In this document: positions 1-64,000 of the stretch, in pieces
Position numbering within the stretch: position 1 is the first letter of the stretch
How the letters are laid out: every line of letters begins with the position of its first letter
DNA from: an uncultured Verrucomicrobiota bacterium
GTDB lineage: Bacteria; Verrucomicrobiota; Verrucomicrobiia; Methylacidiphilales; UBA1321
Direction: 5' to 3'
DNA: 64,000 nucleotides
Assembly (NCBI GenBank): GCA_903863295.1
Contig: CAIPBM010000164.1
Span: forward strand, 1 to 64,000
Made by a program: the position numbers and the translations under genes
The notes under the pieces: model-generated
Databases searched by the model: none
What the model was told of the DNA's origin: nothing
Seen by the model: the letters and a program-made list of their open reading frames with translations, nothing else

Positions 1-663
1 CTCACGGGCGGCTTTGAGGCGTTGACCGAGCTGCTCTTCGTCGGTTTCGATTGCCTTCAGGCGACCACCTTGGACCGGTGCCGTCCGTTCGATTTGAAGC
101 GATCCGGCCTGATTCTCGGCGAGGGGGCGGCTTTTTTGATCCTCGAAACGCCCGAGCATGCCCGTCAGCGTGGCGTGCAGCCATTGTGCCGGCTCTCCGG
201 TTATGGTCACGGCACGGATGCTTTCCACCTCACGCAACCGCAACCGGAAGGACAGGCCCTGATCGCGGTGATGCGACAGGCGGCGGTTGCCGCTGGGATT
301 GATCCGGGTGAGATCGGTTACATCAACGCCCACGGAACCGCGACGCCGGTCAACGATGGCACGGAGGCCCTGGCCTACCGGACTTTCCTGGGAGACAGCC
401 TGAATCAGGTTCGCATCAGTTCTACCAAGGCGGCGATTGGACATACCTTGGGCGCGGCTGGATCAATTGAGGCGATCTTCGCGATTCAGGCTCTGCTGAC
501 CGAAAAGCTGCCGCCACAGCTTAATCTACAGAACCCGATTCCAGAGATGGCGCCCGTGTTGGTATCGGAGCATGAATCACGATTCATGAAGCATACCATG
601 AGCGTGAATCTTGGCTTCGGTGGTTCCAATGCCGCGCTTGTTTTTTCCCGCCATGAAAACTGA
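1..663 (+). CDS. Beta-ketoacyl-ACP synthase (KAS II/FabF-like), 5' end missing
   Basis: The reading frame is open from base 1, so the N-terminal half with the catalytic cysteine lies outside the window. What remains is the C-terminal thiolase half: HGTATPVND with the first catalytic histidine (codon at 331), TKAAIGHTLGAAG with the second (codon at 442) and the closing NLGFGGSNAAL glycine-rich loop. In this family the enzyme condenses malonyl-ACP with an acyl-ACP. The next gene is a second, divergent ketosynthase whose ATG (653) lies 11 bp inside this gene, and an ACP, exporter and dehydratase follow. This arrangement fits an aryl-polyene-type polyene synthase rather than housekeeping fatty acid synthesis; that pathway assignment is inferred from context. 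Confidence 0.9.
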   Translation, partial: LTGGFEALTELLFVGFDCLQATTLDRCRPFDLKRSGLILGEGAAFLILETPEHARQRGVQPLCRLSGYGHGTDAFHLTQPQPEGQALIAVMRQAAVAAGIDPGEIGYINAHGTATPVNDGTEALAYRTFLGDSLNQVRISSTKAAIGHTLGAAGSIEAIFAIQALLTEKLPPQLNLQNPIPEMAPVLVSEHESRFMKHTMSVNLGFGGSNAALVFSRHEN

Positions 664-1693
664 ACTGGCCATCATCGGACAAGGGATTGTGAGCCCCGCC
701 GGGTTGGGCAGCGATGCGCTTTTGCATGGTGAACCAGCAGAAACGATGGTGCCTTTCGTCAGTCGTCCCGGGCAGGCATGGCCGGTGTTCAAAGTCGATC
801 TCAAGGCGGCGGCGTTCGCACGATGGCAGAAGGAGCCGCGATTGCGCCGGGCCAGTCCAATCAGTTATTTCCTGGTTGAAGCGGCCGAGCAGGCGTTGAG
901 TAATATCGGCGAATCGGAGCGAGCGCAGACCGGACTCATCGTGGCCTTTTCCACGGGATGCCTGGTTTACAGTCGGCGGCTTTTTGAGACGGTGGTGAAA
1001 CAGGGACAAAAAGCGGCGAGCCCGGCCTTGTTTCCAGAAACAGTCTTCAATTCTCCGGTGAGTCATGTCGCCTCCACCCTTCGACTCGAAGGTGCAGCTT
1101 ACTCGTTGGCTGGAGATGAAACGGCGTGGGTCGCCGCGCTGAAGACGGCGTGGTTGTGGCTGGAACGGGAACGGGTGAAGCAGGTTCTTGTTCTGGGAGC
1201 GGAAGAATTTGATTCCGCCATTCTGGATGCCTACCGATGCGCCGGATGGTTGAAGCCCCAGGAATCGGCACGGCGATTTATTCCTGCCGAGGGTGCTGCC
1301 GGGTTACTGGTTCGCAGAGCTTTGCCCCATGATGCCAAAGTCATCACTCAACTGGAGGATGGATTGATCTACACTTCACAGAAAGAAGCGCGGGCCGCGG
1401 CTGTTCGATGCCTGGATTACTTCGATCCTGCGATGCCAGCCGTCATCAGCACTCAACATAACTGGGCGAACCATTTGGAGACGACCCTTTTGGCAAATCG
1501 TGCGATAAAGCCTTTGCCGGAAACCAAGCAAGTTTATTGGGGTGAAGCCAGCACCGCTTCGATGGCTTGGAATACGGTGCGGACTGCGACTGCGTTGAAT
1601 TTGGATCGTCCACGAATCTTATTTCCTGTTTTCGGCAGCAATCACCAGGTCGCCGCCCTGGCGATGGAAAATCGAACCTCGATTGCGAATTAA
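653..1693 (+). CDS. Cysteine-less ketosynthase-like protein (chain-length-factor-like partner)
   Basis: The 346-residue product (ATG at 653; the frame is open upstream but the ATG overlaps the previous stop as in coupled genes) has a ketosynthase-type N-terminus (LAIIGQGIVSPAGLG) and thiolase-fold segments. Where active ketosynthases carry the nucleophile in an ACAxS motif, this protein reads SLAGDETAW, with no cysteine. It is also shorter than the usual roughly 410 residues. In aryl-polyene and type II polyketide systems a second, inactive ketosynthase pairs with the active one to set chain length. I infer that role here, because it sits between the active ketosynthase and the ACP. A degenerate enzyme cannot be excluded. 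Confidence 0.75.
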   Translation: MKTELAIIGQGIVSPAGLGSDALLHGEPAETMVPFVSRPGQAWPVFKVDLKAAAFARWQKEPRLRRASPISYFLVEAAEQALSNIGESERAQTGLIVAFSTGCLVYSRRLFETVVKQGQKAASPALFPETVFNSPVSHVASTLRLEGAAYSLAGDETAWVAALKTAWLWLERERVKQVLVLGAEEFDSAILDAYRCAGWLKPQESARRFIPAEGAAGLLVRRALPHDAKVITQLEDGLIYTSQKEARAAAVRCLDYFDPAMPAVISTQHNWANHLETTLLANRAIKPLPETKQVYWGEASTASMAWNTVRTATALNLDRPRILFPVFGSNHQVAALAMENRTSIAN

Positions 1694-1737
1694 AATTTGC
1701 ACATCAAACGTGTGCCGATACATTCCGCTACACCTCC

Positions 1738-2013
1738 ATGGCTGAAGTTAACTTTAATGACCTGAAGCAGCTCCTGATCAAGAACTGCATGCTCCGCGTT
1801 TCCCCTGAGGAAATCAAAGAGGAGACTCCGCTCTTTGGCCCCGATAGTCTCGGCCTCGATTCCATCGACGCGTTGCAAATGACGGTCGGCATTGAGCAGG
1901 AATATGGCATCGCGCTCAAGACGCCCGAGGAAGCCCGGCAGGCGTTCCAAAGCCTGGCCAGTTTGAAGGAATGGCTTCGCGCTGAGTTGGAAAAGACTCC
2001 CAAGGCAACATAG
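1738..2013 (+). CDS. Acyl carrier protein
   Basis: This 91-residue acidic protein has the ACP helix II signature FGPDSLGLDSIDALQM; the serine of LDS is the expected 4'-phosphopantetheine site. The ATG at 1738 was chosen because it gives the standard ACP length; upstream in-frame codons overlap the previous gene and lack homology-like features. It lies 44 bp after the cysteine-less ketosynthase and 37 bp before the exporter, in the same direction. It most likely carries the growing chain for the local ketosynthases rather than serving general fatty acid synthesis, judged by context. Confidence 0.9.
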   Translation: MAEVNFNDLKQLLIKNCMLRVSPEEIKEETPLFGPDSLGLDSIDALQMTVGIEQEYGIALKTPEEARQAFQSLASLKEWLRAELEKTPKAT

Positions 2014-2050
2014 CTTTCTGCCGCGATTCCTGAGAGATTGCCTAACGCTC

Positions 2051-5038
2051 GTGGCTTTCCCTTCCTCAACCCTTCTGCGCGTTCTGCCCATTCCGGTCAT
2101 CGTTGCGCTGGGAGCATGGAGTCTCGCAACGATCCGTTTTCAGACGGAACTGTTGCCTCTCTTTCCGCAGAATCTCCCCTCGGTTCAAATTCTGAAAAAG
2201 GCCCAGGCCTCCGTGGTTTCAGAACATGAAGTCATCGCCGTCCCTGCGCCCGGCACAAATCTGGGCTGGGCCACGATGCAAAGCCTGGCGGAGCATCTCC
2301 GGGGAAAACCTGGCATGGGTTCGGCGAATATCGGCATGGGAACCACGCGCTCTCCTTCGGTCTGGATCGCGAGCATGGCAGGCGAATTGCCGCCCGACCG
2401 CTTCGCCCTATTTGCCCGGCGCTTTGAACCATCTGCGGTTTCGGATCAATTGCACGCAACACTCGACGAGATGTCGGGGGCAATTGATGAAACCGAAATG
2501 GGACGGCTCCACTTCGATCCGCTCCAGATGGAAACGGTTATTTTCCCGGATCCCAAAACGAATCCCATGTCGGCCACACTCACGCTTCCGCCTGTGCTGA
2601 CCATCGGAGCAGATCGCCCGCTCAGGACTTTTGAGGATGACCAGCGTTTTGTCGACCAGGTCAAAGCGGCGGTGACTTCCGCTGTGAAGGAGCTGGCGAT
2701 TTCACCTGCGCCCCATTTTCTTCTGACCGGCCAGCCCGCGTTCACGGCCGATATTTCCCGGCAGATGAAGCGCGACCTCATCGTCATGCTGGTCTTCACA
2801 GTCACCCTGATCTCCCTCGCCTTCTGGTGCACCTACCGCTCGCTCATGCCATTGGTGTGGATTCTTGTGGCACAATTCTTGGCCCTGCTTTGCGCGGCGA
2901 TTGCGGGGAGATTGGTCTTTGGCGAACTCAACGTGATGAGCATCGGCTTTTCCTCGATCCTGCTCGGGGTTGGCATGGATTACTGCATTCTCGTCTACCA
3001 CTTTTTTGCCCAGGAGGGATCAATATTGTCGGATAAGTGGCGGGAGTTGCGACGCGCCATCTGGCTGAGTTCAGCAACGACGGCGGCAACCTTCGGCATC
3101 CTCTATTTCTCAAGCTTCCCCGGACTGCGCCAGTTGGCGGTGCTGGTGGGCATCGGTCTATTGGCCACGGCATTTTTCGCCACGACCTTTCTCGCCGGGC
3201 TGTTGGCGCGGCATCGTCCGCAAGCTCCCCGATGGCTCGTCCCGGCGAGCGACCGGTATGCCCGTTTCGTCAGCCGTCATCGCCTTGCGTTCCGTGTCGC
3301 CGCCGTGGTGATGGTGATTGGCGCACTCGTCCTGCTCCCGCGTCTCAAAGATTATCCTTTTTACGATTCCAGCATCAATCAACTCCAGCCTACACAGATT
3401 GAGGCCTACCAGGCTCAGATGATTCTTGAGCAGGCGACGGCACAACTCCCTAAGCCCACCCTCGCGCCGGGTGACCCGGAGAAAAATCGTCTCGCTTGGG
3501 TTCCAGTCGATCTTGAGGCGATAAAGGGCGAATTCCATGCCGCAGGTTTTGATCCCTCCTGGGCTGCCTCGACTCTCCAGGTTATCGACGCCCTGAATCG
3601 CTGGCATGCGGGTCAGTTGGACTTGACCGGCCCGGATCAGGCCAATGCCGCGTGGATTCGTTTGCGGGATGATCTGAATCAGACAGCGGTTCGCGATTTT
3701 GAACATCTCTCCCTGTTCATGCTGGCGACAGTGATCCTTCTCTGCACGGTTGCGCACCGATCCATTCGCTTGGTCGCTTTAAATATGGCGGCTTTGTTGC
3801 TCGCACTCCTGATGCTGGCGGGGTTGCTCTACCTGACGCAAAATTCGATGACGCTCGTTTCGTTGCTTTGCATCCCGTTGATGATCGGACTGGTCATCGA
3901 TTACAGCCTGCACATTCTCATGGCGCTGGAGCACGAGCATGGCGACCTGATTCACGCTTTCCGTCATCTCGCGGCGCCGGTGGTTCTGACGGGACTTGCC
4001 TCGATTATCGGTTTTTCCGCCCCGATGCTGAGTAGTCAGCCGGCGCTGCAAAATTTCGGTAATGTCATGGACCTGGGAACCCTCTCCGCCGTGATGAGCG
4101 GTCTGGTTCTTTTGCCAGCGCTTTACGTTGGATTGAAGCACGTTCATCAAATCGATGAGTCCCATTCACCTCATTATTCGGAAGTGCTTTATCGCGCCCC
4201 CATGTTTTCCGGAGCGGCCTGGCTGGCCCGATGGAGTCCGCTTGGGCTAACGCGGTGCTTGGGCGGATGCGTCGGGACGCTTTATGCGCTCACTCACTCC
4301 GGCCGCGTGGCTGAGGTATTGAGAAATTTGCGGTTGCTAGATCCTTCGGTCACTCCTCATCAGGCCCGCGGTCTTTACCAGGCCTTCGGTCAAACCATGG
4401 CCGATTATTTTTACATCACCACGCGCTCTCCGGCAGATGCCGTGAAAATCATCCATGAAAAAATCGGCTACCACTATCTGAGTGAACTGCACGCGCAGGG
4501 CCGTGGGGCGATTATTGTCACGGCCCACCTCGGTTTGTTTGAGCTCGGTGGTCTGCTCATGGGGCAGAGCGGATTTCCAGCGGCGGTCTTGACCTTACCC
4601 GAGCCGAGTAGTGGTCTTACAACCTGGCGTGCGCGTGCGCGTCAGCAATGGGGTGTGCAGACGATTGAAGTGGGATCGGATCACTTCGCATTTCTGGAGA
4701 TCGCACGGCGTCTCCGCGAAGGATTCTTTGTCGCGGCCCTGATTGATCGCCCGACCTCGTTTGCGCCTAGTCAAGTCCGCTTCCCTCATGGCACAGCCCA
4801 CTTCTCCGCCGGCATCTTGCTGATCGCCCAGCAATGCCGCGTTCCGGTTGTGCCGACGACCATGGTTCGCCAACCGGATGGCTTTTATCGTGCCGAGGTT
4901 TTCCAGCCCTTTGAAATCGAGCCTCAAGGCACGCGCGAGGAGACTCTCCAGTTTTACAGCCAGAAAATTGCCGATACGCTCATGCCCACCCTATGCACCC
5001 ATCCCGAACAATGGTACCAATTCGTACCGCTCTCCTGA
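2051..5038 (+). CDS. MMPL/RND-type lipid exporter fused to an LpxL-like acyltransferase
   Basis: The 995-residue protein joins two domains. Residues 1 to about 690 form an MMPL-type exporter: an N-terminal membrane segment, a periplasmic loop, a cluster of membrane helices near 235-345, a second periplasmic loop and a second helix cluster near 555-690. Residues from about 700 to the end resemble lysophospholipid/lauroyl acyltransferases, with the HX4E catalytic motif HLGLFE at about residue 826 followed by a conserved proline-containing loop. In aryl-polyene loci exporter and acyltransferase are usually separate genes; fusion would couple acylation at the inner membrane with export. Translation is assumed to start at GTG 2051, since no ATG precedes the first hydrophobic segment. 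Confidence 0.88.
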   Translation: MAFPSSTLLRVLPIPVIVALGAWSLATIRFQTELLPLFPQNLPSVQILKKAQASVVSEHEVIAVPAPGTNLGWATMQSLAEHLRGKPGMGSANIGMGTTRSPSVWIASMAGELPPDRFALFARRFEPSAVSDQLHATLDEMSGAIDETEMGRLHFDPLQMETVIFPDPKTNPMSATLTLPPVLTIGADRPLRTFEDDQRFVDQVKAAVTSAVKELAISPAPHFLLTGQPAFTADISRQMKRDLIVMLVFTVTLISLAFWCTYRSLMPLVWILVAQFLALLCAAIAGRLVFGELNVMSIGFSSILLGVGMDYCILVYHFFAQEGSILSDKWRELRRAIWLSSATTAATFGILYFSSFPGLRQLAVLVGIGLLATAFFATTFLAGLLARHRPQAPRWLVPASDRYARFVSRHRLAFRVAAVVMVIGALVLLPRLKDYPFYDSSINQLQPTQIEAYQAQMILEQATAQLPKPTLAPGDPEKNRLAWVPVDLEAIKGEFHAAGFDPSWAASTLQVIDALNRWHAGQLDLTGPDQANAAWIRLRDDLNQTAVRDFEHLSLFMLATVILLCTVAHRSIRLVALNMAALLLALLMLAGLLYLTQNSMTLVSLLCIPLMIGLVIDYSLHILMALEHEHGDLIHAFRHLAAPVVLTGLASIIGFSAPMLSSQPALQNFGNVMDLGTLSAVMSGLVLLPALYVGLKHVHQIDESHSPHYSEVLYRAPMFSGAAWLARWSPLGLTRCLGGCVGTLYALTHSGRVAEVLRNLRLLDPSVTPHQARGLYQAFGQTMADYFYITTRSPADAVKIIHEKIGYHYLSELHAQGRGAIIVTAHLGLFELGGLLMGQSGFPAAVLTLPEPSSGLTTWRARARQQWGVQTIEVGSDHFAFLEIARRLREGFFVAALIDRPTSFAPSQVRFPHGTAHFSAGILLIAQQCRVPVVPTTMVRQPDGFYRAEVFQPFEIEPQGTREETLQFYSQKIADTLMPTLCTHPEQWYQFVPLS

Positions 5039-5682
5039 CAGCCCTGGTCATTCTCGGCCTGCGAGGTATTGCCGTTGGCGAGCCCGTACCGGTTTCGCCA
5101 AGCGACCTGGCGAAATGCGAAAAAGGGTTTGGCGCCCTTCAACAAAGCACGCGTACGTTTTCGGCGGATATTGTGCAGACCCTTTTTCTGCAAGGGTTGG
5201 CCCAACCGATTGTCAGCCGGGGTGCTCTTTTTTACGCGGCTCCGGATCGTCTTCTGATCCGCTTTTCGCAACCGGCGGGCGAATGGATGCTGGTCCATGG
5301 CGCACAATCGGCGGTCAAAAAGCAAGGCAAGCCTCTTGAACTGCGCGATCTCTCCAGTTCAAACAGCAAGTCGTCTCATGCGGCCAATCTCCTCGATTTT
5401 TTTCGCAGCGGGCCGGATCACTGGCATCGCGATTTCGATGTCTCTATGACCCAGGAGGGAGATCAGGTCCTGGTGCATCTCAAGCCCTGGATGACGCCCA
5501 CGACAACATTTCAAGGCGTCGAATCCATTATCACGACCCTGCAGTTACCCAGCTATGAGCTGGTCTCGATGGAGATTACGCTCAGTGGATCGAATCGGGT
5601 CAGCTACGAATTTTCGCATCCCCGGAGGAATCTTGATCTCGCCCCGTCACTTTTTGACTTGCCCAAGGATGCTGCACCATGA
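4993..5682 (+). CDS. LolA-like periplasmic outer-membrane carrier protein
   Basis: The 229-residue product begins with a signal peptide (hydrophobic LLTALVILGL after an arginine) and continues with a LolA-like fold; the segment FSADIVQTLFLQGLAQPIVSRG followed by YAAPDRLLIRFSQP is typical of this family. The gene begins 46 bp inside the exporter-acyltransferase gene; an ATG at 5011 is an alternative start. LolA-like proteins are regular members of aryl-polyene loci, where they are thought to carry the lipid product across the periplasm. Its stop overlaps the next start as ATGA, so the genes are translationally coupled. Confidence 0.82.
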   Translation: MHPSRTMVPIRTALLTALVILGLRGIAVGEPVPVSPSDLAKCEKGFGALQQSTRTFSADIVQTLFLQGLAQPIVSRGALFYAAPDRLLIRFSQPAGEWMLVHGAQSAVKKQGKPLELRDLSSSNSKSSHAANLLDFFRSGPDHWHRDFDVSMTQEGDQVLVHLKPWMTPTTTFQGVESIITTLQLPSYELVSMEITLSGSNRVSYEFSHPRRNLDLAPSLFDLPKDAAP

Positions 5683-6116
5683 GTTCGCTGACCCCACATG
5701 GAGAGGGCTTTTCCTTTCTCGACACGTTTGAAATGACGGCCAATCCCAAACGCGGACGCGGCGCGAAGTGGCTAGACCCCCAGCTTCCTTTTTTCGCGGA
5801 TCATTTTCCGGGCAAGCCCCTGATGCCCGCCGTGCTGTTGATCGAGTGTGCCGCGCAGGCGGCGGGAGCTTTATGGGCGGTGCACCAGGGAGCGAAGTCG
5901 ACTGTCCCCTTCGCCCTGGCCCAAGTCGTTCAATTTAAAATTCTCCGCGCCGTTTTACCGGGAGAGAATGTTGAAACCGACGTCACCTTGGAAACGGAGT
6001 TCGGCCAACTGGCGCAATTTGCGGTTGCACTGAGAGTGAACCAGAGGGAAGTCGCGTTGGGTCGACTGGCACTTGCTCTCGATTTAGGCCGTGGGCCGGA
6101 GTCGAGTTTAGGTTAG
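5679..6116 (+). CDS. 3-hydroxyacyl-ACP dehydratase (FabZ/FabA-like hotdog)
   Basis: The 145-residue hotdog-fold protein keeps the active-site pair of FabZ-type dehydratases: the histidine of DHFPGKPLMPAV and the glutamate of LIECAAQAAG. It should remove water from 3-hydroxyacyl-ACP to give the conjugated double bonds of a polyene. Its ATG overlaps the upstream stop (ATGA), which makes it the last gene of the co-directional run. It converges with the AMP-ligase gene and the two reading frames overlap by 9 bp, leaving no space for a terminator. Confidence 0.85.
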   Translation: MSSLTPHGEGFSFLDTFEMTANPKRGRGAKWLDPQLPFFADHFPGKPLMPAVLLIECAAQAAGALWAVHQGAKSTVPFALAQVVQFKILRAVLPGENVETDVTLETEFGQLAQFAVALRVNQREVALGRLALALDLGRGPESSLG

Positions 6117-7475
6117 TGCGGTTGCCTTTTCCTGAATAAACCGTCGCAGCGTCTGGACATCAACTTTGCCGCGGGCGCTTCGCGGGAATTCTTTTAAAAG
6201 GTGATAGTGCTTCGGAAGTTTCCATGCGGGCAGGCGACTGGAGAGAATTCGTTGAATCTCTGGCAGTGTCAGGTGAGTTTCCACGACGGCTTCCAGCACC
6301 GAGCGCTCCGCATGGGTTGTCTCCCGGACGACGGCATCGGTGATTCCCGGAACGGAACGCAAGGCCTGCTCGATTTCCGAGGGATGGACTTTTTTTCCAC
6401 CGAGATTCACGGCACGCCCTCGACGTCCTCGCAAAACCAGTTCTCCCTGCTCATTCCATTCGCCGTGATCGGGCACGCGCCAACTGCCCGCTTTCTTCGC
6501 CACCGCGTGGCTGGCCACCCGGATCGCACCGCGATCAATCGTCACCACAACTCCAGCCAGGGGTTTGCCGACCGATCTTCCCTCCAGGGTCGCGTCGCCG
6601 TCACGGTCATAGCAAATGCCGCCCGTTTCGGAGGAGCCATAGAAATTGTGCAGCTCGAGCTGGTAGTTTGTGAAAAACGCACGGGCGATATCTGCGGTCA
6701 ACGGGGCGCCCGCGGAAATGGCCAGACGAAGCGGAGCCGGTCGCCCCCGCGTCGGCAGGGCGGCGAGAACGCGAAGGATGGCGGGGACGGAAGGAAATAC
6801 TGTGACGCGATATCGTCCAATCCATTCGATCAACTGGCGCGGAACAAAATGAGTGGCACAGACAAGCGGGGTTCCCTGGAGGATCAAGGGAAGGACAAAA
6901 TTGCCGAGGCCATAGGAATGACCCAGAGGAATGGTGGCAAGGTTGCGGTCGCTTGGCTGAATACCCATGGTACGAATGATGTTGGTTCCATCGGCGACGA
7001 GATGCTCCGCGCGACACGGAATGCTCTTGGGCAGCCCATTACTGGTTCCGGAAGTCACCTTGATGCAGCAAACTTCCTTGTCACGGCGCTTGGGACCGTC
7101 AAGAAGATGAAGTTTCCCCTGGATCTGGAGAGCCGCGCAACGGAGGTATCGACTGATGTCCAGGCACGCCTGCTCGGGTAAACCCGAATCGAGAGGAACA
7201 GCGGCCAGTCCGCACTTTTGCAGGGCCAGGAAGCAAGCCATCCAATCCGCCCCATTGGGTAGGCAAAAAGCAATGCGCGAGCTAGGACCAAACGTGGAAA
7301 AAGTCTCGGCAAGGCGACAGGCTTCGTCATGCAACGCCTTCGCGGTCCAGGAGGTTCCGCGTAGAGCATCGATGAGAACGATCCGCTTTGGGCTTCTCCG
7401 GCAGGTATTTAGCCATTTTTTCCAAAGCATCCCCGTTCGATCTATTTTCTGTGGGCGGGGGAAGGTGCCGTGCAT
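6108..7475 (-). CDS. AMP-dependent acyl/aryl-acid ligase (ANL family)
   Basis: The 455-residue enzyme has the ANL motifs in order: the phosphate loop VTSGTSNGLPKS, the FYGSSETGG motif, the hinge RGRRGRAVNLGGKKVHPSEIE and a C-terminal SARGKVD with the adenylation lysine. It should activate a carboxylic acid as its acyl-AMP and load it on CoA or ACP. The short length and the location beside an ACP and ketosynthases match the ligase that loads the aryl starter unit in aryl-polyene loci; the substrate is not visible from sequence. A second in-frame ATG 45 bp downstream of the chosen start is possible. Confidence 0.85.
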   Translation of the reverse strand: MHGTFPRPQKIDRTGMLWKKWLNTCRRSPKRIVLIDALRGTSWTAKALHDEACRLAETFSTFGPSSRIAFCLPNGADWMACFLALQKCGLAAVPLDSGLPEQACLDISRYLRCAALQIQGKLHLLDGPKRRDKEVCCIKVTSGTSNGLPKSIPCRAEHLVADGTNIIRTMGIQPSDRNLATIPLGHSYGLGNFVLPLILQGTPLVCATHFVPRQLIEWIGRYRVTVFPSVPAILRVLAALPTRGRPAPLRLAISAGAPLTADIARAFFTNYQLELHNFYGSSETGGICYDRDGDATLEGRSVGKPLAGVVVTIDRGAIRVASHAVAKKAGSWRVPDHGEWNEQGELVLRGRRGRAVNLGGKKVHPSEIEQALRSVPGITDAVVRETTHAERSVLEAVVETHLTLPEIQRILSSRLPAWKLPKHYHLLKEFPRSARGKVDVQTLRRFIQEKATALT

Positions 7476-7989
7476 ACCGGCTAACCTTTAGCAGCGAGGC
7501 AAGGCGTAGAACACTTTAATTCAAGCTGGGTCTGTTCACGATTCTAAATGAATCGGAAGGGGAAAGAAATTAAAGAGGATTGCGATGATCCGGCGAACTA
7601 TCTTCATCCTTGAAATAACCCGAAACCAGAGCCAGCCCAAGGCTGATCGCGGGAATGACCAAGAGGAAAAAGCCGCAGATGGCGAATGCGAACATGGATG
7701 GAAAGTAAAGCCCATCTATGTCAAATGCAACAAAATTGTGACAAATAAGTTACAAAACGGATGTGCGCATGAACTGTGCTTTGGTTGTTGGGTTTTCTTG
7801 GGCAACTTCAATTGTAAGTGATTGGAATTCATACCATTTCCTAGATCTAGAGCTGGAACTCGATAACTGAGCGCATCGCTTCAAGTGACCATGAGGTCTT
7901 GGGGCGCGTCTTGCACTACGTCCGGGTGCCAGTAGTATTACTAGACTTTTAGTCAACAATACGCTTGTCGCTCTTCCGGTTACTTATTC
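7476..7989. other. Intergenic region between divergent ligase and RND pump
   Basis: This 514-bp gap separates two divergently transcribed genes and must hold both promoters. Apart from one small minus-strand open frame (7570-7695) I see no gene; the longer plus-strand frame here lacks codon bias and homology. The part around 7500-7850 is richer in A and T than the flanking genes. I did not find a convincing operator or terminator. Confidence 0.4.
7570..7695 (-). CDS. Possible small single-span membrane protein (41 residues)
   Basis: A minus-strand ATG at 7695 opens a 41-residue frame with a hydrophobic stretch (FAICGFFLLVIPAISLGLAL) and a hydrophilic, acidic tail ending in DSSPDHRNPL. The frame continues in sense upstream of the ATG as DIDGLYFPS, so a longer product from a non-ATG start is conceivable. 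That upstream part is faintly reminiscent of DUF1656-type small membrane proteins. I do not recognise it with confidence; it could be chance or a gene remnant. Confidence 0.3.
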   Translation of the reverse strand: MFAFAICGFFLLVIPAISLGLALVSGYFKDEDSSPDHRNPL

Positions 7990-10900
7990 ATGTGGATCGT
8001 ACGTCTCGCCCTTAAAAAGCCCTACACCTTTACGGTCATGGCGCTGCTCATCCTGATCATGGGAATGGTCAGCTATCTGAAGATGCCCAAGGACATCTTT
8101 CCGAATATCGACATCCCCGTTGTCAGCGTGATCTGGGCCTACACGGGTTTGTCCCCGCAGGAAATGGAGCGTCGCTTTGTCACCATCAGCGAGCGGGCCA
8201 TGACCACCACAGTCAATGATATCGAGCATGAAGAATCGCAGTCGTACCCCGGCGTAGGGGCGATCAAGGTTTTCTTTCAGCCCGACGTGAAGATCGAACA
8301 GGCTGTGGCCCAGGTAACGGCGATCAGCCAGACCCTGCTCAAGATTTTTCCTCCCGGAGCCACACCGCCGCTCATCATCCAGTACAACGCCTCCTCGGTG
8401 CCCATTCTTCAGTTGGTGGTTAGTAGCAAAACGCTACCGGAGGCCGAACTCTATGACCAGAGTCTCAATTTCATCCGGCAACCCCTCGGGAGCGTCCCGG
8501 GGGCTTCGATTCCGCTGCCCTATGGTGGCAAGCAACGCCTGGTCTCGGTCGATCTTGATTTGAAGAAATGCCAGTCGCTGGGCATATCACCCTCGCAGGT
8601 GAGCGATGCCATCAACGCGCAGAATGTGATCCTGCCTTCCGGCACCATCAAGATTGCGGATCGCGAATACAACGTCCTGATGAACAGCAGTCCCGGTATC
8701 CTCGATCAACTCAATAATCTGCCGATCAAGCAGGTCAACGGCGCCACGATCTACGTCCACGATGTCGCCCAGGTCCGTGACGGTTATGCGCCCCAGGTCA
8801 ATCTCGTCAAACTGAACGGGGTGAAGGCGGCGTTGCTGCCCGTCCTGAAGAATGGCTCAGCTTCCACCGTGGATATCGTCGACGGCATCTTTAAGAAGCT
8901 GCCTCAGGTCAAAAGCACGCTTCCGCCGGCACTGGATGTTCAGCCACTCTTTGATCAATCGATCTTTGTCAAAGCGGCCCTCCATGGCGTGCTGATCGAA
9001 GGAGCTACTGCCGCGTTCCTGACCGCGCTGATGATCCTCCTCTTTCTCGGCTCCTGGCGCAGCACGATCATCGTGGCGATTTCGATCCCGCTGGCCATCT
9101 GTTGTTCACTGATCCTTCTGGCCGCACTGGGCAAGACGATCAATATCATGACACTCGGCGGTCTCGCGCTGGCCGTGGGTATCCTGGTTGATGATGCGAC
9201 CGTGACGATTGAGAACATCCACCGGCACATGAGCCTGGGTAAGCGGATGGTCAAGGCGATCCTCGATGGTGCCCATCAGATCGCCATTCCGGCCTTCGTA
9301 TCGACCTTGTGCATCTGCATCGTCTTTGTCCCCATTTTCTTCCTGAGCGGAGTGGCTTACTACCTCTTCACGCCCCTCGCCCTCGCCGTGGTCTTTGCAA
9401 TGATGGCGTCCTATTTCCTATCGCGAACCGTCGCGCCGACCATGGCTAATTTTCTTCTCGGGGCGGAAGTCCACCACCCGGAAGGTCACCTGGTACCCAA
9501 GCCCAGCGGCACGTTCGCCCGCATCCACTGGAATTTTATCCGCGGCTTCAACTGGTTTCAGGATCGCTACGTGGGCCTGCTTAAATCGGCCCTTCGTGCC
9601 CCCGGCTTGGTTGTGATCATCGCCGTGGTTTTCGCCCTCGTCAGCGTCAGTGCCCTCTTGCCTTTTCTCGGTCGCGATTTCTTTCCCTTGGTCGATGCCG
9701 GCCAGTTCCGGCTTCACATCCGCGCGCCCAGCGGCACGCGGATTGAGGAGACCGAGAAAGGCTTTTCTCAAGTGGAGCAAATCATCCGCCAGATCATCCC
9801 CCCGAATGAGATGGACATGGTTCTCGATAATATCGGATTGCCGGTCGGCGGTGTGAATCTCGCGTTTTCCGATTCCGCGACATCGGGGCCCTTCGATGGA
9901 GAAATGCTGGTCTCGCTTAAGCCCGGACATAAGTCGACGTGGAATTACGTGAAACAGATCCGCGACACGCTGCGCTTTCAAATGCCCGATTACGAGTTCT
10001 TCACCCAGCCCTCCGATATCGTCGGCCAGATTCTCAACTTTGGGCTTCCCTCGCCCATTGACGTCCAGGTCATTGGTCCGGGCAAAAACAGCAAGGCCAA
10101 CTATGAGGTGGCCAAAAAACTCGAAGAACGAATCAAGTCGGTCCGGGGTGCCGTTGACGTCCATATTCAGCAGGTGGTCGATTATCCCACGTTCTTTGTC
10201 GATGTGGATCGGACACTCTCAAGCCAGATCGGCCTGACCCAGCGGGATGTCGCCAATGACTTGCTCATTTCACTGAGCTCCAGCAGCCAGGTGGCGCCGA
10301 ATTATTGGCTCAATCCGGTCAATGGCGTGAACTACCCCATCGCCATCCAGACACCACAATATAAAATCGATTCACTCGATGCCTTGAAGCAGTCCCCCAT
10401 CAGCGCGGGCAAGTTGGCTGAGCCGCAGCTTCTCGAAAACCTGGCCCCGATTACCCGCACGGATACTCCCGCAGTCATTTCCCACTACGCCATCGCGCCG
10501 GTTTATGATGTCTGCGTCAACGTGCAAGGTCGCGACCTCGGCGGCGTGGCGGACGATGTGCAGAAGATCGTCGATCAATTCCACGTTGCCCCTGATCCGA
10601 ACGCGAAGGTGCCACCGCCGACCTTCCTGGATAAGCTAAGTTCAACCTTGGGTCTCTCCAAATCAACCGCCGCAGGGGCCGATCCCAACAGCATCCTTCC
10701 GACTGGTTCGCAAATTAAAATTCGCGGTCAGGTCGCGAGCATGACCTCCGCCTACACCCAGCTTGGCATCGGGATCATCTTTGCCATCGGCCTGGTCTAT
10801 TTTCTCATGGTGATCAACTTCCAGTCGTGGCTTGATCCGTTCATTATCATCATGGCGCTTCCCGGCGCACTCGCCGGAATTGTCTGGATGCTGTTCCTGA

Positions 10901-11415
10901 CCAACACGCCGCTAAGCGTGCCCGCCCTGATGGGCGCGATCATGAGCATCGGCGTGGCCACGGCGAACAGCATCCTGGTCGTCAGTTTTGCCAATGAGCA
11001 GCGCCATGGGGGACGCTCCGCCTATGATTCTGCGCTCGCGGCGGGCCGGACTCGTCTGCGCCCGGTCATCATGACCGCGCTGGCCATGATCATTGGCATG
11101 TTGCCCATGTCGCTCGGTCTGGGCGAGGGTGGCGAGCAGAATGCGCCGCTTGGTCGCGCTGTGATCGGCGGATTGCTCGTCGCCACGGCCTTTACCCTCC
11201 TTTTCGTCCCGGTGGTTTACAGCGTTCTTCGTCGCAAGGACAAGAGCCAGGAGATCGATCCGCTCCTCTTTGAGCCCGACCAGTATGAAGTCACCGATGT
11301 GGCCGATGTGACCAATCAATATCACCCGGCCCGTTATGCCGATGAATCGGGCGCGACCGGTTCCAACGGTCATGTCCATCCCAAGCCTCGCAACACTCCC
11401 CTGGCGGGAGCCTAA
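7990..11415 (+). CDS. RND efflux transporter, HAE1/AcrB-like inner-membrane pump
   Basis: The 1141-residue protein has the AcrB architecture: a first helix at the N-terminus, a large periplasmic porter loop (about 40-335), six helices, a second porter loop (about 575-900) and a second helix bundle. The DD pair of the proton relay is visible in AVGILVDDATVTIENI. The second loop carries a proline-rich stretch (VPPPTFLDKLSSTLGLSKS) before the last domain that looks like an insertion relative to AcrB. It is probably a proton-driven exporter for hydrophobic compounds. Unusually, the pump gene precedes its membrane fusion partner, 3 bp away. Confidence 0.92.
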   Translation: MWIVRLALKKPYTFTVMALLILIMGMVSYLKMPKDIFPNIDIPVVSVIWAYTGLSPQEMERRFVTISERAMTTTVNDIEHEESQSYPGVGAIKVFFQPDVKIEQAVAQVTAISQTLLKIFPPGATPPLIIQYNASSVPILQLVVSSKTLPEAELYDQSLNFIRQPLGSVPGASIPLPYGGKQRLVSVDLDLKKCQSLGISPSQVSDAINAQNVILPSGTIKIADREYNVLMNSSPGILDQLNNLPIKQVNGATIYVHDVAQVRDGYAPQVNLVKLNGVKAALLPVLKNGSASTVDIVDGIFKKLPQVKSTLPPALDVQPLFDQSIFVKAALHGVLIEGATAAFLTALMILLFLGSWRSTIIVAISIPLAICCSLILLAALGKTINIMTLGGLALAVGILVDDATVTIENIHRHMSLGKRMVKAILDGAHQIAIPAFVSTLCICIVFVPIFFLSGVAYYLFTPLALAVVFAMMASYFLSRTVAPTMANFLLGAEVHHPEGHLVPKPSGTFARIHWNFIRGFNWFQDRYVGLLKSALRAPGLVVIIAVVFALVSVSALLPFLGRDFFPLVDAGQFRLHIRAPSGTRIEETEKGFSQVEQIIRQIIPPNEMDMVLDNIGLPVGGVNLAFSDSATSGPFDGEMLVSLKPGHKSTWNYVKQIRDTLRFQMPDYEFFTQPSDIVGQILNFGLPSPIDVQVIGPGKNSKANYEVAKKLEERIKSVRGAVDVHIQQVVDYPTFFVDVDRTLSSQIGLTQRDVANDLLISLSSSSQVAPNYWLNPVNGVNYPIAIQTPQYKIDSLDALKQSPISAGKLAEPQLLENLAPITRTDTPAVISHYAIAPVYDVCVNVQGRDLGGVADDVQKIVDQFHVAPDPNAKVPPPTFLDKLSSTLGLSKSTAAGADPNSILPTGSQIKIRGQVASMTSAYTQLGIGIIFAIGLVYFLMVINFQSWLDPFIIIMALPGALAGIVWMLFLTNTPLSVPALMGAIMSIGVATANSILVVSFANEQRHGGRSAYDSALAAGRTRLRPVIMTALAMIIGMLPMSLGLGEGGEQNAPLGRAVIGGLLVATAFTLLFVPVVYSVLRRKDKSQEIDPLLFEPDQYEVTDVADVTNQYHPARYADESGATGSNGHVHPKPRNTPLAGA

Positions 11416-11418
11416 CCT

Positions 11419-12762
11419 TTGTTCAAAAATATGAGTCCTCCAGCCCCCAGCCCGGAAAAGAAACCCGTTCCTCAGCCGCAGCCCGCACCGGCGACAGTAC
11501 CCGCCTCGGCCAAGACCCAGGCTCCCGCTCCAGCCACAGCCCCCGCGAAGGCAACTGAACCTCGCAAATCAAGTTCCAGTGGAATGCTCTGGGTCGTCAT
11601 CGGGCTGCTCGTTTTCGCAGGCCTGTTTTATTTTCTCGGCGTCGCTCCGCGTCTGGCTCAAAAATCGAGCCTCGACCAGGAGCAGAAGCTCAATACGGAT
11701 CGCACGGTGATCTACGCTCAGGCACGGTCAGCCGCACCGAAGACCGAGCTATCGCTGCCCGGCACGCTCAACGCGTTTCAGCAGGCTTCCATTTATGCGC
11801 GAACCAACGGGTATGTGAAACGCTGGCTCGTCGACATCGGCGATCTCGTTCATGAAGGCGATCTTTTGGCGGAACTCGACACGCCGGAAGTCGACCAGCA
11901 ATTGACCGAGGCCAAGGCCACGGTCGAGCAGGCCAAGGCATCTCTCGTCATCGCGCAGCAGACGGCGGACCGCTGGGACAACATGGTCAAGGCCCACGCG
12001 GTCTCCCAGCAGGAAGCGGATGAAAAGGATGCCACCCGCGATGAAGACAAGGCGACGCTTGATGCCGATCAAGCCATCGTCCAGCGCCTGACCGACCAGC
12101 AGAATTTCAAGCAGATCCGTGCGCCTTTCAATGGAACCATCACCCATCGCGACATCGAAGTCGGTAATCTCGTGGTTTCCGGTAACGGCACCGGCACGCA
12201 TGAACTTTACCGCATCGCCCAGATCGATCCCCTGCGGCTCTACGTCAATGTACCGGAAGCCTATGCGCCCGCGATCCGGCCCGGGGTCAAGGCCACGTTG
12301 CATGTCCAGTCCTATCCCGACCGGATTTTTGAGGGCGATGTGGTTCGCAGTTCCGGGGCCATCGACAATGCTTCGAAAACGCTCCAGACCGAGGTTGATG
12401 TGGCCAACAAGGACGGGGCGCTTCTCCCCGGCACCTTTGCCGAGGTGCGCCTTGAGATCGTTGACGACACGCCGACGATTCTTATTCCCGCCAACACTTT
12501 GATCGTCAATTCGTCCGGGACCCAGGTGGCTCTTCTGGAAAATACAAATGACAAGGAGGGTGACCACTTCAAGGTGCATCTCATACCAGTCAAGGTTGGC
12601 CGGGATTTTGGCACCGAGGTGGAGATTCTCCAGGTGCTTCAGGCGGGTGATCGCCTCGTCACCAATCCGCCGGCAGATTTGAGTGACGGCATGCTGGTCA
12701 CCGGAAAACCGCTCCCCAAGCCGCCTGCTCCACCACCCTTCACGATCGACCGGAAGACCTGA
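11419..12762 (+). CDS. RND membrane fusion protein (HlyD/AcrA-like periplasmic adaptor)
   Basis: The 447-residue adaptor starts with a cytoplasmic proline/alanine-rich tail, one membrane segment (VVIGLLVFAGLFYFLGVA, about residues 56-73), then the lipoyl half-motif GYVKRWLVDIGDLVHEGDLLAELDTPEVDQQ, a coiled-coil hairpin, the second lipoyl half (FNGTITHRDIEVGNLV) and beta-barrel domains. The start is TTG 11419, since GGGAG at 11406-11410 is correctly spaced for it; ATG 11431 is the alternative. It bridges the preceding pump to an outer-membrane channel. No TolC-like gene is adjacent, so the channel must be encoded elsewhere. Confidence 0.9.
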   Translation: MFKNMSPPAPSPEKKPVPQPQPAPATVPASAKTQAPAPATAPAKATEPRKSSSSGMLWVVIGLLVFAGLFYFLGVAPRLAQKSSLDQEQKLNTDRTVIYAQARSAAPKTELSLPGTLNAFQQASIYARTNGYVKRWLVDIGDLVHEGDLLAELDTPEVDQQLTEAKATVEQAKASLVIAQQTADRWDNMVKAHAVSQQEADEKDATRDEDKATLDADQAIVQRLTDQQNFKQIRAPFNGTITHRDIEVGNLVVSGNGTGTHELYRIAQIDPLRLYVNVPEAYAPAIRPGVKATLHVQSYPDRIFEGDVVRSSGAIDNASKTLQTEVDVANKDGALLPGTFAEVRLEIVDDTPTILIPANTLIVNSSGTQVALLENTNDKEGDHFKVHLIPVKVGRDFGTEVEILQVLQAGDRLVTNPPADLSDGMLVTGKPLPKPPAPPPFTIDRKT

Positions 12763-12772
12763 AGCCTCTCTT

Positions 12773-12834
12773 GGAGGGCCCGGCTCCCACCGGGCCACGG
12801 TTCACTGCACGGCCCGGCGGGAGCCGGGCCCTCC
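12773..12834. repeat. GC-rich 24-bp inverted repeat (REP-like hairpin)
   Basis: Arms 12773-12796 and 12811-12834 pair over 24 bp with a single G-T mismatch and a 14-nt loop. It begins 10 bp after the stop codon of the fusion protein. There is no following T-run, so it is not a standard intrinsic terminator, though a hairpin this strong could still stop exonucleases or polymerase. Confidence 0.8.
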
Positions 12835-12891
12835 AGGAAAAGGAAGCCGAGGCAAGTAGCGGCACGAGATACTTGGAGAGGTCTGCTCTGC

Positions 12892-12969
12892 CTGTAGCGG
12901 CGGTCTATGACCGTCGCCGATGAGAGATTGGCGTGGAGAAAAGGCGACGGTCATAGACCGCCGCTACAG
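12892..12969. repeat. Perfect 27-bp inverted repeat (second REP-like family)
   Basis: Arms 12892-12918 and 12943-12969 are perfectly complementary and flank a 24-nt spacer. The arm itself contains a smaller palindrome (GGCGGTCTATGACCGTCGCC). The sequence differs from the neighbouring hairpin, so two repeat families sit side by side in this 260-bp gap. Confidence 0.8.
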
Positions 12970-13024
12970 ACTGCACGCCGCAAGCGGAGGGGAATTAAAT
13001 CCCTCGCCCATTTAACGCGCGCAA

Positions 13025-13864
13025 TCAAAAAATCAGATCACGGAAGACCTGCGTGGCCACGTAGAGCGTGCCGCGCCAGGAGTAGCAGAAACTCTCGGCT
13101 TCTGAATCCGCCGCCGGGGCGAGGTAACCCTTGGAGATATTATACTCGATCTGCTGATTAAGGGTCTCTTCCAGGCGGGCCCGGACGGCTTCCCGGGTCC
13201 GTTCATTCGCCACCAAGTCGTCGTTTCGCACCTCGTTGATCTCGAGGAAATCGAGATGGGCCTGGTAAAGTTCCGCCACGTCCTGGCAATGGAGGGCGCG
13301 GAAGACCGCGATGTGAGGAGGCATGACCAGCCCGTAGGTCAGAGGATAATCCCAGGTGATCCAGCGCCGGTCATCCTTGCCTGTGGACGTAAACGCGACG
13401 AAGTGAAAGCCCACCGGGCCCTGCGCGATATAGCCAATCGTGGCCTGGACGAGGCCATCCTCCCGCATGAAGATCCGGTAATACTGCTCATGCTGGGCCG
13501 GATTGAGGCGACATTCGTCGAGCAACTCAAAGCCAGTCTCGACGAGGGCATCGGTCATGTCGGTGAGTTCCTCAAAATTTTCCCGCGGCGCGCGAGCGTC
13601 GGAGAGCTCCCGGTGACGTGGCACCCGCAGCTTTCTCAGGACGAAAACCATTTCCCAAAGAGGAAAGAAAATCCAGGCAGCCAGCATGGCGCAGGCCATG
13701 AGGATGGAGCCGGAAAAGAAATAGGCGGCCAGACCGCTCGCCAGCCAGATCAACCCCATGCCAATTTTCCGGAAGGTGATCGAGTTGAGCTGGAGGAGGG
13801 AGAGTCCCCCCAGCATAAGAATGAAACAGCCGATCAGTTCGCGTAGGTCCAAAGAGGAGGTCAT
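13025..13864 (-). CDS. Conserved hypothetical protein with N-terminal membrane anchor
   Basis: From ATG 13864 the product is 279 residues; a GTG 27 bp upstream is the alternative. The first roughly 80 residues contain two to three hydrophobic segments (ELIGCFILMLGGLSLLQL, IGMGLIWLASGLAAYFF, ILMACAMLAAWIFFPLW). The rest is soluble and predicted cytosolic, ending in SWRGTLYVATQVFRDLIF. I do not recognise a named family. It is transcribed divergently from the ExbB/ExbD pair, with 127 bp between the two starts. Confidence 0.7.
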   Translation of the reverse strand: MTSSLDLRELIGCFILMLGGLSLLQLNSITFRKIGMGLIWLASGLAAYFFSGSILMACAMLAAWIFFPLWEMVFVLRKLRVPRHRELSDARAPRENFEELTDMTDALVETGFELLDECRLNPAQHEQYYRIFMREDGLVQATIGYIAQGPVGFHFVAFTSTGKDDRRWITWDYPLTYGLVMPPHIAVFRALHCQDVAELYQAHLDFLEINEVRNDDLVANERTREAVRARLEETLNQQIEYNISKGYLAPAADSEAESFCYSWRGTLYVATQVFRDLIF

Positions 13865-13991
13865 GATAACAAAAGAAGAGGGAAGCGGCACGCCGGCCGC
13901 CGGGCAAGGATGGATGGTGGTTTCTAAGTCTGGAAGCGTTGCACGCGGCGTTTGACGACCCGGCCCTCAACCGACATACTTCCTCAAATCT

Positions 13992-14747
13992 ATGCTGATG
14001 CCCTGCGCGGTCAACTTCTTTGCCGATGTTGGAATTGTTTATGCCTTCGAGCATTCCAATTTGGCGGGCAAAGCCGTCATTCTCCTGCTTGTGCTGGGTT
14101 CGATCTTCAGTTGGTCGGTCATGGTGAGCAAGATTGTCATGATTCGCCGGGCCAAGAAGGAGACGAGAAAGCTCCTGCGCCGGTTTCGCACGGCCCGCAA
14201 ACCGCTTGCGATTTACCAGAACAAGGAAGCTTATCCCGATTCGCCCGCCTACGCGGTCTATCTCGCCGGGTGCAAGGAATTGACCTTTCACCTCATGGGC
14301 ACAACCGAGATCGACGATACGTTTTCCCAGCGGCTCATTGAATCGGAACGCATTTCCCCGGTGGCCATGAATGCCGTCCGCTCCGCGTTGGAACGGGAAG
14401 TGGGCGAGCAGGCGCTGAAGATGGAAGACCGCATGACGGTTTTGGCAACGGCGGTGAGCGGTGCGCCGTTTCTCGGGTTGCTCGGCACGGTCTGGGGGGT
14501 CATGGATACCTTCAGCGCGATTGCGGCATCGAACAGTGCCAGCCTGACCACGATGGCCCCCGGTGTTTCCGGCGCCTTGATCACGACCGTGACCGGGTTG
14601 CTCGTCGCGATCCCGGCGATGTTTGGGTACAACTTTCTCGTCGTCACCATTCGTGGGATGACGGTGGAACTCGATAACTTCGCCGGGGAATTGGCGTCGT
14701 CCTTTGACCACCGTTATCTCGACACCGGCTCTCCGACGCCCCGCTGA
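13992..14747 (+). CDS. exbB: MotA/TolQ/ExbB-family proton channel subunit
   Basis: The 251-residue protein has three membrane segments: one near residues 26-48 and two in the C-terminal half, including SGAPFLGLLGTVWGVMDTFSAIA and the SGALITTVTGLLVAIPAMFGYN helix characteristic of TolQ/ExbB. A large cytoplasmic loop lies between the first and second. The partner ExbD/TolR gene starts 2 bp after its stop. Together they use proton flow to energise outer-membrane processes. Whether this is an Exb or a Tol system cannot be decided, because no TonB, TolA, TolB or Pal gene is adjacent. Confidence 0.88.
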   Translation: MLMPCAVNFFADVGIVYAFEHSNLAGKAVILLLVLGSIFSWSVMVSKIVMIRRAKKETRKLLRRFRTARKPLAIYQNKEAYPDSPAYAVYLAGCKELTFHLMGTTEIDDTFSQRLIESERISPVAMNAVRSALEREVGEQALKMEDRMTVLATAVSGAPFLGLLGTVWGVMDTFSAIAASNSASLTTMAPGVSGALITTVTGLLVAIPAMFGYNFLVVTIRGMTVELDNFAGELASSFDHRYLDTGSPTPR

Positions 14748-14749
14748 GC

Positions 14750-15163
14750 ATGAAACGATACTCGCAACGTTCCGGGCACACGGCGATGGCGGAGTTGAAC
14801 GTCACGCCGCTCCTCGATCTCGCCTTTGTCCTGCTCATCATCTTCATCATCACGACGCCCCTGCTGGAGAACCACATCCCGCTCAGCCTACCCGCCGGTT
14901 CCGCCAGCAACAGTCAGCCAGTCGATCCAAAATCGATCCGGACGGTCAGCATCGACCGGAACGGCCAGGTCTATCTCGGATCCAAACCGGTTGATCTCCC
15001 GGTGCTGGAGCAAGAGTTGAACGCCTTTCGCCTGGAGACGCCGGATGCCGCAGTCGTCGTACGCGCGGACAAGTCGTTGCGCTACCAACAGGTGGTCGAT
15101 GTCGTCAATGTCCTCCAGCGGGCGCAGATCAGCCGGATGCATCTGGAAGATGTGACGCCTTAG
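14750..15163 (+). CDS. exbD: ExbD/TolR-family biopolymer transport protein
   Basis: The 137-residue protein has a short cytoplasmic N-terminus, one membrane helix containing the essential aspartate (TPLLDLAFVLLIIFIIT), and a periplasmic domain ending in VVDVVNVLQRAQISRMHLED. It is translationally linked to the ExbB/TolQ-like gene and forms its proton-conducting partner. The Asp in the membrane helix marks it as functional. The downstream gene is on the other strand, so this two-gene unit is complete. Confidence 0.88.
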   Translation: MKRYSQRSGHTAMAELNVTPLLDLAFVLLIIFIITTPLLENHIPLSLPAGSASNSQPVDPKSIRTVSIDRNGQVYLGSKPVDLPVLEQELNAFRLETPDAAVVVRADKSLRYQQVVDVVNVLQRAQISRMHLEDVTP

Positions 15164-15182
15164 CCGCGCACATTAACTCATC

Positions 15183-16457
15183 CTATTTGCCGGGCGCAAC
15201 GCGTTGCGCTTCTGCCATCTGGTCGAACCATTTCTTTTCGTCAGCCACGGCATAGACAAACGTTCCCCGATGCGTCGCCTTGCCAGTGACTTCCACCGCG
15301 GTCGTCTCGGCGCCTCCCATGATTTTTTGGTAACCGACCGGCAGGGTGGCAATGTAGGGAGGCACCACCTCATCCGCATCCCCATAGTAGGAACGGAGTG
15401 ATGTTTTGCTCCGCCAGCGATACGCCTGGCTTTCCTGCAGGATGGACCAGTAGCGGGTATTGCCCACCGAGCCAGCCGCCACGAAATCGTCCTGAAGCAA
15501 CTCACTCAGATGCTTGGGCAGTTTGCTGGTCGCTTCCGTCCAACTGATTTTATTGAGGTAGAGATCGCGGGCGACGGAGACGTAGGCGGGTTTGATCGCG
15601 GTCTGCGCCAATCCCGGTAGGCCATCGTATTCCTGGTAGGCGTTTAACTGCAGCGCGAGTAATCCGGACAGGAAACTGGCATCGCCCTCTTCGGGTGCAT
15701 GCAGCCAACGATTGATGATGGCAAAAAGATCTTCCGGGGCACTGGCCGTGGCCGCCGCTGTGACCGGGACGCCTACGCTTTCCAATTTGTTCAGGAACAC
15801 CATCGTTGCCCAGCCGCCCTGCGACCAGCCGCTGAGAAAGAGGGGGCCCCACTCGATCTTGAGTCCCTTACTCACGGCCTGCGCGGCATAGAGCATGTCA
15901 AGGCAGGCTTGTTGGGTGGAGTTCTTGACCAGATAACTGTCGAATTCCGGTGATTCGCCTTTGCCAAAATAATCGGTGGCAATGACCATGTATCCCTGTC
16001 CCGCAAACTGGGCGAGCATCAACCGGGTTTCCATCGAATCGTCCGGATGTGAAGGGACCGAGGTCTTGGAGAAAACCGTCCCGTGCTGGTAAGAGACGAC
16101 GGGCATCGTCTTGGCACCGGTCTCAGGCACCGCGACGAGCCCGGATGCGACTGTGGGGCGGTTATTCTGCTCAGGAATGACCGAGGTATAGATCACGCGG
16201 TACAGTTTGACCGCATAGCGCGCCGGAGGATAGGTGACCGGATAATCACAAAATTCCTTCACCTCTGAAGTCAGAATTGTGTTCAATCGGTCGGCACTAT
16301 AAGTCCCGATCAATTGGCAGGAAACTCCCGAGGGAATGGCCATCGGTTCTTGCGCTTCTTCTGCGTTGAGAAGCCCGGGAGTCAAAAGCAGGAGGGCCGC
16401 GATCAGGCCTAAGACTGGAGGCTGCAGCCAAGGAGCATTTACTTTTCTGGGATGCAA
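15183..16457 (-). CDS. Secreted alpha/beta-hydrolase, secretory-lipase-like
   Basis: The 424-residue protein has a signal peptide (hydrophobic VLGLIAALLLLTPGLLNA, cleavage near residue 32) and an alpha/beta-hydrolase domain. The nucleophile elbow is GWSQGG and an upstream HGT motif (VVSYQHGTVF) supplies the oxyanion region. The layout, with AQFAGQGYMVIATDYFGKGES before the elbow, resembles secreted lipases and esterases that act on exported substrates. The substrate is unknown. It converges with the ExbD gene, 19 bp away. Confidence 0.75.
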   Translation of the reverse strand: MHPRKVNAPWLQPPVLGLIAALLLLTPGLLNAEEAQEPMAIPSGVSCQLIGTYSADRLNTILTSEVKEFCDYPVTYPPARYAVKLYRVIYTSVIPEQNNRPTVASGLVAVPETGAKTMPVVSYQHGTVFSKTSVPSHPDDSMETRLMLAQFAGQGYMVIATDYFGKGESPEFDSYLVKNSTQQACLDMLYAAQAVSKGLKIEWGPLFLSGWSQGGWATMVFLNKLESVGVPVTAAATASAPEDLFAIINRWLHAPEEGDASFLSGLLALQLNAYQEYDGLPGLAQTAIKPAYVSVARDLYLNKISWTEATSKLPKHLSELLQDDFVAAGSVGNTRYWSILQESQAYRWRSKTSLRSYYGDADEVVPPYIATLPVGYQKIMGGAETTAVEVTGKATHRGTFVYAVADEKKWFDQMAEAQRVAPGK

Positions 16458-16707
16458 GGTGGGTATTGAACTCTCCCCTAGTTAGAGGGTCAAGAGGAAC
16501 CCGAATGGAGGGATTGCATTATGCAGAATTCGGTGTGTCGTCCGGCTCAAAATTGCATGAAAATATCGGGCGTGATTCGACGACCTGCGGGAAGGTCTCC
16601 GAGTGAACCAGCATGCCGATGTATTGTGGCATTCCTTTTGCAAAGTGGTGTGAAAAGGAAAGATCAACTTTCCAATAAAACTTCACCTACCTTTCACTAA
16701 AAAACAT

Positions 16708-17163
16708 ATGAGTGCCGACACAAAAATCACCCGGAAACAATTGATCGATCTTCTCAATGAGGATTTGGCCCGGGAATTCCAGGCCATTATTGCCTACACG
16801 ATTTACAGCCAGACCATGAAAGGCGCCGCGTACAACCATATCGCCGGTGAACTGGAACTTCATGCCTCTGAGGAGTTGAGCCATGCCATTCTTATTACGA
16901 AGCAAATCGATTATCTGAACGGCGTGCCGACCAACACGCCCAAGGAAGTCAAAATTTCCGATAAAGCGGAGGACATGCTTCGGTTCGACTTGGAAAATGA
17001 GAGAGAAACGATCCGCAATTATCGTCAGCGGATTCGGCAGGCGGATGCCTTGAGTGAATTCGCGCTCGGCGAAGTTCTGCGCAAGATCATCGCCCAGGAA
17101 CAGGAGCATCTTCAGGATTTGGCTGACGCCTTGGGCATCGATACACCAAAGATTGACGACTGA
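16708..17163 (+). CDS. Ferritin-like (bacterioferritin-type) protein
   Basis: The 151-residue all-helical protein has spaced iron ligands typical of ferritin-like diiron proteins: E in NEDLAREFQAIIAY, EXXH in HASEELSHAI, E in FDLENERETI and EXXH in IIAQEQEHLQDL. It should oxidise or store iron, or reduce peroxide. It stands alone after a 250-bp AT-rich leader. I see no heme methionine that would prove a bacterioferritin. Confidence 0.85.
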   Translation: MSADTKITRKQLIDLLNEDLAREFQAIIAYTIYSQTMKGAAYNHIAGELELHASEELSHAILITKQIDYLNGVPTNTPKEVKISDKAEDMLRFDLENERETIRNYRQRIRQADALSEFALGEVLRKIIAQEQEHLQDLADALGIDTPKIDD

Positions 17164-17860
17164 GGGTGTAAAGCTGCTGAACATGAGAGGACTCGGTGCC
17201 ATGAAATGGGCGCCGGGTTCCAAAGCTTGCTTGTCTGCCGTCTGATGGTGAAGAGTGGTGAGAGTTGAGGTAATCTAAGACGGGACTAATTCGGCAAGAC
17301 CAAGTCCCTGGAAGATTCATCGTAAGCCTTTCGCCCTGGTGGCCGCCTTAATCAAGGTCGGAATAGTAGTGGAAGACCTGGCCGAGTCTTTCTGGCTAAT
17401 GTCGTTGCATATTACACGATAGAGCTCGTAATTTGCGACAATAATACAATACAATTAACACATCTCCCGGTTGTGTTCGAAAGAAAAAAGGATTTGTTCT
17501 GATCGCATCCATTTTATCAATATTCACTAAAGGATGATTGTAATTCGAAAGTTAGTAAGATTAATCTAATCTTTTTATTTAAGTGTAAGCTTCTAATTGC
17601 AAGCATCATACGTATGTAGATTTCAGATTTAACCGATTTAAGATGCCGATGAATACGGGATCAACACTTTTGATATTTAAATTATATATCAAAATATTTG
17701 TGCTTCGAGGCCAGATCTGAGCTCAACTATATACTGCCGAAAGCCAGTCGATCAAGGTGAGGCACGGGATAAGCTAAAATTGCTTTGTAGAAAGTTGAGA
17801 CGGTGAACTCACGCTGTTTAAGCAAGTGAGCCCTTCTCGACTTCAACGAAAGGTAATTTT
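17164..17860. other. AT-rich gene-free region with an AT dyad
   Basis: This roughly 700-bp stretch is clearly richer in A and T than the rest of the window, most of all from 17400 to 17720, and contains no supported gene. A dyad with 9-bp arms lies at 17668-17694 (TTTTGATAT / ATATCAAAA around a 9-nt loop). I see no tRNA, no recognisable small RNA and no clear terminator after the ferritin-like gene. Confidence 0.4.
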
Positions 17861-18424
17861 ATGAGTATCATGCATTGTTCCCTCCTTTCACTCGGTTGCG
17901 CATTTGGTTTTGCCGCCCCGACTGAGCACACCCAGTTAACCGCTCTCCGGGCCTTGAAAATCGCCCAGCGTCGCTTGCGCCCGGAGGTAAGGTCCAAGCT
18001 GCTGAGTGTCTCCAGTGCCCGGACGAATGGCAACCTGACCCCGGGAGCGTGGAGGTTTGTCTTTCTTGATGAAGCCACGAGCGGTCGTTGCCGAATCGTT
18101 ACCGTAGCCGCAAAGACTTCATCGGAACATCCCGACACCGTGGAAGCTTTCAGCTCGGCAAAGACCGAGGATGTCGCCGCGCTTCATGCCATCCCCCAGA
18201 CCAAATTGGTTTTTGATTCCGACCAGGTTCTGGAGCAGTTGCAACGTGGTGCCAAGCTCAAGCATATCCATGGTGCGGAATATCGCTTGGTTCAGCCCAA
18301 AGGCGGCAAAGAGCCGCTTTGGGAAGTCCGTTTCTACGGTGATGGCGAAGAGCCTGTTTCCGGATTTCACGTTGGAGCGAAGACGGGGGCGCTGGAGGCC
18401 GTGAAGGAACTGGTGACGGCTTGA
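17861..18424 (+). CDS. Hypothetical exported protein
   Basis: The 187-residue product begins with a short signal-peptide-like stretch (CSLLSLGCAFGFAA) and ATG 17861 is preceded by a good Shine-Dalgarno site (GAAAGG, 17848-17853). The mature part alternates beta-rich and helical stretches and ends in GFHVGAKTGALEAVKELVTA, which loosely resembles a PepSY-type repeat. I do not recognise the family. It stands alone between the AT-rich gap and a tRNA gene. Confidence 0.6.
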   Translation: MSIMHCSLLSLGCAFGFAAPTEHTQLTALRALKIAQRRLRPEVRSKLLSVSSARTNGNLTPGAWRFVFLDEATSGRCRIVTVAAKTSSEHPDTVEAFSSAKTEDVAALHAIPQTKLVFDSDQVLEQLQRGAKLKHIHGAEYRLVQPKGGKEPLWEVRFYGDGEEPVSGFHVGAKTGALEAVKELVTA

Positions 18425-18447
18425 AGGTGTCTTAGGAATCGTCCGCG

Positions 18448-18520
18448 TGGAGCCTAGGGGATTCGAACCCCTGACCTCCTCAATGCCATTGAGGCGCTCT
18501 ACCAACTGAGCTAAGACCCC
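18448..18520 (-). tRNA. tRNA-Ala (anticodon GGC)
   Basis: Read on the minus strand the 73-nt sequence folds as a cloverleaf: acceptor GGGGTCT pairing with AGGCTCC, a D arm with AGCTCAGTTGGTAGAGC, anticodon arm CCTCA-ATGGCAT-TGAGG with anticodon GGC, and T arm around GGTTCGAATCC. The discriminator base is A and the CCA end is not encoded. Confidence 0.96.
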
Positions 18521-18639
18521 GGACGTAGCGTTGCGCGGAGAGCGCAAACGCGAACTGTAAGAATAAGCATGTCTTAGCCGCAGTTACAACGGAAATTCGA
18601 GCAGTGTCTGCTCATCCCTGCTTAGGATGTTGTCTGCGC

Positions 18640-19794
18640 TTAAGTTGCGCGACCTATCGTCTCGAGAAATTGATTCACGACCAAGGGGGCGGAACAGTAT
18701 TTTTCCGCAATGCGGCGGGCCGCGAGCGCATGCCTGGCCGGATTTTGAGCGACGGTTTCCAGGGCGATGACGGCACTGGCCTCATCGTGAAAAGAGAGCA
18801 GGCCTTCGCCGCTCGGATAGAAATCGGTCCATCCCGTATCCTGTAGAACCACCGGGCGGCCTAGGGCGAGGTAGGCGACGCTCCGGTCACTGAACCAGCC
18901 GCAGCGGGAGAGGACGTAACCATTTTTGGCCACACAGAATTCCCCCCGGCTCTGCGCGATGTAATCGCGGTAACGCTGCCAGGGCGTATTCAGGGGTTTG
19001 GCTTCGATCAGGCTCCAGCCGCCTTCAAGGAAGAGGTGCTTGGTGATATCATCGGGATGAAGATCGGTGGCGATTTCGAGTTTCTGCGAGGTCTTGCTGG
19101 GCAGGCTGACGAGCTTGGCAAATTCCTCCGACTTATTACCGTACCAGCGGCCGTCGTATTCGACTTGGGGATAGCCGTACCAGTGCGTAAAGGTCGTCCA
19201 GGTGTCGCCCGGTTGATCGGCCTGGGGATTGGTAAAGTAATCGAGGACGACCGGTACGCCGATTGGCAGCCAGTTTTTTCCGGCCAGCGGGGCGAGGCAA
19301 TTTTTTTGACCGAGATGACGTCCGATCGAGACGAAGGTATCGTGGACATCAAAGTGCATGTCCGACTTATAGACCTCCGCCCAGATTTGGGTGAAGGCGG
19401 GGTCGAGATCAACATAGACGCGTTGGCGGAGTGCGCCCATCACCTCGTGCTGGCGGAAATGGCCGGAGATATTGAAGAGAAATTCGGCCTCGCGCGCGAA
19501 ACGGACGACTTCCGGGGTGCCACTCGATTGGCCATCGAAGAAAAGCGTGGCATGATCCTGGAGGCCGAATTCCTGGGTGACCTGCTTCCAGTAGGCGAGA
19601 TTGGCGCTCGCTTCCGGCGCACAAGGATTGCCGTTTGTGTCGATGATGCTTTTCAGCGGAACATCCTCAACGATCCAGACTTCCCAACCGGCTTGGCGAA
19701 AGCCGAGAACCCATTGGAGGAAAGCCCAGGTGTTGCCCGCGCCATGAAGCGGGTACCGGGCAAAGCCAACTCCTATGACGACGCGGCGGGGCAT
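18640..19794 (-). CDS. Glycosyltransferase-like protein
   Basis: The 384-residue protein begins with a Rossmann-like strand (MPRRVVIGVGFARYPLHGAGN) and carries a C-terminal segment (SYLALGRPVVLQDTGWTDFYPSG family pattern, AYLALGRPVVLQDTG) typical of GT-B fold enzymes that bind a nucleotide-sugar. It lies next to a UDP-glucuronate decarboxylase-like gene, so a role in polysaccharide or glycan modification is likely. A second, damaged copy of its first 46 bp lies at 20383-20428, on the far side of a toxin-antitoxin pair. Confidence 0.7.
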   Translation of the reverse strand: MPRRVVIGVGFARYPLHGAGNTWAFLQWVLGFRQAGWEVWIVEDVPLKSIIDTNGNPCAPEASANLAYWKQVTQEFGLQDHATLFFDGQSSGTPEVVRFAREAEFLFNISGHFRQHEVMGALRQRVYVDLDPAFTQIWAEVYKSDMHFDVHDTFVSIGRHLGQKNCLAPLAGKNWLPIGVPVVLDYFTNPQADQPGDTWTTFTHWYGYPQVEYDGRWYGNKSEEFAKLVSLPSKTSQKLEIATDLHPDDITKHLFLEGGWSLIEAKPLNTPWQRYRDYIAQSRGEFCVAKNGYVLSRCGWFSDRSVAYLALGRPVVLQDTGWTDFYPSGEGLLSFHDEASAVIALETVAQNPARHALAARRIAEKYCSAPLVVNQFLETIGRAT

Positions 19795-19797
19795 GAG

Positions 19798-20094
19798 TTA
19801 ACTCAGTTGTCGGCGTAGAGCCTCAAGATCCTGTTGAAAATGTTTTACGGCTACAACAATGACGCGAGACGATTCGATAAAGTAAAAGATGCCATAAGGA
19901 TAGCGGGGAACGAGGAGCCGCCGGTAGCCCGCGTGAAAAATCGGGGCGATCAAGGGAAACATCCGTAAATGAGTGAAAGCTGTGTCCAAGTGGCGCATAA
20001 AGATGTCGCCTCGGCCTTCCTGATAGTTCTCGTAATACTCGTAGGCCTGCTGGATATCGAGGTCGGCAGAGAGGAGAAAAACTAAGTCTCTCAC
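19798..20094 (-). CDS. ParE/RelE-family toxin
   Basis: The 98-residue basic protein has the RelE/ParE fold signature: an N-terminal helix with ADLDIQQAYEYYEN, then HLDTAFTHLRMFPLIAP and the strand-rich core RRLLVPRYPYGIFYFIE with HFQQDLEALRRQL at the end. In this family the toxin cleaves mRNA on the ribosome or poisons gyrase; which one cannot be told. Its ATG overlaps the antitoxin stop by 4 bp. The pair is inserted right after the start of the neighbouring glycosyltransferase gene. Confidence 0.88.
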   Translation of the reverse strand: MRDLVFLLSADLDIQQAYEYYENYQEGRGDIFMRHLDTAFTHLRMFPLIAPIFHAGYRRLLVPRYPYGIFYFIESSRVIVVAVKHFQQDLEALRRQLS

Positions 20095-20315
20095 GCAGCC
20101 GACCCAAGAATCCGCTGCTTAATTGCATCCCAAGTTGTCACTTGGGTAGGGTCTTTGCGGTATTCTTCCATGCGCCGGTCCAGCTCTTGAATCTCGGCGT
20201 CCGTCACAGGAACATTGGCCGGATGCGTCGCCAAGTCGTCCCAGAGTTCAGTAACCAGCGCGAGCTTTTCCGACGGGGAAAGGCGTTGGATATCTGGATG
20301 TTGCTCAAGAATCAC
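20091..20315 (-). CDS. Addiction-module antitoxin
   Basis: This 74-residue acidic protein matches the small antitoxins of the addiction-module component type, with LSPSEKLALVTELWDDLA at the start and the basic-acidic helix DAEIQELDRRMEEYRKDPTQVTTWDAIKQRI. It neutralises the ParE/RelE-type toxin encoded immediately downstream and probably represses its own operon. The overlap as ATGA implies coupled translation. Confidence 0.88.
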   Translation of the reverse strand: MILEQHPDIQRLSPSEKLALVTELWDDLATHPANVPVTDAEIQELDRRMEEYRKDPTQVTTWDAIKQRILGSAA

Positions 20316-20382
20316 AGAGCAAGACTAAGCCATCGGCGGACACCCTTCAAGGGCGAATTAGGATGCGTCAAGATCGATCATC

Positions 20383-20428
20383 CCGGGCCAAAGCCAACTC
20401 CCATGACGACCCGGCGGGCATGAGTTAA
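20383..20428 (-). pseudogene. Remnant of a second glycosyltransferase 5' end
   Basis: On the minus strand this 46-bp piece reproduces the stop-codon context, start and first codons (RRVVMGVGFG) of the glycosyltransferase gene at 19794, with a handful of differences and a one-base deletion near the ATG. Nothing of the rest of that gene follows. It is a dead fragment separated from the intact gene by the toxin-antitoxin pair. Confidence 0.6.
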
Positions 20429-20441
20429 TTTGACTAGTTGC

Positions 20442-20577
20442 TTTGTTGGCCCAGACAACTTGTTGTCTGGGCGCACATCGTGCGCAGGAAGCGAACGCCC
20501 TTGAACAAGGTCAACATTTTCAGGGATAAATTGAACAAGTAGCGATAGATCGCTTCCTGTGCGCTTCGCTACAGGAG
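20442..20577. repeat. REP-like paired-hairpin element, copy 1
   Basis: The left part contains a perfect 10-bp-arm hairpin (20449-20472, loop CTTG), a second hairpin GCGCAC-ATC-GTGCGC (20471-20485) and the box AGGAAGCGA. An inverted partial copy (TCGCTTCCTGTGCGC) closes the element before the epimerase stop. Related copies sit at 32704-32855 and 40681-40808. Confidence 0.75.
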
Positions 20578-20580
20578 AAC

Positions 20581-21513
20581 TCAAACCCGGCTCTTGAACC
20601 ACTCAATGGTCTGGGCGAGGCCTTGCTCGAGATCGACGACGGGCTTCCAGCCGAGGAGTTTTCCGGCGCGAGTGATGTCGGGGCGGCGTTGCTTGGGGTC
20701 ATCGACGGGCAGGGGCTGAAAAGTCAGTGTGCTCTTGGAGCCAGTAAGCCGGATGATCCGCTCGGCGAATTCCTTGATCGTCAGCTCATTCGGATTGCCG
20801 ATGTTGACCGGCTCATGAAAATCGCTTTGGGAAAGCTTATAGATGCCATCGATCAAATCGGAGACGTAACAGAAACTGCGGGTCTGACTGCCGTCGCCGA
20901 ACACGGAAATTGGCTCGCCCTTGAGCGCCTCACCGATGAAGGCGGGAACCACGCGCCCATCCTTGAGTCGCATGCGCGGGCCGTAGGTATTGAAGATGCG
21001 GACGATCTTCGTGTCGACGTGATGATAGCGGTGATAGGCCATGGTCATGGCCTCGGCGAAGCGCTTGGCTTCGTCATAAACGCCACGCGGCCCGATCGGA
21101 TTGACGTTGCCCCAGTAATCTTCGGTCTGCGGATGGACGAGTGGATCGCCATAACATTCCGAGGTGGAGGCGATCAGGAAGGAGGCCTTTTTCGCAAGGG
21201 CGAGACCGAGGGCGTTGTGCGTGCCAAGTGAGCCGACCTTGAGAGTCTGGATGGGCAACTCCAGATAATCGATCGGGCTCGCGGGTGAGGCAAAGTGGAA
21301 AACGATATTCACTTCGCCGGGAATCTCGATGTGCTTGGTGACATCCTGCTGGATAAAGCTGTAATTCGGATTGCCCTTGAGGTGGTCCAGATTGGCAGGA
21401 TTACCGGTGATGAAATTATCGATACCGATGACCCGGAAGCCTTCGAGCAAGAGACGATCCGTTAAGTGACTACCGAGAAATCCGGCGCCGCCGGTGACAA
21501 CTGCTGTTTTCAT
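20581..21513 (-). CDS. UDP-glucuronate decarboxylase-like NAD-dependent epimerase
   Basis: The 310-residue extended SDR enzyme has the NAD-binding [10 protein letters not shown] motif, the catalytic serine region [11 protein letters not shown] and the YxxxK pair in [12 protein letters not shown], followed by [11 protein letters not shown]. The sequence pattern fits UDP-xylose synthases (UXS), which decarboxylate UDP-glucuronate to UDP-xylose. It could supply a sugar nucleotide for the nearby glycosyltransferase. The exact substrate is inferred from family resemblance. Confidence 0.85.
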
Positions 21514-21560
21514 AGGAAAGATGACTTGGAGAGCTTGGACGATGGAGAGCGGTTAAACCT

Positions 21561-22115
21561 TCAGCTATCACTCCGGGCGGGAATGAGTCCGCTCTGGCGG
21601 GCGAAATCAAAGATGCCCCCGGCATCAATGACCGGCTTCACTTCGCCGAGGGGCTTGAGGGGATAGGTCTTGCCGTTGGCGCGGACTTCATCCTTGTCGA
21701 AGTCGACCTCGACGTGGTCGCCAGTCTTGATTTCCTCGCTGAGGGGGCCGGTGCTCTCGTAGGGGTAGAGCTCGCCGGTGGCGATGGAGTTGCGGAAGAA
21801 GATGCGCGCAAAGCTTTCCGCCACGACGACTTCACATCCGGCCGCGCCGAGAGCGATGGGGGCGTGCTCGCGAGAGGAGCCGCAGCCGAAATTGCGGCCG
21901 GCGATGATGATGGGGTACTTCGACTTGGTCGTGCCCTCTTCAACGTACCGCGTGGGGTAAAGGGAATCGGGCAGGCCGATGAGGGCATAGCTGCCAAGTT
22001 TCTCGTATTCTTCGGGAATGGTGGGGACGAGCGTCAGATACTGGGCCGGAATGATCTGGTCGGTATCAATATTGTTCTGGACGACGTAGGCGGGGCCGGA
22101 AATGACAGTTGCCAT
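21561..22115 (-). CDS. leuD: 3-isopropylmalate dehydratase small subunit
   Basis: The 184-residue protein carries the swivelling aconitase domain of LeuD: NIDTDQIIPAQYL near the N-terminus, GRNFGCGSSREHAPIAL in the middle and FFRNSIATGELYP later. With LeuC it isomerises 2-isopropylmalate to 3-isopropylmalate in leucine synthesis, in the cytosol. The large subunit gene is not adjacent in this window. It is divergent from phosphofructokinase, with 142 bp between. Confidence 0.95.
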   Translation of the reverse strand: MATVISGPAYVVQNNIDTDQIIPAQYLTLVPTIPEEYEKLGSYALIGLPDSLYPTRYVEEGTTKSKYPIIIAGRNFGCGSSREHAPIALGAAGCEVVVAESFARIFFRNSIATGELYPYESTGPLSEEIKTGDHVEVDFDKDEVRANGKTYPLKPLGEVKPVIDAGGIFDFARQSGLIPARSDS

Positions 22116-22257
22116 AAGGGCTAGATTCTAAAGCGGTGCAGTAGGGATGGCAAGGACGGGTTGCGTTTAGGGGGCGCGATCACACCATTCCTTAAAAAAG
22201 AGAGTATTTAAAGTGATTTGGGTTTGCAGTTTTCAGAAACCGCGTTAGCCATATTGC

Positions 22258-23340
22258 GTGCATCGCTTTCGTATTGGAGTTTTGACCAGCGGCGGGGACT
22301 GTCCCGGCCTGAACGCCGTTATCCGCGCGACCGTGGCGTCGGCGCATACCTTGGGCTGGGAAGTCCTCGGTTTCATTGATGGTTATGAGGGGCTCCTCTC
22401 CCCCGTGAACTACAAAATCCTCACCTTGGATAACACCCAGGGGATCACCGCCACCGGCGGAACGATCATCGGAACAACGAACAAAGGTCGTTTCGTGGCC
22501 AAGTCGGGCCTGGGGGAAAAAGCGATGATTCCCCAGCCGATCATTGATGAGGCCAAGAAGACCCTCGAAGATTTGGGAGTCCGCGGTCTGGTCTGTATCG
22601 GGGGTGATGGCTCCCTGACCACGGCTGACCAGCTTTTTGAGAACGGCGTTCCCTGCGTCGGCGTCCCCAAGACAATCGACAACGATCTTTCCGCCACGGC
22701 AACGACGTTCGGTTTTGATTCCGCCGTGCAGTGTGTCGCGGATGCGCTCGACCGCCTGCACACTACGGCGGCGAGCCACAAGCGGGTCATGGTCCTTGAA
22801 GTCATGGGCCGTCACGCGGGATGGATTGCGCTTTACGGCGGATTAGCCGGAAACGCTGATGTCATTTTGATTCCGGAAATTCCCTTCTCGTATGATCGGC
22901 TGGCCGCCTTTGTTGAAAAACGGATGGCCAGCGGCGCAGCTTCCACTCTCATTGTCGTGGCCGAAGGGGCCATGGCCAAGGGTGGCGAAGTCTTGACCAT
23001 CGACGGCGCGACCAAGGGCGAAGTCCGCCTCGGCGGCATCGGTGCCCAGGTTGCCGCGGAAATCGGTGCACGGACCAATCGCGAAACGCGCACGGTGGTT
23101 CTCGGTCATCTTCAGCGTGGCGGTGCTCCGACCACGCAGGACAGGAATTTGGGCACCCGTTTTGGTGTCGGTGCGGTGCAACTCATCCAGGAAAAGAAGT
23201 TTGGCCACATGGTCAGCTATCTCAATTACCAGATCGGCGATGTGACCATCAAAGAAGCCGTCGGCCAGATCAAGCACGTCCCGCCGGATGGCCAGATGGT
23301 AAAGACCGCCCAGGCTGTTGGTATCAGCTTTGGGATTTAA
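22258..23340 (+). CDS. pfkA: 6-phosphofructokinase
   Basis: The 360-residue enzyme begins at GTG 22258 and shows LTSGGDCPGLNAVIR, the nucleotide loop GGDGSLTTAD, the catalytic PKTIDNDL and MGRHAGWIAL. Glycine in GGDGS (rather than the aspartate of the PPi type) combined with lysine in PKTIDNDL fits the ATP-using group III phosphofructokinases. It phosphorylates fructose 6-phosphate in glycolysis. Phosphate donor is inferred from the two residues only. It converges with the ABC permease gene. Confidence 0.92.
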   Translation: MHRFRIGVLTSGGDCPGLNAVIRATVASAHTLGWEVLGFIDGYEGLLSPVNYKILTLDNTQGITATGGTIIGTTNKGRFVAKSGLGEKAMIPQPIIDEAKKTLEDLGVRGLVCIGGDGSLTTADQLFENGVPCVGVPKTIDNDLSATATTFGFDSAVQCVADALDRLHTTAASHKRVMVLEVMGRHAGWIALYGGLAGNADVILIPEIPFSYDRLAAFVEKRMASGAASTLIVVAEGAMAKGGEVLTIDGATKGEVRLGGIGAQVAAEIGARTNRETRTVVLGHLQRGGAPTTQDRNLGTRFGVGAVQLIQEKKFGHMVSYLNYQIGDVTIKEAVGQIKHVPPDGQMVKTAQAVGISFGI

Positions 23341-23356
23341 ATCGCCTGACCGTCTC

Positions 23357-24172
23357 TTATTGCTCCAACTGGGCAAACCGGCGTTCGCACCAAAGTTGAG
23401 TGACGGTAAAGATGCCCGCTGTGAGAATCCAATAGAGCGTTTGATGTCCTGAGAAGGAAAAGAAAAGTCTTTCGTTGATTGAGGGCATACCATGGCTGAC
23501 CGTCCCAATATCGAATAACGGGATAAAAATTAGGCCAAAGTAGAGAACCCAGAAGGCCCACTTTCCATATCTGAGGGGGTAGAGGAACATAAGAAGGAGC
23601 TGAAGGGTGATGGCCACTACCACCAACATCCAAAGTTGCCACATGGCGACAAGGACGCTCCCGCGGGGTATGGAAATCAGGGACGGCGAGGTCTTAGAAT
23701 TTGTGGCAGGTAACATGGTGCTGCCGGGAACCTGGGCGAGGCACAATTGTTGAACGGGCTTGGCATATTCGCTGACGATAAGATCAGGATTTTGGAGCGA
23801 GGTCAGAACCACGATGATTGGCATCGATAGGACGAGGAGATACAAGACCGCCGCCTTGGCGCGATAAAGTACCGGGCGGTCAATCGCCCGGGTGAGCATG
23901 AATTCTGATCCGTAATAGCCGGAGGCAATATTGGTACCCCCGAACTGAAACTTTTCCGGGGCAAGAACCATGGTGCCGAAAATTCCCACGAAAATGAGGT
24001 TTTGCCCTGTGAACAACGAATAAAAGCCGGGATGATAGGAGCCCGAGACCGAACTCGTAACCAAAGTGGGAATGAAAAGCGGTATGCCAAAAGCGATGGG
24101 CATAAACCAGATGAATGGATTGATCTTGGTTTGGAATTTAAAGAGAGACCAAAACTGTTTCATGGTATTCAT
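23357..24172 (-). CDS. ABC transporter permease subunit
   Basis: The 271-residue protein has six hydrophobic segments, for example MPIAFGIPLFIPTLV, NLIFVGIFGTMVLAP, VLYLLVLSMPIIVVLT and LWMLVVVAITLQLLLMFLYP. It starts 7 bp after the ABC ATPase stop and is last in a three-gene unit regulator-ATPase-permease. The substrate is unknown; such YtrA-linked units often respond to cell-wall-active compounds. ATG 24163 is an alternative start. Confidence 0.8.
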   Translation of the reverse strand: MNTMKQFWSLFKFQTKINPFIWFMPIAFGIPLFIPTLVTSSVSGSYHPGFYSLFTGQNLIFVGIFGTMVLAPEKFQFGGTNIASGYYGSEFMLTRAIDRPVLYRAKAAVLYLLVLSMPIIVVLTSLQNPDLIVSEYAKPVQQLCLAQVPGSTMLPATNSKTSPSLISIPRGSVLVAMWQLWMLVVVAITLQLLLMFLYPLRYGKWAFWVLYFGLIFIPLFDIGTVSHGMPSINERLFFSFSGHQTLYWILTAGIFTVTQLWCERRFAQLEQ

Positions 24173-24178
24173 TCGGTT

Positions 24179-25060
24179 TTAGTTACGTGAAAGTTCGACA
24201 AAAATGTCTTCCAGGCTGAGAGCGCGCGTCTCCTGCTGGCAGGACCAGTTTTGCGCCAATGTCTCGGGATGAGTGAGGGAGTTTGTCCTTAATGTGACGG
24301 TGATTTCTTCCTTGGAGCGAACGGTGCGGAAGCTTCCGGGGATGGCGGCATCGGGCAGGCCATTTTTGAAACCGAAGAAACGCACCTGTCGAATCGTGTC
24401 CTTGAGTGAGTCGAGGGTTTCGCTGACTTGGAGGCTGCCCTTGGCGAGGATGCCGATCTCATCTGCGACTCGTTCCACATCGCTGAGGATATGGGTCGAG
24501 AACAGAACCGTGCAGCCGCAATCACGGATCAGGTCAAGAATGTCGTCGAGAATTTCCCGGCGGGCGACGACATCGAGATTGGCTGCCGGTTCGTCGAGCA
24601 AAAGCACTCTCGGCCGAGGCGCGATAGCCACGATGAAACTAAGCAACCGCTGATTGCCTTGGGAAAGCGTCATGAAACGCTTCTTGGGTGACAGACCGTA
24701 TTTGGCGAGCATTGATTCCGCGAGGGCGTTGTCCCAGGTGGGATAGAGTTCACGCCCGAGCGTGAGGACTTGCTGAATCTTGGTGTAGGCTGGAATTATC
24801 GCTTTTTCGGACATGTAGCCGAGCCATTGTCTTTCCGCCGCACCGAAGGTGAAGGGATTATTTCCCATGACGCGCACATCGCCGCTCTGGGGCTTGATTA
24901 AGCCGGCGAGCATCCGGAGCGTGGTTGTCTTGCCGGAGCCGTTGCGCCCAAGAAAGCCGTAGATGCTGCCGGGTTTGACTGAAAAGCTGAGATTGTGAAC
25001 CACGGGTGGGCCGTCAAAGGAACGGCTGACCTTCTCGACGAGGATGGGGTATTGATTCAT
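24179..25060 (-). CDS. ABC transporter ATP-binding protein
   Basis: The 293-residue ATPase contains Walker A (GRNGSGKTTT), the signature LSQGNQRLLSF, Walker B with the catalytic glutamate (RVLLLDEPAANLD) and the switch histidine in FSTHILSD. A roughly 80-residue C-terminal extension follows, as in CcmA/YtrB-type ATPases. It pairs with the permease downstream and follows the GntR-type regulator by 9 bp. Confidence 0.92.
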   Translation of the reverse strand: MNQYPILVEKVSRSFDGPPVVHNLSFSVKPGSIYGFLGRNGSGKTTTLRMLAGLIKPQSGDVRVMGNNPFTFGAAERQWLGYMSEKAIIPAYTKIQQVLTLGRELYPTWDNALAESMLAKYGLSPKKRFMTLSQGNQRLLSFIVAIAPRPRVLLLDEPAANLDVVARREILDDILDLIRDCGCTVLFSTHILSDVERVADEIGILAKGSLQVSETLDSLKDTIRQVRFFGFKNGLPDAAIPGSFRTVRSKEEITVTLRTNSLTHPETLAQNWSCQQETRALSLEDIFVELSRN

Positions 25061-25069
25061 GCGACGTAA

Positions 25070-25453
25070 CTAGGATTTGGATTTGAGCTGACGGAATTTT
25101 TCGGCAAGGAGGGACTGAATTTCCTTTTCCGCCAGACCGAGGTGAAGTGACTCGGCCACGAGTTGATCCAGAGCAGGTTCAATTTGGCGGCGGAGGGCGT
25201 CGATTTTAAGAGCGGGGGATTCGTGCCGGACGAAGGTGCCGAGTCCGCGCCGGGTTTCGACAAAACCTTCCCGTTCGAGAATTTGGTAAACCTTGGCGAC
25301 GGTGAGGGGATTGATATGCAGTTCAGCCGAGAGGTCGCGCACGGAGGGGAGTTGCATTCCATGCGGGATTTGGCCGGAGAGGATGCGCTGCTGGAATTGT
25401 TGCTGGAGCTGCACATATAGAGGAATGCCGTTGTTGGGGTTGAGGAAAAACAC
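25070..25453 (-). CDS. GntR-family regulator, YtrA subfamily
   Basis: The 127-residue regulator starts at GTG 25453. Its winged-helix N-terminus (IPLYVQLQQQFQQRILSGQI, LPSVRDLSAELHINPLTVAKVYQILEREGFVETRRGLGTFV) is typical of GntR proteins; the C-terminal part is only about 50 residues, as in the YtrA subfamily. It precedes an ABC ATPase and permease that it probably represses. A dyad directly upstream of its start is the likely operator. Confidence 0.92.
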   Translation of the reverse strand: MFFLNPNNGIPLYVQLQQQFQQRILSGQIPHGMQLPSVRDLSAELHINPLTVAKVYQILEREGFVETRRGLGTFVRHESPALKIDALRRQIEPALDQLVAESLHLGLAEKEIQSLLAEKFRQLKSKS

Positions 25454-25477
25454 AGTGTTATATAACAGTAATACACT
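25454..25477 (-). promoter_or_regulatory. Candidate YtrA-type operator
   Basis: Half sites AGTGTT (25454-25459) and TACACT (25472-25477) form an imperfect dyad with a 12-bp spacer; a perfect inner palindrome TGTTATATAACA lies at 25456-25467. It abuts the GTG start of the regulator, the position expected for autorepression. The half sites resemble the AGTGTA/TACACT repeats known for YtrA-type regulators. Confidence 0.6.
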
Positions 25478-25572
25478 TAGGGCAGAATAGTCAAACTGAT
25501 TATCGAATAGTGGGGGCGTCGATCTCGTCTCAAGTGAAACTTGGTAACGAGGAATGCCTCAGACGCCTGAAA

Positions 25573-26184
25573 TTATTTGCCCGCTGGTTTAACCCGGTAA
25601 AACGGGGTCATCGGGGTATCGAAAAGCCTGTCGAGATTGGAGGCTTGGATAAACTTCACGATGTTTTCGCTGGAATCGTTCAGCGTGACGTCGATATCGG
25701 GTGCGGGCTTTTGGGCGATGTCGACGCCATCCGGGCTGACGAGGCCCTTGAGTTTCCCAGCGCGGATGGCGGCGGCGGGTAATTGCTGGGACATCAGCCA
25801 GAGGCGGAGTCGGTTGCCGGATATCTTGTAGCGGATGAAGAGGTACGATTTGGCGTGGTCGTTTTCATCTCTCTGGACGACGTTGAGGAACGTGTTTTTC
25901 CCAATGACAGTCGGAAAGAAATCGTAAGACTCCGGGGTGCGGTTGATCTTGGATTTCGAATCGGGATGGTCGGGGACGATGTCGACATGCATCCAGGGTG
26001 CCTTCGTGATCGTGAAGTGACAGGTGCTCTGGTCGGAACCGGTTCCACCATGCCAGTCACCGACAAGGCGGGGATCCGCCTGGCAAACCTTGGGAGAGGC
26101 GAGGGGGTTGACCGAGCTGGTGGTGCAGGATGCGATCAGCAGGCAGAAGACAAGGGGAACGGTGATGGAAAGAAATGCCTTCAT
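25573..26184 (-). CDS. Putative lipoprotein of unknown function
   Basis: From ATG 26184 the product is 203 residues with a short lipoprotein signal (MKAFLSITVPLVFCLLIASC), so the lipidated cysteine is in LIASC. The mature part has a GDWHGGTGSDQS motif and beta-rich segments, ending in TPFYRVKPAGK. It lies downstream of the bat genes on the same strand, but 57 bp after them. I do not recognise the family. Confidence 0.65.
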   Translation of the reverse strand: MKAFLSITVPLVFCLLIASCTTSSVNPLASPKVCQADPRLVGDWHGGTGSDQSTCHFTITKAPWMHVDIVPDHPDSKSKINRTPESYDFFPTVIGKNTFLNVVQRDENDHAKSYLFIRYKISGNRLRLWLMSQQLPAAAIRAGKLKGLVSPDGVDIAQKPAPDIDVTLNDSSENIVKFIQASNLDRLFDTPMTPFYRVKPAGK

Positions 26185-26241
26185 GATCTTAGTTTCGCTG
26201 AAGTTCCCGAAAGGAGAATCCAAAAGAAGACGTTACCTGAT

Positions 26242-27072
26242 TTAGTTCGTCGGCGGGACATCGAAACTGCCTGCGACGACCGGCTCGATTTCCTTTTGCT
26301 GGATCCAGCCGAAATGATGGTCGCGGGCCTCAACGCGGAGGTAGTCGTTATGGCGATCCTCGACCGTGACCAATTCTCCTTCCGGAATGGTTCCGATTTT
26401 CTCGGCACTATCGAAAGGCGAAAGCCGGAGGGTGCCTTCCTTGGGTGCGACTATGACGCCTTCAATCCTGTTGCCGAAGCCAATGACGGCCACTTCCACA
26501 AATGCGAATACGAGGCTGAGCGGAATAAAAATGAAAAACACGCCTTTGCAGATTTTGCGCAGACGAGCCTCGGGCATGTTCAAGCCTTGGGCGAAGACCT
26601 TGGCCCAGTTGCTGGCGATCAAGGCCAGGAGCAGGAGCGTCAGGGAAACGATGATCAGAACAAACCAAAACGTCCAATTGATACTGCGGAGCATGACCTG
26701 CCACCAGCGATAGCTGTTCGGTTCAAGCCCGGCCTGTTTGCGGGCCAACTGGAGATTGTGGTCGATGTCCGCATCGGTGGGGGCGAGATAGCGGGCCCGC
26801 TCATAGTTCAGCATGGCCTGGCCCGGATGACCGGCCCGGGCCTCGGCATTGGCGAGGTCAAAGTAGAGAGGCGCGGAATAACCCTGGGCGGCGATGATGC
26901 CGCGGAAGAGCTTGGCCGCCTCGTCGTAGCTGCCGTAGGTATAAGCGCGATTGGCGGCGTCGATATCCGCCGTGATGTTATCGGCACGGAGCGCGGGCAG
27001 CAGCAAAAGAGAGAAGACGACGAGGAGAGAAGTAGGAAGACAGAACCGCGGGCGAAAAGAGAAAAAGGGCAT
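26242..27072 (-). CDS. batE: BatE-like TPR/SH3 protein
   Basis: From ATG 27072 the product is 276 residues: a signal peptide ending near ALRADN, TPR repeats (AYTYGSYDEAAKLFRGII, PLYFDLANAEARAGHPGQAMLNYERARYLAP), two membrane segments (WTFWFVLIIVSLTLLLLALIAS and GVFFIFIPLSLVFAFVEVAVIG) and a C-terminal SH3-like domain (IGTIPEGELVTVEDRHNDYLRVE). TPR with SH3 and a membrane pair is the typical last gene of Bat operons. It starts 2 bp after the BatD stop. Its role is thought to be in periplasmic or envelope stress complexes. Confidence 0.85.
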   Translation of the reverse strand: MPFFSFRPRFCLPTSLLVVFSLLLLPALRADNITADIDAANRAYTYGSYDEAAKLFRGIIAAQGYSAPLYFDLANAEARAGHPGQAMLNYERARYLAPTDADIDHNLQLARKQAGLEPNSYRWWQVMLRSINWTFWFVLIIVSLTLLLLALIASNWAKVFAQGLNMPEARLRKICKGVFFIFIPLSLVFAFVEVAVIGFGNRIEGVIVAPKEGTLRLSPFDSAEKIGTIPEGELVTVEDRHNDYLRVEARDHHFGWIQQKEIEPVVAGSFDVPPTN

Positions 27073-27074
27073 GG

Positions 27075-29036
27075 TTAAGCGGTTTGCAAGTGGGGTTGAA
27101 GGAGTTCGCGCACATGGCGTTCCCAATGGGCGAGGTCGAAGCGGCCTCCGGTGCCGCCAGAGTAGATGACCTCATCAGCCTGGGTGAAGAGCGGCTCCAG
27201 GGATTCGGCGAGACTGGCATCCCGGGAGCGGATTTCTCCCAGCGTAAGGGCTTCGGGATTCACGCGCCATTGAGCGCCGAGTTGTAACTGAATGGCATGG
27301 CGCGCAGCGACAAAAAAGTTGAGTGCATTGCCATCGCTGACCGCCTTGGCCATCGCCTCCTGCTCCTGCTTGAGGGAGAGCTGCTGCTGAAGGCGTTCGC
27401 CGCTGTCATCCACTTTTTTGCGCCGGGAGGCTATGAACATGACGAGAAGTCCCAGGGCGAGTGCAAGAAGGAGCCCGCCCTGCGTCAGCCAAAACCAAGG
27501 CTGATGATAAACCGGCAGAAGCGTCGAATAAAGATGGCCCATGGTGACACGGTTCGGCAGAAACTCAGCTGCACTGGCAGGGTTCGCGGCTTCGGAATCG
27601 CCCGGTGCAGCGGGTGAAGCTGTCGTTGCCAAGGCAGAGCCGGTAACGGTAACTCCGGGGAGGCTAATGGGGATGGTGACGTATTGTTTGGTTGATGGAT
27701 CGAAATAGCTGAAAGTGGCTTGCGGCAAAGGCAGATTACCGCTTTTCTGCGGAATGACGGCCTGGGTAAAGGTCTTGACGCCCTGGGTATGGGTATTGTC
27801 CTGGTAATCAATTTTTGAGGACGGCACGTAACTTTTCCAAGCCGGATCCTCGGCCAGGACCGGGCACCGAATGTAATCAAAATTGCCGGAGCCGGTAATG
27901 GTGAAGTTGAGCGTGACCGGTTCACCCACGGCCACGGTCAGAGGCTGGGCGGTGCCGGTTACTTTCAGTTGGCCGATCACACCGGTGAAATGAGCGGGGC
28001 GACCTTCGTCGGGAAGGGAATGAACATGGATGGTAAGTTGATTGCTGGAAATCGGTTCATGCTCCAAGGTCGGCTGGGTCATGAAAAAATTACTGAGGGG
28101 AGTGAAGTTGACGCGCACCCGTTTGACCCAATAGGTGTCGCGCACCATCTGCAGGGGGAAGTCCCCACTCTTCGGGGCGGAGATGGCGGTGATCCAGGTG
28201 TCGCGGATATAGGGTTCATTGGCGACTTCGAGTTGCTCTTCCTGGTAGCGCCCGGTGAGACTGTTGATGAGGAAATCACTTCCCTTGATCGTGGGGAGCG
28301 AATCTTGCTGGGCCGCGACATCAAGGCGGAGATAAAAGTCGATGCGCATCGGGATCGACTCACCGACATACGCGTCAGTCGTTTCCGGCGCAATCACAAT
28401 GAAAACCTTTGCGGGACGACCGTCGGGTTCGAGCGGCGGATTCACTTCCGAGGGTGTTGTTGTGGCGGAAGCATCGGGCGGAGTTGGCCCCACCGGAACT
28501 TTGGGGGGCATCACGACGGGCCCGTTAGGATTAAAGACAGGATATGGCGCCAGATTGGGTGGCGGACTAGGCGGACTGTTTTGCGCCGGAAGGCCCGGCA
28601 CGGATGAAGCCGAGGCAGCGGGAACCACGTTCAGCTTCATGGCTTTGATATGCAACGTGGAGCCATCCTGAAGCCCGATGTCGAAGGCGGGAATCGTATA
28701 ACTGCCCGCATGGCTCGCCCCGATCTCGAAGGTCCGGCTGGCCGTAGTGGAAAAGGCTCCGTTAATCAAACTGATGCTGGTGTTGACCCCGGTGCTGATC
28801 ACGTTGAGACCGTCAACTTCGGGGAGCTGAAAATCATTGGCCTCGGCGCCCTGGATGGAAATTGTGACCGTTGTGGTATTGCCCAACGTGATTTCCGGGG
28901 GATCGATCTTCTGGGTGAACGTGGCTGCTGCGCTGGCGGAAAGAGAGCTGAAACAGACCAATGCCGTCAGGACGAGGGCATGCATTATCGCGCGAAGAGC
29001 TGGGCGCTGAGGAATCATGGCAGGCGTGCTCTTCAT
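27075..29036 (-). CDS. batD: BatD-like large exported protein
   Basis: From ATG 29036 (its ATG shares one base with the BatB stop, TAATG) the product is 653 residues. A signal peptide precedes a beta-rich extracytoplasmic part with a proline-rich linker, and one membrane helix near residue 515 (FWLTQGGLLLALALGLLVMFIA) leads to a cytoplasmic tail. The order of domains (PPEITLGNTTTVTISIQG, later YVGESIPMRIDFYLR) fits the BatD family. It is expected to act with the Bat VWA proteins at the membrane. Confidence 0.88.
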   Translation of the reverse strand: MKSTPAMIPQRPALRAIMHALVLTALVCFSSLSASAAATFTQKIDPPEITLGNTTTVTISIQGAEANDFQLPEVDGLNVISTGVNTSISLINGAFSTTASRTFEIGASHAGSYTIPAFDIGLQDGSTLHIKAMKLNVVPAASASSVPGLPAQNSPPSPPPNLAPYPVFNPNGPVVMPPKVPVGPTPPDASATTTPSEVNPPLEPDGRPAKVFIVIAPETTDAYVGESIPMRIDFYLRLDVAAQQDSLPTIKGSDFLINSLTGRYQEEQLEVANEPYIRDTWITAISAPKSGDFPLQMVRDTYWVKRVRVNFTPLSNFFMTQPTLEHEPISSNQLTIHVHSLPDEGRPAHFTGVIGQLKVTGTAQPLTVAVGEPVTLNFTITGSGNFDYIRCPVLAEDPAWKSYVPSSKIDYQDNTHTQGVKTFTQAVIPQKSGNLPLPQATFSYFDPSTKQYVTIPISLPGVTVTGSALATTASPAAPGDSEAANPASAAEFLPNRVTMGHLYSTLLPVYHQPWFWLTQGGLLLALALGLLVMFIASRRKKVDDSGERLQQQLSLKQEQEAMAKAVSDGNALNFFVAARHAIQLQLGAQWRVNPEALTLGEIRSRDASLAESLEPLFTQADEVIYSGGTGGRFDLAHWERHVRELLQPHLQTA

Positions 29037-30997
29037 TACCAATCCTTGCCGGAAGGCGGCGGAGGTTGATTGCGGTTGGCACCGTTGAGGGTGCGGGCGG
29101 TGACGGGACGTTCGTCATCCTTCAGTGAGTCGAGGAGGTCTTCCGCTTCCTGCTTGGACTTGACCCCGGGATCGTTTTTATCCTGCGCGCGCGTCCCCGA
29201 ATAGGCCTTGGTATTGGAAGGATCTTTCCCGCCGGAAGGTTGAGTTTGCTGGCCATTTTTATCCGGATCGGGCTTGTCACCGGACTGCCCCTGATTCTGG
29301 CCGGGGTTCTGGCCATCCTGCTGGTCGCCCTGACCTTGGGGTTGCTGGCCGTCGGGATCCTGGTTGGAACCATTTCCCTGCTGATTCTTGCCTCCGGATT
29401 GGGATTGCTTGTCCTTTCCCTGCTGCTGCTGTTGCTGCTTCTTCAACTCATCCAGCTTTTTTTGCACCACCTCCGCATTATGCTTCGCGTCGGCGGAGGG
29501 CTTGAGCTTGAGGGCGGAATCGTACGATTTAAGCGCCTGTTCCCAAAGGCTGACGGTTTTCTTGGAGTCAACTTTCATCAGCGCCTCGCCATGCTTGAAC
29601 TGGGTATTGCCCAGGTTGTAGTAGGCATTTTCCTGCAACCCGAGATCGGGTGTCTCCAGCGCCTTGCGAAAGGCCTGCTCGGCCTCATTGTACTCCGCGG
29701 ATTTGTAGGCGGCGTCCCCGCGATTGTACTGGAGGTCGTCCCGGTCTGGCTGAGTTTCGGCGGCGTTGCGATAATTTTGCAGGGCATCCTGATATTTGCC
29801 CGATTTGTAATCGATCTCGGCGGTGGTGGCATCGGCCGCGCGCGCGCCGCTCAAGCCAAAGTTGAGGAATAGGCCAAGTGCGAGCAAGGGTGTTGACGCC
29901 AGGGACGCGTTGCTGGCGCGGCGACGCAATCGTCGGGATGAAGGCGCGGCACTGACCGGCGCAGCGGATTTGGAGCGCTCGTTGGTCATGAATTCCCACA
30001 TGAGAAATAAAATAGCCAGGGAAAGCGGCCACTCAAATCGTTCGATGTGAATTTTTTCACGCCGTTCCTCAAACGTGTGTTGGGGCAGTGTGGCGATGTA
30101 GCGGTTGTAAATTTCGTCAAGACCTTCGCCGCGTTGGCCAAGCGGGACGTAGGCCCCACCGGTTAGGCTGGCGATCTGGCGCAGGGTGTCTTCATCCAGC
30201 TTGGATTGGACAATCTGTCCGCTGGCATCGCGATGATAGGCCGTCGCGCCAGAGTCATCCTGCTCAGGAATAAGGTCGCCCTGGGCTGTACCGACGCCCA
30301 CCGTGTAAATCTTCAATCCTGCCGTCGCCGCTACCTTGGCGGCATCCAGCACCCGACCTTCGAGGTCTTCCCCATCCGTGATGAGGATAAGGATTTTCAT
30401 GTTATTGGGTTGACTGGCCAGGGCCTGGGTCGCCTGCTCGATGGCGGTGGCGATATCGGTGCCGGGCCGGGGAATGGTGTCGGTATCGAGTTCGCGGACA
30501 GCGTTTTGAAAAGCATCGCGATCAAGGGTGAGCGGACATTGCAGGAAGGCGTCACCGGCAAAGGCGATCAGGCCGAGCCGGTTATCGGGGAGGCGATCAG
30601 CGAAATCGGCGATGGCGAGCTTGGCGCGCTCCAGGCGACTCGGCTTCACGTCCTGGGTCAGCATGCTCTTGGAGCAATCGACGGCGAGGAGGATGTCGAG
30701 GCCCGTCCGGTTCTCCTCCACCCAATCGAAGAGGAGATACGGCCGCGCCATGGCGACGAAGAGGAGGCCGACGGCGGAGACGAGAAGCACGCGTTTGAGC
30801 AGCCGTTTGCGGGGGGAAATACTGGCCGTGAGGGCAGTGACCAGGTGCGAAGCGGCGAATTGGCGCAGCGCCTGGTTACGTCGGCGTCGCGCGCCCAGCT
30901 CCAGCAGCAGGACGGCCACCACGGCCACCGCCCCGATGAGCAGCCAGATCGGCGCGAGGAAGCCGGGGTCGAGTTTGTTCCAGAGATCGGCGGACAT
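29036..30997 (-). CDS. batB: BatB-BatC fusion: VWA membrane protein with TPR and Gln-rich tail
   Basis: The 653-residue protein starts with two membrane segments and a VWA domain containing the MIDAS motif DCSKSM and TDGED; a helix near residue 335 ends this BatB part. A second signal-like segment (LLALGLFLNFGLSGARA) and TPRs (IDYKSGKYQDALQNYRNAA, AEQAFRKALETPDLG) follow, as in BatC, and then a 130-residue tail very rich in Q, G, D and P. Two usually separate genes are fused here. It starts 1 bp after BatA ends. Confidence 0.88.
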   Translation of the reverse strand: MSADLWNKLDPGFLAPIWLLIGAVAVVAVLLLELGARRRRNQALRQFAASHLVTALTASISPRKRLLKRVLLVSAVGLLFVAMARPYLLFDWVEENRTGLDILLAVDCSKSMLTQDVKPSRLERAKLAIADFADRLPDNRLGLIAFAGDAFLQCPLTLDRDAFQNAVRELDTDTIPRPGTDIATAIEQATQALASQPNNMKILILITDGEDLEGRVLDAAKVAATAGLKIYTVGVGTAQGDLIPEQDDSGATAYHRDASGQIVQSKLDEDTLRQIASLTGGAYVPLGQRGEGLDEIYNRYIATLPQHTFEERREKIHIERFEWPLSLAILFLMWEFMTNERSKSAAPVSAAPSSRRLRRRASNASLASTPLLALGLFLNFGLSGARAADATTAEIDYKSGKYQDALQNYRNAAETQPDRDDLQYNRGDAAYKSAEYNEAEQAFRKALETPDLGLQENAYYNLGNTQFKHGEALMKVDSKKTVSLWEQALKSYDSALKLKPSADAKHNAEVVQKKLDELKKQQQQQQGKDKQSQSGGKNQQGNGSNQDPDGQQPQGQGDQQDGQNPGQNQGQSGDKPDPDKNGQQTQPSGGKDPSNTKAYSGTRAQDKNDPGVKSKQEAEDLLDSLKDDERPVTARTLNGANRNQPPPPSGKDW

Positions 30998-30998
30998 A

Positions 30999-32012
30999 TC
31001 AGGGAAGCCGCCTCCAGCGGGTATGGGCCAGGATGATTTCGAGGCCGAGGAAAAGGAGGCCCGGATAGAGCGCCCACATGAAGTACTCCTTAATGTGCTC
31101 GAAATGTTTCACCGTCGACTTGGTTGTCTCCAGTTTGTTGATCTCCTGATACACCTTCTTGAGCGTGTCGTAATCGGCGGCGCGGAAGAACTTACCGTTG
31201 CCGATATCGGCGATTTGTTGCAAGGCACCTTCATCGATATCGACCGGGATGGTGACGTAATCAACGATGCGACCGAGGGAGTCCCGGCGCGGGAACTTGG
31301 CGACATCGGATGAGCCCGCGCCGATGGCGTAGATTTTGATTCCGAGGGCGTGCGCCGCTTGGGCCGCAGCCAGGGGCGTGATCTTGCCCGCATTGTTCGC
31401 ACCATCGGTGAGCAGGACGATGATCTTCGATTTGCCCGGTTGATTGCGAAGGCGATTGGCACTGGTGGCTATGGCCGAGCCGATTGCGGTGGCATCGCCG
31501 ATCCATGAGCCGGTCTGGAGTCGGCTGACATTCTGCAAGAGCCAGTCATGGTCGAGGGTGAGCGGGCTCATCAGGAAGGCCTCGCCGGAAAAGGCGACCA
31601 TGCCGATGCGGTCGTTGGGGCGATCCTTGATGAAATCGGCGACGGTGTCGCGGACGACTTCCACGCGGCTGACCTCCTCTCCATTCTTGTGGTAGTCCAA
31701 TGCCTCCATGGAGGGTGAAAGATCGATGGCCAGCATCATGTCGATGCCACTTTCCTGTACCTGCGAAGTACTGCTGATCTGCTGGGGCCTGGCCAGCGCA
31801 AGGAGGAAACAGGCGAGTGCGAGATAGCGCAGGGCGGAGAGCCAGCCTCCCGGTTGCACCTTGCGCCGTCGGATGAGGGGGCCGAACAGGCTTAAGCCGG
31901 AATATTGGATGGCTGCGGCCTTTCCCCAATGTCCCCGCAAATAGGCCAGGGCGGGAAGGAGCAAAAACAGGGCGAAGACCCAGGGATGGGCGTAATGAAA
32001 ATGACTGGTCAT
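30999..32012 (-). CDS. batA: BatA-like VWA membrane protein
   Basis: The 337-residue protein has two N-terminal membrane segments (WVFALFLLLPALAYL and a second near residue 60), a VWA domain with MIDAS residues in DLSPSM and the loop LTDGANN, and a C-terminal helix (YFMWALYPGLLFLGLEIIL). Bat VWA proteins act with the MoxR ATPase in envelope stress tolerance. Its ATG overlaps the stop of the DUF4381-like gene by 4 bp. Confidence 0.9.
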   Translation of the reverse strand: MTSHFHYAHPWVFALFLLLPALAYLRGHWGKAAAIQYSGLSLFGPLIRRRKVQPGGWLSALRYLALACFLLALARPQQISSTSQVQESGIDMMLAIDLSPSMEALDYHKNGEEVSRVEVVRDTVADFIKDRPNDRIGMVAFSGEAFLMSPLTLDHDWLLQNVSRLQTGSWIGDATAIGSAIATSANRLRNQPGKSKIIVLLTDGANNAGKITPLAAAQAAHALGIKIYAIGAGSSDVAKFPRRDSLGRIVDYVTIPVDIDEGALQQIADIGNGKFFRAADYDTLKKVYQEINKLETTKSTVKHFEHIKEYFMWALYPGLLFLGLEIILAHTRWRRLP

Positions 32013-32704
32013 GACGCCCCTTTGCGTTGAGTTGAAGGCGCGACCGGTTTCGTAGCGGTGACGAAGGTGACGGCACGATTCTGCACATCCTCCAACTCCG
32101 CGAGGGTCGGGCGGTACTTGGCGAATTTGACCAAGTCGCAGGCCTCAAGAAAATGGCGCAGCAAGTCGCGATGCTCGGCCAACGGGGTATGGGGATCCGA
32201 TTCCATGACGCGCAGAAATTCGTCCGTCGTTCGGCGGGTGGAGGGGGTGAGGAAACGTTGGCCCAAGTAGGCGCGAATCGTCTCGGAAACAAAAATCGCG
32301 TAGGGCATCGGATCCTCTTCCTTGAGCAGCTCACGGGCTTGATTGAGCTTTTCCAAGGTGAGATCGAATGCGCTCCTGGCGCTGAGCAGGCGGTTGGGTT
32401 TGAGCCATTGCCAGAGATAGACAAGGAGTGCCACGAGGGCTATCGCTGCGAGGGCGAGCCAGAGCCAGGTCCAGGAATGGAGATAGAAAAGGGGCGGGCG
32501 GATGTCGTCAATCTCGTCCTGGCCCTGGGGATTTCCCGGCGCAGGATTCAGGGTCGGCGGAAGGATTTGGGGCTGTACGGAAGGAGAGGCTGGAGGGGGT
32601 GTTGGCGCAGTGTCCGCAGGAACGGTTGTGGAACTTGAATTGGTGGCGTCGGATTGTGCGGAGGCTAACGGCGTCGTGAAAAGGAAGAGACCCCAAAGAG
32701 CCAT
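32009..32704 (-). CDS. DUF4381-like membrane protein of the Bat operon
   Basis: From ATG 32704 the product is 231 residues: a signal peptide (MALWGLFLFTTPLASA), a proline-rich linker, one membrane helix (WTWLWLALAAIALVALLVYLW) and a soluble helical domain (SAFDLTLEKLNQARELLKEED). DUF4381-like proteins regularly sit between DUF58 and BatA. The frame stays open upstream through the REP element, but the signal peptide argues for this start. No Shine-Dalgarno is visible because the element abuts the ATG. Confidence 0.78.
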   Translation of the reverse strand: MALWGLFLFTTPLASAQSDATNSSSTTVPADTAPTPPPASPSVQPQILPPTLNPAPGNPQGQDEIDDIRPPLFYLHSWTWLWLALAAIALVALLVYLWQWLKPNRLLSARSAFDLTLEKLNQARELLKEEDPMPYAIFVSETIRAYLGQRFLTPSTRRTTDEFLRVMESDPHTPLAEHRDLLRHFLEACDLVKFAKYRPTLAELEDVQNRAVTFVTATKPVAPSTQRKGAS

Positions 32705-32855
32705 TCGGGTGGCCCGGGCTACTTGTTGCCCGGGTGGCCGAAGGCCACAGGAAGCGAAGAAAGAAGAGAGACCCGACGGATGTGCGGATTGTTTGATTCG
32801 CTCGCGTCCTGCGCGCTGCGCGCGCCCGGGCAACAAGTAGCCCGGGCAACCCGAA
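32704..32855. repeat. REP-like paired-hairpin element, copy 2
   Basis: The 152-bp element has near-perfect 32-bp terminal inverted repeats, each holding a hairpin (GCCCGGGCTACTTGTTGCCCGGG type, loop CTACTTGTTG) and a second hairpin, GTGGCC-GAA-GGCCAC on the left and GCGCGC-GCA-GCGCGC on the right. It fills the gap between the DUF4381-like gene and DUF58 within the bat operon. Confidence 0.8.
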
Positions 32856-32879
32856 AAAAGCAAAGTCATGCGCTCCATA

Positions 32880-33782
32880 TCACAACCTCCGGCTGGCGCG
32901 ATTCTGGAAGAAGCTGTAGAGAGCCTGGCTGTAGGGCTCTCCGGTGCGAAGTTCGAGCGTGTCGACCCCAGCTTGCCGGGCGGCGCGGCGAAAGGTGTCC
33001 ATCCGTTCCTTGGCCAAGGTGGTGAAGGTGTCCCGGACGCGCTTGCTGTCCGTGTCGATCTCCATCACCTCGCCCGTTTCGGGGTCTTCCAGCGTGAGGA
33101 GACCCAGCGCGGGCAACTCCTCTTCATGGCGATCACGCAAATGAAGCAGGACGAGGTCGTGCCGGTTATGGGTGATGCGGAGTTGATGGCGCAATCGCTC
33201 AAAAGCCTCCGGGCTTTCAATGAAATCGGAAAGGACAAAGACGACCGCTCGGCGACGCTGCACATCATTGACAAGATTCAACGCGGCGGCGACATCGGTG
33301 CCGCGGCGTTGCGGCGTGTGAAAAAGGATTTCGCGGATGACGCGCAGGACATGCGAGCGGCCCTTGGTGGGCGGGATGTACTGTTCGACCTCATCCGTGA
33401 AAAGCAGGAGCCCGACCTTGTCGCGATTACGGATGGCTGAGAAAGCGAGGACGCTGGCGACTTCCGCGGCGAGTTCCTGTTTGCTTTGGGTCTGCGATCC
33501 GAACTTGCCGGAGGCGCTGACATCGACCGCGAGAAGGATGGTGAGTTCCCGCTCCTCGCGTAGCTTCTTGATGAACGGGACGCCGGTGCGCGCGGTCACG
33601 TTCCAATCGATCAGCCGGACTTCGTCACCCGGCGTGTATTCGCGGACTTCATCGAAATCCATGCCGCGCCCCTTGAAGACGGAATGATATTCCCCGGCCA
33701 GCGCATCGGTAACGAGACGCCGTGTGCGCAGTTCAACCTGGCGCACTTTCTTGAGAATTTCTCGGGTAACGGCGGAGTCCAT
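32880..33782 (-). CDS. DUF58 domain protein of the MoxR/Bat operon
   Basis: The 300-residue cytosolic protein has the DUF58 core motif with RGMDFDEVREYTPGDEVRLIDWNVTAR followed by a VWA-like half with AVDVSASGKFG. It forms a pair with the MoxR ATPase that is found in most bacterial Bat operons. It starts about 97 bp after the MoxR stop and is followed by the REP element. Confidence 0.92.
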   Translation of the reverse strand: MDSAVTREILKKVRQVELRTRRLVTDALAGEYHSVFKGRGMDFDEVREYTPGDEVRLIDWNVTARTGVPFIKKLREERELTILLAVDVSASGKFGSQTQSKQELAAEVASVLAFSAIRNRDKVGLLLFTDEVEQYIPPTKGRSHVLRVIREILFHTPQRRGTDVAAALNLVNDVQRRRAVVFVLSDFIESPEAFERLRHQLRITHNRHDLVLLHLRDRHEEELPALGLLTLEDPETGEVMEIDTDSKRVRDTFTTLAKERMDTFRRAARQAGVDTLELRTGEPYSQALYSFFQNRASRRL

Positions 33783-33796
33783 GGCGAAAAACGAGG

Positions 33797-33878
33797 AGCT
33801 AAGAATTCAGAACGAAGAGCGGAGAGCAAAGAAGTAAGGCCAAGATCGTTCTCAGTTCAACGTTCTTAGTTCTTAGCT
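33797..33878. repeat. Imperfect inverted repeat between MoxR and DUF58 genes
   Basis: Arms 33797-33814 and 33861-33878 pair over 18 bp with three mismatches. It lies in the intergenic gap within the operon, so it may tune expression of downstream genes. There is no T-run. Confidence 0.4.
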
Positions 33879-34958
33879 TCAGGGCACCGGCAACGTATCC
33901 AGAATCTTCTGGATGATATCGCGTGAGCTGAGATTTTCCGCCTCGGCCTCGTAGGTCACGGTGACGCGATGTTGAAGCACATCGTAGGCGACATCCTTCA
34001 CGTCCTGTGGAGTGACGTAGGCGCGGCTGTTGAGGAAGGCCAGCGCACGGGCCGCGAGGGTGAGTGCAATCGTGGCGCGGGGCGAGGCGCCATATTGAAT
34101 CCAGCCGGGGAAATCGAGCTTGTAGGCTTTCGGCGTGCGGGTGGCCACGACGATATCGACGATGTAGTCGCGGACCTTTTCATCGACGTGGATCTGGTTG
34201 ACCACCTGTCGCGCCTGGAGGATTTGTTCCGGCGTGACGACTTCCTGCACGGCAAAACTGGGCGAGGTCGTGGCCATGTTGTCGAGGATGCCCCGTTCTT
34301 CCGCGCGGGAAGGATAGGTGACCACGACCTTGAGCATGAAGCGATCGACTTGCGCCTCGGGCAGCGGATAGGTGCCTTCCTGCTCGACCGGATTCTGCGT
34401 GGCCATGACGAGAAACGGCTCGGGTAACTTGTAGGTGTTTTCGCCCAGAGTGACCTGCCGTTCCTGCATTGCTTCCAGCAATGCGCTTTGTACCTTGGCT
34501 GGGGCGCGGTTGATTTCATCGGCGAGGACGAAGTTCGCAAAGACGGGGCCGAGCTTCGGGTTGAAGGTGCCGTCGCGGGGATTATAGATTTGGGTGCCGA
34601 CGATATCGGCGGGAAGCATATCGGGGGTGAACTGGATGCGCTGGAACTTGGCCTGCACGGCGGAGGCCAGAGTACGGAGGGCGAGCGTCTTGGCCAGCCC
34701 GGGCACGCCTTCGAGGAGGACATGGCCATTGGCGATGAGCGCGATGAGGAGCCGGTCGATGAGATATTTCTGCCCCACGATCACGCGGCTGATTTCGCGC
34801 CGCAGCGGATAGACCCAGGCGCTCGAGTCCTTCACCGCCTCAGCAGTCGAGGCGAGGCTGGCATGGCCATAAGCAATGGCGCGGGCTTGTTCGGTGCCGG
34901 GAACAGGCGGAAGGCCCGAACTGATGGCGGTGGATGCAAAAACAGGTGCGGCTTCCAT
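33879..34958 (-). CDS. MoxR-family AAA+ ATPase
   Basis: The 359-residue ATPase has a Walker A in [17 protein letters not shown], Walker B in [27 protein letters not shown], and sensor motifs [25 protein letters not shown]. MoxR proteins act as chaperone-like ATPases for VWA proteins. It is the first gene of the long bat operon. The 160 bp upstream (34959-35118) hold no other gene I can support and should contain the operon promoter. Confidence 0.95.
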
Positions 34959-35118
34959 AGGATAAGTAAATGAGTTCGCGATTGTTATGGGCTGATTCCG
35001 GCCCGTGCGCGAGGTAAAAACGGCTGCATTACGAATACTTAAGATTATTGGGGCGACTTGGCGTCACTATTCTCGACGATTCGGGCGGCCGCCAGGAAAT
35101 AACGGGGATAACCCGAAG

Positions 35119-35703
35119 CTATAACTGCTGCAATTCGGGCCACGCCTGCAGGATTTCGTTCCAATGAGGCGGTGTTTCGGTCGTGGGTGACAGAATAATC
35201 AGCACCGGCTCTGCCCCAGAGGCCCCGAAACTGATCCGGCGAAGCGAGGTCTTTTCCCAGTAACTCAAGGGATTGGAGAATTGTTTTCGACCGTCGGAAA
35301 ACCAATAGAGCGCTTCCGCCTTGGAGCCATCCTTGGTGAGCTTGACCAGCGTGCCAGCTCCTTGACGGAGAGGAAAAGATTCCTCCTTCTCGATTTCCCA
35401 TCCGGCTCCTCGAAAGCAGAATGTGGGATCGTGGATGGCGTGGCGATTATGGGTGCCATCCAGAACGGTCAAGATGACTTGATCCGGGCCGGTTACCACC
35501 AGTCGTTTCAGCGAGGAGCAGCCCTGAAAGGCGATTTCCTCGGCCGGGAGAAGGGGAATGGTTTGTAACTGCACCATCGGATTTTGTGCCGTCAATTTCG
35601 ACATGCGGTCGGAGGCATCCGGTAGCGACTGGAATTCCCAGAGGGCTCCCAAGGCAATGGTGATCCCAAGCGCCAGCCAGAGTCCGATTACTTGAGGTTT
35701 CAT
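35119..35703 (-). CDS. EpsI-like exosortase-associated protein (DUF3485)
   Basis: The 194-residue protein has an N-terminal membrane anchor (GLWLALGITIALGALWEF) and the EpsI-type motif GTHNRHAIHDPTFCFRGAGWEI, with conserved His, Cys and GAGW. EpsI-like proteins occur beside exosortases and are thought to assist protein sorting or the linked polysaccharide pathway. Its start overlaps the stop of the preceding membrane protein as ATGA. It is the last gene of the exosortase operon. Confidence 0.82.
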   Translation of the reverse strand: MKPQVIGLWLALGITIALGALWEFQSLPDASDRMSKLTAQNPMVQLQTIPLLPAEEIAFQGCSSLKRLVVTGPDQVILTVLDGTHNRHAIHDPTFCFRGAGWEIEKEESFPLRQGAGTLVKLTKDGSKAEALYWFSDGRKQFSNPLSYWEKTSLRRISFGASGAEPVLIILSPTTETPPHWNEILQAWPELQQL

Positions 35704-36167
35704 CGCTTAGACAAAATGTAACTGATGGTACTGATGAAAGCTAAGGCTAAACGAAGGAGTCCCACCTCGGTTGGATCCCAATCATACTTGCTGAAGAGCC
35801 AACCCAGGGCCGGCATCCAGGTCACTGCGGCCGGCAACCAAATCCAAAAAGTCGAGCGGGGGGCGGTCAATCCTGCGCAGGCGATGGCAAAGGCCAGATG
35901 CTTGAGGAGATTTAAGTCGAGCAATGCGCCGCCCAGGGTCAGGGCGAGGGCTGTACCCAGCCAGGCAATGCGGACCTCTTTTTTTGCATAGAGACTGATT
36001 CCGACCGGAATCATCCAGACGATCCAGGCGGGGCCATCCCAGTGATCAAATGGAGAGTGTTGCCAGGCATCCAGAATCGAACGGGTATTCCAGCCAGCAT
36101 AAAGCGTAATGGCCCATCCCGCCCATTTCAGTTGGTTGGAGGCTGAGCCTGAGAGCGGAGAAGGCAT
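35700..36167 (-). CDS. Small polytopic membrane protein of the exosortase operon
   Basis: The 155-residue protein has about four hydrophobic segments (WAGWAITLYAGWNTRS, AWIVWMIPVGISLYA, WLGTALALTLGGALLDLNLL, LGLLRLALAFISTISYIL). It begins 4 bp after the exosortase stop and its stop overlaps the EpsI-like gene. I do not recognise the family; conserved context points to a role with the sortase. Confidence 0.7.
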   Translation of the reverse strand: MPSPLSGSASNQLKWAGWAITLYAGWNTRSILDAWQHSPFDHWDGPAWIVWMIPVGISLYAKKEVRIAWLGTALALTLGGALLDLNLLKHLAFAIACAGLTAPRSTFWIWLPAAVTWMPALGWLFSKYDWDPTEVGLLRLALAFISTISYILSKR

Positions 36168-36171
36168 GGCT

Positions 36172-37020
36172 TCAAGATTGAATCTTGGGGGACAAGACCT
36201 GGTCGTGATCGAAATTGGCTGGCCCGTTTTTCTTCGAGGCCCGGACTGAAAGAGCCCTGAAGAAGATCTGGCACATTAGATACATCACACAAAGCACGGC
36301 CCATCCGCCCCATTGATGAAACCAGCCCATGGCGAAGTCAGCCCCAAACTTGACGCCAACAAAGCCGAGCATGAAAATTCGCATGGTGTTGGCCAGCCAA
36401 GCCAGCGGAAGCAACGCCGCCACCGCGACGGCGAATCGCCAGCCGGAGGGCACCATGAGGCAGATCACCAGGCTTCCTGCGACCAGCATCGCCTGCAGGA
36501 CATTCAACCCTGCGCAGGCGGGCTCAATCGAGAGAGGAAGATCCCCGATATATAGGAGGGTGCCTTCCCTCGCGACATTGTAACCGAGCCCCTGAAACAT
36601 GATCTCAACGGCCCCGGCCCCGCTATGCCGGAAGAACCAGCCGAGAGCCGGAAAATCCTGCATCACCCAGGGAAAACCGAAGAGAGGCAGCAGGAGAAAC
36701 CGTCGTGAAAATCCTTCCAGAAATGTCGTCTGGAAAATATCGAAAAAGAGGAGCCAGCCCAGCACCAGGAGCAAGTTGGCCTGCGCGATCACTCCGGCCA
36801 GGCACAAGCCCAGAGCCCCCAGGAGGCTCCAAGTGCGGATCGTGCCGGGCGTGGTTTTCCATTTCCAAGGCATGGTCAGCCAGATCAGGAGGGGGAAAGC
36901 GACCAGCACCGGAAGCGTGTCGCTGGCGTCCTCCGTCCAGGAAAGGTCATGCGTCCAAATGAAAATACCGAACAGTGTTAGCCCCGCCAGAGACAAGATT
37001 GGCAGCCTTTTCATGGTCAT
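36172..37020 (-). CDS. Exosortase (archaeosortase/exosortase family transpeptidase)
   Basis: From ATG 37020 the product is 282 residues of membrane protein with about eight helices and the exosortase triad: Cys169 in EPACAGLNVLQ, Arg214 in LANTMRI and His235 in FHQWGGW. Exosortases cleave PEP-CTERM signals in the inner membrane and pass the substrate onward. Its likely substrate is encoded two genes upstream in the same operon. It lies 45 bp after the 153-residue unknown gene. A downstream ATG (37014) is also possible. Confidence 0.92.
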   Translation of the reverse strand: MTMKRLPILSLAGLTLFGIFIWTHDLSWTEDASDTLPVLVAFPLLIWLTMPWKWKTTPGTIRTWSLLGALGLCLAGVIAQANLLLVLGWLLFFDIFQTTFLEGFSRRFLLLPLFGFPWVMQDFPALGWFFRHSGAGAVEIMFQGLGYNVAREGTLLYIGDLPLSIEPACAGLNVLQAMLVAGSLVICLMVPSGWRFAVAVAALLPLAWLANTMRIFMLGFVGVKFGADFAMGWFHQWGGWAVLCVMYLMCQIFFRALSVRASKKNGPANFDHDQVLSPKIQS

Positions 37021-37065
37021 ACGCAGGTGCAATGCTCAATCAAAGCCCTAGCCTGAAACTCCGCT

Positions 37066-37527
37066 TCAATTGGCGAGCGAGGCATCAGTTCCTAATCCAC
37101 TTAACTGCAACGCTCGTCCAAAATGACTCCGGGCCGCCTGAGGCAAATTCCAAACATAGAGATAATGCTCCCCTGCTCGACGATGTGGCAAGAACTCGTT
37201 CGGATACTTCGCCAGATTGATGAAAATAGTGAAGGCTGAGACGGGAAACCGGAGAGGTTTTCCCAACCGGGTATTTTCATAGACATCCACGACACGGCTT
37301 AAATCCTTCAGTCCCGCGAGGGTGGCATCCATCGATTTCATCGTAATTTCGTCGTCCCTCGATTCCGCTTGCCGACGCAGAACGAGAAATTCCTGGGTCA
37401 TCATCCGGGTGAAACCGGTGCAAATGATTCCGGTGGTTTTTCCCATAAGATTGGAGAGTCGATTCAGGCAGGGTTGATGCTCGGGCATCAATTCTTCGTA
37501 AAGGTATTGGAAGGGATCGTAATTCAT
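37066..37527 (-). CDS. Unknown 153-residue protein inside the exosortase operon
   Basis: From ATG 37527 (overlap of 4 bp with the stop of the PEP-CTERM gene) the product is 153 residues, mostly helical, with no signal peptide. It has a NYDPFQYLYEELMPEHQPCLNRLS start and a conserved-looking LAKYPNEFLPHRRAGEHYLYVWNLPQAARSHFG C-terminus. It has two cysteines and many basic residues. I recognise no family. Location between substrate and sortase suggests a helper of sorting. Confidence 0.65.
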   Translation of the reverse strand: MNYDPFQYLYEELMPEHQPCLNRLSNLMGKTTGIICTGFTRMMTQEFLVLRRQAESRDDEITMKSMDATLAGLKDLSRVVDVYENTRLGKPLRFPVSAFTIFINLAKYPNEFLPHRRAGEHYLYVWNLPQAARSHFGRALQLSGLGTDASLAN

Positions 37528-38471
37528 ACGGCGGAACGAGTGGCTTTGCGTTTGAATTGGAAGGCGGTGATCGCAATGAAGGCTGCCATGATGGCCCAAG
37601 TTCCCGGTTCAGGGGCTGAGACGAGGCGCTGCTGATTAACCGGGCCACTATAGGCGGGTACGCTGTAGGCAATCGCGGTGTTGGGGGTCAGCTTATCCCT
37701 GGCTGGGGTGGGGCCGGAAGCTTGGGTCACGGTTAGACCATCGATCATGAAGCCGGTCGGATTTTTATCGTAATAATACTGGCCGTTGCGGAGCTGGTCA
37801 TTGCTGTTGGAGACAATGACATCCAGCACGCTCCCGTCCTTCGGGCTGAACGTAAACTGGAAGACATCGCCTGGCTTGTTCCAGGTTTCCTGGGTGGCAA
37901 ACGGTTTGGCTAGATAGCTTTCCGCCGCCACGGAGCCATTGATGGCCAGTTCATAGTGATTGTCAGCGTTGATGCTGCCGATGTTGAGCGTGACAAGGCC
38001 GCCGTTAGGGTTGATGTACTTGGAAAGGTTAAGCTGATAGACGTAGTTGCCGGGAGGATCGACTGGTGTCCCGCCGTTGTTTTCGTTCAGGGAAGCCCCG
38101 AGCCATTGGGCTCCGTCGCCCGGATTGTACCAACCGGGACGATTCCCGCCCGTGATGACATAGGCATCATACCCAAAGGTGCGGGTGGCGGAGGGCGAGG
38201 AGATCGGATCGGAGATCAGGCCGTTCGGATCGGAAACCGACTTTCCAAAGACATCCGAGCGGCTCAAGCCGTAGGCGTCGTAGAATCCGGCTACGGTCCA
38301 GTTGGCATCGACTTTGTAAGCCTTGGAGCCGGTGCCGATGGTTTGGATGTTGTTATTGGAGCCGTTAACCCCCGTCGAAGTTGAGAAAAGTACCTGGGCT
38401 TGGGCGCTCGAGGCCAAGAGCACACTTAACCCGAGAAGCCTGCCGATCACGTTCAGTTTGAGATTTTGCAT
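37524..38471 (-). CDS. PEP-CTERM exosortase substrate
   Basis: The 315-residue secreted protein has an N-terminal signal peptide (GRLLGLSVLLASSAQAQ) and at the C-terminus a textbook PEP-CTERM tripartite signal: APEPGT at about residue 286, a hydrophobic helix (WAIMAAFIAITAFQF) and a basic tail (KRKATRSAV). The middle is beta-rich with glycine/asparagine-rich segments (YQLNLSKYINPNGGLVTL, SINADNHYELAINGS), suggestive of an adhesive or carbohydrate-binding fold. It is first in the operon with its exosortase. The start has no clear Shine-Dalgarno spacing. Confidence 0.9.
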   Translation of the reverse strand: MQNLKLNVIGRLLGLSVLLASSAQAQVLFSTSTGVNGSNNNIQTIGTGSKAYKVDANWTVAGFYDAYGLSRSDVFGKSVSDPNGLISDPISSPSATRTFGYDAYVITGGNRPGWYNPGDGAQWLGASLNENNGGTPVDPPGNYVYQLNLSKYINPNGGLVTLNIGSINADNHYELAINGSVAAESYLAKPFATQETWNKPGDVFQFTFSPKDGSVLDVIVSNSNDQLRNGQYYYDKNPTGFMIDGLTVTQASGPTPARDKLTPNTAIAYSVPAYSGPVNQQRLVSAPEPGTWAIMAAFIAITAFQFKRKATRSAV

Positions 38472-38482
38472 ATCTCATTCTT

Positions 38483-38498
38483 TGCATAGGCAATGCCA
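38483..38498 (-). promoter_or_regulatory. Candidate sigma-54 promoter (-24/-12) of the exosortase operon
   Basis: On the minus strand the 16-bp TGGCATTGCCTATGCA has the GG and GC pairs in exact -24/-12 spacing. The predicted start point is one base before the PEP-CTERM ATG, which would give a leaderless mRNA. A divergent sigma-54 activator gene lies on the other side of the gap. Confidence 0.6.
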
Positions 38499-38571
38499 GT
38501 TATTTTTAAGAATTGTAACTAATTGGTGTTGAGGTAGATGTAGATTTGAGTGCTTGGTCGTGGCAGGGTTA

Positions 38572-38604
38572 TGCATTGATAATGCAATGCAAATAGGATA
38601 TAAT
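38572..38604 (+). promoter_or_regulatory. Sigma-70 promoter overlapping a palindrome, for the activator gene
   Basis: TTGATA (38576-38581), a 17-bp spacer and TATAAT (38599-38604) form a near-consensus promoter. A palindrome TGCATT-GAT-AATGCA (38572-38586) overlaps the -35 box. It is a candidate activator binding site that could serve both as an upstream activating site for the divergent operon and for self-repression. The start would be close to ATG 38613. Confidence 0.6.
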
Positions 38605-38612
38605 TGCAGTGC

Positions 38613-39950
38613 ATGATCTGCCTTATCCTGCTCGCCGGGCTCCCTGAAGCGAAGGCGTTGGCCAAGCTCAAGTTTCCCATTCAGCGCGTGACCGCGGAGA
38701 GTCTGGGCGATCTCGAGCCCGCCACCGCCGAATGGGTCTGTCTCCTCCCGGTCGAGGTGCTGCAGGAACCATTCTGGCCCCGCCTTCGGGTGCGGCTGGC
38801 CCAGGGCAATCGCGCATTTGTGATGTTTGGCCCCAACAAGCACTCCGCCCCGATGGTCGAGGCGATGCGGGATGGTGCTTTCGATTTTCTTTTCTCCGAT
38901 GAACCGCTCGCGCGTTGGCAGGAGGCCCTGGAGAAGGCGGCTGAGTCGCAAAAATTGTGGCTGCAGCTTTACGGGGGAGGTGCACAAAAATCGGGGCTGC
39001 TGATTGGCAAGTCCGCGGCCATGGCCTCCCTCACGCAGGTGATCCAGCGGATCGGTCCGACGGCGGCGAGCGTGTTGATCACCGGGGAATCGGGCACGGG
39101 CAAGGAAAAGGTGGCGCGGGCGCTGCATGAAGCCTCGGGACTGCCGGGGCCATTCCTGGCCGTGAACTGCGCGGCGATTCCCAAGGACTTGATTGAAGCG
39201 GAGCTTTTCGGGGCGGAAAAGGGAGCCTTCACCGGGGCGGGAGCGGCGAGACAGGGACTGGTGGAACTTGCCCCGCAAGGCACACTTTTTCTCGATGAAA
39301 TCGGGGAACTGGACATTTCCCTCCAGCCCAAGTTACTTCGTTTTTTGGAAACGCGCCGGGCGCGGCGCATTGGCGGCAAGGCGGAATATGCAGTCGATGT
39401 CCGGGTCCTGGCCGCGACGAACCGGAACCTGGAAGACGATATCGAGCACAACCTCTTTCGGCTCGATCTCTATTATCGCCTGGCTGAAGTCGTCCTCAAG
39501 CTGCCTTCGCTGCGTCATCACCTGGACGACGTGCCGCTTCTCGCCAGCTATTTTCTCCAGGAGGCTAACGAAAAATTTGGCAAGAACATCCTCTCGCTCG
39601 AGCCGGGACTGGTCGCGCGGCTGATGGAATATTCCTGGCCCGGAAACGTGCGGGAACTTCGTTCAACCATTCATCGTCTTGTCATTCTCTACAATGGCCC
39701 CGTCCTGCGGCAGGAATGGTGGTCAGTGCCCTCGACTATTTCCCGGGAGAGCAGTTCGGTGCCGACGCAGGTCGTAAAGCCTGGCACGGAGATTTCAGTC
39801 GCTTCATCGCTTCCTTTAAATCGTCGCCAAAAGTGGGAAAGAGCGCGGGAATTGCTTGAGCAAAGTGGCAACGACCAGACATGGACCGCGGCGCAACTTG
39901 GCATTCACCCCACAACGCTTTTCCGCTGGCTGAAGTCGGGGAAGCTTTGA
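38613..39950 (+). CDS. Sigma-54-dependent transcriptional activator
   Basis: From ATG 38613 the product is 445 residues: a 110-residue N-terminal domain resembling a degenerate receiver (GNRAFVMFGPNKHSAPMVEAMRDGAFDFLF), an AAA+ domain with Walker A GESGTGKE, the sigma-54 contact loop GAFTGAG and Walker B TLFLDEIGELD, and a C-terminal helix-turn-helix (WTAAQLGIHPTTLFRWLK). I do not see a clear phosphoacceptor aspartate, so another signal may control it. It is divergent from the PEP-CTERM operon and probably activates it. Confidence 0.9.
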   Translation: MICLILLAGLPEAKALAKLKFPIQRVTAESLGDLEPATAEWVCLLPVEVLQEPFWPRLRVRLAQGNRAFVMFGPNKHSAPMVEAMRDGAFDFLFSDEPLARWQEALEKAAESQKLWLQLYGGGAQKSGLLIGKSAAMASLTQVIQRIGPTAASVLITGESGTGKEKVARALHEASGLPGPFLAVNCAAIPKDLIEAELFGAEKGAFTGAGAARQGLVELAPQGTLFLDEIGELDISLQPKLLRFLETRRARRIGGKAEYAVDVRVLAATNRNLEDDIEHNLFRLDLYYRLAEVVLKLPSLRHHLDDVPLLASYFLQEANEKFGKNILSLEPGLVARLMEYSWPGNVRELRSTIHRLVILYNGPVLRQEWWSVPSTISRESSSVPTQVVKPGTEISVASSLPLNRRQKWERARELLEQSGNDQTWTAAQLGIHPTTLFRWLKSGKL

Positions 39951-40017
39951 GATTTCCCAGCCAACGGCGCTGATTTAGGTCTTCACGTCGTTACGTTCCC
40001 GAATCATTATTCACCAC

Positions 40018-40656
40018 ATGCCTTCCTCGTCCGATATCACGCGGGTCGTCTTGACGGGTGGGCCTTGCGCCGGAAAAACCACCATCCTGGCGCAGGTGAA
40101 GGCTCATTTTTCGGCGCAGGGTTATCACGTCTACCTTGTGCCGGAAGCGGCCACGGCGGTGATTGGGGCGGGATTTATTCCGGCCTCATTTCCAGGTGAT
40201 GAGATTTATGAACTGCAGGATTCGATTCTCGAAATCACCCTCGCGCTTTATCGGCAAACGGAACGGTTGATGCGGAAGCTGGCCCGTTACCCGGCCCTTA
40301 TTGTCTATGACCGGGGTAGTCTTGATGCCAAAGCCTATTGCACGCCCGCGGCGTGGGAGAGGATTCTGCGCGGGCGCGGCCAGACGGAGGCCGAATTAAG
40401 AGATTCGCTTTACCACGGCATCGTTCATCTGGTGACGGCGGCCGATGGAGCGCATGCCTTCTACTCCGACGCGAACAATCCGGCGCGCTTGGAATCGATT
40501 GAGGAGGCCAAGGCCGTCGATCTCGCGCTGAGATCCGCCTGGGCGGGGCATCCGAGATTTCATGTGGTCGACAACTCGACCTCTTTTCAGGGCAAGACCC
40601 AGCGCACGATTGAAATCATTACCCAGCTTTTGAGCAAGTCCGCCTCAAGTATTTAA
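40018..40656 (+). CDS. AAA_28-type ATP-binding protein
   Basis: The 212-residue protein has a P-loop (LTGGPCAGKTTI), a Walker B-like strand ALIVYDRGSLDAKAYC and later HLVTAADGAHAFYS, matching the NadR-like AAA_28 family of ATPases/kinases. The substrate is unknown. It stands alone, followed at 40681 by a REP-like element. Confidence 0.78.
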   Translation: MPSSSDITRVVLTGGPCAGKTTILAQVKAHFSAQGYHVYLVPEAATAVIGAGFIPASFPGDEIYELQDSILEITLALYRQTERLMRKLARYPALIVYDRGSLDAKAYCTPAAWERILRGRGQTEAELRDSLYHGIVHLVTAADGAHAFYSDANNPARLESIEEAKAVDLALRSAWAGHPRFHVVDNSTSFQGKTQRTIEIITQLLSKSASSI

Positions 40657-40680
40657 AAGGGGACATTCACCGGGCATTTT

Positions 40681-40808
40681 GGTGGCCCGGACTACTTGTT
40701 GTCCGGGCGCGCGAAGCGCGCAGGAAGCGAGTCTTAGTGTCTCTTCACAAGCGATGGCCGCAGTCCAACGAGGATCGCTTCCCGTCGCCTGCGGTGACCC
40801 GGGCCACC
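40681..40808. repeat. REP-like paired-hairpin element, copy 3
   Basis: A 128-bp element with terminal inverted repeats GGTGGCCCGG/CCGGGCCACC. The left half holds hairpin 1 (GCCCGGAC...GTCCGGGC, loop TACTTGTT), hairpin 2 (GCGCGC-GAA-GCGCGC) and the box AGGAAGCGA; the right half is an inverted, diverged copy. It fills the gap before the glpD stop. Confidence 0.8.
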
Positions 40809-40830
40809 GATGGTTCGTGTTGACGACAGA

Positions 40831-42396
40831 CTAGCTTTTGACGAGATAGCCAGCGGCGACTTGGGTGAATTTTTGGACCTGGTCCGCTTGCCACGCTTCA
40901 TCTTGGTCGATCTCCTTGGCCAACAAGGCGGCGACTCGCGGCGCCATGCGGACGGCGGCATGAGCATTGAGGAAGAGCGCGCGGGTGCGCCGGGCCAGGA
41001 CATCTTCCACCGTGCGGGCCATTTCGTGCCGGGCCGCCCAGACAACCTCCGCCTCGACATAGAACAAATCGGCATCGATTTTTTTGCCGAGTGCCGGGTC
41101 TTCATCGATCAATTGCAGGATTGAGGTGGCGTCCGATCCGTAGAACGAAAGGGTGCCGAATTTTTCCGCGTTGGGGTGGAAGCCGTGAATGTTCAGGGTC
41201 TTGGTGACGCACGGCTTGTCGGGCAGATCAGCCAGGGTCGCGGCCTGATCGACGGCATCCTGGGCCATGTTGCGATAGGTCGTCCATTTGCCGCCCGCGA
41301 TGGTGAGCAGGCCGGAGGGATCGATGTGAACGCTGTGATCCCGGGAGAGCGCGGCAGTGTTCTTGCCCTCGCCCGATTTGACGAGGGGACGAATCCCGGC
41401 GAAGACGCTCAGGATATCGGCCTTGGTGGGATGCTTGGCGAGATAGAGGCTCGCCGTCTCGAGCATGAACTCGATTTCCTGGTCGAGCGCCACGGGTTCC
41501 AGTGAGACTTCCTTGAGCGGCGTGTCGGTCGTCCCGACGAGCGTGTGGCCATGCCATGGAATGGCGAACATCACGCGGCCATCACTCGTATGTGGCACCA
41601 TGATGGCGGTATCACCGGGCAGGAAGGAGCGATCCAGCACGATATGAGCTCCCTGGCTGGGGGAGATCATGATTTTCGCGTCCGGATCGGAAAGCAGACG
41701 CACGGCATCGCTGAATGCACCGGTGGCGTTGACGACCACCTTGCCCTTGATCTCAAACGATTCGCCAGTCTCGAGATCCTGCCAGGTCACGCCATGGATC
41801 ACGCCATCGGGGGCTTTGTGGAGATTGGTCACGCGCGCATAATTGAGCAGCGTCGCACCTTGCCCTGCGGCGGTGGCGGCCAGATTGATGAGCAAGCGGG
41901 TGTCGTCAAATTGGCCATCATAATAGACCACGCCCCCGGTCAGGCCTTCAGGATTGACGTTGGGCAGGCGCTTCAGGGTTTCGTCCTTGGAAATCAATTG
42001 AGACGAGCCGAAGCCGTATTTGCCGGAAAGCACTTGGTAAACCTTGAGACCGATGCCATAAAACGGCCCCTCCCACCACGAATAGCTGGGAACGACAAAG
42101 GGAAGTTCACTCACGAGGTGAGGCGCATTTTGGCGAAGCAAGCCCCGTTCTTTCAGGGCCTCCATGACGAGGGAGACATTGCCCTGTTCCAGGTAACGGA
42201 CGCCGCCATGAACCAGCTTGGTGCTCCGGCTGGAGGTGCCCTTGCCGAAATCATCCTGCTCAAGGAGGAGAATCGAATAGCCGCGCGTGGCGGCATCGAC
42301 GGCCACTCCCATGCCCGTGGCGCCGCCGCCGACAATGATCATGTCCCAAGGTTCAGTGCGTTCCCGGGCCTGCTTCAACATGTCGCTTCTTTTCAT
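40831..42396 (-). CDS. glpD: Aerobic glycerol-3-phosphate dehydrogenase
   Basis: The 521-residue flavoprotein begins with the FAD-binding VGGGATGMGVAVDAATRGYSILLLEQDDFGKGTSSRSTKLVHGGVRYLEQGN pattern and keeps the GIRPLV and GGKWTTYRNMAQDAVD motifs of GlpD. It oxidises glycerol 3-phosphate to dihydroxyacetone phosphate and passes electrons to quinone at the inner membrane. It is last of the glpF-glpK-glpD unit, 37 bp after glpK. Confidence 0.95.
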   Translation of the reverse strand: MKRSDMLKQARERTEPWDMIIVGGGATGMGVAVDAATRGYSILLLEQDDFGKGTSSRSTKLVHGGVRYLEQGNVSLVMEALKERGLLRQNAPHLVSELPFVVPSYSWWEGPFYGIGLKVYQVLSGKYGFGSSQLISKDETLKRLPNVNPEGLTGGVVYYDGQFDDTRLLINLAATAAGQGATLLNYARVTNLHKAPDGVIHGVTWQDLETGESFEIKGKVVVNATGAFSDAVRLLSDPDAKIMISPSQGAHIVLDRSFLPGDTAIMVPHTSDGRVMFAIPWHGHTLVGTTDTPLKEVSLEPVALDQEIEFMLETASLYLAKHPTKADILSVFAGIRPLVKSGEGKNTAALSRDHSVHIDPSGLLTIAGGKWTTYRNMAQDAVDQAATLADLPDKPCVTKTLNIHGFHPNAEKFGTLSFYGSDATSILQLIDEDPALGKKIDADLFYVEAEVVWAARHEMARTVEDVLARRTRALFLNAHAAVRMAPRVAALLAKEIDQDEAWQADQVQKFTQVAAGYLVKS

Positions 42397-42433
42397 AGGA
42401 ATCTAAGGTAAGTCGGTTTTCAGGAAGTGATGG

Positions 42434-43966
42434 TTATTTTTTCGAGTTCTTCCGTGCTGGGGCGGGGGAGGAATCATGATGCTCCCAGTTTTTGGCCCGT
42501 GAAAGCGCATCGTTCCAGCGGGAACGCAATTCGGTGACGCGTGATTTCGGCATCCTCGGCTCGAAGATTTTGTCGACCTTCCATTGCTTGGAGATGCTAT
42601 CGAGGCTCTTCCAGTAGCCGACGGCAAGACCGGCAAGGTAAGCCGCGCCAAGGGCCGTGGTCTCGGTGACCGCCGGGCGCACGATCGGAATCTGCAATAG
42701 ATCAGCCTGGAACTGCATCATGAACGCGCTGTGGGTCGCGCCTCCATCGACGCGCAGTTCCTTCAGCCGCTTACCGGTGTCGGAGGCCATGGCGTCGATC
42801 AAATCGGCGGTCTGGTAAGCAACGCCTTCCAAGGCGGCGCGGGAAATATGAGCTGCGGATGTATCGCGGGTGATGCCGATGATGGCGCCGCGCGCGTAGG
42901 GATCCCAGTGGGGGGCCCCCAGCCCGGTGAAAGCCGGGACGAGATAGACGCCACCGTTGTCGGTGACCGATTCGGCCAGGAGATCGACTTCTTTCGCGGA
43001 GCGGACCAACTGGAGGCCGTCGCGGAGCCACTGCACCACGGCACCGCCAATGAAAACGCTGCCTTCCAGGGCATATTCCCGTTTCTTGCCGATCTGACAG
43101 GCCGCGGTCGTGAGCAACCGATTCTTGGAGGTGATCGCCTTGGTGCCGAGATTTTGGAGCAGGAAGCAGCCAGTACCATAGGTGCTCTTCGCCTGTCCCG
43201 GATGAACGCACATCTGGCCGAAAAGCGCCGCCTGCTGGTCGCCCGCAATTCCGGCGATGGGAACCTTTTGCAGGCCGAGCGAGGTGCTGATTTCGCCGTA
43301 GACTTCGCTGGAGGTGCGCACCTCCGGGAGCAGGCTGGCCGGAATGCGGAGGAGTTTGAGCAGCTCCTTGTCCCACGATCCGGTGTGGATATTGTAAACC
43401 AACGTGCGGGAGGCGTTGCTGGGATCGGTGACGTGGACGTTGTGGCCGCTGGTCAACTTCCAGATCAGCCAGGTATCGACCGTGCCGAACATGAGGTCGC
43501 CTGCCTCGGCCCGCTCACGGACACCGGGAACATTGTCCAGAATCCAGGCGATCTTGGTGCCGGAAAAATAGGCGTCGAGGAGCAGGCCGGTCTTGTCCCG
43601 GAATTTCTTGTCGTGTCCGGCCGCGCGGAGTTGATCGCACATTTGCGCGGTGCGCCGGTCTTGCCAGACTATGGCGTTGTAGACGGCCTCCCCGGTCTTG
43701 CGATCCCAGATAATCGTGGTTTCCCGTTGATTGGTAATGCCCACCCCGGCGATATCGCTGGGACGGATGCGGGCGCGACCAAGCGCTTCCACGGCCACGG
43801 TGATCTGGGAAAACCAGATCTCCTGGGGGTCTTGTTCCACCCAGCCAGGCTTGGGAAAGATTTGGCGGATTTCCTTTTGGGCGACCGATTTGACCTGGCC
43901 TTCCTGATCAAAAATAATCGCGCGCACGCTGGTGGTTCCGGCATCGAGAGAGAGGATGTAAGACAT
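42434..43966 (-). CDS. glpK: Glycerol kinase
   Basis: From ATG 43966 the product is 510 residues with FGGY kinase motifs: [14 protein letters not shown] at the N-terminus, [24 protein letters not shown] and the C-terminal [19 protein letters not shown]. It phosphorylates glycerol taken up by the adjacent GlpF. The open frame continues upstream, but this ATG matches the family start. It lies 35 bp after glpF. Confidence 0.96.
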
Positions 43967-44001
43967 AGGATGAAGAGTAGAGGGTGAACTGAAGTCTGGC
44001 G

Positions 44002-44727
44002 TTAGGAGTAGAGTACTTGGTAGAGCAGCGATCCGAGCACGCCGCCGATGAGGGGGCCGACGATGGGAATCCAGGCGTAACCCCAATCGGAGTGGCCTTT
44101 CCCGGCAACTGGAAGAATCGCATGGGCGAGACGCGGACCGAAATCGCGCGCCGGATTAATGGCGTAACCGGTGGGCCCGCCGAGCGAGAGGCCGATCGCG
44201 AAGACGAGCAGGCCAACCAGCATCGGACCGAATCCGGTCGCCCAGTCGGGGCCGGTGAGATTGCTGGTGGAGGGAATGGAGAGGACACCAAAGAGAAGGG
44301 CCGCCGCGCCGATGATCTCGCAGAGCAGATTGGAAAAGGTTGAGCGAATGGCCGGAGCCGTGCAGAAAACGGCCAGCTTGGAATTGGTATCCGGCGTCTC
44401 TTTCCAGTGGGGTAGATAGGCCAGCCAGACCAAGAGCGCCCCGAACATTCCGCCAGCCACCTGGGCGAGGATATAACCGGGAACCTTGGCCCAGGCGAAC
44501 TTGCCAATGACGGCCAGACCGATGGTCACGGCTGGATTCAAATGCGCGCCGCTGATCGTCCCCACGGCATAGACTGCGAGCATCACGGCGAGACCCCAGC
44601 CCGTTGCGATGACGATCCAGCCGCTGTTTTGTCCTTTCGATTTATTAAGGACGACGTTGGCCACCACGCCATCGCCAAAAAGGATGAGCAGGGCCGTGCC
44701 GACAAATTCCGCCAGATAATGATTCAT
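44002..44727 (-). CDS. glpF: Glycerol uptake facilitator (aquaglyceroporin)
   Basis: The 241-residue MIP channel has six helices with both NPA-type half-helices: [11 protein letters not shown] and [14 protein letters not shown]. The aspartate after the second NPA is the glycerol-specific residue (as in NPARD of GlpF). It opens the glycerol unit and supplies GlpK. The upstream gene is an OprB-like porin, 30 bp away. Confidence 0.95.
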
Positions 44728-44757
44728 AACTTATTCTCCAAAATTGAGGTGTAGGAC

Positions 44758-46080
44758 TTAGAAACGGACAATGGTACGCAGCCCCATGACGATGATCAGG
44801 CTGCGGGAGCTGTCGCCGCCCGGATCCATGATGAACTGGGTATCGGGCTGGAGCGAAAACCAGGGCGTGGGATTATATTGATAATCGATTTCCACCGTCG
44901 TCTCACCGCCGAGCCCGCGTCCATTCGCAATCTGGTACGCCTGGCTTGCGGCCGAGCCATTCTGGGAATAGATGACGCCGAAACCGACCTTGTCCTTGTC
45001 ACGGCCGGGGATAAGTCCCGTGTAGCGTGCGCCGGACGTGACCTCAAACTGCAGCGGATTGCGATCCCCCGGCCCGCCGAGTACTTCAAACAACAGGTCG
45101 AGCCCCTTCTCTTTTTCGAGCTTCCCGGTGGCATCGGTCGGGTGATAGACCGTCTTCTGGGCCAGACCATAGGCCGTATAATCACCGCTATAATTCTGTC
45201 CCGTCGCAGGATTGGTATAGATGGCAAGCCCATTGGCGTTCACGCCCAGCTTGTAGCTGCCCGGGTAATTAGTCTTTTGCTCCACATAACCCAACTCGAA
45301 AGAACCGACGGCCCCGTGATCAAAATCGTTGCCGTAGTTGAATCCGTGGGCATCGGGGTTGTAAGGGTTGTTGTAGGCGGTGAAGACTCCGGCTTTGACA
45401 TAAAGTCCTGGGGTCAAGTCGGAGAGATCGCCCGTCACGATGATACCCGGTTTACCCGCCGGGCTAAACGGCTGTTTCGTATTGAACAGCGCGTTGGGGG
45501 CGTAGCCGAGTTCATCGTTGAAGAGAATATCGAAGAAATCGGTTGCTCCGAATTCATTGACCGCCGCAACCTGCCCCAGCTTGATCTTAAGCATGTTGTC
45601 CGCGAATCCCTGCTGGTACCAAAACTGATCGAGCCGCAAACTGTCCTCACCGGCGATGCTGCTGGTCAGGGTATTGACGTTTAAATACTTGCCGGAGAGA
45701 TTCGGGCCATACTGCCAGATCGCGGAGGCAAAAAACTCTCCGTTGAAATTGGCCAGCTTGTTGAAGTCAATGTCGGTCGAGGCGCGAAAGCGTCCAAAGT
45801 AGGTGGCGTGGTGCGTCTGGCTCCCGGCCACGTCGGCCTGGAAATCGCCGATATCATTGATATCAAAAGTTATGCCCTCGTTGGCGAGCCGCGTTCGCTC
45901 TCCGTTCCAAGTGCCCAGCATGTATTGCTGGTTCCAGAAAGAAGGCATTTTTTTATCGACTACCGGGGTGATATTGGTGGTGTCCGTTCCCGCATAAACA
46001 AGGGGAGATGGGCATACCAGCAATCCAGCCAATCCCGCGAAGCGCAGGAGAGAACGTAGCGGCATTTGTGAATGTAGCAT
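44758..46080 (-). CDS. OprB-family carbohydrate-selective porin
   Basis: From ATG 46080 the product is 440 residues with a signal peptide (LLRFAGLAGLLVCPSPLVYA) and an OprB-type barrel: WNQQYMLGTWNGERTRLANEGITFDINDIGDFQ near the start, alternating strands and a C-terminal aromatic end (GLRTIVRF, Phe last), as in outer-membrane proteins. It should pass sugars or glycerol to the glp enzymes. It is co-directional with glpF, 30 bp upstream. Confidence 0.85.
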   Translation of the reverse strand: MLHSQMPLRSLLRFAGLAGLLVCPSPLVYAGTDTTNITPVVDKKMPSFWNQQYMLGTWNGERTRLANEGITFDINDIGDFQADVAGSQTHHATYFGRFRASTDIDFNKLANFNGEFFASAIWQYGPNLSGKYLNVNTLTSSIAGEDSLRLDQFWYQQGFADNMLKIKLGQVAAVNEFGATDFFDILFNDELGYAPNALFNTKQPFSPAGKPGIIVTGDLSDLTPGLYVKAGVFTAYNNPYNPDAHGFNYGNDFDHGAVGSFELGYVEQKTNYPGSYKLGVNANGLAIYTNPATGQNYSGDYTAYGLAQKTVYHPTDATGKLEKEKGLDLLFEVLGGPGDRNPLQFEVTSGARYTGLIPGRDKDKVGFGVIYSQNGSAASQAYQIANGRGLGGETTVEIDYQYNPTPWFSLQPDTQFIMDPGGDSSRSLIIVMGLRTIVRF

Positions 46081-46172
46081 GGATTTCTTCGCATGCAATT
46101 GATCTGAATAAATTGTCTCAAATCGATGGTTTCCCTGAGAACGAAGGAGTCCAAATGAGCCGAACGAGCCAA

Positions 46173-48983
46173 CTAGTTTTTAACTATAGTCGAAGAGAAG
46201 TCGTAATTTCCCGATCCGGCTTCGTAGACAGCATTGCCCTCGTCCATGCGGACGAACTTGAGACCGGGTGAACGCGAGGCCAATACCGTGCCCTCTCGAA
46301 TGGAGTCTGCATCGCTCGTCGGTACGTAGATCGTCGCGGTGGTATTGGCGGGGATCGAGAGATGCATCTTAAGCCTATCACCCGTATATTCCCACTCGCT
46401 GACGATCCGGCCTGAAATGGAATCGTAGCTGGCCTTGACCCACCCCAGATCGCGGATGATGGCGGGGCGAATGATGATTTTCCGGAAGCCCGGGCCAAGG
46501 GGATCGCCTTGAATGCCTGCGAGGTCGTGGAAAAACCACTCGTTGATCTGGCCAAGCATGAAATGATCCTGCGAATCCGTTCCGGCCCAGCCCTCCGTCA
46601 GGCTCGTTTTTCCGAGTTTGAGTTGATAGCCGTAGCCGGGTTTGTCGGATTGGTTATTGAGCGAATAAATCACATCGGAGCGGCCACCTTCAGCCAGCGC
46701 GCGCAGCAGATAACGGTAGCCGACATCGCCTGCGGTGAGTCCCTTGGTTTGGACATCTTCTACGATGTTCTTCAGGACCGGTTGCCGTGAGGAAGATTCA
46801 ACCAGCCCCATGACCAGCGGAAGAGAGTTGCTGCACTGGGAACCCAGCTTGTCCGTCACCCCATATTGGCTCGAATCGGCATGGAAGAGCGCTTGGTTAA
46901 AAGCGACGCGAATTTGCTCGGCCTGTTGGGCGTACTCGGAGGCGTCGTCCTCTTTGCCCAGAAGATGGGCGATTTTCGAGAGGAGTTGCGTGTCTTCATA
47001 ATAAAAAGCCGTGCCGGTGAGCGAGAGCGGAGTTAACTGAGAGATTCCTGGTTTCTTAGGTCCGATGTCGAACCAATCGCCCAAACCATAATTGACCAGA
47101 TGGTCTTTCGCTTTCGAGCCGAGGTAGGCCTGATATTTTTGCATCATGGCGTAGGAACGCCCCAATAATTCGACATCCCCGTCGAATTCGTATTGTTGCC
47201 AAGGCACCAGAATGCAGGCGCTGCTCCATTCTGGCGAATCCGCAAACGTCCGGTTCTTTTGGAGCCAATCGGGCAGGTAATTCGGGCAGGTGCTGGGAAC
47301 GAGTCCATCCGGGCATTGTGCATCCTTCATGTCGTTGACGACCTTGGTAAAGAGCGCCGCCATGTCCCAATTATAACGCAGGGCCGGCCCGTTGAGATGG
47401 TCTTGCTCAAGCCAGCCACGCTTTTCGCGGGTGGGGCAATCGGTCATGGTGCTCACCATGTTGTTTTGCTGGGCCCAGCGAACGAGGGTCCAGGTCTTGG
47501 TCAGCAGGTCATTGCCACAAGAAAATTGGCCGGCGGCAGGACAATCGGCATGGATGACCACGCCTTCCATCGACTCCACTTTCGGAAGTTCACCCCCGGG
47601 TTCCGTGGGAATTAATTCAACCTGAAGATAGCGCGCCCCGACATAAAAGAACTTGGAGAAATAATTCTCGTGGCCGGAACCATCCAGCGTGTATTGCCAC
47701 CAGACGGGTTGATGGCCAAAAATCCCGCGATCCAATTGGCCATTCTCGTGGACGAGTTCATCCGGTGTGACGCGCACCACCGATCCGGCAGGACCACTCA
47801 CCTTCACGCGCAGCATGATGGCGGCGTTCTGGCCCAAATCGTAGACGGTCACGCCTGCCTTAAGTTCCTTTTGGCTGACGGGCTTAAGGGACTGGAAAGC
47901 GCGGATCGGCGGTGCGGCGCAGGAAATGCCCCGGAGACTACCGCCGGGGCCTTGCCCTACTTGGGGACTCTCCCAAGCCGTGGTATCAAACCCCGGCATG
48001 TCCCAACCGGCAGGATTGAGCCGCGCATCGTAATCCTCCCCGCCGTATTCTGAGGAAAAGGTAATCGGCCCCGGGTGACAGCGCCACTGATCATCGGTGA
48101 TCAGATTTTCGTTGCTGCCGTCCGCATACTCCAGATGCAGGTAGGCGATGCATTGTAACGGGGCGATCGAATAGCCGTTCGTTGCGTTGCCGTGATAACG
48201 GCCTTGGTGGGAAAGGTACATTCCGTTTCCGAGCAGGACTCCGACGGCATTGGTTCCCGGCTGTAGCGAATGGGTGACATCGTAAGTGTCGTAGAGACAC
48301 GTTTTTTCGTACTGCGACCAGCCGGGTGTCAGGAGATCGGTGCCGACCTTGGTTCCATTGAGCGACATCTCGTACTGGCCCAGGCCGCAAACGTTCACCA
48401 GGGCTCGCTTCAATCCGGGTTTAACGGTGAATTCCCGGCGGAGAAGCAGCGTTTCGTAGCGGGACTTGGGGCCCTTGAAATCAGGCTTCGCTTTTTCTCC
48501 TGGTGCTCCAAGCCACTGGGCTCCCTTCCAGTCGGCGGGCGTGATCGGTCCCTCGTTCCACGAGGCTGAGGTGCTCCAGGCGGTGGGGCTCCCGGCCTCG
48601 TCCCAAGCGCGCACTTTCCACCAGTAGGTTTGATCGCTGCGGAGCGATTGGCCTGCGTAGGAAATCTGGGCCATGGCATCGGAGGAGACTTTGCCTGAAT
48701 CCCAAAAATCACCGCGATTCTGAGCAAGCAACTCCGGTGAAGACGCGACGAGAATTTCATAGGCCGTTTGGTGCTGGCCTCGCGCGGAGGATTCGCTGGA
48801 CGACAAAATCCAATCAAAGCGCGGGGAGGGTAGATCGACGTTCAGCGGATTAATTCGGTACTCGCAGCGCAAGCGGGAGGGAATCAGACCCGATTGAGGA
48901 GCTTGGGCCGAGTTGCCCTCCGCGTGGAGACCGCTGGTGCAACCCAGAAAAAAGAGCAAAAGCGCGCGTGCGTAGCCAGACAT
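46173..48983 (-). CDS. Secreted alpha-L-rhamnosidase (GH78-like)
   Basis: From ATG 48983 the product is 936 residues with a signal peptide (MSGYARALLLFFLGCTSGLHA). The N-terminal beta-rich part shows the rhamnosidase motif QTYWWKVRAWDEAG; the catalytic (alpha/alpha)6 region has TMTDCPTREKRGWLEQDHLNG, the typical GH78 signature with its acidic residues. It hydrolyses terminal rhamnose from plant polysaccharides or glycosides. The frame is open 52 codons upstream, but the signal peptide sets the start. It is followed upstream by a trehalase-like gene. Confidence 0.9.
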   Translation of the reverse strand: MSGYARALLLFFLGCTSGLHAEGNSAQAPQSGLIPSRLRCEYRINPLNVDLPSPRFDWILSSSESSARGQHQTAYEILVASSPELLAQNRGDFWDSGKVSSDAMAQISYAGQSLRSDQTYWWKVRAWDEAGSPTAWSTSASWNEGPITPADWKGAQWLGAPGEKAKPDFKGPKSRYETLLLRREFTVKPGLKRALVNVCGLGQYEMSLNGTKVGTDLLTPGWSQYEKTCLYDTYDVTHSLQPGTNAVGVLLGNGMYLSHQGRYHGNATNGYSIAPLQCIAYLHLEYADGSNENLITDDQWRCHPGPITFSSEYGGEDYDARLNPAGWDMPGFDTTAWESPQVGQGPGGSLRGISCAAPPIRAFQSLKPVSQKELKAGVTVYDLGQNAAIMLRVKVSGPAGSVVRVTPDELVHENGQLDRGIFGHQPVWWQYTLDGSGHENYFSKFFYVGARYLQVELIPTEPGGELPKVESMEGVVIHADCPAAGQFSCGNDLLTKTWTLVRWAQQNNMVSTMTDCPTREKRGWLEQDHLNGPALRYNWDMAALFTKVVNDMKDAQCPDGLVPSTCPNYLPDWLQKNRTFADSPEWSSACILVPWQQYEFDGDVELLGRSYAMMQKYQAYLGSKAKDHLVNYGLGDWFDIGPKKPGISQLTPLSLTGTAFYYEDTQLLSKIAHLLGKEDDASEYAQQAEQIRVAFNQALFHADSSQYGVTDKLGSQCSNSLPLVMGLVESSSRQPVLKNIVEDVQTKGLTAGDVGYRYLLRALAEGGRSDVIYSLNNQSDKPGYGYQLKLGKTSLTEGWAGTDSQDHFMLGQINEWFFHDLAGIQGDPLGPGFRKIIIRPAIIRDLGWVKASYDSISGRIVSEWEYTGDRLKMHLSIPANTTATIYVPTSDADSIREGTVLASRSPGLKFVRMDEGNAVYEAGSGNYDFSSTIVKN

Positions 48984-49053
48984 GGTGATGTAGAGGCCAA
49001 GTGAACCACTAAATCGATGGGTTGAGTAAGAAGAAACTTGTTCGCCCATTGAG

Positions 49054-50361
49054 CTAGTAGCCGGCGACTTTACTGCAGGCCAGGAACACGCCTGCAGTCC
49101 ACCCGAGCATCGGTACCATTTTGTATTCGCCCGCGACATCGGTCTTCCCCGTCCTTGCGTTATATTTCTCCCAAAGCTGCCCGCTGCTTTGGAAATTCCT
49201 TACCACCGTCGTGACGTACTTGAGAGCCAACCGACGGGCTTCCTTGGGGTGACCGCTCTGCTGGAGACCTGAAACCACGACCCATTGCAGAGGAGGCCAG
49301 AGATTTGGACTATCCCATTGATAAACGCGCGCGCGTTTTCCCGGTAAACAGGTATCCACGCCATAGTCCGTCTCGAGTCCAGCAAGCGCTTGGATACTGC
49401 GTTCCGCCTGATGGGAATTGGCGACTCCACAGAAAAGAGGGAAATAGCTCGCCGCGGAAATGAAGGATGAACGTTGACCGGTTGATTCGTCGTAGTCGAC
49501 ATACAAGCCCCGTTGGTCATCCCAGAGCAGGCGATTCATGAGGGATTGCCGCTTTTCCAGTCGCTCCCGCCAGAGCCTTTCGCGCCCGTTCGCAAGTTCC
49601 CCGGCCAGATCGGCCTCCACGCGCTCGGTCATCAGGAGCAGACTGTTCAAATCCACGGAGGCATATTCCTGGCAATGGTCACCCCAGCGCGGAGTAAAAT
49701 CCCATCCGCTTTCCGCGACCGCCATCACATGAGCAGCGAATTTTTGCCTCGCCACCGGTTTCTCGGGGATCGTCGGGTCGAGGCGTGATCGACAGCTTTG
49801 TAGCAGTTCATTCTCCTGTCTGGGGGTTGCGTAGCTTCCGTAGTGATTGAGTCCGTCGGGGAAAGCCCGGAACGCCATCCAGGTGCCATACTCCTTTTCC
49901 AGCGCGGCATAGGCACGCTCATGCCAGGCCCGGTCTTTCACAAACTCCAGACAAAGCTGAATCTGTAGTGCTCCGACGGGTGGTTGACTGCGGTTGCGTT
50001 CCGAGTCATTGCCATTAGGCACATAACCCATGGTTTCGATCAGGTACATCATGTCCTCCGCATTGCCCCGGGCTATTTCCTGATGACCATCCCGGATGAC
50101 TCCGAGACTTGTGAAATAAGTATCCCAGTAATAAAAGCCGGTAAACCTCGTTACGCCCGGCGAGGAATAAGGTGCAGGTAGGGGGAAATTCCCCAGGTTG
50201 GCGGAATGAAAGGTCCTGGGCCAGGAGGCATGAATGAATTGCTTCACGGCCTCGACTTCCGCCATCGTCGGTTGTTTTAGTGCTTCATCAGCACGGGAAA
50301 AAAGGGTGAAGAGAAGTAGAAAACCTAGTGCTGAGGGAATGCGACGATAGGCATGAATCAT
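49054..50361 (-). CDS. Trehalase-like glycosidase (GH37)
   Basis: The 435-residue protein has a signal peptide (ALGFLLLFTLFSRADE) and GH37 motifs: RFTGFYYWDTYFTSLG, ESGWDFTPRW and YQWDSPNLWPPLQW, with LWEKYNARTGKTDVAGEY near the end, which provide the usual acid/base residues. It should cleave alpha,alpha-trehalose or a related disaccharide outside the cytoplasm. It precedes the GH78 gene by 70 bp, in the same direction, which suggests a shared carbohydrate unit. Confidence 0.85.
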   Translation of the reverse strand: MIHAYRRIPSALGFLLLFTLFSRADEALKQPTMAEVEAVKQFIHASWPRTFHSANLGNFPLPAPYSSPGVTRFTGFYYWDTYFTSLGVIRDGHQEIARGNAEDMMYLIETMGYVPNGNDSERNRSQPPVGALQIQLCLEFVKDRAWHERAYAALEKEYGTWMAFRAFPDGLNHYGSYATPRQENELLQSCRSRLDPTIPEKPVARQKFAAHVMAVAESGWDFTPRWGDHCQEYASVDLNSLLLMTERVEADLAGELANGRERLWRERLEKRQSLMNRLLWDDQRGLYVDYDESTGQRSSFISAASYFPLFCGVANSHQAERSIQALAGLETDYGVDTCLPGKRARVYQWDSPNLWPPLQWVVVSGLQQSGHPKEARRLALKYVTTVVRNFQSSGQLWEKYNARTGKTDVAGEYKMVPMLGWTAGVFLACSKVAGY

Positions 50362-50654
50362 GGAGTGATGCTTGAAAAATGGTCCCGCCTGGGGATGGCT
50401 GGTAACAGTTCAGTTAGAGACAACGATCACGATAAACTGACTCGTATTACTCAAGCGCCTTTTCCCGCCGCGATAAGCTTATCAGAGTAAATCCTTCCAC
50501 CAAGTTTCAAGGGGAGGAGAATAACTTGATAACCCATACAGCTGCACGGGACGATTTCGGTGCCTTACTGGAATTTTGCCAAAACGCTGGTAGGATTTCC
50601 TGCGTTTGCCTTTCCTCCACTCTTTTTAAACCTCACCTACGAAAGATCAACATC
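50362..50654. promoter_or_regulatory. Intergenic gap with a perfect 12-bp palindrome
   Basis: The 293-bp gap between divergent genes holds the palindrome GATAAGCTTATC at 50472-50483. It could be an operator for either neighbour. The frame of the alcohol dehydrogenase extends upstream into the gap but lacks homology there. I see no other feature. Confidence 0.35.
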
Positions 50655-51683
50655 ATGAGCCAGACCTTTAAAGCCTATGCTGCCCCTGCCAAGGGAGAAA
50701 AACTTAAGCCTTTCGAGTTCGATCCCGGAGCGTTGCGGGAAGAACAAGTGGAAATTGCCGTCGAGTATTGTGGGCTCTGCCACTCGGATCTATCCATGTA
50801 CGAGAACGAATGGGGCATGACCGCCTATCCCTTTGTTCCCGGCCATGAAGTGGTGGGCAAGGTAGTGGCCATCGGAGATCACGTGAAGACGATTTCGGTG
50901 GGGCAACGGGTCGGCCTCGGCTGGTTTTCCGGAAGCTGCATGAGCTGCCATCAGTGTCTCTCCGGCGATCATAACCTTTGCACAAGTCCCACGGGCCGGG
51001 AGGAAACCATCATCAACCGTTATGGGGGATTCGCGGACAGGGTGCGTTGTCACTGGCTTTGGGCCACGCCATTGCCTGAGGCGCTCGACTATACCAAGGC
51101 AGGCCCACTTTTTTGCGGAGGTATCACGGTTTTCAATCCGATTCTGCAGTCCGGAGTTAAACCCACGGACCGGGTGGGCGTCATTGGCATTGGCGGTTTG
51201 GGCCATATGGCCCTGGCCTTTTTAAATAAATGGGGATGTGAGGTCACGGCCTTCACGTCCAGCGATTCCAAGCGTGAAGAAGCGATGAAACTTGGTGCTC
51301 ATAACGTGGTCAATTCACGTGATAAGGCGCAACTCAAGAAAATCGCGGGCTCACTTAACTTTATCCTGACCACGGTCAATGCCACGCTCGACTGGCAAAG
51401 CTACATCGATGCCCTGGCCCCCAAAGGCAAGATGGTCACCGTGGGGGTGATTGGCGAACCGGTGCAGTTAGCGGCATTCCCTCTTATCGCGGGTCAGAAA
51501 TCCTTCTCGGGTTCTCCGCTCGGCAGCCCGTCCACCACGGAACTGATGATCAATTTCTGCGCCCGCCACCATATCGCACCGGTGACGGAGAGCTTTAAGT
51601 TTTCCGAAATCAACGAGGCTTTCGAGCATCTCAAGGCGGGTAAGGCCCGCTACCGGATCGTGCTGACAAATGACATCAAGTAA
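50655..51683 (+). CDS. NAD(P)-dependent zinc alcohol dehydrogenase
   Basis: From ATG 50655 the product is 342 residues of the YahK/cinnamyl-alcohol dehydrogenase type. The catalytic zinc ligands are in YCGLCHSDL and PGHEVVG; the structural zinc is in SCMSCHQCLSGDHNLC; the nucleotide fold is GVIGIGGLGHMAL. It reduces aldehydes to alcohols in the cytosol. Later residues (SSDSKREEA) suggest NADPH preference. It stands alone and is divergent from the glycosidases. Confidence 0.9.
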   Translation: MSQTFKAYAAPAKGEKLKPFEFDPGALREEQVEIAVEYCGLCHSDLSMYENEWGMTAYPFVPGHEVVGKVVAIGDHVKTISVGQRVGLGWFSGSCMSCHQCLSGDHNLCTSPTGREETIINRYGGFADRVRCHWLWATPLPEALDYTKAGPLFCGGITVFNPILQSGVKPTDRVGVIGIGGLGHMALAFLNKWGCEVTAFTSSDSKREEAMKLGAHNVVNSRDKAQLKKIAGSLNFILTTVNATLDWQSYIDALAPKGKMVTVGVIGEPVQLAAFPLIAGQKSFSGSPLGSPSTTELMINFCARHHIAPVTESFKFSEINEAFEHLKAGKARYRIVLTNDIK

Positions 51684-51771
51684 TACCTGAATATCACCGC
51701 AGCAGGTTGAAGAGGCCTATGCCAGTGAGGTCACGGAACTGCTGCAAATGTAATACGTCAGGGGCCTGGTT

Positions 51772-52422
51772 TTACGGGGATCGTTGTGCGGAGCTGCCCT
51801 GCACTTTCCTCCGGTGAAGGGTGGCCTTGTGCCGGTTTCCGCAAACGTCCATGCTGCACCAACGGCGTTTGTGGTTTTTGGTCGTGTCGTAGAAGGCGAG
51901 GACGCAATCGGGGCTCTCACATTTGCGGACCAGTGAAAGATCGCAGTCACAGATGAGTTGCAGCCCGGTCTCGGCGATCAGGCCAAAGACCGATTTCGGC
52001 TGGCTCCAGTTCAGCGGCCAGGTGCGTCGAAATGTTTTGGCGTCATGGGCCTCGACTTGAACCACCGCGTTGGCCTCGATGAGCAGCCGGTTCGTTTCCT
52101 CGACGAATGAATTGGGAACGGGCTTCTTGTTTCCGAGCGCCACGATCACCTCCTTGACCCTGGCCCGGTAATCCCTCAGCCCGTCCATGAAGGCCTCCTC
52201 CTGCAGACGACTCCAGGTCTGGCTGGCGCGCTTGATCTGATCGACGGGGGCTAACCCGGCTTTCTCAACCCAGCGGCAGAAGGAGTGGAAATTGGGCATT
52301 AATTCCAAGGGAACACCCTTGGCGGCAATCAACGTATTGGCCAAATCGAGGGCTGGCTGATTGGCGATGAAGAAAAAATCCAAATTTTTTTCAGCGGCGC
52401 TTTCAGAGGTAATTGTGCTCAC
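51772..52422 (-). CDS. CGNR zinc-finger (ABATE domain) regulator
   Basis: The 216-residue protein has an ABATE domain (FFIANQPALDLANTLIAAKG) followed by a C-terminal treble-clef zinc finger: CESPDCVLAFYDTTKNHKRRWCSMDVCGNRHKA, with the CGNR signature. Such proteins are stress-linked transcription regulators. It is divergent from a four-gene enzyme operon, which it probably controls. Confidence 0.9.
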   Translation of the reverse strand: MSTITSESAAEKNLDFFFIANQPALDLANTLIAAKGVPLELMPNFHSFCRWVEKAGLAPVDQIKRASQTWSRLQEEAFMDGLRDYRARVKEVIVALGNKKPVPNSFVEETNRLLIEANAVVQVEAHDAKTFRRTWPLNWSQPKSVFGLIAETGLQLICDCDLSLVRKCESPDCVLAFYDTTKNHKRRWCSMDVCGNRHKATLHRRKVQGSSAQRSP

Positions 52423-52430
52423 GGGAACAT

Positions 52431-52506
52431 AGTAACCTATAAAAAGATTTTGACAAGTTATGTCGAAAATGAGAAATAACCGTCATACAAACTTTAGATA
52501 GTTACT
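52431..52506. promoter_or_regulatory. Candidate operator between the CGNR regulator and its target operon
   Basis: Half sites AGTAACCTAT (52431-52440) and ATAGTTACT (52498-52506) are inverted relative to each other on either side of the divergent promoters. A plausible -35 box TTGACA lies at 52450-52455 on the plus strand. The -10 is weak, so an activator may be needed. Confidence 0.35.
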
Positions 52507-52543
52507 TTCAACCACTTCAACCCTCACTCAAAAAGCTCATCCC

Positions 52544-53383
52544 ATGACAACCCACCACCACATCGAAATCGACGGTCTCAACCTGTTCTACCGCGAAGCC
52601 GGCCAATCTCACCTGCCCACGCTTGTTCTCCTGCATGGTTTTCCCAGCTCCTCCCACATGTTCCGGGATCTGATCCCTCATTTGGAAGAACGCTTCCACA
52701 TCATCGCCCCCGATTATCCTGGCTTTGGCTACAGCGATGCCCCCACGCCCGATCAATTTAACTACACCTTCGACCATCTCGCCGACATAACGGCGAAACT
52801 CATTGATAAACTTGGGATCAAAACCTTCGCGCTTTATCTCCAGGACTACGGCGGCCCGGTTGGTTTTCGCATTGCGGTGCGGAATCCGCAGCGGGTGACT
52901 GGGCTTATCATCCAGAACGCCAATGCCTACATGGAGGGTATCTCCGAAGCCATGGCCCCCATTGCGAAATTCTGGTCGGATCGCAGCGGAATGGAACCCG
53001 CCATTCGCGGCTTTCTCTCCAGGGAGACCACGACATTTCAATACACCCACGGCGCCAACAAACCCGAGCGCATCAGCCCAGATGCATACCATCATGACCA
53101 GGCTTTGCTGGATCGTCCGGGAAATGATCTGATCCAGTTGGAACTGCTCTTCAACTATCAATCGAATCCCCCGCTCTACCCCGCGTGGCAGGAATATTTC
53201 CGCCAGCACCAACCCCGGACTTTGATCGTCTGGGGAAAGAACGATCCGTTCTTCACCGTGCCGGGGGCACAGGCCTATCTCCGCGATTTACCCAACGCCG
53301 AGCTGCATCTCCTCGAAACAGGTCATTTTGCGCTGGAGGAACTGCACGAAGAAATCGCCGCGCAGATCATCCGCTTTTTTTAG
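52544..53383 (+). CDS. Alpha/beta-hydrolase (dehalogenase/epoxide-hydrolase-like)
   Basis: The 279-residue protein has HGFPSSSHMFR (oxyanion region), the nucleophile elbow LQDYGGPVG with an aspartate instead of serine, and the catalytic histidine in ETGHFALEE. An Asp nucleophile is seen in haloalkane dehalogenases and epoxide hydrolases, not in esterases. It is the first gene of the operon divergent from the CGNR regulator. Substrate not visible. Confidence 0.85.
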   Translation: MTTHHHIEIDGLNLFYREAGQSHLPTLVLLHGFPSSSHMFRDLIPHLEERFHIIAPDYPGFGYSDAPTPDQFNYTFDHLADITAKLIDKLGIKTFALYLQDYGGPVGFRIAVRNPQRVTGLIIQNANAYMEGISEAMAPIAKFWSDRSGMEPAIRGFLSRETTTFQYTHGANKPERISPDAYHHDQALLDRPGNDLIQLELLFNYQSNPPLYPAWQEYFRQHQPRTLIVWGKNDPFFTVPGAQAYLRDLPNAELHLLETGHFALEELHEEIAAQIIRFF

Positions 53384-53425
53384 TCAACCCACCCCCAACC
53401 AATAAAATCCAAAGGTCAAATATAT

Positions 53426-53968
53426 ATGAGCCGTCTTAACCCCATCAATCAAGAAACCGCCCACCCCAAAGCCCTCGAAATCGTCGCTGCAGTCAAGAAA
53501 GCCCTGGGCATCGTCCCCAACATGGTTGCCACCATGGCGCAGTCGCCTGCCGTCGCCAATGCCTACGTCGGATTTAGTCATGCCCTCTCGCAGGGAACGC
53601 TCTCGGCCAAGAGCCGCGAACGCCTTGCCCTGGTCGTGGCCGAAGAAAACTCGTGTGACTACTGCCTCGCCGCGCACACGTTCCTCGGCAGCAAAGCCGG
53701 ACTGAGCGAACAGGAAATCCTGGACAACCGTCGCGGAATCTCGGACGAACCGAAGATCGCGGCGGCTCTGGCCTTCGCCCGCAAGCTCGTGCAGAGCCGG
53801 GGTCAGGTGAGCGATGCCGATGTCGCCGGTCTGCGTGAGCACGGCTTCACGGAAGGAGAGATCGCGGAGATCATTGCCAATGTGGTGCTGAATATCTTCA
53901 CCAACTATTTCAACATCGCCGTAGGCGTGGAAATTGACTTCCCGAAGGCCCCCGCGTTGACCGTGTAA
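53426..53968 (+). CDS. AhpD-like peroxidase / carboxymuconolactone decarboxylase family
   Basis: The 180-residue helical protein has the CxxC redox motif in SCDYCLAAHTFLGSKAG, as in AhpD-type peroxidases. Such proteins reduce peroxides or act as thiol redox partners. It lies 42 bp after the hydrolase in the operon. It could detoxify compounds that induce the operon. Confidence 0.88.
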   Translation: MSRLNPINQETAHPKALEIVAAVKKALGIVPNMVATMAQSPAVANAYVGFSHALSQGTLSAKSRERLALVVAEENSCDYCLAAHTFLGSKAGLSEQEILDNRRGISDEPKIAAALAFARKLVQSRGQVSDADVAGLREHGFTEGEIAEIIANVVLNIFTNYFNIAVGVEIDFPKAPALTV

Positions 53969-54051
53969 AAAGCCTGACCCGCAGGTAGCTCGCCTTTCCG
54001 GTCCAATTCCGGTAAGGCGATAGTGCAGTAACCACGACAATTTCACGAAAT

Positions 54052-54666
54052 ATGGCCCGGAAATATCTTGAAACCCACGTCACGCCCGCCGTGAAACAAG
54101 CCCAGGCCCATTATTACGGGGCAAGCGCAATGGTTCCACCCGGTGCGGAGTTGGATCCGCTCGGTCCGGATGAGATCGACTTCATCGCCGCACGGGACAG
54201 TTTTTACATGGCCACGGTCAGCGAAAATAACTGGCCCTATATCCAGCATCGCGGGGGTCCTAAAGGCTTTCTTCGCGTGCTCGGTCCGCAACAGGTGGCT
54301 TTTCTCGATCTGCATGGCAACCGCCAGATGCTCAGCACCGGGAATCTTGCCGCTCTGGATCGGGTCGCACTTTTTCTCATGGATTATCCGCACCGGGAGC
54401 GACTCAAACTCATGGGCCACGCCCGCGTGCTCGATGCCCGGGAACATCCTGACCTGGTCGAGCAACTCCGCCTGTCGACACAGAAGGAAAAAGCCGAACG
54501 CATCTTCATCGTCGATGTCGTCTCCTATGATTGGAATTGCCCGAAATATATCACGCCCCGCTTCACGGCAGAGGAAGTCGAGGAGGCGATCCAGCCTTTG
54601 CAGGCTCGAATCGCCGAGCTGGAAAAGCAACTCGCCGAATTAGCCAACCCGAAGTCCCCCTTATGA
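54052..54666 (+). CDS. Pyridoxamine 5'-phosphate oxidase-family flavoprotein
   Basis: The 204-residue protein has the split-barrel PNPOx segment [35 protein letters not shown], and later [22 protein letters not shown], typical of FMN-binding members. It ends with a coiled-coil-like tail ([25 protein letters not shown]). It probably acts as a flavin reductase or heme oxidase-like enzyme, unknown substrate. It overlaps the next gene as ATGA. Confidence 0.82.
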
Positions 54667-55079
54667 ACGAACAACGCCCTCCCCTGCCTCCCTTCACCCG
54701 CGAAACCGCGCTGCTCAAAGTCCAGGCCGCGGAGGACGCCTGGAACTCCCGCGACCCTGAACGGGTTTCCCTGGCCTATACCGTTGATAGCGTCTGGCGA
54801 AACCGGTCAGAATTTTTTTCCGGCCGTGAGAAAATCAAGGAATTCCTCACCCGCAAATGGCAAAAGGAACTCGATTACCGCTTAAAAAAAGAACTCTGGA
54901 GTTTCACTGATAACCGCATCTCCGTCCGCTTTGAATATGAATGGCATGACCACGCCGGACAATGGTTCCGTTCCTATGGCAATGAACAATGGGAGTTCGC
55001 CGACAACGGCCTGATGCGTCGCCGCGAAGCCAGCATCAATGATGTGCTGATTCAGGAAAGTGATCGGCGCTACGTTTGA
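54663..55079 (+). CDS. SnoaL/DUF1348-like NTF2-fold protein
   Basis: The 138-residue protein fits the DUF1348 NTF2-like family: [40 protein letters not shown] at the N-terminus and [23 protein letters not shown] in the middle. It is the last gene of the operon, translationally coupled to the PNPOx-like gene. Function is unknown; NTF2 folds often bind small ligands. Confidence 0.85.
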
Positions 55080-55119
55080 TGTGCCTGAAACACAATAAAG
55101 TCCCTCCAAGGAAAAAGAG

Positions 55120-55164
55120 GGGTTGCGGGGGCAGGATTTGAACCTGCGGCCTTCAGGTTATGAG
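55120..55164 (-). other. Attachment site: 3' fragment of initiator tRNA-fMet
   Basis: On the minus strand this 45-bp stretch holds the 3' part of tRNA-fMet: anticodon loop with CAT, anticodon-stem half CCTGA, T arm GCAGG-TTCAAAT-CCTGC and acceptor strand CCCCGCA with discriminator A. There is no 5' half: beyond 55164 the sequence no longer pairs. It marks the element boundary (att); the integrase starts 59 bp away. Confidence 0.85.
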
Positions 55165-55222
55165 TCTAGATTCTCCTCTCAAGAGGCTTGTTTTCTGACT
55201 AATTTCTTACTAAAATCAGTGT

Positions 55223-56449
55223 ATGGCTACGAACCTGAAAAAGAAGCCCGTCGCGGGACTCCCTAACGGGGTCGGAATTGGTAAGATTGTTATCAAGGAA
55301 GTGCCCTATTGGCGAGTTCGTTTGGGCAAACGGTTCACCGGCGGAGATGTTCAGATCAAACATTTCTCGGATCTGGCTGATGCGCGTAAATGGATCTTTG
55401 GCGATGATGCCGAATCAAAAAAATCTCCATTGGCTTTGCCCACGCTTGGAGTGCTCAAGCTGAAAAAGAACTTTGGGAACGAAGCTTTTTCGCTCAGCCA
55501 CCAACAACTGGTTCAAGCACAGGACGCCTTTCGTCGTCTTCCCGCCAACGTCTCGCTCACGCAGGTTATGGACGATTGGCTCCAACGGCGGGCACCAGCC
55601 GGAGGCGTCAAAACTTTGCAGGAGGTTGCGAAGGAATTCATCATTTCTCGCCGCACGATTGGGGTGCGACCCAGAACTCTTGTCCAATATGAATCGTACC
55701 TTCGCACGATCAACGAGGAATTCGGTGAAACGCCCGTCTCCGACATTGAACGAGCCAGCATTGAAGATTGGCTTTCTGAAAGCGAGTGGGCTGCCCGCAG
55801 CCGCAAGAACTACCTGGTAACATTGACCACCCTGATTAACTTCGCGATGGACCGCGACTACTGCTCCGGTAACCCAGCATCTCGAATCGAAAGACCGATT
55901 TTGGACGACAGCGCTCCCGGCATTCTGACCGTGAAGGAAGCTGAAGCGTTGCTCCAAACCGCCCTTAAGGGAGTTCCTGAAAAACTCGATCCAAAGCCCC
56001 AGATGGTCGCAGGAATTGCCATCGGTCTATTCGCGGGTTTGCGCCGTAGCGAAATCTGCGCGCTGGACTGGTCAGAGGTAAGCCTAGATGAGCGTTACAT
56101 CGAAGTTAAGGCGGCGAAGGCCAAGACGCGCCAGCGCCGTCTTGTTACCATCGCTGACAACCTCGCCGAATGGCTTAAGCCCCGCGTTAAAGTTGAGGGC
56201 CGCGTCGCCGTGTCTGCTAATCAGGATGTCTTCGGTGAACATCTGCGGGAGATCGCCCAGGCAGCAGGAATCACTCAATGGCCGCACAACGCCATGCGTC
56301 ATTCGTTTGGGTCTTATTTCTATGCGAAGACTAAGGAAGAAAATCGAACAGCCGCCGAGATGGGGAACTCTCCTGCGGTCGTCTTCAAACATTATCGCGC
56401 CCTGGTACGCAATGGCGACGAACACAAATACTGGAAGATAAATCCTTAA
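55223..56449 (+). CDS. int: Tyrosine recombinase/integrase
   Basis: The 408-residue integrase has an N-terminal SAM-like region (SRRTIGVRPRTLVQYESYLRTIN) and a catalytic domain with Arg274 (AGLRRSEICALDW), the second Arg359 in HNAMRHSFGSY and the nucleophile Tyr391 in FKHYRAL. The HxxR motif is shifted (the first residue of HxxR aligns with N356). It catalyses site-specific integration and excision of the element at the adjacent tRNA-fMet. It reads away from the att site. Confidence 0.93.
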   Translation: MATNLKKKPVAGLPNGVGIGKIVIKEVPYWRVRLGKRFTGGDVQIKHFSDLADARKWIFGDDAESKKSPLALPTLGVLKLKKNFGNEAFSLSHQQLVQAQDAFRRLPANVSLTQVMDDWLQRRAPAGGVKTLQEVAKEFIISRRTIGVRPRTLVQYESYLRTINEEFGETPVSDIERASIEDWLSESEWAARSRKNYLVTLTTLINFAMDRDYCSGNPASRIERPILDDSAPGILTVKEAEALLQTALKGVPEKLDPKPQMVAGIAIGLFAGLRRSEICALDWSEVSLDERYIEVKAAKAKTRQRRLVTIADNLAEWLKPRVKVEGRVAVSANQDVFGEHLREIAQAAGITQWPHNAMRHSFGSYFYAKTKEENRTAAEMGNSPAVVFKHYRALVRNGDEHKYWKINP

Positions 56450-56504
56450 TCTTCCAGACGCGTTAGCCCCGGTGTCCCAATTGTGCAGCAAGCTGCTGCA
56501 CAAA

Positions 56505-56897
56505 TCAGGGAACTCCCTTCACGGGCTGCTCAACGCTTATTTCGATTCGAGTGATCCACGGAGTTGCTTGATTCATCTGAGCGGGACAAGTGCGAATGAG
56601 TTTGAGCCTTCCTTCATCCATGGCATCGATGAGTTTGCCCAAGCCTCGTCCTTGAACCTTTACCACCTGCTTGCCCAAATGGATTTCAACCTCCTCAGTC
56701 TCGTCGGTCTTTCGGCACAGCCAGCGGGAAAGACTGCTGTAGGCGAATGCGTGCGTCTCCTGCTTCCCGTTTTGGGAGGGCAACTCAACCCTGAACATGG
56801 AGAGCGATTTCATGTCAGGGACGACGCTGCCCCATAAGCCGGACCAGGGATCACGCAAAGGCGATTCGCCATCGGAAGAAGGGCGGGTTTTGAGCAT
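56505..56897 (-). CDS. Unknown 130-residue protein downstream of the relaxase
   Basis: The product has a basic N-terminus, a middle strand-rich region (SMFRVELPSQNGKQETHAFAYSSLSRWL, VEIHLGKQVVKVQGRGLGKLIDAM) and a C-terminus with one cysteine. It starts 5 bp after the relaxase stop in the same direction, so it belongs to the relaxase operon. I do not recognise a family. A plus-strand frame covers the same bases but lacks such context. Confidence 0.6.
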   Translation of the reverse strand: MLKTRPSSDGESPLRDPWSGLWGSVVPDMKSLSMFRVELPSQNGKQETHAFAYSSLSRWLCRKTDETEEVEIHLGKQVVKVQGRGLGKLIDAMDEGRLKLIRTCPAQMNQATPWITRIEISVEQPVKGVP

Positions 56898-56902
56898 TAT
56901 GG

Positions 56903-59560
56903 TTAGACCTTTATGCCGGTGCGCTGATCGGGCGTTTGTTGGAACCAGAGATTTATTTCCGGGTCCTCCGCCACGACAGGCGCAATTTTCTCGGGTTTGA
57001 CGGAGGGCAATTCCATCGCGAGCATTCGTTCCGCAGGAGTGGCCATTGCGGCAAAAGCTGCTTTTTTGTCGGTCGTGAAAATAGTCTGACTCAGCCGAAA
57101 GCGAGAATTGCTCACGTAGGCTTGCCTCAGATTGGCGGCTTTCATGCCTTCATCTCCGAGGATCAGGAAACCATGATCGACCGTCTTGCCCTGAGCCGCA
57201 TGGGACGTGCTGGCATAGCCGTAAGTGAACTGGCGAAAATAGGCGGGCAGTTGCCGCCCATCTTTCAATTTAATGGCGCCTGTTTCATCCCAAGAGGCGA
57301 CTTCCACAATGTCACCATTCTTCACCTTGGCCTCTTTGCAATTCGATTGGATGAGGAGGCGCTCGCCCGCCATCAGCGTCATTTCGCGGGACACGCCGAC
57401 ATCAAAACTATCACTCGATCTTGGGTCGAAGGCAACGGGCGAGCCATCGGTGCGTTGCACGGAAAGCGTCTTCCCTTCCTTGGCGATCACCTTCACTGCC
57501 TCGTGCTTGGCGAAAGGTCCCACGGCCCGGTGGAACATGAGAACGTCGCCCGGCTGATAGGTTTCGACCTGGCTGCGCAATTCCCGTGTAAGTTGAAGCG
57601 ACGAAAGCGTGGTACATGAAACTTCCTCACCGTGCAGCGCGTTGGTTTCCTTAAGGCGCTGGCGTACCTCTCGCGTGAAAGCATGAACTTCCGACCAGAC
57701 CGGAGAGATGGCGACGCGGGATGTACCAGCCGTGACCTGTGCGGTATAGGCCTCCGCAGCTTTTTCCAGCAGAGCGCGGAAATCTTTGTCCTCGTGGACG
57801 GCCCCGAGCCGATCCAATTGGCCGAACGCCTGATAGGCCTCGCCTTGAGCCAAGAGAGCGACGGCCTTGCGATACTCGGGATCTTGCTGGCGACGAATCT
57901 GCATCAGGCCGGCCACGGGCACCTGAGAGAACTTTTGCAGTGCGCGGAGCGCATCCCCGGCCTCGACCGAGGCGTGTTGTTTGATGTCACCCACAAGGAG
58001 CATTCGACAGCCCTGCTGTTGGGCGACGACGCATAAATCGTGCATTTGCTTTGTGGAGATCATCCCGGCCTCATCGACGATCAGGACGCGACCTTTGAGA
58101 CGTTGCTGAAGATCGGCGTTCACCAAGAGCTGTTGAAGCGTCTCCGCTTGAGCAGTCAATTCCTGGCGGAGAACATCGGTTGCGCCCGAGGACGGAGCGC
58201 AGGCGAAAACGAGGGAGCCTTGCGCCTCGATTCCCTTGATGATGGCCCGCAGCGAAGTCGTTTTGCCCGTTCCAGCATCACCCTGAAGGATAGATAGCCG
58301 GTCCTTCGAGGCTAAAATGGATTGGACGGCAGCCCGTTGGTCATCACCGAGAGACGTTTGGAGATTGGAAGCGTTCCCCAGCGCCGCGAATTGGTCGCGG
58401 CCCTGAAAAGCCCAGGAGACGTATGCCATTTCCATGTGTTTTGCCTGTTTCGAGGTGACTTGGTTTTCGTGGCGTAAAAGTGTGCCGCTCTCTATTTTCA
58501 GGCTTATTTCGTGGCGTAGCTGTTCGAGTGAGACGCGCCCGCGACCAGCGATTAACGCTTCCCGCAGAAGCAGACGTTCATCCACTACAGACGTCCGCTC
58601 GAAGTGATGTTCCGAGGCCGAAGTCACGGCCTCTCCCTTCGATATAAGCTCCATCCTCCTTATGCCCTTGGCCTGAGCGATCACCTTTTCCATGGATGGC
58701 AGGTGCTTCCGGCTCTCCTCACGCCAATTGGTCCTGAGCATGTCGGCATCGACGTGCTTCTTGCCCGCACGGGTGCGAACGGCAATCGACTGAAGACGGT
58801 CTTGATTGCGGGTCTTTTCTGCTATCGCAACGCGCTCGATTTCCCCGCGGCGTTTGCTGAACATTTCGCGACATTCAGGCGGAAAACCATGGATGTTGAA
58901 TCCGATGGAGCGGCTCCGTTCCAGGACGTAACCGGCCTCGATCATTTTTTCGGCCAGTTTGTTGTAACTGACTTCCCGGAAGAACGATTCGTAACGGTAA
59001 TAACCAGAGGGTTGAATGCCCTTCCACCGCTTTTCCACCCCGTCATAGGTGGCGTTCATGATGCAGACATGGGTATGAAGTTGAGGATCAAGTGCGCGGC
59101 TAGTATCATGTGTGACGACGCCCGCGATCATGTTGGCCGTGATTCTGTCATTTTGAGCGCCACGCTTCCGAACCCGCGTTGCCGTGACTTGTTCAATTTC
59201 GCTGAGCGTTTCTTTAACGGCGTCTTTCCACCAGCCCTCAATCCGCTTATCTCCACCAACGAGAAATGCGACAGAGACATCCTTCGGAACGGAAATCTGC
59301 CCAAAATAGCAAACCCGGCGTTTGGCACCTTTGTCGCGCATAGTCAGCTTTTCATTGGTGATTGGATGCTTTCCAGCGCAGAGACGGGCAAAATGGGTTT
59401 CATTGACGACACCGGAAAGTCCAAGTTTCTTGGCTCCTTCACCATGCCAAGTCATTTCCACCTGCCCCTTTTCCGTCAGATAATCCTGCTTGGCCATGTG
59501 GACGGAGAAATACTGCAAGGCCCCGGAAACACGGAGACACGGCTTATCGAAACGCATCAT
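56903..59560 (-). CDS. MobF/TrwC-type conjugative relaxase-helicase
   Basis: From ATG 59560 the product is 885 residues. The relaxase domain has catalytic tyrosines near 17 and 27 (YFSVHMAKQDY) and the three-histidine metal motif HDTSRALDPQLHTH (His151, His162, His164). The C-terminal half is a superfamily I helicase with Walker A GDAGTGKTTS, motif II LIVDEAGM and GYASTSHAAQGKT. It nicks oriT and unwinds DNA for transfer. The start codon choice is between three close codons (TTG, ATG, ATG). Confidence 0.93.
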   Translation of the reverse strand: MMRFDKPCLRVSGALQYFSVHMAKQDYLTEKGQVEMTWHGEGAKKLGLSGVVNETHFARLCAGKHPITNEKLTMRDKGAKRRVCYFGQISVPKDVSVAFLVGGDKRIEGWWKDAVKETLSEIEQVTATRVRKRGAQNDRITANMIAGVVTHDTSRALDPQLHTHVCIMNATYDGVEKRWKGIQPSGYYRYESFFREVSYNKLAEKMIEAGYVLERSRSIGFNIHGFPPECREMFSKRRGEIERVAIAEKTRNQDRLQSIAVRTRAGKKHVDADMLRTNWREESRKHLPSMEKVIAQAKGIRRMELISKGEAVTSASEHHFERTSVVDERLLLREALIAGRGRVSLEQLRHEISLKIESGTLLRHENQVTSKQAKHMEMAYVSWAFQGRDQFAALGNASNLQTSLGDDQRAAVQSILASKDRLSILQGDAGTGKTTSLRAIIKGIEAQGSLVFACAPSSGATDVLRQELTAQAETLQQLLVNADLQQRLKGRVLIVDEAGMISTKQMHDLCVVAQQQGCRMLLVGDIKQHASVEAGDALRALQKFSQVPVAGLMQIRRQQDPEYRKAVALLAQGEAYQAFGQLDRLGAVHEDKDFRALLEKAAEAYTAQVTAGTSRVAISPVWSEVHAFTREVRQRLKETNALHGEEVSCTTLSSLQLTRELRSQVETYQPGDVLMFHRAVGPFAKHEAVKVIAKEGKTLSVQRTDGSPVAFDPRSSDSFDVGVSREMTLMAGERLLIQSNCKEAKVKNGDIVEVASWDETGAIKLKDGRQLPAYFRQFTYGYASTSHAAQGKTVDHGFLILGDEGMKAANLRQAYVSNSRFRLSQTIFTTDKKAAFAAMATPAERMLAMELPSVKPEKIAPVVAEDPEINLWFQQTPDQRTGIKV

Positions 59561-59589
59561 GACCAATAAGACACGAGCCGCCGCACTTT

Positions 59590-61279
59590 CGTCTTAGGCT
59601 ACTTTGTAGCCATCTCACAAAAAGCATTATCAAACCAACGCGCTCAGAGGTAAGGTCAGCCAATGCCAGAACCAAAAACAATGCGCGGCATCTGGTGGTT
59701 TCCCGAAGCTCCAGACAAGCGTTACGTTGGAGACCTGATTAATGCTCCCGGTCGTTTGCTCAAATTAAAGCTCATAGTTGAGGGCGACCGAAGTCACCTC
59801 GAACAAGAACATCCGGTTATTTTTGGAATAGGCGATGGTGGGGCCGACCTGACTCTCCACCGCCTTTCTCCCAATGGATTTTCATCCAACATGCGATTTA
59901 GTGAGATGGACTTTTCCGCAGGCAAACTGTGGGAAGGAGCCCATTTGCCCGATCCAACAAAAACGCTTTTTAAGGAGGTACAGTTTCACGTCCAATACCT
60001 CCGGGAGTGGTTCGGCATAACAGGCTTCAAACCTCCTACCCATAAGAAGGGCGCGATTACTCTCAAATATTCTCGACCCAAGAGTAGAACCTTCTCCTTG
60101 TCGTCTGGCTGGGAAGTGTCTTTCAACCCTGAAACAAGAAGCTCCCATGGAGAGGGTCAACAGAGCATCAATGAGGACGTTCAGTGGATAATTAAGCGCA
60201 ACACTACGTTCACTTTTGAAGAGGCATTGTCTGTAACTAATGCGCTTCAACGGCTCATTCACTTCGCGTGCCTAAAGCGCATCAAGCCAACCAAGGCCCT
60301 TGCTGAGCAGGGAGGGGATTTAGGAGAAACCGATGACCCTAGTTTTCCAAACTTAATTTCCGTGTCAGGAGCGTTTTGCTACCCCGAATCTGAGAAAAAT
60401 CTTACTTCCCATGATTTTATCTATTCGTTTGGCAATTTGGAGAGTCGTTTTCCCGCTCTATTTCAGTCTTGGCTGAGATTTTGCGATAAATTCCGTGAGT
60501 CTCTTTCCTGCTACGACAACACGGTGTATTTCGATCTCAATCCGTCATTAGAATTGGTCGCTCTCACCCAGGCTCTTGAGTCATATCATGCGGAAAAGGT
60601 AGGCGGCCGAAAAAGGATTCACTTTCAAAAGCGTATTCTAAGCCTACTTCGTAAACATCATAAAAAGGCTCCGTGGGCGTTCAAAAAACCTCTTACAAAG
60701 CTGTCACTCGTCATTCGCGACAATCGAAACTTTTACACCCATCACGATCCTGAAAACAAGAAGGCCGGAAGGGTGAAGAGTGGAACAGACCTGGCATGGC
60801 TTAACGAATCTTTAACGGTATTGATGCGCTTATGTGTCCTATCTGAATTAGGGATTACGTCGGACAACGGCAATGTCCTGCGTAGACATTTTCCAGAGCG
60901 CATTGTGAGTACAGGTTAAATTTGTTGGTCATTTTCGGAATCCATAGGGTGAGCGACATATCTGAGTTCAAGGTATTGAAGGCAGGACACGCTACCCCTA
61001 AAGTTTTTAGGCAGAAAGTGGCCTGCAGTGACATAAGATGACATGCGGTGGCATTCGCACCCGCACGCTTACGCGCGTTAGCGACAAGTCCTCATCAGCC
61101 GTAAAGGCACTGCGGGCATGCAACGGCTTGCGTCAACGCTTCTCAAAGCACAACCCCACTCCCCAAGCCCTGTTGAGCGGGTTGAAACGCTCGTTACCTC
61201 TACCTTGGTCAGGCGCCGTTCAGCCGATTTGTGGGACTAATGGCCAGTTGTGAAAATGGCTACAAAGTAGCCTAAGACG
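59590..61279. repeat. 24-bp perfect inverted repeats enclosing the ApeA-like gene
   Basis: Arms 59590-59613 and 61256-61279 are exact reverse complements, with imperfect extension inward (TCACAA on both sides). They bracket 1642 bp that contain the ApeA-like gene and about 340 bp of non-coding sequence. The left arm lies just upstream of the relaxase start, the right arm just upstream of the traK-like gene. They may be transposon ends or duplicated regulatory sites. Confidence 0.75.
59663..60919 (+). CDS. ApeA-like anti-phage protein with C-terminal HEPN domain
   Basis: The 418-residue protein has an N-terminal beta-rich region like ApeA (RGIWWFPEAPDKRYVGDLI) and a C-terminal helical HEPN domain with the RX4-6H nuclease motif RNFYTHH (Arg355, His360), followed by ESLTVLMRLCVLSELG. 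In this family the HEPN domain is an RNase that halts phage infection by killing the cell. It sits between the relaxase and the traK-like gene, flanked by inverted repeats. Its identity as ApeA is by family resemblance. Confidence 0.8.
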   Translation: MPEPKTMRGIWWFPEAPDKRYVGDLINAPGRLLKLKLIVEGDRSHLEQEHPVIFGIGDGGADLTLHRLSPNGFSSNMRFSEMDFSAGKLWEGAHLPDPTKTLFKEVQFHVQYLREWFGITGFKPPTHKKGAITLKYSRPKSRTFSLSSGWEVSFNPETRSSHGEGQQSINEDVQWIIKRNTTFTFEEALSVTNALQRLIHFACLKRIKPTKALAEQGGDLGETDDPSFPNLISVSGAFCYPESEKNLTSHDFIYSFGNLESRFPALFQSWLRFCDKFRESLSCYDNTVYFDLNPSLELVALTQALESYHAEKVGGRKRIHFQKRILSLLRKHHKKAPWAFKKPLTKLSLVIRDNRNFYTHHDPENKKAGRVKSGTDLAWLNESLTVLMRLCVLSELGITSDNGNVLRRHFPERIVSTG

Positions 61280-61307
61280 GATCCGGGTTGTTGCGTGTCA
61301 TACAGAC
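60920..61307. other. Non-coding stretch, possible oriT region
   Basis: The 388 bp downstream of the ApeA-like gene contain the right inverted-repeat arm and the leader of the traK-like gene. A MobF oriT is expected in this interval between the divergent tra genes, but I could not identify a nick site. A 71-codon plus-strand frame (61038-61253) is not convincing as a gene. Confidence 0.35.
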
Positions 61308-61697
61308 ATGAGTCAAAGTCTGACCAGTTCTGATCGCCAGCTTGAGCACACACTCAGTCAGGCCATGCAGCAATTTCAGCCAGCAGCTAAACAAACTGCC
61401 ATACTGGAACGTTTCAAAGCCATCGTCCTCGGATTGAAGGCGAAAGGCGCGACGTGTCTGGAAATCAAAACCTTCCTCGACCAGCACGGAGTGCGTGTCG
61501 CTGAAAGCGCCATTTTTCGTTTCTGTCGTAAGCACCAGGTCGAAGTAGCCCGCATGCGCAACAACGGGGCCGCCGAAGCTGCGGCTACATCCGAGCAGTC
61601 CATCGTCCCCGGTTCCGGCAGCACAGCCGTTTCAACCAACCCTAACCCCTCGACCCCACAGGCTCCCAAGATGCGGAGCCTGCGCGGGTCAGTCTAA
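61308..61697 (+). CDS. TraK-like small DNA-binding protein (putative)
   Basis: The 129-residue basic protein has a helical core (ILERFKAIVLGLKAKGATCLEIKTFLDQHGVRVAESAIFRFCRKHQVEVARM) with a helix-turn-helix look and a disordered serine/threonine-rich tail. It is first in a run with traL- and traM-like genes, the position of the oriT-binding TraK in IncP-type plasmids. I infer a role in oriT binding; sequence similarity is not certain. Confidence 0.6.
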   Translation: MSQSLTSSDRQLEHTLSQAMQQFQPAAKQTAILERFKAIVLGLKAKGATCLEIKTFLDQHGVRVAESAIFRFCRKHQVEVARMRNNGAAEAAATSEQSIVPGSGSTAVSTNPNPSTPQAPKMRSLRGSV

Positions 61698-61700
61698 ATT

Positions 61701-62417
61701 ATGCAAAACCTCGACACATCCCCTCACAACAAACGCATCGTCTTTGTCACCGGCGACAAAGGCGGCGTCGGCAAGAGCTTTACCTCTCGTGCCATCGTTC
61801 AGTATTACCTCGACCTCAACCAACCGTTCCGGGCCTTCGACATCGATCCGGTCAATCCGAACTTGGAACAGTTTTATCCCGAAATCACCACTCAGCTCGA
61901 TATTCAGAAACCGGGTGCCTTGGATCAAATTCGCAACGAGATCGAAACGCAGCCGCTTTTGCTCGTTGATTGTGCAGCCCGTTCCCTATGGGAGCTGGAC
62001 GCATGGTTTAAAGACCTTGGCTTGATCCAGGAGCGCGGCCAATTGCGCCTTTCATTCACCTTCGTCTTTGTCATCACTCCAGACAAAAGCTGCACGGTAA
62101 TTATGAACGATACCCTCCAACGATTCGGCAAGGAGGCTGACTATCTCGTGGTCAAAAACTACGGCAAGGGAAAGAACTTTTCCATTTACGAGGAATCCAA
62201 GCTTCGCACTTCCCTGCTGAAGCAATATCAGGGACAGGAGATCGCCTTACCATCTCTCCTCGAACGCACGGTGGTTCACCTTGATTCCCACGACATCGGC
62301 TTTGGTGATGCCATGAAGCATCCCGACGTGACGGTGGCCGACCGTTCCAGAGTACGCGGATTCTTGGAACAGAGTTACGCACAGCTCAACGCCGTTAAAA
62401 GCCTTCTAATCCCCTAA
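61701..62417 (+). CDS. TraL-like P-loop ATPase
   Basis: The 238-residue protein has a deviant Walker A (VTGDKGGVGKSFTSRA) of the ParA/MinD family and a Walker B-like segment (PLLLVDCAARSL). It follows the traK-like gene by 3 bp. TraL-type ATPases accompany relaxosome genes in IncP conjugation and related elements. ParA-type partition is an alternative, but no parB follows. Confidence 0.75.
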   Translation: MQNLDTSPHNKRIVFVTGDKGGVGKSFTSRAIVQYYLDLNQPFRAFDIDPVNPNLEQFYPEITTQLDIQKPGALDQIRNEIETQPLLLVDCAARSLWELDAWFKDLGLIQERGQLRLSFTFVFVITPDKSCTVIMNDTLQRFGKEADYLVVKNYGKGKNFSIYEESKLRTSLLKQYQGQEIALPSLLERTVVHLDSHDIGFGDAMKHPDVTVADRSRVRGFLEQSYAQLNAVKSLLIP

Positions 62418-62420
62418 CCT

Positions 62421-62939
62421 ATGACTGAACAAATCGAACTCAGACCACCCGAGCAAGTCTTCAATGGTGACGATTTACCGGATGATTTAAAATGGCTAAT
62501 GACGGCCTTCAATCTCCCCAAAAGTGACCCAGCAGTGGTCCTCATGGCATGGCATTGGAAGCGCACCGCAAACACCCACGACATTATTAAGGTGGGGCAG
62601 ATGGAACTGATAGCCGCACTAGAAAGCCGGATCAACAAAGTCAAAGGCTTTGCCGAGACGATCCAACAGGTGGATGCCAACCTCAGCAATGTGAACCACG
62701 CACTGGCCCAGGAGCACTTGGGCCTAAAAAACAAAATCGAAACGGAATTGAAACAGCCACTTGCCGAAAGCCTAGGAAACGCTGTTCAGCTTGCAGCAAC
62801 ACTTGAAACCCTCCTGAAGACGGTTCAGACGAGCGGGGCAGAATATAACCGCAAACGATGGAGAGCAGCCTATTGGTCAGGCTGGGCTTCCGGTGTTCTT
62901 ATCATGGGGTGCCTATGCTGGCTTTTATTTGCGCATTAG
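62421..62939 (+). CDS. TraM-like membrane-anchored conjugation protein
   Basis: The 172-residue protein has a helical coiled-coil region (KVGQMELIAALESRINKVKGFAETIQQVDANL) and a C-terminal membrane helix (WSGWASGVLIMGCLCWLLFAH). It fits the place of TraM after TraL. It starts 3 bp after the traL-like stop and overlaps the coupling protein gene by 25 bp. Confidence 0.65.
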   Translation: MTEQIELRPPEQVFNGDDLPDDLKWLMTAFNLPKSDPAVVLMAWHWKRTANTHDIIKVGQMELIAALESRINKVKGFAETIQQVDANLSNVNHALAQEHLGLKNKIETELKQPLAESLGNAVQLAATLETLLKTVQTSGAEYNRKRWRAAYWSGWASGVLIMGCLCWLLFAH

Positions 62940-64000
62940 GTTGCGGGGCTCTCACGTTCGCTGCGACTTGGCTCACCCATTCGTTCAACCCGGCGACTGT
63001 GCTGTTTGGCTTTAGTGCCGGATGGTTCGTTTATCAAGGCTTTTTGCCCGATAAAAAGAAAGTGGATTACGTTCTGGAATTGGGAGGAGTTCGATGGAAT
63101 GAAGAAGACTTTTGTCGTGGTTGGGAAATCGATGGACGAACCGGTTCCGGCAAAACAGCCAGCGCGGTTGTCCCGATTATCCATGCCTTGAAAAAGAACC
63201 GACCCGAAATCGGCATTCTGGCCCTCGACACGAAAGGAGACCTGAGCGAACCGCTCACCGCTATCGCAAGAGACCTCCATTGTACGCAGGACTTAGTCCA
63301 AATCGAAGTCAGGCCAGATGATGCGCCTCTCGACTGGAAGCCTCCCTACACCATGAATTTTCTTGCCGATGATTCCATTCCGTTTTCAACCTACGCGAAA
63401 ATCCTTGTCGATGTTGCGACGGCGGCTGGGCAGAAGGGAGGTCAGGCTTTTTTCAAGAATGCGGCCCAATCAGCCATTCAAAATGGCTTTACGGCTTTAC
63501 GGGTCTTGCGGCATTGCGTCACCATCGACAATTGCTGCAACATCATCAACGATCTTACCCAACTAAAAAGCATTACTGAGCAATTGGTTCAACTGGCAAA
63601 GGCTCAGCCTCAGCATCAGGAATTGACCGATTATTTTGTGGAGTTGCAAAAGCAGCCACCTGAACAGTTGAGCGGTATTCGCTCAACCGTGTTCAACTAT
63701 CTCCAACCATTCACCGCGCCGGACATAGCCGAAGTGTTTTGCCCGATGGACCCGACATTCACCCTAAATGAAATCGACCAGGGTAAATTGATCAGCGTCA
63801 AAATCCCGCAGAAATACCAGGTCGAGAAGAAGTACGTCAGCCTACTCTTGAAGGTCCTGTTCTACCTCCATGCGCTAAGACGGTACGATCTGACCGCAGC
63901 GGATAGACGAAAGAAAAACCTAATCGTTATGGTCCTTGATGAAGCACAAGAAACAGTCCTCGTGAGTGAGGACGGAATCTCCGATTTCAATGTCGTGGAC
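62915..64000 (+). CDS. VirD4/TraD-type conjugative coupling protein, 3' end missing
   Basis: A frame from ATG 62915 stays open to the window end (about 362 codons). It begins with two membrane helices (LAFICALGCGALTFAATWL; ATVLFGFSAGWFVYQGF), then Walker A GRTGSGKT and, near the window end, Walker B LIVMVLDEAQETV. Coupling proteins bring the relaxosome to the type IV secretion channel. The start overlaps the TraM-like gene by 25 bp. The C-terminus is outside the window. Confidence 0.88.
   Translation, partial: MLAFICALGCGALTFAATWLTHSFNPATVLFGFSAGWFVYQGFLPDKKKVDYVLELGGVRWNEEDFCRGWEIDGRTGSGKTASAVVPIIHALKKNRPEIGILALDTKGDLSEPLTAIARDLHCTQDLVQIEVRPDDAPLDWKPPYTMNFLADDSIPFSTYAKILVDVATAAGQKGGQAFFKNAAQSAIQNGFTALRVLRHCVTIDNCCNIINDLTQLKSITEQLVQLAKAQPQHQELTDYFVELQKQPPEQLSGIRSTVFNYLQPFTAPDIAEVFCPMDPTFTLNEIDQGKLISVKIPQKYQVEKKYVSLLLKVLFYLHALRRYDLTAADRRKKNLIVMVLDEAQETVLVSEDGISDFNVVD

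Follow-up and report, generated by a model that had tools for sequence, protein, structure and literature searches.

The two exact 24-bp inverted repeats that flank an apeA-like defence gene in the window, the 64,000-nucleotide stretch of Verrucomicrobiota DNA analyzed here, are very probably one regulatory module present twice. Each copy is a predicted operator plus leader ahead of one of two divergent ICE transfer operons, with oriT between them and the defence gene as later cargo. The copy at arm 1 would serve the leftward relaxase operon and the copy at arm 2 the rightward traKLM-T4CP operon, and a single regulator would bind both, so that the two operons are switched in concert. Judged by its position, the TraK-like protein itself is the leading candidate for this regulator; its single-sequence structure prediction is weak (pLDDT 63, too low for fold assignment).

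The arms and the transfer genes of the host ICE

Arm 1 (59590-59613, minus strand) and arm 2 (61256-61279, plus strand) are identical 24-mers, inverted relative to each other, as the initial annotation had reported. With up to 3 mismatches allowed, the window contains these two copies and no others (0 expected from 100 shuffles), and the 22-mer core again has just these two copies in the 4.1-Mb genome at the same tolerance. The 15-bp core, GGCTACAAAGTAGCC, is palindromic by itself (GGCTAC-AAA-GTAGCC), so the orientation of the arms is set only by the flanking bases. Similarity between the arms extends to 77% over 47 bp, reaching the start regions of the relaxase and traK genes. Arm 1, the predicted operator and leader for the relaxase operon, stops 29 nt short of the relaxase ATG; on its other side, 49 nt away, is the start of apeA, which diverges from that of the relaxase. 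Arm 2, the same predicted module, is separated from the traK ATG by 28 nt. Searches of viral contigs for the arm sequence and of Rfam for the 50- to 64-kb part of the window gave no match.

The genes on either side are those of a conjugation system and stand where they had first been placed. To the left lie a MobF/TrwC relaxase-helicase gene (56903..59566, minus strand; TrwC, 6e-71), the relaxase domain of which matches TrwC/TraI structures (E ~1e-28), and downstream of it a small gene, “mobX” (56505..56897, minus strand), with many relatives by tblastn and no Pfam match. Inspection of start codons suggests that the relaxase begins at ATG 59560 rather than at the listed TTG 59566. To the right, on the plus strand, a traK-like gene (61308..61697), recognized by its position and its relatives, is followed by a traL-like ParA/CbiA ATPase gene (61701..62417; CbiA, 6e-5, slightly below the curated cutoff), a traM-like gene (62421..62939), and the ORF of a coupling protein (T4CP; 62858..64000, running on to contig position 64390; T4SS-DNA_transf, 2e-8). 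The traL- and traM-like genes are conserved among relatives. The TraK-like protein matched no Pfam family, and its name refers to the gene order traK-traL-traM-T4CP with a ParA-like TraL.

These genes belong to a 43.7-kb tRNA-Met ICE. It is bounded by a 45-bp perfect direct repeat, with attL at 55120..55164 (no strand assigned) and attR outside the window at 98835-98879 of contig C164, at the end of a tRNA-Met(CAT) gene. A tyrosine integrase gene (55223..56449, plus strand; Phage_integrase, 2.6e-12) adjoins attL, and the element further contains the relaxase and TrbL/TrbI-like and VirB4-like type IV secretion genes, so that integrase, relaxase, secretion system, and direct att repeats at a tRNA gene are all present. 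The ICE also carries, at 64435-77977 of contig C164, genes for DndB, DndE, DndC-like, and DndD-like proteins and a DndA-like aminotransferase, together with a second DndB-like protein and HATPase, helicase, and PLD-like genes; judged by these genes, this region is a phosphorothioation-type defence island. Further MobF relaxases, two of them close and two distant, were found on other contigs of the same genome (C145, C79, C177, and C153), and several MobF elements thus appear to coexist in it.

A predicted oriT and conserved paired sites around it

The arms enclose more than the defence gene: apeA, a likely oriT, and ~0.34 kb of noncoding DNA lie between them, and apeA is not tightly framed. 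The description of the arms as framing apeA is correct in that the gene is enclosed, but the oriT had been overlooked. We compared relaxases from a search of the phylum and 44 loci taken from genome contigs. In 43 of 50 loci, a common element upstream of the relaxase consists of a CCTAAC-loop-GTTAGG-type hairpin and, after it, GGTGGCGTGT, with the conserved pre-nic sequence GGTRGCGTGT after the hairpin; its usual distance to the relaxase start is 120 to 280 nt (median, 187). The window has its counterpart between apeA and arm 2, at 60987..61011 on the minus strand, where the hairpin CCTAAA-AAC-TTTAGG is followed by GGTAGCGTGT. In MOBF systems, the hairpin is located 5′ of nic (PMC9868005), and GTGT directly precedes nic at most sites (PMC4176350). 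The hairpin and GTGT at 60987-61011 match this layout, and we read this segment as the predicted nic region of oriT; nic would then fall between 60987 and 60986 on the minus strand. Gene order and the nic hairpin agree in placing oriT in the gap from which the relaxase and traKLM operons diverge. The predicted site resembles those of R388 TrwC and F TraI (PMC4176350) in having GT after the hairpin arm and GTGT before nic, with the hairpin on the 5′ side of nic, but the sequence itself differs, and the base after the predicted nic is C or T in this group, while R388 requires a purine (PMC4176350).

Two further matches to the oriT pattern were seen elsewhere. In another genome (G170:C1 1287040), an oriT-like hairpin with GGTGGCGTGT stands in 17 kb of examined sequence that lacks a related relaxase; it could be either a mobilizable element that borrows the same relaxase or a chance match. 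The match in genome G470 looks like chance, since it lies inside large ORFs with no relaxase nearby.

The operator reading draws on sites that persist without apeA. In five relatives that lack the gene (L068, L089, L095, L097, and L115), the site is found on both sides of oriT in the same arrangement, the very observation that the initial annotation had named as evidence against its cassette proposal. In L089, TTCGCTACTAAGTAGTTTT occurs in inverted copies ahead of traK and ahead of the relaxase gene, and the other four are similar; L068 and L115 have a third copy of the palindrome ahead of an extra small gene. This small ORF, located between traK and oriT, is conserved (~114 to 122 aa), has its own predicted operator palindrome, and gave no Pfam match. 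Nine loci, the window among them, have the palindrome CTAC-N3-GTAG near the relaxase, and in every one it stands at −42 to −45 relative to the start of that gene; these nine are mutually related and hence not independent samples. In the 111 kb that lie ahead of the other relaxases, the palindrome occurs once. The loci that carry it cluster on the relaxase tree (none of 500 shuffles was as clustered), though they do not form one clean clade.

A search for the arm in other elements recovered the exact 24-mer as a single copy, without apeA, in each of two genomes of the same genus (L134 and L135), where the relaxase operon that it adjoins is of a second MobF type. The distance from the arm end to the ATG is 28 to 29 nt at both window arms and 28 nt at these two copies, which also share the leader CGTGTC... 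between module and ATG. The palindrome of L136 is preserved through a compensated change (ACTAC...GTAGT). In L135 and L136, a small helix-turn-helix gene, excisionase-like by eye, follows the module at a distance of ~400 nt. Among other relatives, different sequences likewise form paired repeats in 17 of 37 (p<0.05); the remaining 20 of the 37 have no significant paired repeat, in a test in which the traK start was not located in many rows.

The two-sided sites without apeA, the fixed spacing to the ATG, and the compensated palindrome of L136 together argue for a predicted operator and leader, as the alternative of a duplicated regulatory site in the initial annotation would have it; the same site precedes both operons independently of cargo. 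The extra palindrome before the small gene of L068 and L115 and the other paired repeats in relatives lend this further support. Several points count against it: a double-strand scan found no consensus sigma-70 promoter at the arms, the TraK-like model is weak, 20 of the 37 relatives have no significant paired repeat, the nine loci are not independent, and in L134 to L137 (second MobF type, same genus), the module sits on the 3′ side of the relaxase operon and away from the relaxase start.

Such an arrangement has a precedent in RP4, in which divergent traJp and traKp promoters flank oriT, TraK represses both, and TrbA binds at the −35 box of each (PMC7314908); divergent promoters at oriT are common (PMC7314908). 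The RP4/RK2 region and the window are alike in that the relaxase and traKLM operons point away from an oriT located in the middle, with sites paired at both promoters. They differ in relaxase type, which is MobP in RP4/RK2 and MobF here, and in operator sequence, which is unrelated as far as seen; the window, moreover, has a cargo gene between operator and oriT.

Alternative explanations of the arms

The arms might instead be sites of relaxosome architecture, bound on both sides by an accessory protein that shapes or opens oriT, with transcriptional control secondary or absent. Their presence on both flanks of oriT would suit this role, and RP4 TraK bends and binds the oriT region besides acting as a repressor (PMC7314908). 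Yet the sites keep their position relative to start codons (28 to 29 nt; −42 to −45), while their distance to oriT varies across loci from ~80 nt to >1.3 kb, one copy stands ahead of the extra gene in L068 and L115, and single copies occur away from the oriT gap in L134 to L137. We consider an architectural role of this kind improbable.

Far less credible is the proposal of a transposon-like cassette that delivered apeA and has the arms as its terminal inverted repeats, an idea invited by exact inverted 24-bp arms around a gene of foreign composition. It does not survive comparison with the five relatives that have both sites and no apeA or with the single copies in L134 and L135; the arms also enclose oriT, no transposase ORF lies between them, and the repeats beside apeA are 5 bp long and at chance level, with no target duplication. 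A duplicated oriT or relaxase recognition site has even less to recommend it, although the hairpin followed by 7 shared bases recalls the MOBF hairpin 5′ of nic. Both arms lack the MOBF pre-nic motif (GT...GTGT/nic), whose GTGT is expected before nic at most MOBF sites (PMC4176350); a different hairpin, with GGTRGCGTGT, is the one conserved beside the relaxase in the loci described above; and an arm-like palindrome is missing at most relaxases of the family. This reading, too, had been raised at the outset and is best abandoned. Intrinsic terminators were rejected as well: the arms lie 5′ of genes, and a terminator scan was empty there.

The apeA-like gene as probable cargo beside the predicted oriT

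The defence gene had been correctly recognized. It occupies 59663..60919 on the plus strand, between arm 1 and oriT, and its product combines an ApeA N-terminal domain (ApeA_NTD1, 8e-28) with a HEPN domain (HEPN_Apea, 1e-12) that contains the RxxxxH motif as RNFYTH (60725-60742); PADLOC matches were to PDC-S58 and Cas13-ApeA. It thus shares both domains and the motif with the ApeA HEPN defence family, from which it is set apart by its oriT-side location and by the absence of a close homologue in the collections searched. In a search for another copy at an oriT, plasmid, phage, and viral-contig collections contained no close ApeA homologue, and 388 genomes of the phylum yielded a single weak, partial match at 30%. 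A comparison with solved structures returned no match. The gene has 47% GC (GC3, 48%), compared with 50 to 57% for most transfer genes and 47% for the dnd cargo. From composition and position, apeA is most likely a later, low-GC insertion, carried as cargo in the interval that separates the relaxase-side operator from oriT, which is the leading side of the nick.

Other cargo occurs in this gap. L092 has a cpYpsA/SLOG-family gene between oriT and the relaxase operator (PF12694, 1e-54), and group II intron-type reverse transcriptase ORFs were read from the sequences of L097 and L058 in the same place; in L054, a transposase-like stretch was noted by eye upstream of the operator. The gap is empty of inserts in most relatives. 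The inserts in a few of them indicate that the oriT-relaxase gap tolerates cargo, which agrees in part with the suggestion that the arms bound a defence slot, but almost all relatives have no insert at all.

The apeA stop codon is ~67 nt from the inferred nic. By the predicted MOBF polarity, the transferred strand would run from 60987/60986 toward apeA; the gene would be the first to enter the recipient and would have that strand as its template. The orientation reported for anti-defence genes in the leading regions of conjugative plasmids (PMC11541004) agrees with that of apeA. Those genes likewise adjoin oriT and use the transferred strand as template, as apeA would on the inferred leading side; they encode anti-defence proteins, however, whereas ApeA is a defence effector. 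It is conceivable, if unlikely, that the transfer regulator also controls apeA, arm 1 lying between the relaxase and apeA starts, and that early entry and such control produce a burst of HEPN RNase in new recipients that protects the incoming ICE or excludes competing phages or elements. From its domains, apeA probably serves as an ordinary phage-defence RNase.

The regulation proposed here is ordinary in kind, and the position of the cargo is mildly interesting. Reading the arms as paired predicted operators corrects a tempting misreading, that of a defence cassette ending in inverted repeats. For a little-studied group of Verrucomicrobiota MobF ICEs, it also describes the probable core of oriT and a predicted transfer operator that is paired and conserved. 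Cargo, a defence gene included, can become established in the oriT-relaxase gap, which would be the first part to reach recipients. If the transfer operator does govern apeA, the control of conjugation would be linked to phage defence.
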